Source of the DNA: Thozetella sp. PMI_491
Lineage: Eukaryota; Ascomycota; Sordariomycetes; Chaetosphaeriales; Chaetosphaeriaceae
Length of the DNA: 64,000 nt
Direction of reading: 5' to 3'
Assembly: GCA_021432635.1 (NCBI GenBank)
Contig: MU270037.1
Coordinates: 62,001-126,000 of the forward strand
Part shown: positions 1 through 64,000 of the stretch, piece after piece
Layout of the letters: every line of letters begins with the position of its first letter
How positions within the stretch are numbered: the first letter of the stretch is position 1
The notes under the pieces: model-generated
The model's database searches: none
Seen by the model: only the letters and a program-made list of their open reading frames with translations
Told to the model about the DNA's origin: nothing
Position numbers and translations under genes: made by a program

Positions 1-508
1 AGAGTAACGTGATATGCACCTTCCCGCAGACCGCCTTTAAGTAGGCTTTGCCTTGGCATCCGGTATGTGGATGAGGCGGCCCTTTTTTTTCTTTATTTTT
101 TTTTTTTTTTGGCGAAAGGTCCGTTGCAAAAACGGTCTAGTTGCGCACCAGAAGCCCTTGATACGGCTAAGAGGTCAGAATAGCTGGAGGCTTACCGAAG
201 ATGCATAGGAGACGTTTGCGGGAATTTGAGAATCTCGCTTGAAGTAGGTGGTCGTAGTAACTAAAAGATGGCCGTTCACGTTCATGTTGGTCGCTTACAG
301 TGAGTCAGCTATCGTACGATCTGGTCCACCCATTTAACCCCGTCACACACAGTCTATATGTGTCTATTGTCTGTGCAGAAATGCTAGATCTAGATGTACT
401 GCCTATTTATATCCACAGAGGCTGCTTCCTATACATTGTCTAGAATCTCTGAATTGTTTTTGCTCAGACTTCTTACAAATGCCGCCTGGCTTTGCGAATG
501 AATCCAAA
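1..508. other. No gene seen (left edge, 3' flank of kinase gene)
   Basis: No supported coding frame. Contains a T-rich tract near 87-110 and otherwise unremarkable mixed sequence. It is the 3' flank of the minus-strand fructosamine-kinase-like gene. Confidence 0.5.
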
Positions 509-1668
509 TCAGCTGGCGGCTCTAGGAGCGTCTTCTTGCCCGAGAGCATACTTGTTGATGAGAAAGCTCATATCCTCTAGCATCCTAAGCCGGAAGAGCC
601 ACGTTAGTTTCTTGTTCCACCAGTGCACGCTTTCTTTCTAGGATCGGTTATAGGTCTAGTCGAGTCGAGTTCGAAAACGTAAGCAACGTACCTAATTCTA
701 GTCTCCTTGGCAGCTCCGACCCAGTGAGCCGACTGCGACATGTGATAGAATACGCTATAGAGCCTATTCCTGTCGTCCCATTCATTCGCAGGCTCGCTAG
801 GTGGGATCAACTCTAGGTAGTGTCTTCTGTAAGTCTCATCGAAGGGCACGGAGTTTGTCCGCCACATCCCTATCTCGAACTCATTGTGACCGTAAAACAA
901 GGCCGGGTCATACAGCATGAGGTCCTCGGTTTCCTCATTCGTTCCCATGTTCTCTTGCCACAGATCTCCATGGACAAGGCAAGGGATCAGCACACGCCCC
1001 TCTGCTTGCAGAGGCTTGAGTAGACGAGGAATCACGTGTTCCTCGAAGGCGACAAAAGCCTTCTCATACTCGGGAAACTCTCCGTTCGACTTGATGTCTT
1101 CATCGTAAAACACTCTAAGCAGCTTGGCGTAGAAGCGACTCCAATCCTGATCCCAATCATTAGGCTGGGCAATCTTCCCATGGCAAGTGGGAACATGAAA
1201 TCCAAACATATTGTTCGGGGATGTTCCCGCCGTGGTTTTGTGAAGACCAGCAATAAGTCCGGAAATCCTCTCCGGCGCGGGAAGCTCAGTTATGAGGTAC
1301 AGGAAGTCCATGACCACAAAGTATGTGCCCGGGCTCGTCCGGTACTCGCCCCAGCCGCGAGGACAGGGGCATGACTGGGGCATCAGGGCATGCATGGTGC
1401 TGAGAGAGGCAAACTCCCCGGCGAACATGGCCGCGGAGCCTTCCAAGGCACAGGACTTCAGAAAGTATTCTTTCTGTGAGCCGTCCGACTCCTCCGTCGA
1501 GACCCGGGAGGTCTGAGACCACCCAGACGCACCCCATGGTATCACGTCTGTGACTGTGGCGCCTTCGGGAAAGCCTTGTCACGCCTGAGGTCAGTAGATG
1601 ATGAGGTCATAAGGTTCTCGGAAATCGGTGTCTTTACATTTGAGGACTTCGGGGTCGACGGAATCCAT
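509..1668 (-). CDS. Fructosamine/ketosamine-3-kinase family protein
   Basis: Predicted to phosphorylate sugar-amine adducts (fructosamine or ribulosamine) on proteins or small amines, a deglycation repair role in the cytosol. I read three exons: 1668-1638, 1574-692 and 584-509, giving about 329 aa; both introns (63 and 107 nt) keep phase. The start MDSVDPEVLK continues across the first intron into the conserved PEGATVTDVIPWGASGW segment. Kinase-fold signatures are HGDLWQENMG near residue 211 (catalytic Asp) and a DPALFYGHNEFEIGM metal-binding stretch. The last exon supplies EDMSFLINKYA, the usual family C-terminus, which a read-through of the second intron would lose. Length and motifs match intact family members. 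The exact substrate is unknown; family assignment is firm, splice sites are inferred. Confidence 0.85.
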
Positions 1669-2677
1669 GTCTGGTGAGAACCTGCTAACGGATATGACCC
1701 AGTGTGGCTGCCTACACTGAACGCGTGTTGCTTGCTCCCGCAGAGCAGGCTGTGGGATGTTCTTATGCCCGCATGGGAACACGCCGCGACGAGTGGCCAG
1801 CCGGCTGACCTATGGATAAGCCAGGGCTTAGACGCCCAACTATCGTCAAATCCCTGCACATAGGTATGCAGCTTGGAGCAGTCCTGGCCAATGGGTCCCG
1901 GGCTTGGCAGTCGGCTTTACTCTAAACGTCTCGCCTACGCCGTAGCCTGCCTCACTAGTGGCGTTCCCAAATGTGGCATTTCCTTCCCGATTATTTACCT
2001 TGGAATGGATGGCTCTAGGCTTGGAAAGCCCTGCATAAATGGGCTGCTCAACGGGTTTTTGCCCCTGTCGCATTAGGTGGCTGCTCCTCTGTCCTTGGCC
2101 GACTCCGGGGCCGCCAAAGGCCACGGAGCATGGGTGCCTGATGGTAACCCCCCGCTTCTCCTGCCCCGGCTCTGGTGGGGAGGATCAAGGGTCCTGGGAA
2201 GCGCAGTTGCTTGCTACGGGGCGGGAACTACGGACCGGGCAGACCGTCGCGTGTTCTCGCAGAGCCTGCCTACATCGCCGATTGTCTTTTTCAACGAGCC
2301 GCAAGGTAAATCAAATTGAACTGCTTCAGATTTTGCGCACGAAGAAAGTCGTTTAGTCTAGCTAGGTCGTTACACACCTGGTACTTCGCTTGTCACGGTT
2401 CTTCCACTACTTGCGTGATCAAATCTCGGGGTCCTGGGCGCCCGCAAGGCTGCGAGCTTCGCCCCCATGGGCGGCCTGCCCAGCTGGCTCGCCGAAGATA
2501 AGAATTTTTGTGGTGCTGTGGTGTGGGGAATTGACTACGACCCTGGAGACTCCGCACACATGCTTTCTCCCGCGCGATTTGCGCAAACCGAGCAACCCCT
2601 CCGGTGGTGCGATTACTCCCCGCACGCTCGACTGCTGCGTTCGATTTGGTTCACGACGCAGTCGCGTCTACACCAAG
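1669..2677. other. Divergent intergenic region, no gene supported
   Basis: Lies between the starts of the kinase gene (-) and the NLR-type gene (+), so it probably holds both promoters. Several overlapping frames of 60-115 codons exist on both strands but none has recognisable motifs. An additional 5' exon of the NLR gene could hide here. Confidence 0.45.
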
Positions 2678-5600
2678 ATGGTGCGTCCATGCTGCTCTTT
2701 ATACCCTCCGCACAGCGTGGATTCTCGGTACTGATCTCCGCTGCAGTATAACAGTCTCCGGCGAACCTTCCATAAGGCCCGGACAGACGATCCCGAGCCC
2801 AATGACCCCGTTCCCCAGATCTCACGGCACGTTGCGGCGGACCAGTCGTCCATATTGTCTTCGTACACCATCCGGAGGCATTCAGAACTAGCACAGTATG
2901 CCTTGGGCCCGTAAGTGCATTGGAACTGGCCAGCTAGCCGGGTACTGACTGTCCACAAAGGTCGCTGAACTCCCCACCGCCCGTATCCCTGCTTTCCGGC
3001 CGCTCGCGGTCCCAAGACCGCCGAAATGAGCCCCTAGGCCTTCATGTTGTCTACGAGCCTCCGCAGCCCCGTACGGTCGACATCATTTTCGTTCATGGAC
3101 TCGGTGGTACCAGCCGGTTATCATGGTCGTGGAACCGGGATCTGGCCTTCTTTTGGCCGCAGGAGTGGCTGCCGTTGGAGCCAGGTTTCGAAGATGCACG
3201 AATCATGACGTTTGGGTATAACGCGCATTTCATGTCACAAACAAAGGACACTTTCAACATCTCCGACTTCGCGAAAGACCTCCTGTTACAGCTGAAGTTC
3301 GGGAACGACTCCAGTGTGAACTCGCTGAACCTTGGCCAGGTGGGTATTTGCTCCCCAGATACCAACCAGTTCGGATCTTAACGGGTCACTTCTGTTTAGG
3401 TTCCGATCATATTCGTGGTTCATTCAATGGGTGGGCTCGTGGTCAAGAAGGTCGGTAATTACAGAGCCTCTCGGAATGCAGCTTCCAAACCTATTCGGAG
3501 CTATCGACTAATAGCTATCAAACAGGCGTATATACTTGGATCCCAAGACCACCAGTTCTCGCATATTCTAGACACGGTCTGTAGCATCGTATTTTTGGCG
3601 ACACCACATCGCGGCAGCAACCTAGCAGAGATATTGAACAAATTCCTAAGCGTCTCGTTTCAGTCCACGAAGCAATATGTTAGCGACCTGCAAAAGAACT
3701 CAGCCAGGATCATGGATATCAACGACCAGTTTAAACTGCATGCCAACAAGATGCAACTCGTGTCGTTCTTTGAAACACAAGCAACTACCGTTGGACTCAA
3801 AAAGATAGTAGGTTGGCCCTCGCAGCAAATGTTGATTATGGCACAGCATAGCTGACCTTCCGCTCTGAAAGATTGTGGTAGAGCGCGACTCGGCCCTGCT
3901 GGACTACCCCAACGAAATTTCCTCGGCTTTGAATGCTGATCACCATAGCGTGTGCAAGTACAAGTCTCGGGAGGACGCCAACTACGTGACCGTCAGAAAC
4001 GTGATCAAGTCGCTTGTCGACAAGTTCAAAGTGAAGGGTGAGGTCATCTATGACTTGTCAAACTTCTCGTCTTCATCTGTATTGACTGGCAGCTAGCTGT
4101 CCCGAAGAGGCGGCGCTCTATCGACCAGGGTAGCTATCGAAGCTTCACGAGTGTCGTTGAAATTATGGGGCGCTTGGGCGTCGCACAAAGACCCAGTGAT
4201 ACACTTGGTTCACTGCTAGAGCAATTGGTCCCGGGCTCATGTGATTGGATCCTTTCGGATAGCGTGTTTACTTCATTCATGAATGACGACAGCTCGCAAC
4301 CGACGGTGCTACACATCACAGGCCGACCCGGATCTGGTAAATCGGTGCTGGCATCATTCTTGATACAGCATCTCGAAGAGCAGGAGCTTCCTGTGCAGTT
4401 TTGGTTCTTTCGACACGATGACCAACTCAAGCGCTCGAATCGGCAGTGCCTGTTATCCCTTGCGTTTCAGGTCGTCAGCTCCTTTCCCGAATACTCTCAC
4501 AGGCTTCTGTCGCTCGCGCGAGACATCAACTCGATCGCGAGATCGGACATTCGAAGCCTGTGGCAGAACCTATTTCTAAATCTTCTCAACAAGCTAAGCG
4601 GTTACGACCCGCTATATTGGGTTATTGATGCCCTTGACGAGTCGGAGTCTGCACAAGCATTCCTCGGGCTGTTCTCCCTTCTGAAGAATGTTCAATTTCC
4701 ACTCAGAATCATCTTCCTCACGCGATCTCAAACAATCACCAAGCACTACGACCGGCTACGCACAGCCTTGCCGCCAGGGAGAACGTCTCAAATCAGCATG
4801 TCAACGCCAGACGAGAGCTTGCAGCTGTATATAACGGAAAGGTTGGAATTTACACCATGGCCCAAAGATTTGAAGGAAAGTATCAGCGCATCCTTGCTCA
4901 AGAAGTCGCAGGGGAGTTTTCTGTGGTTGTCGCTTGTCATGCGAGAGCTGGTCAGCTGTGACACTGTTGAGCAACTCGAGGAAGTTCTCGAGGAGACACC
5001 ATGGGAGTTGCTCGACATTTACGCCCGTCTCGAGAACGGCATCACGCGGGATTTGCGGCCATCGGACACACCTCTGCTAAATGCCATTATGTCTTGGGTC
5101 ACCTGCTCAGATCGACCACTGACGGAAGACGAGCTCACAGAGGCTTTGAAACCACAGTTCTCGATTCTGAACCTTAAGCACACGGCCAGCCGCCTATGTG
5201 GAGATTTCGTAGTTATCGATAAGAAGAGCGTTGTTTCCATGGTGCACTACACGGCTAAGGAGTACCTACTCAGATCGGCTACCACGGTTATGGGAGTAAA
5301 CTCGGGGGCAGCAAACACCTTCATCTTCAAGAAATGTCTTGCCATCCTAGTTGATCCTAGATTCCGGATGAGGCTCAAAAGCCAGGGCTGCACCGGTCTT
5401 CTGCGCTACTGCTGTCTGTCTTGGTTCCAGCACATGGTCCGCAGCGACGAGGAAGGACATCACAACGACTACCTTCGGTCCTTGACGACTTTCTTCCAGA
5501 GCACGGCCTGCCTTGCATGGATTGAGGCGGTGGCCACCACTGGCCAGCTGCAAGTTCTTTCGCAGACTGCGAAGGCTTTATCAACTTACTTGGACCATAC

Positions 5601-8016
5601 TAGGAGGCTCAACAGCGAAGACAGCCCTTTAGCACAACCAATCATGGAGATAGAATATCTCAGCACCTGGTCCACCGAGCTCGTGCGAGTGGTCGGGAAG
5701 TTCGGCACGCATATCCTTCAATACCCCAGCTGCATTTATTCTCTGGTGCCGATATTCTGTCCACCGGCGTCCACTATCAGCCAGATGTTCGCCGCAACTG
5801 GCCCAGATGCGCCAAGGATAACTGGAGTATCCAATACCGGCTGGGATGACTCTCTAGCTAAGTTCACGCTAGGGCAAGGGCAAAAGCCGAAATCGATCTT
5901 CTGTTTGCACAGCTCTTTCGGCGTCGTGACGTCGACCAAGTGCGTCAATCTTTACAGCGCTTCGACATTCCAGGAGACGGCAAGGTTCCCACATAACGAA
6001 CTCCTCGTGGCGACTGCCTTGAATCAGGAGGGAGATATGCTGGTCACGTGTGGCGTGAAGACCATCAAGGTCTGGGATCTCGCTTCCGCCCGAACGCTTC
6101 ATGTCTTCTCGAATCCCAAGGGCATGCGAGCCATGGCCATTTCGTTCTCCCGAGACTCATCCGAGATTGTTGTCATCTGCGTCGACTCAAAGCTGCGGCG
6201 ACAACTGTTAACGGAGCCAGAGGACTGGCTCCAAGTCGAATGGCAAGCTCAGAACGAACCATCTCTCGGTCGTGGTGGCGGAACGCCTGTCTGTGCCGCT
6301 TTCAGTCCTGATGGCTCTCAGGTTGTTGTGTCCCACCGCACATCCCCAATGACGGTTTGGGACACCGAAACTGGTAATCGAGTTGGGCGCTCTGAAGGAC
6401 GGGCAGGCCGCAAATTCAACATCAATGACAACGTCGACTATCCGGTGAAACTCGTGTGGAACCCAGCCACTGACCATGTGATTGGCATATTCTTGACTGG
6501 AAGCATATTCAAGTGGTACCCTCTAGACTCGCAGCACGAAGAGATGGAAAACTCGCCACTCGCTACTGAAATTGCATGCAGCCCGGACGGCAGGCTCATC
6601 GTAACTGGCCAGCGGGATGGGTCCCTGAAAATATTCAGTTTCGACGGCTTCTCTCTACTATACAATCTCACAGGGATGAACCGGGCCTCCGATCTTGCCA
6701 TCAGTCCCGACGGAAGACGCATCTATGACATCCGACAGTCATTCTGCAACGTCTGGGAGCCAAATGCCCTGACTCGGATGGCCGAGCAAGATGACAGATC
6801 AAGCGATGCCGCAAGTTCTCACTTCGATGTCGCCTCTGTCACAGCATCACTAGCATCCGAAGCTACTGCCAACGTACTAGAGCCTGTGGCGACGGTCTGT
6901 TCTGCGACCAGCACTACTGCGTTTGCGTTCGGAAACGATGGTGGCGTCGTCAAATACGTCCCATCAGGCAACAGGGGGGTCACTGAAATTCACGGTAGCA
7001 TTATGGGCGTTACAAGTATTGGGATTAGGGATAACGGCCAAGCCTTGGCGATAGCGACCATGGATAGAAAGATCACGCTGCGGTTGATCGGGTCGACCGG
7101 TGAGGTTGAGCCTGAGCCTCTCTTCGAGGCCAAGTCTGAGAACACGGTGCTCCAGATCCTCTTTGACGATCCCGGACAGCATCTACTAGTTCGCTGCCAA
7201 GATACCGTTGGGCTATGGTCGATTTCTAGCAAATCTCTGCTCGCCTCTGTGCCAACAGCAGATGAAACTTTTCATTGGACGCTGCACCCGTCTAATGAAG
7301 GGGAGGTCATTGCAGTGAACGCCACACGTTTAGTCTGCCACCAAGTCTTAGATCTCGCCGTCACGCGGCAATGGAGCATCGACACGACTGAGGTGGAAAC
7401 GAGCACGTCCGAGTTTCCCTGGGATATAAAGGTTCATGCTCCATCGGATTCGGCGGCATCTACCCAAGCGGGCCGTTTCGTGGAGAAGGTGCTCCCATCG
7501 CCTAACCGGACCTGTCTGCTGATACAGACTTCAGCCAGCTCGGACTCCGCACAGGAACACAGAGACACACAAATAATGTTACTAGACCTCGCCTTCCTAG
7601 CGTCAACAGCAAAGGCCGAAGCACCGGGTTTGGAGGGACCACCGCTATTGGCTCGGGCTTTGCCAGCTTCCATAAGCGCAACAGTAGAAATACCACTAGG
7701 ATTCGTCGTTGATGCCACAGAAACCAGGAGAGGCTCCCGGGACGCCTTCACTTCCGGGGTTCCTCTACCAGGTGCTGGTTCGCTATCCTTGGCCTTTATT
7801 GACCGAGACTTCTGGGTCCGGACGTGGAGGCTAGACGATCAGGACGGGACAGGCTGCCAAAAGCACTTCTTCCTTCCACGCGACTGGGTCAACATGGAAT
7901 GTCTGAAGCTCGCCCATGTTACTCCGGATGGGCGGTTCCTTTGTCCAAAGAATGGCGAGGTCGCTGTGGTGCACAATGGTCTCCGAGGGCTAGGCGAGAT
8001 TGAGGATTCTCGATGA
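2678..8016 (+). CDS. NLR-type protein: serine esterase (DUF676/SesB-like) - NACHT - WD40-like
   Basis: A fungal NOD-like receptor, a class implicated in heterokaryon incompatibility and non-self response. Spliced model: exons 2678-2680, 2747-2910, 2961-3339, 3400-3450, 3526-3807, 3872-4037 and 4097-8016, all phases consistent, about 1654 aa. Residues about 95-340 form an alpha/beta hydrolase: FVHGLGG, nucleophile elbow VVHSMGGLVVK (Ser about 191) and ATPHRGSN. The NACHT module starts near 400 with Walker A GRPGSGKS (about 424-431) and Walker B LYWVIDALDES (about 520-530). From about 940 to the end there are degenerate WD40-type blades such as TIKVWD, DGRLIVTGQRDGSLKIF and MTVWDTETG. The repeats are diverged, not near-identical as in the fast-evolving HNWD genes. 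The start is the weakest point: ATG directly followed by a 66 nt intron; from exon 2 onward the model is strong. The gene looks intact. Confidence 0.85.
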
Positions 8017-8809
8017 GCTAATTGGTATTTACCTCAAGCATGCACGGCGCTTTATAAAATTGGGATTTATTTCACAACCCGTGGAGAAAAGATTCGCGAC
8101 GAGGGACACGCATTTTTCTCTGCTTCTTGTAGAGTACGATGCACAGATGATTGGCAGCAAACTATGATAAGCCAGGCAGCAACTGGCTCTATAGAAGATT
8201 AGACACCTCTAGGGATAGAGGCAAATCGATAATATTAGACAGCCGCCAGGTCCGCGCACAGAGAAAGAGTCTAACCCTCGTGGCCAGAGGGTATGGTTAA
8301 ATATCCACGCATAGAAACGCATAAGTGATTAGAACTTCTTTTATATACACAATGGGCATTCCATGACGACAGTGTGGACGACCTCAATGTACACCTGCTT
8401 AAAACCTAGTCTCTCGACACGTAGACAATTTGCTGCGCAAGACTGGCGACTTCAGCCTGCTACAAGACGGGCTGTGGAACTTGAGTAGAATTAGCAAATG
8501 TAGTTATACTACAAAACTTACCTATAACACTTTATAACTCTAGGATAGTACCGTTCTTATTTAATTTAGCAACCCCTGCCCTTTACTCTATGATGAAGCG
8601 TACTAGAGTTAGCTATAAAAACCACACGGATCTAATAGCGGATAAGAAGTAGAGTTAGGCAAGGAATATGAGGTAGAATGAAATAGACTTTTTACTTTTA
8701 AAATACAAATTAAAGGATAAGTATGTTTATATTAATATAATTATACTTGTACTATATTTTATTTTCGTATGAGCGACATGTATCTTGTAATACCAAGCCG
8801 ATCGTTTTG
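8017..8809. other. AT-rich intergenic region
   Basis: 3' flank of the NLR-type gene, increasingly AT-rich toward 8480-8790. No coding frame, tRNA or clear terminal repeat is seen. Confidence 0.5.
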
Positions 8810-9291
8810 CTCTAGCATTCCCTCGGTGCGTTGGTCGCATGGATCGATGCCGATACCTGACCGGCCTTGGCCCGAGCTATCGTGGCGGTCGAGTCGTCTG
8901 ATCCGCTGTTCCATAAATTCGGGGTAGCAGGCATGAGATCAATATCGACGAAATACGAGGTGAACTACTCGCTGCTGATGTATAACCTACCCGTGGTAGA
9001 CCCGAAGAAGGACCTGACAACCGTGACTGTCAAGGCCCAGGTCCAGGGGTGGCAAAATGCCGTGACCCCCCGCCGCGGCAGCTTGTCAATCTGGTGAATA
9101 TACCCGTCGCCGTGATCTCAGGCGAAGCGTCCAAGCATGAATTTTATGACTGGGCACCGTAGCGGTTTTAATGCAGGTCAGCGTAGACAGCGCAGAACAC
9201 ATCCAACTAGGTAAGCGAGGAATCCACAGGAACGGCCACATGATGACGGCCGACGAGAACAGCGAAAATATTATAGAGCTAATTCTTAATT
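8810..9291 (+). pseudogene. Relic of a secreted-type alpha/beta hydrolase gene
   Basis: Translated pieces line up in order with the C-terminal two thirds of a fungal/bacterial alpha/beta-hydrolase family: HSLGALVAWIDADT (nucleophile elbow, 8814 on), PALARAIVAVESSDPLF, PVVDPKKDLTTVTVK, then PRQLVNLVNIPVAVISGEAS and finally AEHIQLGKRGIH followed by NGHMM with the His-containing C-terminus, ending at a stop at 9291. The frame is broken by stops (before the elbow, after DADT, after YDWAP at about 9160) and by a shift in the C-run near 9065-9072. The N-terminal third is not found. It cannot encode a functional enzyme. Family assignment rests on motif order; I am confident it is a decayed host gene. 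Confidence 0.75.
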
Positions 9292-9479
9292 AGATATCTG
9301 GGCTCTAATCTTTCCGAGTGTTTATATCTTTATATTCGTTCACCTCTTCTAGGGTGCTCTCTAGTTCATACTTCTCTTCCACGACTCGGCTGTGTCTAAA
9401 TCCATAACTTAGATGCTGGTTAACTGTCTATTTTCCTGGGATTCTCAACATTTCCGCGCCTTGTCTTATTGGCCAAAGA

Positions 9480-10195
9480 TACCATTTTCGTTACCTCTTT
9501 TCTGGTTTCGATAGCATACATGGCGAGATTTGTTTCGGCGGTAGTGCAGAGCGTCTTGACCTGGCCCGGCTTCCATGCCGGGTTATACGAGTTAGAAAAC
9601 GCGGTAGTCTGTAGATTGAATTAGCTTCAATTAACAAATCTAAGGAATAGAGAGAGCTTACTGGGGGATCGAAACAAGGGCTAGTCTCGTTAGGTAGCAG
9701 AGGATAATAGATGAGGTACACCTCCCGCCCGTCTTCCCTCTCTCCTTTGAACAACTTAGAGTACTCTCTGAGGAGTCTGGTCTCCATTAAGGCACCGGAA
9801 GCCTTCTCGTCTCAGATGGCTTGGGCAGGAGGAACAAGTCAGCCTGTTCTTCAAATTCGATTTGACAGTCGTCCGTCTAGTTTTGGATGCCCCGTACGGC
9901 GGATCCGGTCTGGACATTTGAGGAGATATCAAACGCAATAATAATATCCGCAGTCCGTTCGGGTCGGACCAGGATATGGCTCGGCAAGTTGTTAGACATA
10001 CCGCTGTCCATAAGCCTAACGTTTCCTTAAGATTCTCACTTGTCGCTATTGTGATCCGATCCTATCCCTTCTCTGGACGATATTTCAGGCTATAAAACGG
10101 GCTGAGGTCGTGGCCCGCACGAGTGGGGTGCCCTAGAACTTCCCCTATTGCTTCATTCAGACAAAGTTATTAACACCAGGAGCCCTTGTTGAGCC
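9480..10195 (-). pseudogene. Relic of a cytosolic phospholipase A2/lysophospholipase-like gene
   Basis: Read on the minus strand from 10195 downward, pieces appear in family order: NNFV then NEAIGEVLG-like residues, PLVRATTSA, a YSLKYRPEKG segment, VRLMDSGMSNNLPSHILVRP, TADIIIAFDISSNVQTGSAV, then LLREYSKLFKGEREDGREVY and LIYYPLLPNETSPCFDP. A GTAAGC...CTACAG intron near 9665-9615 still joins this to an AFSNSYNPAW segment, a typical C-terminal element. Several stops and frame changes interrupt it. The N-terminal lipase (GXSXG) part is not recognisable. A decayed phospholipase-like gene is the best reading; the exact subfamily is less certain. Confidence 0.65.
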
Positions 10196-10764
10196 AGATA
10201 TCGGTCTTATATCTTATTTAGGATGACCTAGGTCGGCTAACCCGCACATTCCGCTATAAAGCCAGTCTATCAACTAGACCATACTGTATGTAGATAAAAG
10301 ATCCAGCTCAACGGAGCAATTAGCTGTCCGCCGTACGTGGATAAATAGCTGGTTGACCAGCCAGCTTCAGCCAGCTTTACACACAGCTAGTCAAGCAAGC
10401 ATCTCTCTTTCAACCCCTCGTTTACTAGCCAATATAGCTAAATACTAGCCTACGCTTTCAACCATACCTTCGTCGGTCCCATACTAGCTCATAGCCCGCG
10501 ACATCACTATACCCACTTTACCACTTCGTCAATATAATCCTAGGGTAGACCACGCTCGTGGATCTAGCAGGATAGAGACGTTAGTTAGATACACGGGCAC
10601 ATAGGCCCGGGAACTGAAAAATCCACCTAGCACGGGTACGGGATGCCCACAGACTTTTATAAATGCATAGATATAGATGTAATATTTAGATGAGACTCTT
10701 ACTTCGCATTCAATACGGAAACTTTTGCGACAATGTTTCTACCACAATATAAGACCACCTGCCA
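10196..10764. other. Intergenic, no gene seen
   Basis: Between the phospholipase relic and the 3' end of the lectin gene. Contains several short GCTAG/CAGCTAG and CCAGCCAGC-like motifs around 10340-10460 but no reading frame worth calling. Confidence 0.4.
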
Positions 10765-11705
10765 CTAGACGAACGTGCCACCGAGGGAAGCCCAGTCGCT
10801 CCAGAACGAACCAACCCAGGCCTTTTGAAACAGACCGTTGTTCGTTCCCCTCACGAATGTGTCGATACGGTTGGGACCCCAGGAGACAGCCCCAATTGGT
10901 GAGGTGAGGATGCCTCCAAGGCTCTCCCAGCCGCCCCAGCTTCTGCCGTCCCACCACTTGTGCCACATGGCGTTGTCCGTCCCGACTACGAACACGTCGA
11001 GACGGTTCTCGGCCCACGAAACTGCCGTAGGCTTTGACATAGATACCCCCCCCAGGGACGACCAACCCGCCCAACTTCCACCGTTCCACGTTTTGGTCCA
11101 GACCGCGTTATCCGTCCCGAGAGCAAATAGGTCAAGGCGGTAAGGAGCCCATGATACAGCCGAGACAGCCGAGACAATCGTGCCGCCTAGGCTCTCCCAA
11201 CTGGCCCAACTCTGCCCGTCCCACCACGTGTGCCAGCAGGCGTTGTCAGTGCCAACACCAAAGACGTCGATCCGGTTTGGGCCCCACGACACGGTCGAAA
11301 GGTCTCTGAGCAAGATACCACCCAGGCTCTCCCAACCGTCCCAGGAGCTACCGTTCCACCACTTGTGCCAGAGGGCATTATCGGTGCCACGTACAAACAC
11401 ATCGAGCCGGTTAGCGCCCCAAGAAACGACCGAAGGGTTAGAAGCCGCCGTGCCCCCAAGGCTTTCCCAGCCACCCCAGCTGCTACCAGCCAACCACTTG
11501 TGGTAGAGGGCATTATCGGTGCCGAGGCCAAAAATGTCAATGCGGTTCGAGGCCCAGGAAACAGCAACTGGTTCCGAGGTCAGAATACCCCCCAGGCTCT
11601 CCCAGCCGCCCCAGGCATGTCCGTCCCACCAGCGATGCCAGAGGGCATTGTCGGTGCCACGCACAAAAATGTCAAGTCGGTTGGGCGCCCAGGACACGGC
11701 ACTGA
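10765..11705 (-). repeat. Seven tandem ~141 bp coding repeats (propeller blades)
   Basis: Seven in-frame units of about 47 codons in the lectin gene, diverged at the DNA level but all keeping the GTDNA and WESLGG cores. Such repeats can recombine and change blade number; here seven is the expected closed ring. Confidence 0.85.
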
Positions 11706-11883
11706 GTAAATCAGCCTCGCCTGGTATAGCCTTGGCCCGGCTTTCCAAGAGGTGCCCGTACCCGGCAGGACTGGCCGCGAGAGGTAACGCCGGTTCGCGT
11801 GGTGTGATGTCTCCGGCTGAGAAGGGGTGGGAAAGAACAAAAGGACTCAATTGAAGAGCTGCTGTGGCAATAGTGAGACGCAT
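10765..11883 (-). CDS. Secreted seven-bladed beta-propeller lectin, PLL/DUF346 type
   Basis: Single-exon gene of 372 aa. The N-terminus has a signal-peptide-like stretch ([18 protein letters not shown]) followed by a short linker to about residue 60. The rest is seven repeats of about 47 aa with the pattern SW(A/G)xNRxDxFxxGTDNAxWHKWWDG, [10 protein letters not shown]. This matches the PLL family of tryptophan-rich propeller lectins known from Photorhabdus and scattered fungi, which bind fucose or related sugars between blades. Blade 5 ([19 protein letters not shown]) and blade 7 ([12 protein letters not shown]) are the most diverged. A TATATAAT box lies at 11981-11988 on the coding strand, about 100 nt upstream of the ATG. 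Sugar specificity is not deducible. Likely roles are defence or host interaction (inference). No intron, unlike most neighbours. Confidence 0.9.
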
Positions 11884-11980
11884 AGCTAGATCTAACAGAC
11901 TGGTAGTGAATAGGAGATATGTGTTGGTGAGCTGTTATACCGCTTAGAGGGAGGACAAAAGATTCGCGTCCTATCCTAGA

Positions 11981-11988
11981 ATTATATA
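11981..11988 (-). promoter_or_regulatory. TATA box of the lectin gene
   Basis: TATATAAT on the minus strand about 100 nt upstream of the lectin start codon; position and sequence fit a core promoter element, function inferred. Confidence 0.45.
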
Positions 11989-11989
11989 C

Positions 11990-14900
11990 TCGGCAGGAGA
12001 CAATAAAACCCAGTTAGACACTCTTCCGCGGCTTTGCGCAGGATTAGATCAGCAGGGTACATTACCGTAATTGGACGCGGGGCAAGCCGATCGGCCAGGT
12101 ATGTAGGGGTATTGGAAGAATGCAACCCCTCCTTAAGGGCAGGGCAATACTAATATGTGAGAGACAGGTGCTGGGTCGAAGAACACCGCTTCGCAGTGGA
12201 TAGATATACCAGTTGCGCCAGAGGCAATGTCGGCACAGATATCGTACGATTTTCCTGCCTACACCAGACCACCCTTAGACATCTTCTGAGTCAACTCAAT
12301 AGCAGTTCGTGGGAGACTTTGTGTTACGCGGCGCATTGGGCCAGCCGAGGTCACCTAGTTAATAGATATATCGGAGCCTGAGGATTTCCTACAATTTCTC
12401 ACGGGAATTGCGACTTCGGGGCAATAATCCTCTTAGAGACTTCACTGGGACCTATGATCTACCTACAGGGGCTACGGCGGCTTTTCATTGCAGAATCTCG
12501 GAAGCGATGGCAAAGAACAGGCTCATTGCTGCTTTGACGCGGCTATTAGAATACTCCGTAGGATAATCGACTGATCTATAGAGGATAACCAATCTAAGCT
12601 CTCCAACGTGCAATTTCAAGGCTGACTAAGGGAACCTCCCCAGCTAGGGCGACGGTCTCAAGACCAATCCGCTGGCGTGTATTTCTGCCCTTAAACCACG
12701 CTCGCTCGAGCTTTGCCCCTTTCTTCGCTATATCTTCCAGTTCACTAATTAGGCGTGAATCTTTCTCTACAGTATCCAAGTAGGAAAATGCTTGCTGTTT
12801 GGAATGCTTAAGGCTGACGGGGTTTCTAGCTTACCCCGCAGCACTTGGTGTTAGCTATCGGTATGCTAGACGCCGCTGGAATGTCGCGGCCGTGGAAAGA
12901 TATGCGAGAGCAGTATGTGAAATATACGAGGAGGCGATCAAGGACTCGTATCTCACGAAGACACTCAAGTTGCTTTGCTTACACTTCATGCCACTCCATA
13001 ATAAGGCGGGCAGCGTGGACAAAACCTCTGGCACGCTGAGACAGCGGCCTGGAGGGCAGTATATATCCGAAGATTAGCCAAACCAGTCAGTATTGGACAG
13101 AATTGGCGAAGTTGCTGTATATTCAAACCAGATGTGGCTATACCGTTCGTTCCGGCAACCCACCCTACAGCTAGCTTCAGCCAGCGGCCATCAACCACGC
13201 GTAGCAGGCTTAAATCCATCATTCTCTTTGCAGACACTCTGCATAAGTGTAGGTATATGGGTTCACACTTCAGGCATCCATTAATTGCAACACTCATCCG
13301 AGCGATCATCCCTGCTTCTAATCATTTCAACGCCTGCAGTCTGCAAAGAACGTCCTCGATTTAAGACATCGTATGGAGCCAGCGGGGAGGCGCCTGCTAA
13401 ATGGCGAGGTAGGTATAATTGCTTTTATTGCGGGTATAGCCACGCATGGTCCCGGCACAGCTTTGGCATTGCGTAGTTATACTGCTTTTACATTACGTAG
13501 GTAAGGCTTTAACGTTGCGTGCGTCGGGCTTACGTACGAGCAAGTGACGAGTAGAGCGGCCCCTACTTAGGAGAGAGTATGTATAAGTGTCGCTAGTTTC
13601 CTAGAGGTAATTTAGTAAATCTCTAAGTATTAATCGCTATAGTCGTACAATATAAGAGTTGGTATCCATTATTCTAGAACCAAGTCTTAACCCTTTTCGG
13701 CCTAATATCAACACCCTTTATCAACCCATATACCAACATAACCCCACAAGACGTCCCCGGTACTTGAGTTTATCCTCACCGGCTCCTCTTAGTACAAACG
13801 GCGCACTAACGCTTCCGAGCAGCTACATCTCGTCTACCACCATTACTCCCTGCGCCGTAATTCTAAGGCAGCCTTCCTTGGTTACGAACACTCGCCACTT
13901 TTCGCAAGCTGCACTATACCTATCTAGAAGATTAACTTACAGCATGTACTACAATCGCTTGTCTAGTGTCTGGTCTCCCAGCCGTAACTTCAGCGCAATC
14001 GTGGTTTTTATAACAACCGTCTGAACCTAGAATCTCAATCCCCATTTATGGACGGGAATGGCTAGAGAAGCATAATTACACCAGACAGACTTGCTGTTGA
14101 TAATAGACTCCAGCGTTCGACCCTCGGCGGATATCTTGACCAAAAACCCCCATCATATCCTTCCTAGCTTTAGAACAGCAGTGTAACCTCTACAAGGCAG
14201 ATTGAAACGGCAGCCAGCCGGGCCTGCCAGTTGTCCTTGATTTAAATAATGCTGGGCTGTCAAGGGGCTAAAATCATCTCAACAAAGTTGTCAATGGACA
14301 CAAGTCTGCTTGACTCGGTGCTGCTGCTGCTGCGTCGTAAGTGCGTGGATCCAGCGTGAAGAATGATCGCATTAGACGCTTACTGCGCATGGTATCAAGA
14401 ACACCTAGCTCGGCGGTCTAAGTATCTCGATCATGGACCGAGATTACGGTTTCTAGAAAGGATGATTCAATTTCCCGCTTGCCCGAGAATTCGATGGGAA
14501 TCGGTTGCGCGGCACGTCTGTATAAGCCCCGGGGCTGTGGAGTAGGTACGGGGCGTAACCCCTATTTAACTGTCTTTTGCTCGCCCTGAAGTCGGGAGTG
14601 ATAGGGTCGGGCAGGGGGCTCTTTTACATGACGTAATAGTAGGGCTGCTGCTGCTGCTGTCGGCGACAGCGCGGAGGGTGGCCTAAGTGGCGGTGGTCCT
14701 CTGCTTCGAGCGGCGCATTCAACGCACTGCGGTATACGAGCGGGTTATTAGCATGTCCTGCGGCCGCGACTTTAACGAATAAATGGGCAACACCAGAGTG
14801 TGTGTGCGTAAGCGCAGTGAGATAGCTGCATCCCACCCAGTAGGACTTCGCGCAGCCTGTCCGGCGCGTTTTAGCTCGAAACACTCATTTCTATTCGCGT

Positions 14901-15556
14901 TTCTCTACACGTTCTGAGTACCTACCGATGTGGGCTAGAGCGTGAATGGAACTTGAATGTTCTCGACACTAACAGACTCAACTGAAGTACGTGCTGCATC
15001 CAAATCGACTTATTTCGTAAGAGTTTGGGTCATATTTTAATCTTGATCACAATAACTTTTCCTCAATACTTCCTTCTGTACCTTAGTATAGCTAAACTTT
15101 CGCTGGCTCGCTGCAGTGTAGCTAAACTTTACTGAAGCTATTGTGGGAAGCAAGCTGAAGCTTACAACCTTTGATAAACTCTGCACGTGAGGATCTGATA
15201 TGAGGCCCTGCAGGGGCATGAGTGGCCACATTTGGCAACGCAAGTCAATTGTAGTTATTAATAGATTGCCGTTATGCTTGGAGATGTTAGATATGGTATT
15301 TTCTGTGTGGATCGTTCGGTTTTTTATAAAAGGTATTATTATACATTGTCTCGATGCCTCCACGCATCTATTAAGAGCCGGAACTAGCACAGTAAATGGC
15401 CACAATTATACCATATAATAGATACTATATCCAGTAGTTATTTCTAACATAGTTAATAAGTTAAGTCGATTATACTGTAGGAAGTGATGGATTCAGTGCG
15501 TATTCAAGCATAGGGTTCTGGCTGTCTTGCTAAGGAGGAGTGATATAATAGATATA
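11990..15556. other. Long gene-poor stretch with only doubtful coding remnants
   Basis: No convincing gene. A 12594-12830 minus-strand frame (SELEDIAKKGAKLERAW, QRIGLETVALAGEVPL) looks coding-like but matches nothing I recognise and has no neighbouring exon. Plus-strand frames at 12799-13077, 13659-14024 and 14363-14545 have no domain. Short CTG/CAG triplet runs occur at 14320-14335 and 14647-14660. Treat as unannotated accessory DNA. Confidence 0.4.
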
Positions 15557-15698
15557 GGGTGCTTTGGCGGAGTTGGTCGTCTGGTGTCCTGCAACGTCGG
15601 TTCATAAAACTGTAGTTCGCAACTACACATGCAGTTGCTCCTACGGTCGCGTGCAAAAAAGCTGGCTGCGCGGGTGGGTTCGAACCCCGCACGCATCG
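15557..15698 (+). other. Possible degenerate tRNA-like sequence
   Basis: Has an A-box-like TGGCGGAGTTGG (15565-15576) and a perfect B-box core GGTTCGAACCC (15677-15687) with a pairing T-arm GTGGG/CCCGC. The flanks GGTGCTT and ACGCATC pair at 6 of 7 positions. However, about 140 nt is long, no clean anticodon arm forms, and a T-run is absent just downstream. Could be a tRNA relic or tRNA-derived element head. Confidence 0.3.
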
Positions 15699-15895
15699 AA
15701 AATATTTTTCAAGTGTGGCTGACTTGGAGAGGTTTGATACCGCACGTGTGGCCCGTGCGTTAAGCACGTGACCCCGCGGCGCTGCCGACACTCATGGTGT
15801 TCGAAGCCAATCGTGGCTAGCTTAAGCAACCAATCAAGAAACGTTGAACTGGTATATATATCATAATGAAACCCATCGAACTTCAACAGTCACTT

Positions 15896-16030
15896 GGTTG
15901 CGTAGTCTAGTGGTTATGACCCTGGATTGTAAGTAATACTGAACCACCTACATGTGGAGAAATACTAATCGTCACAGCTGATTGTCAATATCACAATTCC
16001 AGTAGCCCCGGTTCGATCCCGGGCGCGACC
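15896..16030 (+). tRNA. Intron-bearing tRNA, predicted anticodon GTA (copy 1)
   Basis: Acceptor arms GGTTGCG and CGCGACC pair over seven positions (one G-U). D-arm GTC/GAC, anticodon stem CTGGA/TCCAG, T-arm CCCGG-TTCGATC-CCGGG; A box TAGTCTAGTGG and B box GGTTCGATCCC are intact. The 5' half is exactly 37 nt (15896-15932), and a 64 nt intron (15933-15996) follows, the canonical position for nuclear tRNA introns. The loop reads TTGTAA plus T after splicing, giving anticodon GTA (tyrosine). Odd: eukaryotic tRNA-Tyr carries C1-G72, whereas this has G1-C72 and a body more like Gln/Val/His tRNAs. The intron also starts within a GTAAGT context, contains TACTAAT and ends before CCAG, so it mimics a spliceosomal intron. 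Identity could be altered or the gene a pseudogene. Confidence 0.75.
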
Positions 16031-16042
16031 TTCTCTTTTTTT
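16031..16042 (+). terminator. Pol III terminator of tRNA copy 1
   Basis: A T-rich tract ending in seven consecutive T directly after the acceptor stem; a typical RNA polymerase III stop. Confidence 0.7.
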
Positions 16043-16116
16043 CAGTTTTTTTCAGTTCTTTTTTTTATCCGTTTTCTTTTCTTTGGAGTTTAGCTCCACC
16101 AGATCTCAACTGCTAG

Positions 16117-16302
16117 GGTTGCGTAGTCTAGTGGTAAGCTCGCCAGCCAGTTAACCGTATTTTATATTTGCTAACACCTGGCAGGTTATGACCCTGGATT
16201 GTAAGTGGAAGCCATAGATCTGGTTTGGGGCAATACTAACAGTTGTAGCTGATTGACACAATCAAAAATTCCAGTAGCCCCGGTTCGATCCCGGGCGCGA
16301 CC
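16117..16302 (+). tRNA. Second tandem copy of the same tRNA, with an extra D-loop insert
   Basis: All exonic positions are identical to copy 1 (GGTTGCG ... CGCGACC), and the anticodon-loop intron is again 64 nt (16205-16268) although its sequence is mostly different. Only AATACTAA and AGCTGATTG blocks are shared between the two introns. The copy differs by a 51 nt insert at 16134-16184 in the D-loop, directly after A-box core TAGTCTAGTG. Removing the insert restores copy 1 exactly. TTTT follows at 16303 as terminator. Whether a functional tRNA is made is unknown; the internal promoter spacing is enlarged. Confidence 0.7.
16134..16184 (+). other. Spliceosomal-type intron inside a tRNA D-loop
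   Basis: 51 nt beginning GTAAGC, with a perfect GCTAAC branch-site motif 14-8 nt from the end and ending in CAG. This is the standard layout of short introns in this window. Its excision joins TAGTCTAGTG to GTTATGACC, identical to the uninterrupted copy at 15896. A GCCAG/CTGGC inverted repeat lies near its ends. Confidence 0.7.
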
Positions 16303-17534
16303 TTTTCTTCTTCATCTTTTCTTTTTTTCCTCTCCCCTTCCTTTGTAGCAGCACGTGTTGTTTGTTTGGGTAATAAAGTGTTAGACTGTTTTAGCAAAAG
16401 GTAGCGATCTATTAATGACCACCCTTCGCTGAAGAAGTTAGTTGTTATATATTCTATTTTGCAACTCTAGCTAAGGCAGATATAGTAGGGGAAAAACCCC
16501 CCATTTAAAGCGGTGTAATCCGTTTAGAGTACTAGAAAATAGAAAACCCTCAAAGACCGTGTGGCTCTGCAATGCGGGCTAGTGGTGGGATGGCCGCAGC
16601 CCACATTGCAGGCATTAGATGCCTAGGATGACTTTTTCTGGTCAAGAACCTGAAAACGCAGAGAGAATATGTCACAACAAAACGCGTATTCAGTTGATCG
16701 TATGAAGGACTAACTGTAACACTAGAGGGCAAGATAGATATAAGAGATCTTAATACCTTAAAAGGGGTTCCTTTATAGGAGTGCATCTCCCCTTCTTTTA
16801 TAGAACTTATGAGGCTTACTTGTCTAGCTGCGAGCTCCCTTCTACGTGGCCTTCCTGGGGTTTCCTTGTCCCTAGATTCTGGTGTCTCGCCGATGGGCGC
16901 GCTAGGGCTTTTGTAGTGTGCTGCTCGTGCGTAGGGCTGGCTCTGGCTTAATGCGCAGGCCGAAAGCGCTCTGAGGTCGACCGGGCTCCGGGCCATTACA
17001 TGTACAACCATCGCCAATGCACCTACTGTCCCTAGCGAAGATCGGTTAGGGAGCAAAACAGGTGCCTATTTTGCAGCTCTGAAACTTAAACAAGGTACGT
17101 GATCTTTCCATAAACCTGTCCACATTTGCTAAACCATTAAGATACAATGGAAAATTGCCCTGGAAGCTTTGGAGGATGAGACGAGGCTTCCCTCACTGCT
17201 ACAGTTGATGGCATGGCGGCAGGGTACAAGCGGCTCTAGTCTCCAATGAAGCCCCCTAAGCAAAAGGTTCTCGCAGTATCTAATATAATACGCGTTAACT
17301 ATCTCTTTTTCTTTCCCCTGATTTCAGCCTCCTTTCCACCAACATCCACCATAACTTCCTATTACTTCCCTGCCTTGCAGACCCTGTCCCAGCACCCTAA
17401 CGACCCCATGAATCCTCCCCATCCTAATCAGCACCACTATCATCCTCGGGTACGGTAGGCACTTCGCCCTTGAGACAGCCAATACGGTATCCACGGGAGC
17501 GCAGGCTTCTGCCCTCAGAGCCTCCAAGGTGAGC
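16303..17534. other. Intergenic, one unexplained frame
   Basis: A 168-codon minus-strand frame at 16550-17056 (PVDLRALSACALSQSQPYAR, then a basic GRPRRRELAARQ stretch) has no domain that I recognise and may be part of a dispersed repeat. Otherwise nothing is supported. Confidence 0.35.
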
Positions 17535-18759
17535 TCACTGAGGTGGCAGAAGTAGGGATGGATCTGTAGTAGGTTTCGGCGCCTGGAGAATGTGTATTGT
17601 CATAGTCAAAGGGTTGTTGGTGGTGCAGCTCGGAAAACCTGTGGGGTGCTTCCAGCTCAGCAGGAGGGGCCGTGAGTCCAGTTCTGTCTTATAGACCTGT
17701 CCTGGGATGTGCAGAGAGCCAGGTAATTCTGACTTCCCGTCAAAACTCCCCTGGTTCGTGGTGTCCTGGTTTTGGCGCAGTACCGCTCTCTTACGGTGCC
17801 GAAGAAGAATCCACACGCCCAGTAGTACCAAGATGAGTACACAGGCACTGCCCACAGAAACGTCAGCCACCGCTCCTTTGGTAAGAGACGGGGGAGATGC
17901 GGTTGGATCATTGGTAGTAGCCGAGCTGGAAGGAGGGCTGGAAGTTGAAGAAGATGTGGAAGTCGAGGTATTGCTGGAAGCTGAAGAAGATTCGGCCAGA
18001 GCCAAGTTGGCAGCACAAAACTCAACGAACTGAGATAATTCCTCCTTCAAGTAGTTGGTGCATTTAAATTGGCACTCAAAGGGAATTTTCCTAGGCAAGT
18101 GTGGCAGCTTTTGTTGTAAGTCGCAAAAGAAGACCCGCTCGCACACAGCCCCGGCGTCTTGACAGTAAACTGTAGACTGACGAAGGCGTTGGTACAGGCA
18201 GCGTAGCAGACTGCCGGGAGTGTTGTCAAGTTCACAGAGCCCCTTGGTACGTGGATCGCTTGCGAGGAGGTAGACGAAGATTCGGAAGTGAGCGGCCACG
18301 CGGTGATGGAAACCTGATCACCCAATTTCCTGTTCTTGCCGTCTAGGTGGTGCTTCTGAAATCGAGTACCAGGACTTCATAGCCAAATATATCGTGGCTT
18401 AAACCAAAGGCTTCCTGAGCGAGATGGAAGTACCCCACCATAGCCGGATACTCGCTTGTACTGTTGTTTGGCCATTTGATGGTCGAAAAGTCGTCGGAGA
18501 CCGTTACACAGTATTGCGAGGCGCACGCGTAGGACTTGTCCGGGGACCCGACCCATGTGTTGCAGTCATCAGGCTTAGGTATGTCGCACAGGAATCCTGG
18601 GGGGCATCCGCAAGTTAGATTGGAGCTTTGAGTGTAGACGGTAGCAGACGATTCGACATTGACAGGAGGATTGCAAGTGGTAGCAGGGTTAACGACTGTG
18701 CTGGTGATAGTTTTGGTTGCCGACTGTGAGATAGTAGTATCTATTGTCATTGTCGACAT
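17535..18759 (-). pseudogene. Disrupted cell-surface glycoprotein gene with one transmembrane segment
   Basis: The N-terminal part (18759-18343) reads as a Ser/Thr- and Cys-rich ectodomain (NLTCGCPPGFLCDIP, YACASQYCVTVSDD). A second part (about 18325-18050) gives LPAVCYAACTNAFVSLQ and TPGLCASGSSFATYNKSC. A third (from about 18055) gives YLKEELSQFVEFC, a Ser/Thr-rich stalk, a hydrophobic segment VLILVLLGVWILL and a basic RHRKR stop-transfer motif before a short cytoplasmic tail. The layout resembles fungal Mid2/WSC-like surface sensors of unknown ligand. The three parts lie in different frames (changes near 18345 and 18060) with no introns of plausible size to join them, so I call it broken, unless sequencing errors are involved. 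Confidence 0.5.
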
Positions 18760-21550
18760 TGCCGGATTTAATTCTTCATGGTAGTGGTTAGCAGGTTAAT
18801 AACATAATTCTGTGTCTACGATATCTTTTCCTGCCTGCCGCTCACCGTTCTTGTCTGCGTTATGGGTGAATTGGGAGGTTTTTGTTTGGCAGAACTACAA
18901 TCAAAATGCTGCACGACGGAAGAATGAGGGGAAGTTAGAAGGCCCTGGCCGAGGATTAATTACTGTGACATTGAGGGCCGAGGCTGTCGAGGAGGACGTG
19001 TTGTGACTGGTCGCGAGGTTATCAGGCTGCTGGTTCTGATGACAAGATGTGCACTTGCGCTGCCGAATTGCGTCCCGAGAGTGTCCTTGAGCTGGTAGAG
19101 AGATACGAAACACGTGCTATTTAGAGCTGTATTGTTTCCCCCCTGTTGCATCTTTTATACCAGCTTGCGCGTCATCAGGCACTATGTCACCACTATGGTA
19201 GTAAAACTGACCAGAGCTCGTGTCTTGCTCTTGGTCTAGATTGGTTTCCATCTCCTGTGACACCAGACCTAGGTCGACGAATTAGCCATATTTTTAGTGC
19301 AGAGCTGCTCGCAGTTGATCCTTGCTACAGCTTCTAAACTTGAAGACGTGAAGTTTTGTGAGCCGTCATGTCTCTTCGCCATTTTGCAAAGCAAATGCGG
19401 TACTGAGCGTCTTTTTCTTAACCACTCAAGGCGGGCAACGCTTTGTATCCTAAAGCCCCCGTACCCTTTATTTGGAGAGCAATCGTTCAATGAAGGAACA
19501 TAACCTCTCAAATAACGAGGAGACTGCCTGCCGAAGTGTCAACTAGGATAATAAGCAGATGCTGTGTTATGAGGAGTACAGCCCCTTGCATACGCCAGGT
19601 ATAAGCAATGCTTGAAGAAGTCCCGCACTACTTAGTCTAGCGAGGAAGAGGATTCTCCTTGTTACACGCCAAGTGGTAGCCCGGGCGAAGAGCTAGCCTT
19701 TAAGACGTGACTTTTCCTCCTTCCTAGTTTAATGGCTTTGACAGCGTCTAAGAATAGTCAATATTAGCCTGCGTTGTTATCACCGTCTGGCTACGGTACC
19801 GGGTACGAGAGCAGGCTATACTAGGCTACGGGAAGCGACCGCTGGGGTAAAATGGCTGGGAATAGGATATAGAGTAGATAGGACATAGAGTGGGAAGCGC
19901 AGCATATTGATGCGGTGCCTGAGGCATAAAATAATAAGAATTGCCTAATAATGAAACCGCTTAAATCGGCAGCATTTTCATGCCCACACAGATTACTATA
20001 AAGGTATTTACTTCAGTATTTTGATAAATTTATATAGAGTTCCTAGTAATTTGTTAGCTCACTTCTTAATAGTATTGCCAAGGGTATTATATTGGGTTTT
20101 ACTCCCATTATTTGCCTTGTCTTACGCTCGGTGCCTTGAAGGGCTACAGTTGAGGGTGTTGCTCCGTATTTGCAACACAGCTTTACTTTAGCTTGTTTAT
20201 ACTTACTTTAGAGAAGGCACTTTATTAATCTCGTGGCTCACATATACATCTATTCGTGCTGTGCCTCTTCATGGTATCCGCTTTTATCATCTGTTGTATA
20301 GATTAAGACTAACTGATTCCAGTGAAAGGAATGCTCTCCAACAAAGCTAACTTCTGAGCTTTTCGTATTAGATCAACTACCGCACTGAGCACCATTTGGG
20401 TAAAAGGATAGAATCTGCGAAATGGTAAAACACCGCCAATTTATGATGTATAAGTCTTTCATCGTTACACTCACTGGTGGCTCTGGCAGCTCTTCCAGCT
20501 CTGGTCGATGGTGATGTAGTCCGAAAATTGGCCTGGGAATGGAGGTAGAAGGTGCACTGTGTCCCTGACTGCCGTTCGAGGTGGTACCATTGGTGAAATT
20601 CTTTTCTCTCGGCGTATACCTCGGCACGACCGGTAAGCTCGTCATCCTTTTCCATCGCAGTCGAATGCGGCATCTGTGATACATGCAGCACGCTGGCATA
20701 CAGCTGCTTTGTTTGCCGATGTCAACCTCAATTTGGCTATTGTCCCTAACCTGAGCGGCATCACCACCATGCTTGCAGGCTAGCCTGGTTTCAGGGGTAT
20801 CGTTGTTGGTCACGCGACGGAAAACGTACATGGGATCACTATTGTGAAAGTCTACACAGATTTCGACTTTGGCTTTGCCCTATCCGATAACAGCAGCATA
20901 TCTCCCAAGACTACCACTATAGACGCTCAATCTTACGCCTGCAAGCACACGGCCAACGGGGGGGGGAATTACTACGAAATTTGGGGCAACCACATAGTCG
21001 ACACCCGGTCGTCCGCAGGATATACGACCACAACCCTGAGATAGATCAATGTTCAGAACGCTCGTTACATTGTTCATACAGCCCAACAGTGGTATTCTCA
21101 AACTTGTATCCACTCTGTAGCTTAATTTAATCGCTCTACCCGAAAGGTTAGGGCAAGCTAGTTTGCTAGCTTTAGTACAACTTAATAAAAAGAGCGCAGA
21201 CATTACAGGCAGAGCCCATTCCTCAAGTGATAATAAGTAATTGCATTCACCTTATGAGCTTACTGCCTCTGCGCGAATCCTTTTGGAGGTAGCTATCCCG
21301 GCATCCTAAATAGATCTAGCCGGATATCGCAAACTCAACGAGGTTTGTAATCTCCATAATCCGCATTCGGCATTGTTTCCTCTCTGGAGCACCCTAAAAA
21401 TAAATTTGGGCGCAGTCAGGCAACAGTAAGCAAGTATTCATTTGGCTGCGGCTGAAGCCGAAACGAATATCAAGGTTGATGTCGCCTCAATTTGAGATCG
21501 AAAACTCTCCGCCTTCTCTTCCTCAACCGAAAGTCTCAGAAACAACAGTC
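18760..21550. other. Gene-poor region
   Basis: Only short frames without motifs. The minus-strand frame 20373-20831 and the plus-strand frame 20844-21044 were inspected and show no domain. AT-rich between 19900 and 20300. Confidence 0.4.
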
Positions 21551-22651
21551 ATGTCCCGCGCAATCGACCGCTTACCAGCACCCTCATCGCCACGGCGCAT
21601 AAAGGTTGTGATTCCAAGTGCTAGTCGGTATTTAACCCTCCGAGTGATCTAGTGGCAGAGACTGTCCAGACAAGTGTTTGCTGGCTCACGCGTATATCTC
21701 GATAGGTCTGGCACAATGGGTTTATACCAGGCTATGAAAATTCTCGGCTATCGTCCTTTCCACATGATGGAAGTAGCACTCCAAGGTGCCCCGGGGGCCG
21801 AAATCTTATGCGAAGGCATTGTAGCTTGCCAAAATAGGCTTTCCGGTATACAGCCCTGGAGCAAAACAGATTTGGACAAATGGCTCGATGACTACGACGT
21901 GGGTGGCGCATACCATAGCAGTGTTGTCCCCTGATAGTAGAAGAGACTGTTCGATCACTAATCTTTTAGTGTCTGGTTGAGCTACCCTTCATGCTTGGAT
22001 TGCGATCTATCGAGCCATACATACACGACCCGGAAGTCAAGTTCATATTGACCGAACGCGATCCTAACAGGTGGGCAAAGTCGATCAATGCCACCATTGG
22101 GCCAGTGGCACAGGCGGGATTCAAATTCCCCATGAATATGCTTAAATATTTTGATCGATACCTATACTACCTGTTTCTTGCCAACGCCCTCTTCTACCGA
22201 TACATCGGCGATGGGACGAAGCCGGACCAGAAAGGGAACCGTGAGGCCTTGGGGAGGAACTATACTGAATAGTAAGTCATCGGCCTATTGTCCACTGTCC
22301 GCTCCGGTCTGGTAGTTTACCCATCGTGAACTGACACGGCTGGCATGAAGCAACCAGATGATCAAAACCGTAGTACCTAAAGAACGGCTTCTGGTTATTA
22401 AGCTAGAGGACGGGCTAGGGTGGGAACAAATCTGCCCATTCCTTGGTACGGCGATCCCAGATGCAGATTATCCAGGGAAGAATGATCCGGCGGAGTTCGA
22501 AGCTCAGTTAAAAGCGTTTGTGGAGCCCAAAGTTCGAAATGCTATACTCAAGGCAGGAGCTGTCGCAGCCCCCATCGTCGGTGGTGCCGTGTGGGCCGTT
22601 TTGAAGTACAGCCCCCTATGGATGCGATGGTCGGCCGCAACTAGCAAGTGA
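21551..22651 (+). CDS. Fungal sulfotransferase-family protein (Sulfotransfer_4 type)
   Basis: Four exons (21551-21627, 21706-21898, 21970-22271, 22351-22651) with consistent phases encode about 290 aa. The start MSRAIDRLPAPSS leads to a strand and P-loop-like region (IKVVIPSASRSGTMGLYQAM) rebuilt across the first intron. FILTERDPNRWAKSIN near residue 115 matches the 3'-phosphate-binding segment of the family. A hydrophobic C-terminal segment (AGAVAAPIVGGAVWAVL) suggests membrane association. Members of this family are often misnamed NAD-dependent epimerases. Substrate unknown. It converges with the carboxylesterase gene 140 nt downstream; joint function is not shown. Confidence 0.75.
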
Positions 22652-22787
22652 CATATCAGGGAGAAGCCTGTTGAGGCTGGAACCTCAGATTGCGCGAGAT
22701 GATTCTCTTACGGGATATTTGGTTGGCTTATCCCAAAGATTGGTACTTAACTAATCACCGTAGAAGCTACGTCGACTGTGAAGCTAT

Positions 22788-24476
22788 CTACTTATTAAGC
22801 CTGGACGCCCGCTCAGGGTCGTTCCAGAACTCGCACTGTCGCACTCGGACTATGTCCCGCTCAACCGCAGTAAAATCACTAGGATGAACCACCAATTGCT
22901 GAGGCCAATGCGAGCCATCCTTTCCTGGTGCCCCATACTGTGGCCATTCCGAACTGCCGCTGAACCGGGCAGTATTGGGGTTTCCGGTGGTTACAAAACT
23001 GGCTAAGTAGGCGTGGAAGATGCGGGCAGTGTGCGGGTAAGGCACGTCTGGCGAATTGTATGTATAACGTGTGTCGGAGGTATGGGGAATACCACGCCAC
23101 GCCTGGTACTCTAGCGGGCGGTCGGGCGCGTTAAAACGTACCCTCCACGTCGGCACACCTGCGCTGGAAAGCCGGACCGCCGTTTCGCGACTGGGGCATA
23201 TGTAGGCCATATCTGACCACGCAGCGGAAAGACGATTGTACTGTGTGCTGTTTGGAGAGTTGGCGTAAGGTGAGTCTATGTGGCTGGTAGGGTCGGGATA
23301 GAGCTCGTTTAAAAGTGCGATGTCTGTGATGTTCAAATATGGATTCATCCGATGCATGAAGGTCAAGAAGTCATGGTTCGTCTGGAGAGTGCTGGGCGTG
23401 TAGAATTTGCCCTCATCGGTCGTGTGAGATGTAATAGCTGGCAATGGAAAGAAGGTCCGTTCCACTCCGGATTGAGATCCAGGCTTTTCGAGTAGTGGAC
23501 CACCCAATGTAGGCTGGAACGGCCAGCTTAAGGTCGATTCCGCCTCGGCGTATAGCTTCGAACTTATCGATTGTATCTTGTCTATCGGAGCCCGCCGAAG
23601 ACAGGCTAGGGCCGCTGCATTGCTCCGATTTGTTGGGCAGTTTAGATGCTGCATATATGTCTCAAAGGTAGCCCGGTACAGCGGATAGCGCGAGTCTGGG
23701 AAGGCCCGACCAGTCACCGCCCCCGATTGAAAGATTGCCTGTGCAAAAATGGCTTTGTTCTTATCTTCGCCATAGTTGTGAAAGTAGTGAATGCCGACGG
23801 AATGCGCGCCAGCTGATCGACCGGCCAGGGTAATCTTCCGAGGATCGCCTCCGAAGGCTTCCAGGTGCGATTGGAGAAACTCCAGCAGGAATCTCTGATC
23901 GCGTAGTCCTAGATTCAACAATCCTTCCTCTTCGAAAAGAGTGCTTGGAAGAAACCCAAGGGAGTTGAGGCGATAGTTGAACGTAATCACCATTATTGGG
24001 TTCTGCGAAGACGCGACAAATGGGGCGCCATCCATGCTATGCCCTGAGCCTAGAACAAAGCCACCTCCGTGAATCCAAACTAGCGTTGGGAGTTTCTTAG
24101 TAAGGGGCACTCCCGCCGTTCGAAAGACATTGAAGTTCAAGCAAGCTTCGTCTTGCTCCAATTTGGTCACCTTGGGGTCTTGGACACAGACTTTGCCATA
24201 TGACGTGGCATTTTTAGTGCCCTCGAATGCTTCGGGGCTGCCCTGGATAGGGCGAAACCGCCGATCTCCAACAGGCTGTAAAGCATAATCGATACCGAGC
24301 CAGCCATCAACGGCAGCGGGAAGAGGCTTTCCTGTCAATGTATGGGTAATTTTCAAGCCCGAGAATGAGCCATAATCAGTTACATTTATCGTAGGGGGGG
24401 GCTGAAAGAGGCCACTACTGAGTAGAGGACTCTGTGTGAACACGCCAAGCTGCCCGATAACCGCAGCGTACTTCAT
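22788..24476 (-). CDS. Type-B carboxylesterase/lipase
   Basis: Intronless frame of 562 aa. Oxyanion-hole motif HGGGFVLGSG is followed by FNYRLNSLGF, then the nucleophile elbow GRSAGAHS (Ser about 217), an acidic DEG segment (TSHTTDEGKFY, candidate Glu) and GIPHTSDTRY (candidate His). These fit the cholinesterase/carboxylesterase superfamily, which hydrolyses esters of lipids or secondary metabolites. The usual EDCLxLN box is altered to DEACLNFN, as seen in some fungal members. The N-terminus has only a weak hydrophobic stretch, so export is uncertain. No break is seen. The neighbouring sulfotransferase-like gene points toward it. Confidence 0.85.
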   Translation of the reverse strand: MKYAAVIGQLGVFTQSPLLSSGLFQPPPTINVTDYGSFSGLKITHTLTGKPLPAAVDGWLGIDYALQPVGDRRFRPIQGSPEAFEGTKNATSYGKVCVQDPKVTKLEQDEACLNFNVFRTAGVPLTKKLPTLVWIHGGGFVLGSGHSMDGAPFVASSQNPIMVITFNYRLNSLGFLPSTLFEEEGLLNLGLRDQRFLLEFLQSHLEAFGGDPRKITLAGRSAGAHSVGIHYFHNYGEDKNKAIFAQAIFQSGAVTGRAFPDSRYPLYRATFETYMQHLNCPTNRSNAAALACLRRAPIDKIQSISSKLYAEAESTLSWPFQPTLGGPLLEKPGSQSGVERTFFPLPAITSHTTDEGKFYTPSTLQTNHDFLTFMHRMNPYLNITDIALLNELYPDPTSHIDSPYANSPNSTQYNRLSAAWSDMAYICPSRETAVRLSSAGVPTWRVRFNAPDRPLEYQAWRGIPHTSDTRYTYNSPDVPYPHTARIFHAYLASFVTTGNPNTARFSGSSEWPQYGAPGKDGSHWPQQLVVHPSDFTAVERDIVRVRQCEFWNDPERASRLNK

Positions 24477-24924
24477 TATGCGTCGGGGCCCCTCGGGTCA
24501 TTAGGTCACCAATCAAGCGATGCCGTAGGTAATACCAATGGAGTCTTTAAACTGCCTCAAAACAAACAATAACAGAACAGCGAAGATTAGATACCGGAGC
24601 AGCAGATTACGGGAGGAGCGCGATAATGGGCGACATGGGTCGGCTTATCTTACCCCGCAAACCGTATCTCTCTACTCAAGATTGCTCCACTATTCCATTA
24701 ATGAGTACGACAGGCGATCCAAAACCCGCTTAGACCCTATCGAGGCTTGCGCTGTTACGAGGATTAACAGCAATAGGACCTATGCCAAAAAAGTCAGAAA
24801 CTTGATTCGGTGTGATTATATTATATTTCAGGAACATGGTCAATTAATAAACTCATGAATCATGAGGACCTCGCACCTCTTGTTAAGCCATCTAATTGGT
24901 GCTCAAGGTGTTATATCTAGGAGC
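24477..24924. other. Intergenic, nothing supported
   Basis: Upstream of the carboxylesterase. A 106-codon plus-strand frame (24538-24858) has no recognisable domain. Confidence 0.4.
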
Positions 24925-25078
24925 CATCATTCATGTCGACAAATAGATCAAGCAGGGCTATAAGTGCGTCTTCGAGTTAACCACTGATCACGGTTTCCGC
25001 GCATTGCAGCTTTCCTTGTCGAATGAAACGCGCTAGTTCTGTCAACGCGGCCTTGGACTCGGCGAGGTAATCAAGAAA
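24925..25078 (-). pseudogene. C-terminal fragment of a zinc-type/MDR NADPH oxidoreductase
   Basis: The minus strand reads NFLDYLAESKAALTELAR then FIRQGKLQCAETVISG, a stop, and LEDALIALLDLF. This is the typical C-terminal helix-strand region of medium-chain dehydrogenase/reductases of the leukotriene-B4 12-hydroxydehydrogenase type. No upstream catalytic or Rossmann part exists here. A stray fragment. Confidence 0.5.
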
Positions 25079-25079
25079 A

Positions 25080-25215
25080 TTATGGCTTGTATGGTCCTGT
25101 TTTTGAAGACAAGTTGGGCAGCATGGGGGCGCCATCGTGGGGCGACAGGAAGCGCACGCCTTCCTCGGTAACGGTGGCCAGTTCGAGGAGGGAGACCATC
25201 TGGAAGCTAGTCGAG
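25080..25215 (-). pseudogene. Fragment of queuine tRNA-ribosyltransferase (TGT)
   Basis: The minus strand encodes FQMVSLLELATVTEEGVRF then LSPHDGAPML, which corresponds to the segment after the catalytic SGGFQ of eukaryotic QTRT1/TGT. It diverges on both sides after about 35 codons, so it is a fragment and not a gene. Directly abuts the oxidoreductase fragment. Confidence 0.6.
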
Positions 25216-25365
25216 GTCCTGCCTCTCCTTGGTGCCTGTCATCACCGAAACAAACCCCGACTGTACACCAAGGCGACTAGATTTCCGGATTAATTACCTA
25301 ATGTTCATGCTTTACACAGCAGTTGTTCCTCTAGCACTAACTAGATACATGGGGCTTCCATTCCT

Positions 25366-27057
<1,692 letters not shown>

Positions 27058-27594
27058 GATGAATGGTTATCTCAGAGGGGCCCGAAGAAGGAAAAATGAT
27101 GTGGATAAAATTGGACTAGAACTGATCTTGGCTCTGCTTGGTATACGCGTTTCGGGATGACAGAAGGACGAGCAGTTTTCCACAATTTGTGGTCGTCGGC
27201 CAGACTATCTTAAATGATCTCAATTGCTCACGCTTATTGCGTCTATGACGTCCTATCTGGATTGAGTACTATGTTTCTTTCCTGATTTGGCTCAGAGGGG
27301 TAGTCCGATAACATTATCGTCAACCTGGTACGTGAAGATAGGTTTCCGGGCTCTGGACTGATAAGACTCTGGACAGATAAGGGACAAACGCCGGCTGACT
27401 GCAGCAAACACCGGCTGTATCCCGGAGCTCGGATATGCCCTCCCCAGCATCCCCATAAACCTGGAACGCGTATCGATACAATGGGGTGCTAACTGCCGGC
27501 TGACTACAGTACACCTTTCGCCTGGAGCCATGCATGTCAGCGCGACCGGGGCCGGGATTGTAGCTAGAAAGTATTAGTTAGGGGAGTGCTGATC
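27058..27594. other. Promoter side of the PLP enzyme gene
   Basis: Lies between the start of the PLP gene and the 3' end of the regulator gene. No coding frame with a domain. Presumed promoter. Confidence 0.4.
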
Positions 27595-30320
27595 TCAGGC
27601 TTGCCCCACAGCATCCACAAACTGCTCCATAGCACCACGGATTTGATCTATTGCACAGTTAGGCGTTTCTTTGGCGAAGCAGAGAGGGGGAAAGGGAGCG
27701 AACCGCGCATCCCACCAAGAGCTTCAAACGCGGCCGCATAATTCTCCAGTGTACTCAAGACAGAGGCCAGCCCATGGTGCAAGCGCTTAAGAAGACTCTC
27801 CACCAGACTGCTTCCGTATTCGCTCTGTGGATAAAGCGACTTGGTTTTGTGATGTACCATCAACAACGCATAGGCGCATTGCATAGCGCAGCAGGCAAAC
27901 GACGGCATTGTCCTCGGGGAAACAATGCTCGATGTTGGCGAAAGGGAACATGGCGCCTCACACAGCTGGCCGCTTGGGTTGGGATACGGGAGTTCGTCAA
28001 AAGACCGCGCGATATTGAGCGCCGATTTGAGGCATATCTTTGCAGACTGGTGGCTACTGAAGGGGAACGAGGCAGCCATACCGGCTGAGGTTGTTGGCGA
28101 ACCTCCCGAATCAGTAGATCGTGCTAAGCCCACGCTAGATGCATCCGACGACACTATGCTGGCGACCGAGGAGCACGAGCACGACGGCCATCGCCGCGGT
28201 TCGTCTAGGCCTTCATCACCCCGAGACCTTGAGGAAGTGGACTTGAAGTCGCAGTGCTTCCCCGAAAAGATTGGTAGGTCGAAGAAGGCACAATAACGGT
28301 GTACCTTGATTCTGGCACTGGCGGAATTCTTGTTAGCTCCATCACACCGAGTAGCAACAATCTGCTCGGAAATTCTTGTAAACTGCGAATATTGAGAACG
28401 TTGCACGTACCTATTTATCTTAATGCGTGCCATGCAACGCAGGGAGCGTGACAATATCTCCTCGGTCGGATCCATGGGTGTTGCGATTGTGGAAGTTATA
28501 TTCCACGCATCGGCTTGGTCGCTGAGAGTGCTAAGGAACGTCTCAAGTTCTTGCATCCTGCTGTATATACGGGTCATATCACCGTTTCCATTGACGACAT
28601 TGTTTAGTTCCACAACAAACTGGGTAGCCCCCAAGATCGCCTGCTGTGCCTGAATAAAGTCTGTGAAAGCCTAGACGAAATATTTAGAAAATATTCGATC
28701 TATAGAGTTAAATGGGGAAAGATCTGCAGCATTCACCTGAGGATCACTCTCGATGCTCGGAAATTTCCGTGTAAAGCTAGGAGCGAACACCTCAAACGTT
28801 GGTTTCTTTAATATGTGGCTGTCAGCATTTCCTTCGAAGTGTCTCTACTGTCACAGCTTACAGAACTGCTAACGATTGAGGCCTGGCACACGCAAACGTA
28901 CTGTACCGCCGTGGTCAGCTAGTTGGCTGGAGAGCTCCTTCAACGGAAGATCTTACTGTCATCCACCACACTCGTCGCTTCGTTTCAGCTAATTTGCTCT
29001 CTTCCGTGTCCAAATGCAATAATTGGCCCATAGCAAGCATCAAGGCCTGTCCAGCTCGATTCTGCATCCTCTTCAGATTTCCCCGTTGCGCATACTCGTA
29101 TACGCTAAGCAAATCCAGGGCAATGATGGATTCAAGTTCCAGCGGGACCTCCGGATGGAATAGACCCCGCGGCATCCCCTCGCTCGACTCGAGTGCTCTC
29201 GGCGGTTCAAGCGATGAATCCGGTATCTCGGTTTCCATCTCAATGCTCTCGACGGCTGACTGGGCTAGATACTGCGAGTAGTTTCGACGGAACACCAAGG
29301 ACTCCTGTGCCTGGTAATTCGTATCGTGGGGGCATGGAATTAAGGCTAGAATTGCTGAGATCGCCAGGCTAACAGGGGAAGAAGACTCGAAGGCATCCTC
29401 GACTTCATCGGCTTGGTTCTGGAGGCGCGAATGGGGAATATCTGTGGGGGCACTGGTGGGCGGTGGTAAAATGGGAAAGAAGGGGTGTATGAATATGTAA
29501 TACGCATCCAGTCTAGCTTTATCACGTTACTATGCTGTCTCGTATCATTGCAGGCGCCCGCGTCATTACGAGGCCACAGGAACTCACATGTCATTTTCGT
29601 TCTTGTATGTTCTGACCATCGGGGTTGGCACAGCTCGTGCAGGTATGACGGGGCTGAAGAGGTTATCTCTACTATCGCTTCTCGAAGATTCGGACATGAA
29701 AAGGCTGTCAAAAATGAAGTCGCTATCTTCAACATAGTCCTGTAGCTGGGACAACCCGGCGCCTGGGTCGATGTAGCTCTGGACTGCTATAGCTGAGAGG
29801 ACTAGTCTTAGCACAGAGGAAGAGAATCGGAGCACTCGGTGCCATCTTACACTGAGTAGCCTTCTCTTGCATACTAAAATGCACATCGCTGCTGACATCT
29901 TGCCTTGGCACGCCCTTCCCGGCGAGAGCCGTATCGTAGGAATGGTAAGGCTTCTTGCGTACTCTGGCTCCTCCCCGCCGACTTGGGCGGTACGTGCATT
30001 CCCGAGATCGGTTCTTGCACTTGATCGGCGTATGAGTATTAGCAGGACACAGTCGTAAGGCGTTTCCTTATCAGGGTACCCACGCTGACACAGGGGTGTC
30101 CGCCGTCGCATCTCGTCCTAGACGCTCGACTGCATAGGTTATGATGAGCGCAATGGACGAGGTGGATCAACGCGGATATGTGAGATATTTACCATGACAA
30201 ACAAGCATTTTTCACGGGCGCTGTCGTCGCAAACTTCTTTGGCGTGGCTCCTTGGGGTGGGGTTGTCGTTTGAGAGGGCACGGGAGCGACCGGGCGGGCA
30301 GGATTGTCGATTGCAAGCAT
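27595..30320 (-). CDS. Zn(II)2Cys6 transcription factor with fungal-specific regulatory domain
   Basis: Starts at 30320 (MLAIDNPARPVAPVPS). Exons 30320-30193, 30129-30084, 30019-29851, 29786-29588 and 29512-28957 are phase-checked; further exons follow to a TGA at 27595, about 740 aa. The zinc cluster is assembled across two introns: C-LS-C-RASRTR-C-DGGHP-C-VS-C-KNRSRE-C, followed by basic RPSRRGGARVRKK. The middle region has DAYYIFIHPFFP, ALDLLSVYEYAQRGNL and ETKRRVWWMT, typical of the fungal_trans domain. The C-terminal end DQIRGAMEQFVDAVGQA is a separate small exon. It is a nuclear DNA-binding regulator, and its place between the PLP enzyme and the nitrilase makes it the likely pathway regulator (inference). 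Confidence 0.85.
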
Positions 30321-31136
30321 TCTGGCTGCTCGATAGCGCGATCTATAGCTACAGTGGATCTAGACGAACTCGGGCTGTCCAGCTAGTGAAAATAAATGAA
30401 CGGGAAGCTGTTTCGATACGAGTCGGACAGAGGCAAGTAGTTGGGTCCGACCACGCGAGAGAGATAGAGCAGATAACAAACCCTGTTCGATAGGCCAGGC
30501 AGGTGTGGCGCGGTACGTCGCCAATCCCTGTCACTAGTGCCAAGGTGGTTCGATTCTGCGGGCATGCTCGCCTAAGAATATCATATCCGCTGAATGCAAT
30601 GCAGCGCTTTATATTTGTCCGCACTGTCAGACCCTTCCCTCGTCCACTACAACGCACGCCCAATCAAATGACGAAGACAGAGGCCGATGGGGCGAAAGTT
30701 ACTCAAATTGGGAGGAAAACAATTGCATACGAGGTTGCATTTGTTCCTCACCTTCGAATGCATTTGTCCATTCCGGGAAATTTTTACGACCGGACCTCTG
30801 TCTGGTACTTGTCGATCTCAGCTTCACGTCCCACCACTTTACGGTGTTCCCCTACACAGTCAACGGGCAATATTTGACATCATTTGTTTCTCTCTGCGTA
30901 AGTTCCGGTCCAATTTATTGTTTTATCCAAAACCCCGACTACCCCAACCCCCGAGATCTATGGTAGCGGGTCGCGGTAATATGTCACGACGCTCATATCC
31001 CCTAAGGGAAGAGTGCGAGCCCTTTGATTGTGTCATTGGAACTGAACGCCTGTTCCTGACTTCGTATTTACCGTCAACGTGCTTTGGATCTGTATCAGCT
31101 TTCGATTCTGAGAAGCAAGAAGGGTTCGCCTATAAC
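30321..31136. other. Intergenic between regulator and nitrilase
   Basis: 5' region of the regulator and 3' region of the nitrilase. The 215-codon frame at 30687-31334 overlaps the nitrilase antisense and has no motif; not called. Confidence 0.45.
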
Positions 31137-32447
31137 TCACAAGATGTCGGGACGAGAGTAACTGCCTACTGGATCAAAGTCCATCTGCCCAAGCGACATA
31201 AGCATTTTCACGCCAAAATGTTTGAAGCTCCCCGACCGTGTACTTACTCTAGCTTCCGTTATGTCTGGCATTTTCAGATCCGCATAGATGATCGTTTCCG
31301 CATCCCACACAGGTTCCGCGAGAAACTCTCCTAAAGGGCTGACAATGCAAGAACCGCCGTGGTTTAATATATCATCTGGCCCCCACCTCAATCCTTCGGG
31401 GGAGCGGTCGTGATGCTCCGGCGTAAAGGGGGGGTAATCCGGCGGGAAATCTGCGACCTTGTACACCGAATTGACCGAGATGACGAAGCATCGTCCTTCT
31501 TTGGCTATGTGGCGCATAGTAGCTACCCAGGTGGCTAAATCATCTGCAGTGGGAGCTAGATATATGCTGCCCAGTCTTTGGGTTAGCCGCGTCAGCCATG
31601 CACTTCGAATGCCGATATCAGCTTACTCGACCCCTTTTTGATATAGCGCCATGCGAGCTGCGGGCATATAATTCTCCCAGCTAAGATGAGTTTAGTATGG
31701 TCTAGGAAGGAAGTGTCGGTGATTGGGTATGTTCTCTAGCGAATGAGCACCTACCAGATCAAACCTCCGACTTTGCCGATTTCCGTGTTCGCTACCTCCA
31801 ATCCATCGCCTGCACCTCGACCCCAAACAAGGCGCTCTGCAGCAGTAGGTACTAACTTTGACGCTTGTTAATTGGATAAGAACCCAGTATTGCAAGGCCA
31901 TGTGTTGCTCAAAGTACCTTGCGATGCTTGTAGAGAAGAGAGCCGTTTCGGTCGAACAGAATCGAGGTGCAGTAGAGCGTCCCGCCATCTTTTTCAATGA
32001 TGCCGACTTGTAGAAATACTTGATGCTTTTTGGCAGTTTCTGACAGTATATCAAACTCGGGCGATGGTATGGCGACTGAAGAATCGTAATATTTGGCAAA
32101 CCACTTCCGTCCTTGGGACTCTGTTAGAGTATATGCAAGTAGAGAGAGAGAACAGCGACTTGCCCCTGGGCTCCCGTGCACCAACGGTGGCATCAAATGT
32201 GTATCTCCAGGGATACGCGGATAGGAATGCTTCTCTGTCGGATATAGTAGATCTTGTCAGTGATGCCCGAAAACTCGACACAGGGTGGGGTAAAGGTTGT
32301 AATATACGGGAAGACAACTAGATCAACTCCTGCATCTGCAGCCTCGGCCGTGAGCATCCGTAGCTTATATAAGCTTCTGGCAAGATCAAAGGCGACTGGC
32401 GCTGCTTGCACCGCAGCAACTTTCACGATTTCTGTTGCGGTGGTCAT
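31137..32447 (-). CDS. Nitrilase / cyanide hydratase family enzyme
   Basis: Six exons: 32447-32308, 32234-32182, 32120-31918, 31855-31755, 31680-31627 and 31566-31137; phases agree, about 326 aa. The catalytic triad is present: Glu in [13 protein letters not shown] (joined across intron 1), Lys in YKHRKLVPT, Cys in [21 protein letters not shown] and SYSRPDIL are further family segments. Members hydrolyse nitriles to carboxylic acids (or amides). A short extra 3' exon is possible because the final TTG-TGA lies in a GTGAGT context. It is transcribed away from the homoserine acetyltransferase gene with a 661 nt shared upstream region. Its place between genes for homoserine-derived metabolism suggests a nitrile intermediate (inference). 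Confidence 0.88.
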
Positions 32448-33108
32448 ATTTGAGACCTTGTTTAAGATGTGGTGGGATATAGTAGTGTCGTTTGCGATTC
32501 CGCAGTGGCCATAAACCTCAGATCCGATGACTCAAGGGAAGTACCGTGCTCTCTTTCCCCATTCCCTTTTTTTTTTTTTGGCATCCAGGAAGATTATTGT
32601 CGTCAGTTAGCTTTATCAGCAGGTAGCCATCGAAGAGCACACGCGGAGGACACTGAGCATTCATACCCCGTAGCTGACTACCTTAACTTGGATTCAAATC
32701 CCGATGTGGACCACCAACGCACGCTGACCCGCCCCAGATTCTTATCGCTCCAGGCCCCAGTGATAGCAGCCGGTTGCCTCTTCTGATAAGCACTAGAATC
32801 TCGGCGTTCTGGAAGTCGATGTGGGGCTCTAAAACATGTACCAAGTCACTGTATAGGTTCACGTATGGCTATATTAGATTTGGACAATATTTGTGGCCTG
32901 ATCGCAGCATGATAAAGACTTAATTTTAGTAGCATCTCGGTGCAATACCCTCGATTTTTAAGGAGCCTCGGATATGCCAAAGTGACTATAGAGTCCTTTT
33001 GGTCTATTCGTGTAAGCACTTCCTCACAGACAGCAGATTGCTGCGATGGTGGCTTGTAAGTCCTGACGCTTCCTCTTTGTCAAGGGCTTTGGCTAGGAAT
33101 TAACATTT
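32448..33108. promoter_or_regulatory. Shared divergent promoter region (nitrilase / homoserine acetyltransferase)
   Basis: 661 nt between two divergent start codons without any coding frame. A T-tract lies at 32566-32579. Likely holds sites for a cluster regulator; no specific operator is identified. Confidence 0.5.
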
Positions 33109-34407
33109 ATGGCAGTTCTCGATAGCGATCCGCGGATCGAGAACTTCTATGCCAGTTTAATCTCAGATCAGAAATTTGCACTGATCGACTGCCTCTCGCT
33201 AGAGTCCGGGGACACAATTATCGAGTGCCCAGTCGCATACAAGACATGGGGTCGGCTCAACGACACCCGTGATAATGTTTTGGTGATATGCCACGCTCTT
33301 ACCGGAAGCAGTGACGCTGGAGACTGGTGGGAGCCATTGATGGGTCCAGGAAGAGCGTTTGACCCTCAGCATTTCTTCATATTTTGCGCCAACGTGCTCG
33401 GATCACCATACGGCAGCGCCTCGCCGCTGACCCTAAACGCTCGGACAGGTCAGCCTTGGGGCCCAGACTTCCCACGAACCACAGTCCGGGACGATGTCGG
33501 AGCACAGAAGCAGGTCCTCGATGCTCTTGGCATCAAGTCAGTTGCAGCTGTCATCGGCGGGTCGATGGGCGGAATGATCACCCTCGAGTGGCCATTGTGT
33601 ACACCTCCAGGGTATGTCAAAAGCATCGTCCCCATTGCCACGGCTGCAGACCACAGTGCTTGGGGAATCTCGTGGTCGGAGACGCAAAGGCAATGCATTT
33701 ACTCAGACCCCAAGTTCCAAGATGGCCGTTACAACCCAACGCCGGAGGGACAACCTTCTGCCGGTCTGGCCGCGGCCCGTATGATTGCCATGCTCACGTA
33801 TCGGTCATGCGTCAGCTTTGATACCCGGTTTGGACGCAAGCCCCAGAGAATCGGCTCTGCGCAGACAACGGAACAGTTAGTCGAGCAACCTGCGACAGAT
33901 GGGAGGAGAGCTCCAGTGGCAGCACAGAGAAAACCAAAGGGTACCGCGTCCTTCTCGGCCCAGGGCTACCTCCATTATCAAGGACAAAAGTTCATCAGGA
34001 GGTTTGACGCCAACTGTTACCTCCATATCACCCACAAGATGGATACTCACGATGTGGCGAGGGGCAGGGCCGCAACGAGCGAGGATGACGTTCTGCGACG
34101 GGTTCTTGGGTCAGTCCCGCGTGGAGCACTTGTCATCGGCATTGCCACCGATACGCTTTTTATCCCAGAGCAACAGAAAAGACTCTCGGCCTATCTACCG
34201 AATTCTAGTCTTGAAATCATTGACTCAGATGATGGCCATGACGGCTTTCTCTTAGAATTTGAACAGCTAGATAAACTCATCCAAGGAAAGTTAAGATCGG
34301 AATTTTCTAAATTTTATAGCGTATTTCGAGAAGTAGGAACTAGTAACAAGAATGAAGGCACCGGCAGAGAGAGTTTAACGGGGGAAGTAGAGCAATGGTG
34401 TCTATGA
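33109..34407 (+). CDS. Homoserine O-acetyltransferase
   Basis: Intronless 432 aa protein of the MET2/MetX alpha/beta-hydrolase family, which acetylates L-homoserine with acetyl-CoA. Motifs: AYKTWGRLNDTRDNVLVICH, ALTGSSDAGDWW, the nucleophile elbow GGSMGGM (Ser152), ATDTLFIPEQQ (Asp348) and DDGHDGFLLE (His377), completing the triad. SCVSFDTRFGRKPQ is the usual substrate-pocket segment. The tail after about residue 400 is low-complexity and variable. Upstream the ATG is preceded by ACATTT. The product, O-acetylhomoserine, is the substrate of the PLP enzyme at 25366-27057, and FUB5 plays this role in fusaric acid clusters. A second primary-metabolism copy would be expected elsewhere in the genome (untested). 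Confidence 0.92.
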   Translation: MAVLDSDPRIENFYASLISDQKFALIDCLSLESGDTIIECPVAYKTWGRLNDTRDNVLVICHALTGSSDAGDWWEPLMGPGRAFDPQHFFIFCANVLGSPYGSASPLTLNARTGQPWGPDFPRTTVRDDVGAQKQVLDALGIKSVAAVIGGSMGGMITLEWPLCTPPGYVKSIVPIATAADHSAWGISWSETQRQCIYSDPKFQDGRYNPTPEGQPSAGLAAARMIAMLTYRSCVSFDTRFGRKPQRIGSAQTTEQLVEQPATDGRRAPVAAQRKPKGTASFSAQGYLHYQGQKFIRRFDANCYLHITHKMDTHDVARGRAATSEDDVLRRVLGSVPRGALVIGIATDTLFIPEQQKRLSAYLPNSSLEIIDSDDGHDGFLLEFEQLDKLIQGKLRSEFSKFYSVFREVGTSNKNEGTGRESLTGEVEQWCL

Positions 34408-35083
34408 GGACATAAGGCAGGAGTGTTAGAGCTTTATATCTTTTTTTCGCAGTCCAACGCAGTTAAAGCCATTGGGTGGGAGATTTGCACAGTCTTTTTG
34501 CTTTCTTTGCCATATTTACTCGATATATGTGTTATAAAGAATTATTCTCGTGTCCATGAGATATATTGGCCTCGAAAGATACTAGTTTCCCTCCCGAGTG
34601 GAAAATAGTGACAAGAATCCCACGCTAGCTACATCCATTTCCCTTTGCTATCAATGCAGTTCTCGTCATCCCATATTCTTATCTCTGCAATATATCTTCC
34701 TCTTTATCTATAGGAATTACACATAATCTACCGGCAAATGAATATCAGCTGAACTGTTTCCCCGAAGTCCCCACCAAGGCCGAACTGGCGCCATGCCCAT
34801 ATCTACAACGCCGATCGTGCGTTCAAATCCCGAATCAACATGCGCCAATCCGAACAGCTCCATGAGCCGTTGCCGTAGAAAACTTGGCATAGGCTTGATT
34901 ATCGCTATAGTCCGTGGTAGAGGAGTAGGTAGTTTTGATCGATATTACCGAAAATGTCTCAATTGGTACTACGCCTGCGTCCTTTCATCACTATATTAGA
35001 TCCGAACAATTGTCTCGGTACGATGAATCTCCATTGATGTTGTTACAATACTAGATTTTTCTCAACTTCCTATTACAACCATC
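34408..35083. other. Intergenic, aspartokinase promoter
   Basis: No gene. 3' region of the acetyltransferase and the presumed promoter of the aspartokinase gene on the same strand. Confidence 0.45.
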
Positions 35084-37192
35084 ATGGTCTTCGCAGTCTC
35101 TACGCCCTCTCGACCGTGGCTGATACAGAAGTACGGTGGTACTAGTCTTGGGAACCATCTCAGCCCCATATGCGAGAAGATAATTCCTTTGTATATGCAG
35201 AAATTCAGAGTGGCGGTTGTTTGTTCCGCTATCTCCGGAAAAGCAAAGACGACAGGGACTACTAGCCTTCTTCTTCGGTGCATCGGCTTTACGGAATCTG
35301 GTACTAATTTTCAGGGAGACCTTAATCAGACTGTGGATTTAATCAAAAATGCCCATTTCGGTCTTCTTGAACGTCACATCCAAACCATAAATGACATCAG
35401 TAATGACCTCTATCCAGCTACCCGGAAAAGAGTCAGTAATGAGTGTGAGACACTACGTCGGTTCTTGCTTGCAGCACAGGTTGGTTCCCGCAGTCCGTAT
35501 CATGAGGCTACTGCGTTCTCTTATTAACCACCACCGTTTTCAAGATCCTAGGAGAGCTGTCTCCCCGAGCGAAGGATAGAGTGATATCCGTAGGCGAGAA
35601 ACTGTCATCCATCGTTGTCTCGGCACGTCTCGTATCGAAAGTAGGTCCCCGTTCCTGAAGCTCATGAAGCAATTCTAGATGAGGCAAAGACTTATCAGGA
35701 TTATTCAGGGAATTCCTTCTCATATCATTGCCTTAGATGACCTAGTCGAAACCGTTTTTGGCCCCGACATATTTGAGCAAAAGTCACAGTTCGATAGCTT
35801 ATACTCCCGGTTCTACCATCGCTTATCGCGTGAAATCGGAGAGCGAATACACGATGCCGGAGATAGCGTCCCGGTCATTACTGGTATTTGTTTCATTCCC
35901 TAGATATTCCTGCCAAGTAAAAGCTAACCCGGGCTTGAGGATTTTTCGGAATCATGCCCGAGCCTCTTTTAAAAACGGTTGGACGAGGCTATTCTGACCT
36001 TTGCGCTGCAATGTGTGCACTCGGCGTGGGGGCCTCGGAGTTGCAAATATGGAAAGAAGTAGATGGTATTTTCACCGCAGACCCACGCAAGGTTCCATCG
36101 GCGCGGCTTCTTTCTACGGTTACAGTAGAAGAAGCAACCGAGTTGACCTATTATGGTAGCGAGGTGTGTAGAGTTCCCATTACGCTTTCGACAGAGTTAA
36201 TCTAGCTGCCAGGTTATCCACCCACTAACCATGGATCAAATAAAATGCGCAAACATACCATTGAGGCTGAAAAACGTTTCGAATCCTGAGGGTCCAGGCA
36301 CAATCATCTACCCATCTTACTCGTCGTCGCTAGGGTTGGACACCTCCAACATTTCGCAACGCGCCGAGATAAAACTTGAGCATCACATGTCTGGGTTTAT
36401 GCTTGAGAACGGATATCATGGGGAAGACCAGGAACGGCGCACGCCAACAGCGGTCACTGTCAAGGACTCCATCACGTTAATAAATGTTGCGTGCAACAGA
36501 AACACCAAGTCGCGCGGTTTTCTGGCCAAGGTTTTAACCCATCTAGAAGAGAATGGCATTGCTATCGATCTTGTGACTACCAGTGAGAGAAATATCAGCC
36601 TTGCGGTACAAGCATCCGAGGACGGCAACGGCGCGGAAAGGAAGGCGGAAATCGGTCTTGAAAGGTTTGGCAAGGTAACTTATCCTTAGTCCTTGCTCGC
36701 GGCTAGAGTAAAAACCACTAACGGAAAACGCGTTGAGGTCGCATCCACAAGGAACATGTCGATCGTGACTGTCGTCGGTAACAAAATGCGAAACATGGTG
36801 GGAATTTCTAGTGAGTGGCACGATGGCGGTTTCCAATGCTGTAGACTATTGCTAATAAGCCCACAAGGCGAAATATTAGGAGTCTTGGCGGCATCAAAAA
36901 TCAATATTTACCTCATTAGCCAGGGAGCAACCGAGATTAATGTCTCGTATGTATTCTCAAAGGTACAAGTCTGCAGGCGAAGCTTAGCTGATCTTTGATC
37001 AAATGTCTAGGCTTGTGGTTGGGGCGAAGGATGCTATTCTTGCTATGAACGTAATCCATGGGAAGGTTCTCGGTATTCCTACCCACTGGGAGCAGGAAAA
37101 CAACTTCATCAAAGGTATATATATTTGTAATATTGGGGTGAGTTGTATCTAAACTGACTTGTGATTTAATTATAGGACCGTGGCTCTATTAG
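35084..37192 (+). CDS. Aspartate kinase with ACT domains
   Basis: Commits aspartate to the homoserine/threonine/methionine branch by making aspartyl phosphate. Exons: 35084-35479, 35545-35640, 35709-35883, 35940-36163, 36213-36674, 36738-36810, 36868-36950, then a last coding part from about 36988 with a probable final intron near 37115-37174. WLIQKYGGTSLGN is the kinase signature; KDRVISVGEKLSSIVV, ITGFFGIMPEPLLKTVGRGY and EVDGIFTADPRKVPSARLL follow, then ELTYYGSEVIHPLTMDQI. The C-terminal half has two ACT-like units (ITLINVACNR; NMSIVTVVGNKMRNMVGIS; NIYLISQGATEINVS). The junction after 36950 is unclear: the intron needed to keep the family frame is only 37 nt. Otherwise intact. Equivalent of FUB3 by context; a dedicated copy could escape normal feedback control (inference). 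Confidence 0.82.
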
Positions 37193-38891
37193 CTGTAAGC
37201 GGCATAGAGTCATCTTGATGAGCGCAGAAGGAGTCTTTCCTTGTATAGAATTAATTTAGTGATAGCGAGGGTAGTAATCAAATGATCACGTAATCAAGTA
37301 CGTAAGTCACATGTGAGCAAGGACGATATTATAAGATTCTGAATACATATTCTTTTAAAGATAATAAGAGTTAATATAATGTTTAAAGTTATGTTTCAAT
37401 ATGTTATTGCAAATTAGTGCTCTCTCTCCAACCTTAAGAGCTATGGAAAAGACTTCGCAACCTACGGAACTCTTCTCATAAGAATAAGAAATACTCCCTT
37501 TTTCATTTGACGTTCTGTCCGTCCAAGAATGGTCTACGACTCCGCACCATCAATCTCATGGTCAATATAGAGTAGTGTCAATGGCTAGGTCTCTGACTTC
37601 AGGTATTGCAGGCTTAATGTTACCGAACAGTCAAGCTGACCTCTGTCCTAATAATTCCCTAAATCCCATGGAGAAGGAAACGGAGGTAGATGCATTTTTG
37701 ACACGCACATCTTCCGAAGCTTTACTACCTGAACACAGATGCTTCAAGAGGACTATTTTAAATTTGTTGCATACTCCGTACGTCAGCTATTCATCTAAAT
37801 AGAGTAGAGTATAGCTATAAAACCATCTAGTAACCGATACGCCGGCTGGCTACCTTCATTTGGCACTATATAGCATAAGCTCCTCTTTTAAGACATCCGC
37901 ATCTACTGCGGCCGCGCCCTCGACCTTGCGAATAAATCAGTCATACACCAGTCTTTAACTTGAATATTCCCTATAAGTTTAGAGAGTAGTTGGCTCGAAC
38001 GAAAGCACGGGCTACGGTTCACCCTGGCAAATGTAAAGAGCCCGGTGGAGATGTTGTACGCACTGCTGGAATTTCTCCGGTGGCGGCCTTTACGAACTTT
38101 GAAGCATCGTGAAAAGACATGACTAGCAACCGTATCGTAGTTGAGTATAGGGGCTGACTGTTGTTGATCTCTGGTTATCCCTATTCATGCAGCCGTTTGT
38201 TAGGCAGAAATATAGGCAGTGAATCCTTCATTGTCCCTCCAGGGCCTTGATGGCTGGCAAGCCGAATAAATACAGTGGACTAAGGTACCTTAAATATTAC
38301 TATAAAACAGCTATAGACTACTATAAACCGCGTCTCAGCTAAACCTAAGAATGACACTAACCCTACCTTTCCAAAGTATAAGCCTCACCATATCTGGAGC
38401 TGTTACATGTTATACGTTGTCTATAGTAACTGTTTTACGTTTTAAATTTTTCAATAGATTTAAGAAGATGTAGGTAGTCTCACCCCCTGTCAGAGCGTTC
38501 GGTCGCAGGCAGAGTGAGGCGGTACGGAACCATACTATACTATAGTGGTATAAACTGATCTCTGGACCTCCATACGACCCTCCTACATATCTAGTTGCTA
38601 GATCCACGTCCGGCCCCTTCCACTGGCCCTGAAGCGCCCCTTAAAACCGGACTTCCCATACCTGACCCAGAGACCTCTGATACCCCCATTATCAGAAGAG
38701 ACTGATAGATAGTTATAACTACATGTAACAGTGATATTGACAGTTATCTACCTAGACCATCCATTGTAATACTAGGATTGCCATTGTAAACGACAATCAT
38801 CTAATTAGTAGTATTATCTACCTGTCTACAGAGAAAGTATTCCTGAACTCGAAACGCATGCTAAGCTCTCAGCACAGAAAAGATGAGGCGC
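37193..38891. other. Long intergenic region, no gene supported
   Basis: AT-rich at 37250-37450. A 75-codon plus-strand frame (37575-37802) and a 65-codon minus-strand frame (38410-38607) have no domain. No tRNA or clear terminal repeats seen. Confidence 0.4.
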
Positions 38892-40559
38892 TTAAAGAAT
38901 ATACATAGATTCGAGGCTCATATCCCCTTCCAGATCATTCGTAGTTGCCCCTTCGGCGATGAGCTTTGCCTTCTTCGCATTTCGGTGCCTGAGGAGGAAG
39001 TAACAACCGGTGTACAGAAAAGCAGCAACGACACATAGTCCGGCTGAAATAGCATTGCCGGGAACGTAGCGGGGACCTTGCTGATCAGGGTACAGCTGCG
39101 ATGATACAAGCGCAGAGATATTGGCAATCGAGTATGCAATGGGCATGCCAATAGCACGCTTCGAGTCAGGGGACAGGTTGGTAGAAATCCAAGTCACAGC
39201 TAGCGTCGAAATGGGATAAAGTCCTACAGCAGTCTCAGATTGCGCCGTATAGCGGCAAATGATCTGGGAGAATGTAGCTTACCTAAGACCAGAATGAACA
39301 TGCCGGCATATCCAGCGCTAGGATTCGCGGTGCCCACGCAGATAAGATATCCAACGGAGACGGGAACACAGCACGCAATAATGAAGAGACCACGCTGCTT
39401 AAGTTTGTCGGAGTAGTAGACCTGGATCACAAGAGAAATGGCTCCGAGAACATAGACAGGTATGGTCATATAGTTAACCATCAATGAGGCATAGCTAATA
39501 GCAATCAGCAATTTTTCCCAAGTTTTGTTGTTAGACCCCTTCCCAGATGGGGGAGCCGTGGAGGAGTTTTCTCACCCTAGACCTGCGATAATTGTTGGCA
39601 AGAAGACACCGAATCCATTGATAGCAACGGAAGAAGTAAAGAAGGCCACGCCGAGCAGCCAAACAAAGGGGTCCATCAGAGCAATTTTGACCCACTTGCG
39701 CTCGAATTTGGTCTCGCCGCGATGCATGAAATCGCGCTGCTTCTTCAAACGCATGGTCTCCTTCTCTTCCGCTGTCAGGAACCAGGCCGTTTCCGCTGAG
39801 GTTGGGATGAAGATCCAACCTATGGCCCCGATGAAGACGGTAATACAGAATTCGATAATGAACAACCATCTCCAGGCCGCGATGCCACGCTGCTCGCCCA
39901 TAGTCTGGACCGCGTAAGCGAACAAGCCGCCAAAAGCACCGGAAATACACTGGGCAAGATTAGTCGTCATAACACGCTTGCCTGCCGTCTCACGAGGGTA
40001 TATAGTAGAGAACAGATAGGCGAAGCTTTGGGCAAGACCAGCCTCGGCGGCGTTCAGAATCATACGGACAGCAATCGCCTGGCCGTACGAGGTGATGAAA
40101 GCAGTTCCTAGCGTGCAGCAGCTCCACAAAACGAATGCAGTACCGACTGCTTTATTCGCGCCGAAGCGTCTGACAGCCAAAACCCAAGGAAGCTCGAAGA
40201 GAATAGTGCAGACACTGGACAAGGTGTTGATGTTGCCAAAATCGTTACCGGTGAGTCCGATGTCCGCATCGAAGCCAAATACTCGGGCGTTGCCAAGCTA
40301 ATATTAATGGTCAGAAGTGGTCGGTCAGGGTAAATAGATAAGAGGGGTTTCTGCCTACATTATTTCGATCCAGGCTAGACAAGATCAAGAAAATAACAGA
40401 AACCGGTAGTACGGTCATGTCGAACTTTCTCATGGCGGCCGATTCCTTCTCGGGGTCAATATAGATGACAGTGCTTGCCCCTTCGGAAACGTCCTCGATG
40501 CCGCTATTGGTGTTGGAGACTGGCGACTTGGCCTTCTCCATTGTGGTGTCAAAGTCCAT
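38892..40559 (-). CDS. MFS transporter, anion:cation symporter (Dal5/Tna1) type
   Basis: Four exons: 40559-40359, 40297-39576, 39494-39283 and 39223-38892; phases agree, 488 aa with about 12 hydrophobic segments. The N-terminal cytosolic tail ends in a first helix (VLPVSVIFLILSSLDRNN) and the LDRNNLGNARVFGF segment is the ACS-family signature. Exon 3 holds ASLMVNYMTIPVYVLGA. Relatives import allantoate, nicotinate, pantothenate or other small carboxylates across the plasma membrane; some act as exporters of pathway products. Its position between aspartokinase and a Zn2Cys6 gene suggests transport of a pathway substrate or product. Intact as far as seen. Confidence 0.85.
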
Positions 40560-41087
40560 GGTAAGAGACTATTAGGGATGGTGATTGTCAGTGACTGTGT
40601 TGTAATGTTCAAAGTTATTGTAGTCAAAGGAGGAGAAAATTGTGTTCAATCTTGTCAAACGGTCCTGTCTATGTTGCTATCTGGTGTATAACTGTGTATT
40701 GAAGACGGCACGGCACGGGAGAACAAGACTTTAATATAATGATGCCGTGTGCCTATACGGTATCGAAGGTATACCCTTCTGAAATCCATGTCACGTTCAG
40801 CCGCTCCCCGGAATTCTGGTATAGGTTGGTCCATCGGTGATAACCGAGCTAAGGACGGCGTCGCGATAAACAGAAAAGTGATAGTAGATTTCGCACTACA
40901 GGAGAGCTAGTAAGGTGGATAACGGCCCGTGAGAGCTATGCACCACGAGGAAACGGAACGAAACCCCGCGCAAGAAACGCCACTTACAGTAGTGCAATTC
41001 CCTTCGCACCACGATAACAGCCCCGCTGCTGATTGGTAGTTGAAGCTCGGATCGGAATGCTGCCCTTATCAGTTATCAGACAAGGCC
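40560..41087. promoter_or_regulatory. Divergent promoter region (MFS transporter / Zn2Cys6 regulator)
   Basis: 528 nt between divergent starts. Contains TATAA-like sequence on the minus strand near 40730-40740 (ttaatataat context). No coding frame. Confidence 0.4.
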
Positions 41088-43400
41088 ATGGCCCCCGCAT
41101 TGCACCCAACCCAACAAAGCACCCTTCAATGTTCAATGTCTGAACTCACGATCTCGCCATCGCGTCCGCCGTCGCGAGCATCTCAAAGGATGGCGCGCGG
41201 GGCGGGTGCATGTCAAAGGTCAGTTGAACGGAACCGTGTCTACCTGCTATTTATGGCGCCGGAGGTGGGGAGGCTAACCTAGGCGTGGGTGCAGGTGCCG
41301 TCGCAGGAAGCAGAGGGTAGGTAAATTATAGCGCAGGCCCCGAGGTGTGTGGTCGAAACTGACTTCGGGTAACTCCGCAGTGTGATCTGAAATATCCGAA
41401 CTGCTCCAATTGCGAAAGCGCTCAGGTCCCATGCTTAACTTATCATCCGGGGAAGCAGGCCGATGTAGATACCCTCCCCCAATCTACCTCCCTGCAGAAT
41501 GGATGAACAGCTGAAGATCTTGCAGCTACCACGCGACTACGTGTCTAATCTAGAGGACCGAGTTGCAAAGCTAAGTCAGGAGATTGAGGAGTTGCGAGCG
41601 CAAATTCGGGATACTCCGATCAATGGCACCTCGCTCTCAATCTCATCGGGCAACCCCATGCGAAATGGCCTTGTGCCCTTCGACCCAGCAAGTCCTACGA
41701 CTTCTGAGAGTGGTCCCAGCCACCTTCAAGACTTGGTCAAAAGTGTCCAAGATGTCGTTGTAGAGCCCTCGAGACAGCCACGGTTCTTGGGACAAGGCGG
41801 TGGCATTACGCTTGCAAAACTAGTTTTAGCGGCCATCCGTGTTGACGCATTGCCCGCTTCCCCTTTACTCCCGACTCGTCACTCATACGAAGGCTCGCCA
41901 ATGCTGGCTGCCGAGGCTTCCCTCCCGCCACGTCATGCGGCGGATCACCTTGTTGACGTCTACTTTCAGTATCGTACTCCTCACATGCCCATTATAGAGC
42001 GGTTCCGCGTCGAAGAGGCCGTTGAGAATGTGTACCGAGTTGTCCAAAGCGGCTGCGATTTCACGGATCTGGCGAGTGAGAGGGATTTCTTCACAACCTA
42101 TATGGTATTTGCCATTGCGCTGTGTGATGTTCCTAATCCAACAGGTGGTCGGCCGGTCCAGAGCGAAGGCTGCTTCCGGTCTGCCATCGGCTGGATAGAG
42201 AAGGTCATCACTTACTCGAAAAGCGATATCGAAACGCTCCGTGCCATACTTTTACTGGCCCAGTTTGTGGCCTTATTTCCTTCCCAGGGGAGCTTATGGC
42301 ACCTGACTGGCACAGCTCTGCGCTTGAGCATCGATATCGGCCTGCACTGGGAGACAGACGATCAATGCTTACAGCTCGACCCAGGGGTATTACACGACCG
42401 CCGGCGTTTGTGGTATAGTACGTACCAATTCGACCGCTTCTTGTGTATCACGCTTGGTCGCCCCCTTGGCATCATCGACGAAAGCACGCGTGTCCAGCTA
42501 CCCAGCCCGTGGACCATGACTCGATCTTTCGCAGGTAGTGGCAGTGAGCCGAATGAAATTGCTGTCCATAGCCAGCGGGCTCACAACCACTTGTTCAACA
42601 TGTCAAAACTTGAGTCTGAAATAGTTCACGTACAACACAGCCAGTCCTGGGCCAGGACGATTGCTTACCCAAGGGCAAATTATTCTACCTGGATCCAAGA
42701 TATCCAGCCGCGTCTTCAAGAATGGTACTCGACGATTCCGCCGCCTAGTAAAGCCCACCAATGTTCTATATTTGCTTGCCAGGCGTATTGGGACGTGGTC
42801 TATAACAGCGCAGTCCTTTTACTCTATCGGCCCAATTCTATGGTACCCCATGTGTCGCCGGAGCACCTGGCCATTACTTTTGACGCCTCGTGCAAGTTGA
42901 TTGCGAGCATCAAGGTCCTACAGAGAGAAGGCAAGGTCGATATCCTTTGGAAGTCGGTCCACCACCTCTTCATGGCCGGCTTGGGGGTTATCTATTGCCT
43001 CTGGCACTCGAAGGAGATACGCGACCGGCAGTCCGTTGGGAGCAGCATTTCAACTCTCCAATCTTGTGCTTCGACCCTTTCCGCCATGTCGGAGACTTTT
43101 CCGGGCGCGTCGGGATGTCGCGATACCTTTGATACCCTATCCGCAGCGACGGTCGATTGGCTTGTCCGCTACGACAACGAAAAGACAAATCAAGACCGCC
43201 TAGAATTCGAAGCCCAGGTGAAAGAATTGCTACAGCAACTCCAGCCATCCCGCAACTCCGTGGCCACGGCATATGACGGCGGAGTTACCAATATGTCATC
43301 CCTATTGTCGACCGATAACTTCGCATTCAGTGAGATGCTCAGTTCTGCTGCGCAGTGGCCCAGCTTCCAAAGCATGGGAGACTTTAGCGGCGTGTTATAA
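41088..43400 (+). CDS. Zn(II)2Cys6 transcription factor (second regulator)
   Basis: Four exons: 41088-41218, 41295-41316, 41381-41464 and 41526-43400; phases agree, about 703 aa. The zinc cluster spans three exons: C-QR-C-RRRKQR-C-DLKYPN-C-SN-C-ESAQVP-C, preceded by a Ser/Pro-rich N-terminus. The next intron joins YHPGKQAD to LPRDYVSNLEDRVAKLSQ, the usual linker and coiled-coil dimerisation element. The middle region has GCFRSAIGWIEK and LWHLTGTALRLSIDIGLHWE, then RRRLWYSTYQFDRFLCITLG, the fungal-specific regulatory domain. The mini-exon of 22 nt is notable. Divergent from the transporter. Probably regulates it and perhaps the whole block (inference). Confidence 0.88.
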
Positions 43401-43821
43401 TAGGTCTGAGTAGTCACGATCAGTGTTTGGGGTTAAGATGGCACGTCTTGTATTGCAAATATTGAAGAAGGCTGCTGGGTTTTTTTTATTCCGTATGAAG
43501 GTGACTCCGGATGGTGGCGACTTTATCAGTCTGATCTGGCTGCTTTACTATGACAATTAAGATATGGAAAGAGTAGTTGACACGAGATAAAATCCAGTCA
43601 GGTTGACAGACAGTATCTATGTATTGAAGCCCTCTAGACACTATCTGATCCCGATAAGTCAGTAGGTCCTTGCTTTCGTACGTCATACTCCCTATCAGGG
43701 AGGAGTAGATCTATACCAGACACATGATAGATAAGTGATTGGTACAAGTCATATGAAGAGAAATCCTAAGGTACAAAAGACTCTTTTACGTAAATCTAGC
43801 TTATAATACAATGATGCATGA
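43401..43821. other. Intergenic
   Basis: 3' flanks of two converging transcription units. Nothing supported. Confidence 0.4.
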
Positions 43822-44781
43822 CTTTCTATCCTGACTCGGCAGCTACCAGAATATCTCGCACAGCCGTCGACACAATGCCGCCAACCTGGTGGTGAGCTGT
43901 AGTGTTGCCGACCAGTCCACTCGTGGCCGCCGTCGCGGGTGCCGCCTCGACTAAATCTTTGCATGGAATAAGCTCGGTAACTAGGGCGTGCATCAGCAAC
44001 GCCTTGCTGGTATCGGTCATGTCCCTTCTAGGATATGAAAGGCATCGTCCACATTCTATTTTGACGGAATGGGTTGGTTACCACGACCGCGGCATCCACG
44101 GGGACCTTGGGAAAGAGCTCGGCCAACTCGTCCCGATAGATCTCAGGGTCATTTTTGAGCACCCTGTCTATGCCTTTGGCAAGGGTAGTGCAAAACCACC
44201 TTTGTTTTTCGAGTAGTTCTGAGGTGATTGTAGCAGTTTCTCCGTAATAGACGCTCCACGGAATGTCGCCCTGAGTGACCATCTCCTTCGCGACCCAGAT
44301 AGGTATTAGGATTGTGCTCCGCCATGACTCGAGCAGAAAGATTATTTGTTACAAAGTACTCAACCATACCACACTGGAACAGATTGCACAGCATTATAAA
44401 GTTGAGATCCTAGACGTAGTCTACCGATCGGGTGTCAACTCTATTCTTACGGAGCCACACCTTGAAGAAAAACCCCACACTGGCGCTTCCACCAGACTTC
44501 ATCAGCACGGTATTCCCAGCGACGTCGGTCGGTTTGAAGCCGTCATGAGAACCCCGTTTGAGTGAGACAAGAGAACAGCAATTTGCAAAAGCTGTATACT
44601 TTCCCACTTGGCCGCAGTACATTGACGGCACCCAAATACCGCCGAAGGCCATGTCGGCCTTTTCCGCAACAAGACCGTCTAGTACACCATCCCAAGGAAC
44701 AAGTACAGTTTCTGTGAAGTCGAGTTCTTGCTCGCGAAAGAAGCCATGTCGCTCAGCAAAGTACTGAGGGATATAGTTCAT
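43822..44781 (-). pseudogene. Decayed THI5/NMT1-like (SsuA-fold) gene
   Basis: From 44781 the minus strand reads MNYIPQYFAERHGFFREQEL, then LVAEKADMAFGGIWVPSMY and FKPTDVAGNTVLMKSGGS. This is the periplasmic-binding-protein fold shared by THI5/NMT1-like proteins and SsuA-type solute-binding proteins. An in-frame TAG follows SVDYV at about 44420, the frame continues (DLNFIMLCNLFQCGMVEYF), then shifts near 44310 into IPIWVAKEMVTQGDIPW, and continues through LLEKQRWFCTTLAKGIDRV to a further stop at about 44028. No intron explains these changes. I call it a pseudogene. Original function (pyrimidine or sulfonate-type ligand) is unknown. Confidence 0.6.
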
Positions 44782-45277
44782 GTTGTGACCAGTAGAGGTG
44801 AAGTGAAAGCGCTCTGGGATTTGTTTGTCCTTCGCGTGATGATTTTATATGGTGTGAAGTTTAAGCACAGGTGAAATTGCAAGAGGCCGATCAATTATTT
44901 ATATGAGTACCTACCTACCTATTCGATCTTGAAAACTTTTAGAATTTAAATTTAAATATTTTACAAATAAAAAAGATTACGGAGGCCGACGTCAGTTATC
45001 GTCATCGGTTAACTCCATCGGAAAACTGCGACAGTCAACTCATCGGAAAACTCCGGCACCCTACACTATAGTGGGGCTGGTTTGTAGATGAGTCAAGACG
45101 CTACAAGAAAAGAAGTTACGGGTAAAGGGTAAATAGCATGACATGTGATCGGTTGACACAGTCAGCCAAACGTATACAGCTAGATACAGGGCCGCAAGCA
45201 GGTTTGCTATTGCAATGTTTCATGATTAACACCTACGGATTGAGAATATACAATTCCTATCTCCCATATCAATCCGC
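44782..45277. other. Intergenic with a short direct repeat
   Basis: AT-rich around 44930-44975. ATCGGAAAACT occurs twice (about 45018 and 45040) in a CATCGGAAAACT context. No gene. Confidence 0.45.
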
Positions 45278-47345
45278 CTAAATTCCGGAGTCATCCCGTG
45301 GCCATGTCGTCCACATGTAGTTGTCTATCCATTTAGTGCAAGTCTGATTGTATGCCAGCTGATCCGTAGGAGAGACGACGATAGACTTAACCGTCTCGAG
45401 GAATTCCATGGCAAGGCCCTGGCTAGCATGCCATGCAATGTGGCAGTGCACGAGCCACGCCCCAGGGTTATCAAGCTTGAACGCGAGGGCAAGATGACCA
45501 CCACCGGGCAGCATAGCGACATCGCGACGGACGGTGTTGGTCAGGTTCAGCTTGCTGGAGTCGTAGGCATCGAAGCTCTGAGACACAACCCAGAAATCGT
45601 GACCGTGAAGATGGATAGGGTGGGTGATTCTACGATCATGTCAGCTTAGTCCCGATTCGTCGCGTGCGAGATGAGACACCTACCCGAAGCCGGAATTATC
45701 CTCAATGACGAGGAGAGCGAACTGGTCGACATTGTTGGTGGAAGCTGCTTTCTGCTTCAAGTCAGCCTTTCAGAGTTTATTGGGAGTGTAGGGGATCAGC
45801 TTACGTCAATAGATACGACGTTATAGTCAGCATCGAAGGTCAGGTTGCCGCTCAAAATGTGTCCGAGAGTGGGGTCTTCCCAATTGATAGCCAGGTTACT
45901 GGCACCGAGAACCCAATGGAAGGCGGTAGTGAGGATTCCGCTGGAACTGAGGGACTCATCGCTAGTGGAGACGATGTTGCCGACATTGAGCTTAAGGTGG
46001 GGGACGAGATTGGTGGGGTCCTCATCGTCGCAGACGGTGGGAGCAACGACGATACTGACACTGGTCGGGTCGCTGGTGCTGGCTCTGTTGTAGCGTACAA
46101 TACCAGTTGTGGTTGTATTGGTGATCTTGGCATTGGTATTGCAGGCGGAAACCCAGTTCGCACGAAGCCAGTAGTCGGCGGGCTTGGCATTAGCCTCAAC
46201 AATCACGTCGTCTAAGGTACTTTAGTAAGTGTCATTCTTGATTCGACGAGTTATACGAGTAAACTGCAATTTGTTCATATCGGGAAGGAAAAGAAGCTTA
46301 CATCGCTGGCCAATGCTGACCTTTATGCTGTCAGTCTGGTATGGAACGGTTGGTACAAGATCGGTTCCAATAACAGTTAGTTTGTGGCCATCAATGCTGA
46401 AATGGAACTGAGCATCAACGGCAGCGTTAACTAGACGGATCCGGTATTTCTTCCCCGCATCGAACACGGTGCTGAATTTCTTGCCGCCGCCAATACAGTT
46501 CGCGTCAGTGCTACCAGCACAGTTGAAGGTGTTCAGACCGTTTATGAGAGTGTTGTCGAGAGTCGGGGGGATACCTTCTTGGGGAGAAAATCCGTTGCTA
46601 GTATTGTTCCACAATGTAAAAGCCGAAACGTGCGACCAGTCGTTAAGGAAAATCATGCCGGCGTCAACATCATAGTTGGCCGTGGCTGGTCCGTTGAGAA
46701 TCAGCGGACCAAACAGACCCTCGGCATACTGAAGAGTCTGGTGGCTGTGGTACCATGTCTATGTACAAGAAGCATCAGTATTCAGACTAGGGTGTCTGGA
46801 CAAGACCGTGGACTGACCGAGCCGTACTGAGTAACCTTGAAAGTGTAAGTCATAGTCTCTCCATGGAGAGCACCATTCTGTTTAGGGCCGATAGGGCACT
46901 GAGTGACGCCTGGGATCCCATCTTGGCTGAAGCTGTTCAGCTGACGGATACCGTGCCAGTGGATGGCAGTACCCTGGTTCACCATGTTTTTCGTCACGTG
47001 AATGACGAGGGTGTCGCCTCAGTCTGCGACGATAGCCGGACCGGGAACTGTGCCGTTAAAGGTCATGCAGGTACGGTTGTATCCGTCAGGAGCGCAAGGA
47101 ATCTGTTCGACTGACAGCCATACTTCGACAGTCTTGCCAGTGTTAGGGAAGACCTCGTAGTAGTTCGTGTCGATATTGTAGTTGCCCCAGCAGTTTCGTG
47201 ATGTTGGGCCGTTTTGACAACCAGGCACAGGGGCCTGCCGTGCCTCTACAGAGGTGAGGAAGTCACTCTCAATGGTGGGATGAGCACTGGTAAAGGGGAT
47301 AATCCCCACCGCGAGAGTGAGGAACGAAAGGAGAGACTGCTTCAT
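45278..47345 (-). pseudogene. Laccase (multicopper oxidase) with one in-frame stop
   Basis: Five exons: 47345-46818, 46758-46302, 46211-45805, 45751-45684 and 45629-45278; phases agree through 604 codons. A signal peptide is present (MKQSLLSFLTLAVGIIPFTSA). All four copper-ligand motifs are intact: HWHG, HSH (YGSTWYHSHQ), HPIHLHGHDF and HCHIAWHASQG. Such enzymes oxidise phenols with reduction of O2 outside the cell. Codon 109 is TGA (47019-47021) in the conserved V-A-D-W-G-D segment, where family members have Trp (TGG); the frame is open before and after. No intron boundary can remove it. This is either a very recent null allele, a sequencing error or a read-through site. Without read-through only 108 aa are made. 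Confidence 0.8.
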
Positions 47346-50300
47346 GGTGCCGTTACTTCAGCCTGAGCACCTACGATGCGGCTGGAGCTGCAGAGGAAAG
47401 TAATAACCAAGCAGATGCTGAAGAGCGATGGCCTCGAACTAAAGAGAGCTAGCGATAGCGATGGGAAGAAAATTATGGGAGATGAGGGGGGCGCCCAGAA
47501 TCTTATAATTTGACGCGAAGCCACGCTTATCGGCCTTCGAGAGAGACACAACAGGACCAGCAGTGTACTACCTCCATCCGAATACACAGCGGTCCGTGCC
47601 GCTATCGGTGACACAAGCAAGATATTTCCCATCTACGGCGCGAAAGCTGTTAGGATGTACCTGTTACATTAGTTTAAGGAGCTTCAACACTCCACAGACG
47701 ATTTCAACAGCCAAACTAGGTGGTAGGGCAGGGTCTGCTAGCATCGCCGTCGCACAGCAGAGTCATCGATGGAGAGAGAGCTAGAGTTTACCTCGGTACA
47801 CCTACATCAAGCTCTTACTTAGATAGGGCGTCACAGAAGTGGATCGTGGACTGCGGCTGGTGCCAATAGTTCCTGCATATACACCCTAGTAGCTTCCCAA
47901 TATCCTCAAATGACGAAGAAGGCGGTAAACCGGGAGTTGAAGGAAGATGAGGGATGCTGGGGTCGAGCCAAGATGGGTTAGGGTAAGCTGTGAGGTTTGT
48001 TCAATGAGAAACGCGAGATAACATCACAAGACACCGAGTTTGGGTAGCATGCGCAAGGGATTATTTGCTCGCGAAGGCGAATTTGTGAGCTCCGTGCCTC
48101 GCCTGCTGGCAGCCGAGAAGAGAAGACATAGGTACAGGGCGGGGTCAGTATATGGAGCTAGAGGTACTCCTTTGTGATTATAATCGCTACAGAGGAGCAA
48201 AGAAACGCGTTGCGTCGAGGGTTATCGTATAAACCAGGCGTCAGAAATGTTTACAAAAGGAAGTAGTCAATAGCTGGGGGAGCCGTACGGCACGTGCCTT
48301 CGGTAGCACGACTAGGTAGTAGTGTTAAGCACACTTAAAGGGATGCAACACCGCCAAAATATCATGCAGGGGCCATTTCCAAGGTATGCACAACAGCTAC
48401 ACAAGATCCATCCACTGCCGCGGCAGGTTAGCGGTTTTCGGGTACGGCCGACCCTGGCAGGGAATACCGGACAAATCAACAGGCTTGAAGATAAAGCTTT
48501 GCCACGGATGTTGCGGGGCCGAAATCGATAGCCTCTTCTACCTAGGCCATAGACGTAAGCCGCCTGGTGGGGGCGGCTACATACAACGATAAAACAGTAA
48601 GCATCGAATATGGGGTTAAGCTCGCCGGGAGGGTGGAGATAAAACGGACACAAGGCGAAGTGCGAAGAAGCCTTCGAGATCGCGGGTTGAACTTGATCCC
48701 TAGTCCGCTTTCCCCCCATGCTGCATACACATACGAATACGCCAAGGGTCGCCACAGCCACCGAGTATCTGCAAATAGCAGAAACAAGGCAAATTCTGCG
48801 AATCGAGAATCCTTAATGTTTTGCGAGGCTCAGTCCGCAATATATTACAACGGGCAACATAGAACCCCCTTGGCGGCCATGGCGGCCGCTAGATAAACGG
48901 AGGGATGGCGATAACTGGGAAGTGACAGTGGGGCCGACGCATCGAGGATCACGGAGATTTCCATTCCTCGCCATATAGAAGCGACTCACGCCAGAGCACA
49001 GTAGCCCCGGTTTATTCGCGGGAGACTGATAACTACATGCGGTCCGTCTATACTCCAAAGTGCCTCTTAGCTACGGTCGGACACAAGCATTGTATAAGGT
49101 TAGTTCTTATGTAGGTACGAATCATTTCGTAGGCGCTAGTAGCATCCCCTAGTCTCGATCCTTTGCTTACTATTATTGGATTCGAAGGAACCTTGCTGCC
49201 AGTGACGCGGCCACATGCTTGCGGGTAGCACGGGTGGTCTTGGCACTGAGTCAGGCCAGAGCCCCCAGTCTCACCCCTATTTGGTGCGTAGGACGCGAGT
49301 GAAAGCCTGCCCGAAGTCCTGGACAGAGCTCAATGTCCAATGCAGGAACCGATTGGCGGCAACCACATGGACCTAGCCGAGCGGAAGATTCTGTAGCATA
49401 AAAACAGGAGGGTGCAATCCTAGACATCGGACGAGGGTAGGCGGGGACGAACACCAGTCGGGCAGAGTTGAATGACACCAAAAATGGCTTAGGGTAGCTA
49501 TAGGCCACAGGAACTGAGGAGAGAGTGATTGCGTGGATCTGTTGGGGGGAGACCCATGCCTGCTGGGAGGCGTGGGCGTCACCTACGCGATCTCGTATCT
49601 CGTCTGTGGGGTCGCTATGAGACATATCAATGCTCTCATGTAGAGCAACTCGGTGTAGAACTGCTACAGATAACTGGTAGGATATCGGATCTTGAGAGCT
49701 CGACTGTTTTGACCAGCGCGGGCCATGCATACCGCGTGCAACCTTCTCCCCATTAGGGTCGCATTTAGGCATCTTGGGCTTCACCAGGGCCAACCACAAT
49801 CGTCGGTGCAGTCTAGCGTCGCCGTGTAGGAGACCCTACATGCCAAGGGTCATCAAGGCCTGCCTCACGCGCAGAGAGGCGAAAGGAGAATTTCATTCCG
49901 TTCTGGGAGGCAAAACTTGACTAGTTGCATGGTGGTATGTGACGCCCCGCCGCGCCTCACTTTCCTTGTTTGGCGGTCCAGGTAGGGGATATTGCACAAT
50001 GTGCTACAAGAGCCGAGATGACGGCGGGCTACCGAGCGCCCAGTGACGCGTCAACATTCAAGGTTGAGGCTCAATAGTCTACAATTGTAGGCGCCAATTA
50101 CAGTGAACTATTAAGCTTACCTGACTGTGTGTAGCCCGGACACTGCGCCGGGGTAGTAAACAGGGAGTGGCCGAATGCCAGTATTCTCATCGCTCCATGC
50201 ATGGCAATTACCAGAACGGTCGCCCCATCCAATCCACATGAGAGGGCGGCATGCATGCTCATCCCCAAGGACAAGGGCTGCCTAGACTCGCACGATTGGG

Positions 50301-53300
50301 AATGGGCAACGTAGCAAATAGAGAATGACCACTAGATGGGTGGCTCGTCTGTCGATAGTAGAATAGACTGCGCCTGCTACAAGTACCTAGCATGCTAGGC
50401 AGAACAGTGATTACGAAGGGAAGTTCCTGGATACGTAACTTTTGCCCAGGTTTGTTCTGCTACCCCCGATTGCAGCACATCCGCTTCCGACGTTCTTCAC
50501 ACTGAGACCTTCTGCGTAACCACCAATGTTTATAATCGAGCACACGCTTGATCTACTACGGTGCCCCCTGATATTAAATCATTCGAATAAAAGGATACGA
50601 CACAGAACCGCACAAACTCACCAATGATTAGCCTCCATGGTTAGCCGCTGCGATAATGCAAGAACGCCTGCTTCCTCATAATGTTGCAAGTAAAATTTCT
50701 AAGCGCCGTAACCGGCCTTCCATGATTCTTTTACACAACCTTCCCCTTCCTCCTCGGCCTCCCGTCTTCGCAGGGGAGGAGACTAATAATAGCGGTAAAT
50801 GTAAAGACAAATCACCTCCCGGGAGCGGCAACTCATCACTGCCGGGGTTTCGCGCATCAATAGTTCAAGATAGGGTGCTCCGTTCTGGTGATCCTAGAGA
50901 GAACGCGTCATTCGGCTTATTCCATCCGCAAGCGAGCAACGGTCTCTCTGGGGCCCCTGCTGCCAAGACTTAAATGTGTCCCAGTGCCTAGGGGGTAGTT
51001 CCTCAGCCATGTGTTGCTGCTAAGTCGGCCAAAGATCGGTGCATCTAGAACCGTTGGCAGTCTCGCCGCAGAGGTCGAAGGCAAGCTGCATCCCCGAGGT
51101 CCGCGCATCTCGACCGCTGCGGCTCCTCTCCCACATGCACTTCTCAAACGTTAGCAGGTCATCAGCTGTGGAACCGCGGTCCAACTCGATAACTTTCCCT
51201 GTCCGGCGTGGCAGCAAGGGCAGCAAGTGGGGCATTGAAAATGGCCAAATAGCACCCATTCGGCGAATGGGTGCGCCGCTGCAGACAGCCCTCATGCAGG
51301 CTTGAATAGGCCCGAGACTCTTGGAGTGCTACCACAATAAACGGGCAATATAGATAATAGATAACACAGAGCCATCTCGGTTAGCATGATAGCCTCTACG
51401 ATCCATCCGGCTGCGAAATGACAGTCGAAAGCTTAACCCTCTGCTAGTAGGGATGATTTCCACACCGAGTCTATAAAAAAAAGCCGACCCTTGCCACTAC
51501 TAACAAGCGCTCTGCTGCCAGAAAACAGTAACTATCCATACGAACCGTTTATGACAAGATTAGACTGGAAGCAGGCCGGACCATCCGCGAAGGCATCTGC
51601 TCGAAGGTTTTGGAATGCCCTCTGCCTCTTCCCTTTCTCTACTATTTTGTATTTTATAGATACCACTTCTAGAGTATTTAGCAGTATGAACGCCAGAGAA
51701 ACTAGCACTATCTAATTTAGGTTGTGATTGACAGGAGCGCCAACCCGCGTGTGTTTTTTGCATACCAAGCTTTTATTTAAGCTTCTCCCCACCCGAGCCC
51801 CAATCAAAATGTCATCATTTTTCCAGTGAGGAAGTAGTAGTTACTGCCTAACGTTCTTTGTGACTTAGTCCGCCGATCTGTTTTGGTTTCCACCCAAAAA
51901 GAATTCACGCCCACCGTTTTTGTCTGCGCATGTCACGGGGGACGAGTCTGACAAGATGAAGGGTTCGTTAGGGTTTACTCGGCTTGGTAGCCATTGGCGC
52001 ATACGCAGTCGGAGAACTTTGTGCCGCTATCACGCGCGTCCTAAAGTCTGCCAAGATAGAAGGCGTCGTGTCATTTCACCGACTCCAGCACTGACCTCTA
52101 GCATTTTACCCCCAGCACTTGCATAGTTTATTTTGAAAGACAAGGCTGATAGATTTGTCGTCGTTGATTTGAAGTGTCGTGATAAACATGTTAGCATAAA
52201 TTTCTCGGGCAAATCGAAGGCGATCCCCAAGCATGTGCAGGTTGCTTCTATTTGATAGCCGGTATAAATGTGGGTTGGATTTTGCCGAGGATAGTCAAGG
52301 CATTAATAGCTCCAAAATGAGTGAAATATTCGAAAACTATCTCAAACGTGCCAAATATTGCTTCCATCTGACCTTTGTTTTAACGCTTCGGGTTATAAAA
52401 TACCTACAGCTACGGGCGACTACTAGCCGCCCTCCCTACGGGGTAGGTGCTGCGCATTACGCTCTGCCCGAAGTGAAATTAGGAAGAGAGCCGGTTCTAT
52501 ACTCTGTAGGCTCTGTAAATATATCCCATAATCCTATTTCCTACTCAATTTATTTAGTTTATTAACATCACTGAAGATACCTGGTCGATGCTGGCAGGTA
52601 CGGTAATGATTGATCTGGAGGTTATGGAGCTGCTAGGAGTAACAGTTCAATTCTTAACGTCTAGAAGTCGTGCAGGCTGATGCCTTATAGCAGAGGCGAA
52701 AGCATTTTGAGGTCCTACTCGAGTCCATCCCCGTGGCTAGGCTCGTATTGTGCTCGAAGGGCAATACGAGCGATCCTGGTTGAGATTAAAGGCAGTGCAG
52801 AAAAGTTGTTCAGTGAGGCTGAAGTAATAGTATCTTGCCGTGTATTTCAGAAGATAATGGTGGTGGTCACCACAAAGTCAACCTCACGTATCGATGGTCG
52901 GTGCCATTTCAACTAATAAACTAGTGTAGCGGCATTGTCGAAATCACAAGCATGGCAACAACATGCCTTCGTATACTGCGTCTTTCCGGCTGCTTCTGCT
53001 GGCTGATATAGAAAGGAAGACAATTAGGGCCAAGATCATCAACAATGGCACCCTGATAACCATTCTTTGGTGACTATACGTGGGCTTGTTGTTGTCGACA
53101 ATCTTCAAGCCATCCACGGTTGATAAGCTCAGCTTCTAGTGCTAATAATTCTATGTTCATCATATTAATCAGATTTATTACAATCTAATAAATTCTGCGG
53201 TGGAGTCCGATTGCTTATTTAGGCTACCGAACTTCAGCTCGGTTGAAATCGCTGGTAGCTATGTCTTCAAACATTGCCATGCATACCTAGACATGTCATT

Positions 53301-53700
53301 TGGGGGATACGAGGCTGAGCTGTCTTACATTAGACTAACCTAAGTCAGATTATATATAGTCTATCAAGAGAAAGTTGCTGATCCACGAACAGGGAATCTT
53401 ACTTAGCGAGCAGTCTCTGATGGCCATTCGCACATCCCTTTACACTGGAAAAGGGGCCAAGAGAGCGTGGGAAACGTGTATATAATAAAGGCGAGCTTCC
53501 CCAGTGTAAAGGATAAGCAAGCGAGTCTTCAAACGTTTACTTCATGAGAGCTACTGCGTATACGTTTTGCTGTGACAGATCGGCAGTAGCGATGCCCCTG
53601 TATGAGTCCCACCTTTGACCTAAGGTTCGCAGGCGCATTTAGGAAGTATGAAAGCGAGAAAGTAGCGGTGAAGTTGGCTAGATTGGTGACGGTCTAGAAC
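47346..53700. other. 6.3 kb gene-poor region
   Basis: The first 250 nt are the laccase promoter (TATAATTT-like, minus strand, near 47505). Beyond that no gene is convincing. A 182-codon minus-strand frame (49251-49799) and others at 48312-48896, 50656-50973 and 51020-51295 (which reads TADDLLTFEKCMWERSRSG) lack known domains. The 52030-52130 minus-strand frame contains KMLEVSAGVGEMTRRLLS, similar to methyltransferase motif I, too short to call. One small inverted-repeat element is listed separately. Confidence 0.4.
53437..53512. mobile_element. MITE-like element with 12-17 bp terminal inverted repeats
   Basis: CCTTTACACTGG (53437-53448) and CCAGTGTAAAGG (53501-53512) are perfect 12 bp inverted repeats, extending to 15 of 17 matches. 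The 76 bp interval is non-coding and includes TATATAATAAA. No clear target-site duplication is seen, so it may instead be a strong hairpin. Confidence 0.45.
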
Positions 53701-53739
53701 ACCGTAATTACTGAATTTGTTGTGAAGTGTAATATGCGA

Positions 53740-54150
53740 AATCTCGGACATGGAAACCTGTAGATACTACGCGAAAGAGATGATATGTGTCATGGGAAAG
53801 AGAATTCGCATGTCGATAATGCCTTTCTTAATAGGTGTGGTGGATGGAGTTATGGTGCCTAGTCGACATATGACTATTAGGTATGCGGCAGTGATGAAGC
53901 AGCCGGTGAGGTACATAGGCCGGCGGCCGGTCTTGTCGACAAAGAAAATGACGATGAGACACCCAAGGCCCATAAGAGCTCTTTATCATCGTGGCAGTGA
54001 AGGAATTCATCACATTTGTTTGAGAAAAACAGTTCCGTAAGCTGCGGGGAAGGATAGGCCTGTGATTTGGGCCAAGAAGGAGGACGATTCCGTGGATGGT
54101 TCGGTGCTGTTGAATTAGTGTTAAGCTCATCGGAAACCAGAAATCATCCG
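53740..54150 (-). pseudogene. Relic of an MFS sugar transporter
   Basis: The minus strand reads FLAQITGLSFPAAYGTVFLKQM, two stops, then MGLGCLIVIFFVDKTGRRPM and YLTGCFITAAYLIVI. This is the conserved loop and helix region of fungal maltose/hexose-type MFS carriers (DKTGRRP motif). MNSFTATMI appears in a shifted frame between the two parts. Only about 130 codons remain. A decayed and truncated gene. Confidence 0.7.
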
Positions 54151-54726
54151 AGATCTACGCAAACACTAAGAAGTTACCAAGTTCGTTCCTTTGACCAAGT
54201 CGGATCATTCGCGCTGGACCTTGGTCTCCTGCACCGCCCGGAGGGGTAGCGTTGCCTCTTCCTGGGCGCTGAACTTGGTGGTACTGTGTGCAAATAGATG
54301 GCCAAGTCAGTCGATGTGCTCTGATATGCTTTTGCAGTGTTAATCTTCTAGATCAGGGTCCTTGCCATGGCATTCGGAAAACCGCTCATGGTCATTTGGC
54401 TGTCCTTAGTTCCGCTCCCAGAGCCCATCGATGATAGCCTGATCCCCACGCAGCCATACTCGTCATGTAGGCCTTAACCTTGCGTGTGAAAATCATGGCA
54501 TGGCTACTTAATTCACTCTGTTGGGTATACAGACATTCTGCTATAGGTCCTAAAGTATGTCCCAGATCCACCTTCCCTTCTGTAACTGAATGATAATGTG
54601 ATATGCATTGAGATTGTGTCACACCTTTATCTCCTGGGTTTGATTCTTAGCCACCGGGTTGCCTGGGTGATTTTACTGCTCCTCTACTATTTATCGTCTC
54701 CAACAAGATAGGCGATCTAAATCAAA
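54151..54726. other. Intergenic
   Basis: 3' flank of the CUE-VWA gene; no gene supported. Confidence 0.4.
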
Positions 54727-57181
54727 TCATGATGCAGCGCGCTCCACCTCCTCATACGCTGGCAACTGCTCCATCTCCTCGAATTCACGCATGGACACGT
54801 CATACCCTAAGTGCCTTTTAAGTAGCTCGTGTGTGACAAAGCGCTCTGGGCAGTTACCCTGGGCGTCGACAAACGATATATGGCGGTTGACGTCGCTGAT
54901 GCGCTGCAGCTCATTGGCATGGCGGTGGTGATGCGGGCACCCATCCACGCCAATGAGGAAGATGGTGACGTGTGCCCACGATAAGCCAAGCAGATCGAGC
55001 TCAAACTCGTCCATATCATTAGCTTCGCCATCTAGCAGCAACAGTAGCCGCAGGATGGGCGTCTCAGGCCCAGCCTGCCAGCCGTACACGGGATGGTGGG
55101 TGGCCGAGGCTGAATGCTTCCGAAAGTGCAGTTCCTTGACCATCTGCCAACCCGTCATGACGCGCGTGCCTCCACCGAACGAAATGTTTCGCCAAGTCTC
55201 ATCAAAGTTATCATGGCGGATGGTTCCGATGTATTTGCCCTTGTTGGCGAACGTGATCAAGTCGTATCCACTGGAACGGCGATCGTGGTGGGCGAGCGCG
55301 TCGGTAAAGCGGCGCAGTACGGCGCGTGCCACATCTTAGAGACGTCAACTATCCAGTCGTGTCGCCGAAGCAGGGGTAGAGAAGGAGATTAGAGCATAGG
55401 GGTGCGGCCTACCTTTGTTCTTGGGCTGCGTGGATTCCGTGTATCGTGTGATGAGGTACTGGTCGTATACCGGGCGCACTGGATCGAAATCCATGGACCC
55501 AGAGACATCGAGAAGGATCATGGTATCGTCGGTGGCCACCTCTGGACGGTCAAATGAGCGGAATGGTGGCGGCATGACCTGCTTGGAGTAACCGCTCGAT
55601 GTGTGCTGCAAGTGGCACTGGTCGTCTGGGGAGAAGTACAGCGGCGGGGGCTCCACAGCCGTCGCCATGCGAGCGCGCGCCATGTTCATCTCCGATATGA
55701 AGTCTGGTTTCATGCGCATGCCAATGCTGCCCTCACGATGGTTTAAGACCCAGTACAGTCGCTCCTCGGCTAAGTCCTCGTAGCCGCGCCACGACGGAGT
55801 TATGCCTCGCCAGCCCGCAGCCGCTTCAACAACGAATTTCAGAGGGTTGGAGGCCCGGGTCGCCCATGCCACGGGGATGGGCTCGAAGTAGCCGGCCCGG
55901 AGCAGGTGTAGGTACTGGTACGGGCTATGGGCGCGCAGCTCGGAGATCTTGTTGGTCATACCCACCTTTTCCTGGTATGAGGCTACGAGGTCCCTCCACT
56001 GTGGGTCGGGCCACCGCCCCTGCTCCTCGGCGAGGATCGCCTCCCGCAGGGTCTTGGCTACGATGGCACTCTTTTCCTCCAACGTCTTCACGCCGATGGC
56101 CTTTCGGAATCGCGAGAAGCGCGAGCCGGACTCTTCCTTGACAGGGACAAGCTGGCTGCTGGAGCCGGATGCACCTGCACTCTTGCTTCTGCCTAGGTGG
56201 GTCGTATCGCCGTGCATGGTCTTCGACATGAACTCGACCAGCTCTGTGCCCTCCCAAATATTTTCCCTAGGCTCTTGGGCATCTACTTTGCGTTGTGCCT
56301 CATAGTTCAGCCGGTTGTGGAGGTCAATGGTCGAGCGTATCCATGCCGCGTGGCACGCTGGCACTGGCCTCGCCATGCCCCAGGCTGGACCCCATGTCCC
56401 CCCAAGACCCCCTCGGCCGTACCCGTACGGTGAACCACAGTGGTATGTATACGGGTTGATGGTGAAAAAGGCCGCATTCGGCGCATCGGTGTAGAACTTC
56501 TCTCCTGCCGGGTTGTCAGTCAGCTCCTTCCGTCAGAGCCAAGGCTCTGCTGACCTGGATACATAACAGCCTTGCACCACATCTCCTGGACGCCCACGCG
56601 GTTCCATTTTCGCTGCTTGTACTGGTGGATCCGGCAGCCGCAAGGGAAGTCGGACTCGTGCTCCGGCTCAACCTCGCTGTTATAGATGCGGCATTGGAAC
56701 TGTAGATTCTGTAGCATTTGAACCATTTCTTGCTGCAGAGAGTCAGCTCTGGGCGTCGGAGTACCAGTCGACAGCCTACCTCATCTCGGGCTCGCACTTC
56801 CGAGGCCTGGATCACCTGGTTGCTGTGCATATGGCGGGCGTAAGGGCCGGTATCCGAGTTGGCGTACGGGGGAGGCGGGAAAGACCGCGCGTGCGGAATG
56901 GGTTTGTCGCTCCCATCACTAGGGCCTACGCCTAATTGTGCTAGAGATGTCGATGGCTGGGAAGGTTTCGATCCCGAAGATGGACCCGCCGTTGCTCGGC
57001 GCTCAATGAATGAGGCAATAAACGCGGCTGCCTGTGGGGAATCGCCCAACAGGTTTTCGAGATGCTTCACTGCCTCTGGATCGTCCAGGCTATTTGAGTA
57101 TTCCAAAACTTGGCAGAGTTCATCATCTTCCAGCTGCAGCAGCAGCTGCAACTGGGGTAGAGCCCATTGTAGGAGCGCCAT
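54727..57181 (-). CDS. CUE-like plus von Willebrand factor A domain protein
   Basis: Four exons: 57181-56780, 56732-56568, 56526-55413 and 55334-54727; phases agree, 762 aa. Residues about 8-65 (LLLQLEDDELCQVLEYSNSL then HLENLLGDSPQAAAFI) form a CUE-like helical unit that would bind ubiquitin. A proline-rich linker, a WCKAELTDNPAGEKFYTDAP region and a PYTYHCGSPYGYGRGG segment follow. The VWA domain begins near 520 with ILLDVSGSMDFD (MIDAS DxSGS) and continues through LITFANKG, GGGTRVMTGWQM and LLLLLDGEANDMDE. This is a conserved but uncharacterised cytosolic fungal family; partners are unknown. Intron 2 is only 41 nt with a GTTATG donor, needed to keep the frame. GC content is higher than its surroundings. 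Intact. Confidence 0.82.
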
Positions 57182-57430
57182 TTCGCAATCGTCGTTGCGA
57201 GGTGAGCCAAGAGTCTTGGCACGACGGCTACGCTAACCTGGCGGTTAGAGCGGGGGTTCAGCTTACGTGACTGGTAGGACCCCACTTTTAGCAAGGAATC
57301 ACCAGCCTACCTATCCCGTCGCCAGTGCGCACAGTATTATCGGCCCTTCATGGTGGCCAGCGACGATTGGAAACCCTTTGCCTCGTACTTGTAAGCAAGC
57401 TCTAGCGGTCCGACTTCAAACGCCAAAAGG
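57182..57430. other. Upstream region of the CUE-VWA gene
   Basis: Presumed promoter; no frame of interest. Confidence 0.35.
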
Positions 57431-57439
57431 CTGGGAAGA

Positions 57440-58755
57440 GCTGCTAATTTGGGAACCATTAGCAATGGCTCGATGAGCATACTAGGCTGGTGGCTTGCAT
57501 ACGGCCTTGTAGCCAACCTTATCTCGTCCATGGTGCTAGACCTTATGATAGCATAGCATCCAGACTACTCATCGGCACACTGGCAGCAGTATCTGATATA
57601 TGGAGGCTTCGTTTGGCTGTCGGTGGCAGTTAACATGTTCGCTTCCTCCTGGATTCCGCTGTTCAACAATATGAGTTTTGTGCTGTCGGCGGCTACACTC
57701 ATTGCAACGACGCTGACTCTTTTCATCGTGTCGCATGACAATCATGCTAGCGGCGATCGAATATTTTCCGATACGACCAATTCGACGGGCATCACAAGCG
57801 GCGGGTTTGCCATTATCCTGGCGGCGAGCGACGCTGTCTACGCCTTCCTCGGTAGTGATTGTGGGGCACACATGTGCGAGGAGATCCCCATGTCTACTAA
57901 GAACGCACCCGAAATCTTTCTAGTGCCGCTGGTCGTCGGCCTGCTAATTGCCCCTCTGTTCTGCGTCTATATGGTGTACGCCATTACTGATATCAATGCC
58001 GTAGTTAACACGGCCACCGGCTTGCCACTCTGCTCGAGATATACTACCAGGGCACTGGCTCGTATGCCGCGGCCACGGTTCTACTTGGTGCTCTGTCTCT
58101 GTTTTTTCGCTGCCCTAGTTTCTGCCGGTAGATTGCAAAACCGACTAGTGTGTTATTAATTGTAAAGAGACCTGAAAAGCTCAATGAGAAGTAGTCACCA
58201 CGTCCTCCTGGACTCTGGGCGGTCTCCGGGGACGGAGCTCTGCCATTTTCGAGTATTTGAATGCAGGTTTCTCCTGTATTCGAGATGCCTGTCAACTCAT
58301 GTGTACTATCTGTTGCTTGCATTACCGTAAGTCCTAGCCTTTCCTTTGCCATCGATACAAGAACAGACACCGATCAAAGGCGGTGTATTCCTGCTGCAGA
58401 TCTACGGGGCCATGTTCATCGGCTCCAGCGTCGCCTTCTCATCCATGGTCAGCGCAACCATTGTATTCCTGCAGACCTCCTGCGTCATTCCGCAGGCCAT
58501 AATTATTTACTGCGGCCGACAACGCGTCCTTCCTCCGCGGTACTTTGACCTTGGCCGGTGGGTCTCTTCATCAACTCGATCTCGGTGGTTTGGATGTTCT
58601 TCCTGAACGTCTTATATTGCATGCCGACCACGTATCTTGTGACCCCCGAGAGCATGAGCTACGTGTTAGTGGTTAGCGTGGGCCTGATGCTCTTCGTCAT
58701 GGGGACTTGGCTCGTCTCTAAGCGCAGCATCTTTAAGGGCCTCATATCGACATGA
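57440..58755 (+). pseudogene. Broken APC-family amino-acid/choline permease
   Basis: The reading GWWLAYGLVANLISSMVLDL leads to a TAG, then HPDYSSAHWQQYLIYGGFVW and a long open part 57623-58060. That part includes SGGFAIILAASDAVYAFLG, the segment around the CGAHMCEEIPMSTKNAPE motif typical of GABA/choline permeases, and helices. It shifts frame near 58030 (into LLEIYYQGTGSYAAATVLLG). A later block (58350-58755) in other frames encodes PPRYFDLGRW, LYCMPTTYLVTPESMSYV and a basic end KRSIFKGL, the normal C-terminus. The N-terminal third is missing. At least three breaks; non-functional. Confidence 0.7.
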
Positions 58756-59826
58756 GATTGCTGAACGCTCGTCGTATCGCCGCAATTCAGTGCATGGATA
58801 GAACGAAGGAGTTCGGATTCGCTAGAGAAAACTAGACAGAAAAAGTAGAGCTGCTTCGGACATGAGCCGACCAGCCGAGCCTCTCTAGCGGGAGAGCTTC
58901 CTAGAGGCCAAAAGAGCGATAGCAGTAATTATTGAGAATCTTCGAAATGTAAAATCCAATAAACTAGCACGGAATATGCTCAAATCGCACTGAGCTGCGG
59001 AGAGGTGAATGGTTTGTGGATAGAGGGGACATTGGGACGACGACCGGCGACTGCCTTGGAGACTAGCATCGCGGTGTGGCTAATGACATTTTGGGAACGC
59101 TTTCCTTGCCGCTGCTCAAGTGCTCACGGGTGGGGATGCCGCTTCTCCAACAAATAGATCCTTGCTGCACGTGTTGGAGATGCTGTGTAACGCTTATATA
59201 AGAGGGCTACCGCCATCGCCATAGGTCCCAGCGCCCGGGTTGTAGTCAAATGTTTCCGGCGAGGCTGCTCCTGTGGACACGAGAGCGTGTAGGTCGGTCC
59301 GAGTGGCGTGAGGCGACGGCGCCGCGCTCCCGCGAAGGCACCCCGATCGCGTGGACGCTGCAGCGGACTAGTTCAGTCCTGGGCCGCGTAGCGGGTGTCG
59401 AGGGCATCCTGCGGTCGGAAATATGAGGCCAGGTGATTATCGCACCAGTCAGATTTCCTGGGGTAGCGGGTTCCCCTCCCGGGGGCGGTGCTTCTCTAAC
59501 GTATGGCGCCTTCGGGAACGCGGGCCGCTCTTGTTCAATACCAACGCTATTGGTTCGCTGGCTGGGAGCTCGGCAGAGGTCCCCGCAGCCCCTACTTCGC
59601 TCCTGTTCATGCTGTAGGGCGGACTTCCGAAGCCCGGGCTATACCGCATTGGGGCCTCGCTGACGGGAGGACCACCAGGCCACAGGATCCTCTGCCAAAC
59701 GTGCTATAAAGGGGGCCGTCACATCCTCGCTGCTGAACACAGACGCGCCGCAACCCAAGAGTCCGCTCCTCCCGCCCATCCGGAAGCGCGACCAAACCGA
59801 TTTGACGACTCCGAACACCCGCCACC
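58756..59826. promoter_or_regulatory. Upstream region of the sugar transporter, becoming GC-rich
   Basis: About 58760-59200 has the mixed composition of the locality; from about 59220 to the ATG the sequence is strongly GC-rich. Short overlapping frames on both strands here are composition artefacts. TATAAAGG at 59705-59712 is a candidate TATA box about 120 nt before the start. Confidence 0.45.
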
Positions 59827-62154
59827 ATGTCCGACAAGCACGAGGACGCCGGGGAGGGCATTCGCCCCGCCCCTGAGTCGGCCATGTTCCCCATCGTCGC
59901 CGAAGGCACCGGCAAGACCGCCCTGAACGAGGGCGCCCAGTCCAAGAATGTGTACAACGTAAGCGCCACTCTACCGCGACCCGTTGTCTTTCCCGATGCT
60001 GGAATTCTCTCCACGCTTCGTCTCGAGGCGTCCCGAGTGCATATTCGCTAACTCTAGGTGCTAGGCCGAGCTGTTCGCAGCGCTTCAGGAGTCCAAGATC
60101 AATGTATGGAGCAAGGAATCAATCCATCTCTACTGTGAGCCGCTTGCCACCCCAAATTTTGATGCCGCTTGGCTAGTGCAAGGCGATTGGTGGGTGCGGG
60201 CATGCGACTGACCCCGCGTTCCACTCCAGTCTGTGTCTTCGTTGCTTTCTGCTGTGCGTGCGCCAATGGATACGATGGTAGGTTGATCCCCGAATGGACA
60301 TTTTGACCCGAGATGCCGTCGCTTGGTTCGCGACTAACGCTTTTAGGCTCACTGATTTCGTCCATCACCGGTATGCCGTACTTTCAGCAGAAGTTTGACG
60401 TCGATGGTACCGGTTCGAGGACTTCCGTCGTCGGCTCTCTTTACAACGTGTAAGCAAACTTCTCTCGCACTACATAAGAAGCATCCGCACACTAATCCTC
60501 TTTTCCACAGAGGCTCTATCATCACCGCGCCAGTCGGAGCCGTTATCTCCGATCGCTATGGGCGTCGCAGATGCATGTTTTGCGGCGCAATCGTCATCAT
60601 TGTTGGCGCCATTCTCACGTCCACGTCCGACACCTACGCACAGCTTGTTGTAGGCCGCTTTGTCCTTGGAGCCGGCATTTCCATTATGACTGTCGGTGCT
60701 CCAGCGTACTCAATCGAGATCGCCCCTCCGCACTGGCGAGGTCGCTGCACCGGTGAGTTGAACTGTACCCTAGCCAGGCCCCGGCTCGCGCTTCGGGTCT
60801 GCATTTACACATTGCTGACCCATTCTAGGTCTCTATAACAACGGATGGTTCGGCGGCAGCATCCCCGCTGCGGCTATCACTTTCGGCACGCTTTGGATCA
60901 ATAATGACTACTCATGGAGGATTCCGCTGATTCTGCAGTGCTTCACGTGCCTCGTTGTCATCACATGCGTCTGGTTCATTCCAGAATCGCCTCGCTGGCT
61001 GATGGCCAACGGCCGTGAGGAGGAGGCTGTCGCCTTTTTGGTCAAGTACCACGGCAACAAAGACCCTAACTCGCGTCTCGTGCGTCTCGAGGTCGAGGAG
61101 ATGCGTCAGGGCATCAAGCTTGACGGCATCGACAAGACGTGGTGGGATTGTACGTGGCCCCGCCGGTCCTCATAGCAGCCGGCATTTGTTCCTTTTCAAG
61201 ATCGAGAATAGTTCAAGCTAACTCATGGATTCATCTCCCTAGACCGCCCCCTCTTCTCCTCCCATAGTGGCCGCTGGCGGTTCACTCAAGTCCTGATGAT
61301 CTCCATCTTCGGCCAATGGTCTGGCAATGGTCTTGGTTACTATAATACGACCATCTTCAAGCAGATGGGCGTGGACACTGCCGCTGGCCAGCTCGGATAC
61401 ACTCTTCTCGCACAGGTATGCCAGGCGATCGGTGGTCTCACCGGCATGTCGCAGACCGATCGGATGCCTCGACGCAAAGTCCTCGTGATTGGAACCTTCC
61501 GTAAGTCCCCCTGTGTTGCGGTCGGGAATGCGGGCTGGCGTCTCTCACTCGAATGACGTAGCTAATGCTTACGGGGGCTAGTATGTGCCGTCGCGCTTGC
61601 GTGTAACGCCGGTCTTACGGCCCCAGTGAATGAAGAGATCACAGGACCCGCTGGCCAAATCACCAACTTCTCATACGCCAAGGGTGCGCTGGCGACTTAT
61701 TTCTTGTTCAACGTAATCTACGGCTTCACCTACACACCCCTTCAAGGTGTCATCCCAGCCGAGGCGTTGGACACCAACATGCGGGCCAAGGGTCTGGCGG
61801 CGTCCGGGTTTCTCGTTGGTTGCGTGGGATTCATCAGCACCTTCTGCAATCCTATTGCCAGCGCAAACATCGGATATAAGTATATCTATATTTTTGTCGG
61901 CTGGGACATTTTCGAGTCTATCATGTGGTACTTCTTCTGGCAAGTCTCAGTTTCCTTCGCCTGTCTCATGTGCTTCATTCCGTGGCCAACATGGCTAACC
62001 TACCACTAGCGTCGAGTCCCAGGGCCGTACCCTCGAAGAACTCGAGTTAATCTACAGCCAGCCCAACCCCGTTAAGGCGTCTCTTCATGTTGATAAGGTT
62101 GTTGTCCAGGCTGACGGCACAGTCACGGAGAAGATCGTGGCAGATGCTATCTAA
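59827..62154 (+). CDS. MFS sugar transporter (lactose/hexose permease type)
   Basis: Nine exons: 59827-59958, 60065-60134, 60230-60277, 60347-60449, 60511-60752, 60829-61149, 61243-61500, 61582-61939 and 62010-62154; every phase agrees, 558 aa. It carries ANGYDGSLISSITG (first helix), DRYGRRRCMF, the GRFVLGAGISI segment, FIPESPRWLM, FGQWSGNGLGYY, and a C-terminal YVF-like region ending in CVESQGRTLEELELIY: the standard sugar-porter motif set with 12 helices. The start has a GCCACCATGT context. The last intron uses a GC donor (GCAAGT...CTAG). Exons are GC-rich at third positions and the intron number is high for an ascomycete sugar porter. Intact; substrate not deducible. Confidence 0.92.
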
Positions 62155-63263
62155 GAGGAAGGAAAGACCTGCTGTTTGCGCAATAACTCCAATCTTGCCG
62201 CTGCTACCGAGAAAATTACTCTTAAATATAGTGGTTAAACTAATACTTTTCGCGTGTGTATCTGAAAATAATTATCCCCCTTGAGGTATCAATAAAGTTA
62301 CAATATTTGCAAGCGATACAGTAAAAATATCGGTTCAGTCAAACCGTATCGTCTTTGCTATAATTTAGTGAGGTGTATAAAGGTTGAAGAGAGTGTTCTG
62401 GAAGATAATTATTGGGTTGGAATGGCAGTAAGTCTCCTAAAGCAGCTGGCAGGACTGCGCACCTAAACTTGAGAGAGTATTATCATGGTAGAGCGAGGGG
62501 GTAAGAACAAGCGCAACAGAAGCATGTAACTATAATTAGTTATATTGGTAATCAAACTAAACTCTGAACTCCTGCTTTTTCCTACGATACCCCATTTGTA
62601 CCTACTGCTCCTCAGCTTAGCTCACGCAGTTAGTAAGCTACCTTATACTTCAAAGACGGTTTCCCTCTGCTGAAACCAGATGTTGTATCACCGTTATCCC
62701 CTGCTATTTTACTGCTTACTCGCTGCTTCATAGCTCTCTATACGGGTGCAGGCGCGTATGTGACACTAAATAAGCGTTTATAAAACTTAATCGCATGAAT
62801 TTGCTGTATTGAAGCTGTTTGCGTCGGTGTAATCCCTATATTGGAGCCCCAGCCCAACGCCTTAGCTATGGAGGCCGCCAGGGTAAGACTCGACTACCTA
62901 CCTTGATTAAAGTGCATTGTCTACTCTTAAGATTATTATGGATCGAACTCACCTGATGATCAGGATCACTAATGGCCCAAAGGTCCATCGATCCAAGAAG
63001 AATAAGGTTATGTTTGAAAAGGAAGCCTCTACCTATATTGAACATTCAGAGATTTGGGATTCAGCTATCAACTTCGGCTCTTAACTTACGCCTATGTCGT
63101 AGGTTGCATCAGTTCTCGGTAGTTTATATTGTTCAAGGTTGGTAAGTGCGAGCATCTTCTTCCTTCGCCCTGACGAAAGAATCTTCCACACTCTCCGAAA
63201 CTGATAACTGCAGCGAAGGTAATCGCTGACCGCTAGATGCGCCCCATCTGCTTGACCAGCACC
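62155..63263. other. Intergenic, AT-rich
   Basis: Drops back to local AT-rich composition right after the transporter. No gene, tRNA or repeat seen. Confidence 0.45.
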
Positions 63264-63972
63264 TTAGCTCGGGGGCATTCTCCGAAGACAGATTCTAACC
63301 ACATTAATCGCGTTATTAAGGTCGCCATAAGAGCCAGCGATGGCAACTTCGGCAAGCACGCCGAAAAGAGCTTTGCCGATGGAAATATCAGTCCCAAGAT
63401 CAGGATCAAAACCGATGTAACTCTTTAAGGCGGATGGGCTAATATGCTGAGCTAGAAGATTGGTATTGAGCGATTTGAGAATACCGAGGATATTGCCAAA
63501 AATATCATCAATGGTAGGGTGAAGGTCGCTGATCTCAGTCGAGTAATTGAGAGGAATACTATATTGGATTGCATCATCGAGGGTTACGCCGAGATTACGC
63601 CAGATGATGGCTTGTATATCATCTGAAGTCGAGTTGTATTCACCTCGTTCAGGGATCATGAGCTGCCTAAGCAGAACGCACGAGCCGAAGTGCTCCATTA
63701 CGGCACCACCTGTATATAAATACCCCTTGGAACACGACGGCCAAATAGGAGGCCCTTCAATATCTGCTTTCTGCACCCCGTAAATTAGCCGCTGCAAATG
63801 CTTTTGGGTGAAATAACACTGTCCATTGATACCTGCTTACGTGGATATTATTGGAGCTTTCCAGAAAGGACTCCTTATATATGTCGCTCCCAGTGGCACG
63901 ACCGCTGATGGCGCTGCCGGTAACTATCCCAACCAGGATGGCGTTAGCGGCGATGACTTGGCAAAGCTTCAT
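63264..63972 (-). CDS. Small secreted protein of unknown function
   Basis: Two exons (63972-63841 and 63770-63264) joined by a 70 nt GTAAGC...CAG intron give about 212 aa. The N-terminus is a good signal peptide (MKLCQVIAANAILVGIVTGS) with an SAISGRATGS cleavage region. The rest (IWPSCSKGYLYTGGAVMEHFG, NSTSDDIQAIIWRNLGVTLD, DISIGKALFGVLAEVAIAGS) has no domain I recognise, few cysteines and a glycine-rich hydrophobic C-terminal part. The very end (VVRICLRRMPPS) may be read-through into a further intron, since GTTAGA follows AATGTG. The promoter is cut by the window edge. Could be an effector-like protein; no function is claimed. Confidence 0.55.
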
Positions 63973-64000
63973 TTTGAAGTTAATGAAATCTTTGAGAATA

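Follow-up and report, generated by a model that had tools for sequence, protein, structure and literature searches.

Introduction

Ordinary introns of eukaryotic tRNA genes are located at position 37/38 and are excised by the TSEN/Sen endonuclease. Spliceosomal introns were reportedly described by Bhattacharya et al. in 2000 from the nuclear rDNA of lichen-forming and other ascomycetes, and an mRNA-type intron in the U6 snRNA of fission yeast is said to have been found by Tani and Ohshima. According to the accessible text of PMC8527467, rRNA introns of a lichen fungus are spliced and a 57-bp one can be excised from rRNA by yeast; the accessible text of PMC10484740 has the mRNA-type intron of fission yeast U6 as thought to derive from reverse splicing. 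Precedents are thus available for the splicing of a Pol III transcript (fission yeast U6) and of rRNA (lichen fungi, engineered yeast). Regarding tRNA genes, the available portion of PMC4090602 calls non-canonical introns of eukaryotes rare, names nucleomorphs and a red alga as their carriers, and contains no word beginning with "spliceosom-"; the abstract of PMC11782384 has intron classes reported across all major RNA types, and the text of that paper names archaeal-type ones for tRNA. A literature search over partly accessible sources, with most subscription journals and bioRxiv outside its scope, returned no earlier description of nuclear tRNA genes with spliceosomal introns.

Here, we analyse two tandem tRNA-Gln(CTG) genes in a 64,000-nucleotide stretch of DNA (the window) from Thozetella sp. 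PMI_491, which belongs to contig C23 of a 72.3-Mb genome assembled in 157 contigs. The genes carry GT-AG introns in addition to an ordinary 37/38 intron. Like the introns of ascomycete rDNA, those described here are short, have GT-AG ends and interrupt a structural RNA gene served by a polymerase other than Pol II; unlike the former, which reside in Pol I genes and are few in the repeat, they occur in genes of the Pol III class and are dispersed over 25 of 85 tRNA genes. The fission yeast U6 intron resembles them in being mRNA-type and in interrupting a Pol III transcript, but its location is close to the catalytic nucleotides of an RNA of the spliceosome itself, whereas none of the full-length U6 copies found here is split. 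Ordinary 37/38 introns interrupt tRNA genes too, but at a different position and, in the 41 cases from intact genes, with a length of 7-34 nt and without GT-AG ends. Placement at many sites, and with several introns in one gene, is shared with the tRNA introns of Cyanidioschyzon, nucleomorphs and Archaea as covered in the available text of PMC4090602; however, these are tied to bulge-helix-bulge motifs or, in the Guillardia nucleomorph, are 3-24 nt long. Because no earlier report was found and non-canonical eukaryotic tRNA introns are called rare, we regard these introns as being of a known type but located in a gene class not expected to have them.

Results

The tandem tRNA-Gln(CTG) genes

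Two tRNA-Gln(CTG) genes lie in tandem in the window, at 15896-16031 and 16117-16303, and their parts are as follows.

15896..16031, + strand: tRNA-Gln(CTG) gene copy 1; cloverleaf with CTG anticodon once two introns are removed; T-run downstream
15896..15928, + strand: copy 1 exon, positions 1-33, from comparison of the copies after intron removal
15929..15977, + strand: copy 1 GT-AG intron at 33/34, 49 nt, with GTAAGT, TACTAAT and CAG
15978..15981, + strand: copy 1 exon, positions 34-37 (CTG anticodon and A37), identical in copy 2 where the adjoining introns differ
15982..15996, + strand: copy 1 ordinary (tRNA-endonuclease type) intron after position 37, 15 nt
15997..16031, + strand: copy 1 exon, positions 38-73
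16117..16303, + strand: tRNA-Gln(CTG) gene copy 2; removal of three introns gives the 72-nt mature sequence of copy 1
16117..16133, + strand: copy 2 exon, positions 1-18
16134..16184, + strand: copy 2 D-loop GT-AG intron between G18 and G19, 51 nt, with GTAAGC, GCTAAC and CAG
16185..16200, + strand: copy 2 exon, positions 19-33
16201..16248, + strand: copy 2 GT-AG intron at 33/34, 48 nt, with GTAAGT, TACTAAC and TAG
16249..16252, + strand: copy 2 exon, positions 34-37 (CTG and A37)
16253..16268, + strand: copy 2 ordinary intron after position 37, 16 nt
16269..16303, + strand: copy 2 exon, positions 38-73

In copy 2, the insert in the D-loop was found as the initial annotation had described it, with 51 nt at 16134-16184 that start with GTAAGC, include GCTAAC and end in CAG. 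Its removal restores the contiguous sequence of copy 1, in which the 24-nt junction (12+12) is uninterrupted; none of 16 shifted cuts gave a 12-nt (6+6) junction present in the collected tRNA genes. Sequence comparison after intron removal bore out the further claim that the exons of the two copies are identical, and with all introns out both copies give one and the same 72-nt tRNA, composed of acceptor GGTTGCG/CGCGACC, D-arm, anticodon stem CTGGA/TCCAG around the anticodon CTG, and T-arm CCCGG TTCGATC CCGGG. Use of copy 1 as the uninterrupted reference holds at the D-loop and fails elsewhere, given that copy 1 has a GT-AG insert of its own at 33/34 as well as a 37/38 intron. The GT-AG intron of copy 1, the ordinary 37/38 intron in both genes and the genome-wide occurrence of the trait go beyond what had been annotated. 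The predicted GT-AG splice junctions of the pair join GGTTGCGTAGTCTAGTG to GTTATGACC and CTGGATT to CTGA.

After processing, both copies reach a cloverleaf score of 28.8 with the CTG anticodon, the best intact genes of the genome scoring 31.6. ARAGORN called copy 2 as Gln(ctg) in the form without both GT-AG introns and returned nothing for the unspliced form; for the spliced form of copy 1 it named the anticodon CTA, in disagreement with Gln(CTG). A scan of the window by ARAGORN at the settings used and by Rfam at the gathering score reported zero tRNA. Exact matches to the 18-nt 5' end of the gene number just two in the genome, both in the window, and at 3 mismatches there are 28 further places compared to 54 for the reversed control. 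Two Gln-CTG genes that lack GT-AG introns, with a body resembling that of the window pair, are present elsewhere in the genome (L087); the window pair is therefore not indispensable.

ARAGORN's reading of copy 1 is a tRNA-Tyr(GTA) with a 64-nt endonuclease intron, in which the 33/34 insert would be just part of a long 37/38 intron, leaving the D-loop of copy 2 as the only oddity of the pair. The cloverleaf of the Tyr form scores 27.82, close to 28.8, but the body of copy 1 resembles that of the L087 Gln-CTG genes, which have GGATTCTGA...TTCCA, and the genome has two Tyr-GTA genes whose bodies are different (L045). Moreover, CTGATTG follows the AG in both copies and GTAAGT and TACTAAY are retained in both, with intron interiors 60% identical against a shuffled maximum of 62%; and introns of this kind placed far from 37/38 are present in other genes. 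A tRNA-Tyr with one long intron leaves the conserved CTGATTG, GTAAGT and TACTAAY unexplained, and we reject it as highly improbable.

As regards Pol III elements, the window genes have the B box GGTTCGATCCC and a T-run after each gene. Unspliced copy 2 has an exact A box, since the intron begins with a G that takes the place of G19. Altogether, six introns break the A box before G19, three of them leaving it exact and three leaving one mismatch. The 5' sites of the D-loop introns in L080 and L101, GTGGGA and GTCCGT, are unusual; their first bases leave the A box exact, possibly as a compromise of promoter and splice site. Just upstream of the pair, the stretch at 15557-15698 of the window is tRNA-like, with an A-box-like start and the T-arm GGTTCGAACCCC; no convincing cloverleaf fit to it was found with or without a GT-AG cut, and it is perhaps a decayed tRNA gene.

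Census of split tRNA genes

Candidates were drawn from an Rfam model, for which 63 of 1545 candidates were scored with at least 51 hits, from T-arm-plus-terminator patterns and from a Lys T-arm pattern, which together take in part of the T-arm types and part of the listed places. T-arm pattern 1 matched 232 times compared to 157 for the reversed control, with places listed from about the first 100 matches, and the other patterns matched 96 versus 78, 41 versus 43 and 45 versus 51 times. Because these raw counts are near the controls, genes were recognised afterwards by pairing of the T-stem and the acceptor. The cloverleaf scorer permitted an ordinary 37/38 intron and one further cut; genes split within the T-arm or the acceptor stem would escape the census. 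The first parse comprised 86 places, and a recount by genome position together with a Lys gene (L143) gave 88, of which 59 were intact and 29 had a cut. The latter were reduced to 25 on dropping the second place of L040 (chance), L013 and window 15557 (neither with a convincing solution) and L132, which has an ordinary 33-nt intron and was counted intact; the intact total went from 59 to 60 because one identical Ala gene had been merged, plus L132. Kept outside the resulting 85 are two initiator Met genes (L034/L035), the mitochondrial-like L062, a contig-end fragment (L092) and a Leu-like fragment (L079), whereas a Leu-like body with odd anticodon (L071) is counted among the 85 as intact. The census is incomplete, because no Trp-CCA gene was found in it. 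At L013 (C17:1011600), matching acceptor ends lie 146 nt apart and none of the splice solutions tried was convincing; at L125, a Phe-like 3' half has no 5' half in the 330 nt upstream when up to two GT-AG cuts are allowed.

On this basis, 26 GT-AG introns were located in 25 of the 85 parsed tRNA genes, the other 60 being intact. The sites are in the D-arm, at 25/26, at 28/29 to 34/35 and in the variable loop. None is at 37/38 (0/26), which speaks against their being ordinary TSEN-type introns. The split genes are those for Gln-CTG (two), Lys-CTT (four), Lys-TTT, Leu-TAA, Leu-TAG, Leu-CAA, Leu-AAG, Ser-TGA, Ser-GCT, Ile-AAT, Glu-CTC (two), Gly-TCC, Arg-TCG, Arg-CCT, Pro-TGG, Phe-GAA (two), Asn-GTT (two) and Met-CAT (taken as elongator), with anticodons as assigned by the cloverleaf scorer, from which ARAGORN deviates for 7 of the 25 spliced forms. 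Of the 25 genes, 20 carry both kinds of intron, GT-AG and ordinary 37/38. Each of the five Lys genes found is split; the dedicated Lys T-arm search at up to two mismatches gave 12 places (control, 9), five of which are the Lys genes. For Leu-TAA, Leu-CAA and Ser-GCT, the census contains split genes only.

These numbers bear on the suggestion that the split copies are dead tRNA genes with random insertions. Insertions in the D- or T-arm of eukaryotic tRNA genes are, in the available text of PMC4090602, usually taken as pseudogenes, and the genome does have the two Gln-CTG copies without GT-AG introns; but the exons of the window copies are identical, and the ends of the inserts match the splice consensus. 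The initial annotation had named many degenerate copies as an outcome that would speak for such pseudogenes, and what was found instead are split genes that keep good tRNA exons, with same-site paralogs retaining the splice signals around intron interiors no more alike than shuffled ones. With every Lys gene found being split (five of five) and Leu-TAA, Leu-CAA and Ser-GCT represented by split genes alone, the pseudogene explanation is rejected as scarcely credible.

Splice signals and intron boundaries

The 26 introns are 48-82 nt long (median 53). GT and AG were imposed when boundaries were chosen and, being conditions of a constrained search, are not evidence by themselves; the +5 base, the branch site and the YAG were not imposed. 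The +5 base is G in all 26 and the opening is GTAAG in 19; the 3' ends are YAG (CAG or TAG) in 22 and AAG in 4. In 22 of the 26 introns, a branch site CTAAY lies 8-45 nt upstream of the 3' end, compared to a mean of 3.0 and a maximum of 9 in 1000 shuffles. Relaxed to CTRAY, the motif is present in 24 introns, mostly with 9-14 nt from the branch A to the end; the branch sites of L069 (Leu-TAA) and L102 are weak. In the ordinary 37/38 introns of intact genes, which measure 7-34 nt, GT...AG occurs in 0 of 41 and CTRAY in 1 of 41. The tRNA GT-AG introns resemble the mRNA introns of the O-acetylhomoserine sulfhydrylase gene in the window in length (48-82 vs 48-74 nt) and in signals: the latter, a small control of four introns from one gene with boundaries set by eye and the main exon identified by match, are 48, 60, 67 and 74 nt long, start with GTAAGT or GTGAGT and end in YAG.

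Evidence on the boundaries was obtained in several ways. In a blind scan of cuts ranked by cloverleaf score only, the GT-AG cut came out on top in 7 of 24 split genes (Ile, Leu-AAG, Glu twice, Asn twice, Gly), each having its site pinned by stem pairing. Among the remaining 17, it was tied with the best cut in 8 and below the best in 8; boundaries at loop sites are not fixed by the cloverleaf alone. For copy 1 of the window, the GT-AG cut scored 28.8 compared to 29.6 for the best; copy 2 needs two cuts, and the scan tried single ones. In a comparison that does not depend on the cloverleaf scorer, 7 of the 26 introns have a 6+6 nt splice junction that some other tRNA gene contains without interruption, as compared to 0 of 485 shifted cuts; with junctions of 10+10 nt, the number is 5 of 26. 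The Lys genes provide reciprocal empty sites: the two copies at L054 are split in the variable loop and have intact D-loops, and L081 and L143 have the D-loop split and the variable loop intact, with D-loop junctions that are contiguous in the L054 pair. Similarly, the Leu-AAG gene L089 has two paralogs at L088 without its GT-AG intron. ARAGORN assigned the expected anticodon to 3 of 25 unspliced and 18 of 25 spliced forms, and to 133 of 500 sequences with shifted cuts; some tRNA call was made in 352 of the 500.

Six pairs of genes are split at the same site. Their exons and 37/38 introns are 89-100% identical, and their GT-AG introns are 58-62% identical, inside the shuffled range; nevertheless, all 12 GT-AG introns retain GTNNG, CTRAY and AG. 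Signals kept in diverged interiors would be expected from selection on the splicing signals only or from independent gains at one site. Runs of four Ts occur in 3 of the 26 introns and of five Ts in 1 (shuffled, 3.3 and 0.7), so that no T-run depletion as a Pol III signature was found in these introns relative to shuffles; the five Ts lie in the intron of L069 (Leu-TAA), where they may act as a Pol III stop.

Although ectopic tRNA introns are known at many positions and sometimes as multiple ones (available text of PMC4090602), cutting by the tRNA endonuclease at a bulge-helix-bulge, as in Archaea, nucleomorphs and Cyanidioschyzon, can be given next to no credence here, since conserved GTNNG, CTAAY and YAG are not expected of such introns and, in a simple test confined to a four-pair helix between two three-base bulges, the four-pair central helix was found in 0 of 26 introns in either of two orientations and three pairs in 2 of 26 each.

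Other Pol III genes

At least four full-length copies of U6 (47 of 3441 candidates scored) and at least 24 of 5S (47 of 3737 candidates scored), the latter dispersed over many contigs, were found, all uninterrupted. The trait is therefore not common to all Pol III genes; split U6 or 5S copies could have been missed, because few candidates were scored. A decayed U6 copy was noticed at about 460-610 of L141, about 300 bases from an intact U6 gene.

Discussion

Based on the collective evidence, the window tRNA-Gln(CTG) genes are very probably Pol III genes that carry U2-type introns together with a 37/38 intron. The recurrence of the same arrangement in 25 of 85 tRNA genes points strongly to an organism in which the spliceosome serves to mature tRNAs. 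The initial annotation had already put forward a GT-AG intron of spliceosomal type within a Pol III tRNA gene and an RNA processed by two splicing machineries, and with 26 such introns in 25 genes this is the explanation we favour. Read directly from the DNA are the intron positions, the splice signals, the restored cloverleafs, the uninterrupted sites elsewhere and the retention of signals while interiors differ. From these, we infer Pol III transcription, removal by the spliceosome and the order of the two reactions. Pol III would transcribe the tRNA-Gln(CTG) genes; in the precursor, GTNNG at the 5' site, CTAAY at the branch site and the YAG would then be recognised by the spliceosome, which would remove the GT-AG introns, and tRNA endonuclease and ligase would remove the 37/38 intron to give the mature tRNA. 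Many of the GT-AG-split Pol III transcripts would likewise need cleavage by the tRNA endonuclease. Reverse splicing is a possible route for the arrival of the GT-AG introns.

With so many of its tRNA genes interrupted by introns of mRNA type, the cell probably needs its mRNA splicing machine to make some of its tRNAs. It also appears likely, if with less assurance than the presence of spliceosomal introns as such, that this need is obligatory, in that Lys codons AAA/AAG, Leu codons UUA/UUG and Ser codons AGU/AGC would be readable only after removal of a GT-AG intron. Isoacceptors encoded by split genes only would need the spliceosome, and the capacities for mRNA splicing and translation would hence be physically coupled. 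Dependence of the Lys, UUA/UUG and AGU/AGC codons on GT-AG splicing follows if the census holds, and it is put conditionally because the census, with Trp absent, is incomplete.

If true, the proposed maturation pathway breaks the rule of spliceosome-independent tRNA splicing, as expressed in the available text of a 2026 review (PMC13149111). Many of the introns are adjacent to tiny exons, the first exons being as short as 14 nt, and the transcripts are expected to have neither cap nor poly(A). Such Pol III cases constitute a test of the spliceosome's need for Pol II and for exon definition. They also raise the question of whether splicing load regulates translation. On the practical side, a large part of the tRNA genes in such a genome can be overlooked or misnamed by tRNA finders.

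Further observations

The Leu-like tRNA bodies L071 and L079 have odd anticodons (TGG and CGG, respectively, by ARAGORN) and are perhaps pseudogenes. L062, a mitochondrial-looking tRNA within an 816-kb contig, is perhaps a nuclear copy of mitochondrial DNA. Similar tRNA-like T-arms (GGTTCAACTCCCACT...) followed by a T-run are found at L103, L104, L113 and L114, possibly belonging to a tRNA-derived repeat.

Pfam matches in the window include a fungal-specific transcription factor domain and a fungal lectin. Between 25360 and 43400, the window has the O-acetylhomoserine sulfhydrylase gene, with FUB7 of Fusarium among the best PDB matches, an alpha/beta hydrolase like homoserine O-acetyltransferase and an aspartokinase-like ORF (both named by eye), and, close together with these, an MFS transporter and a fungal transcription factor; we take this gene group to resemble part of a fusaric-acid-type gene cluster.
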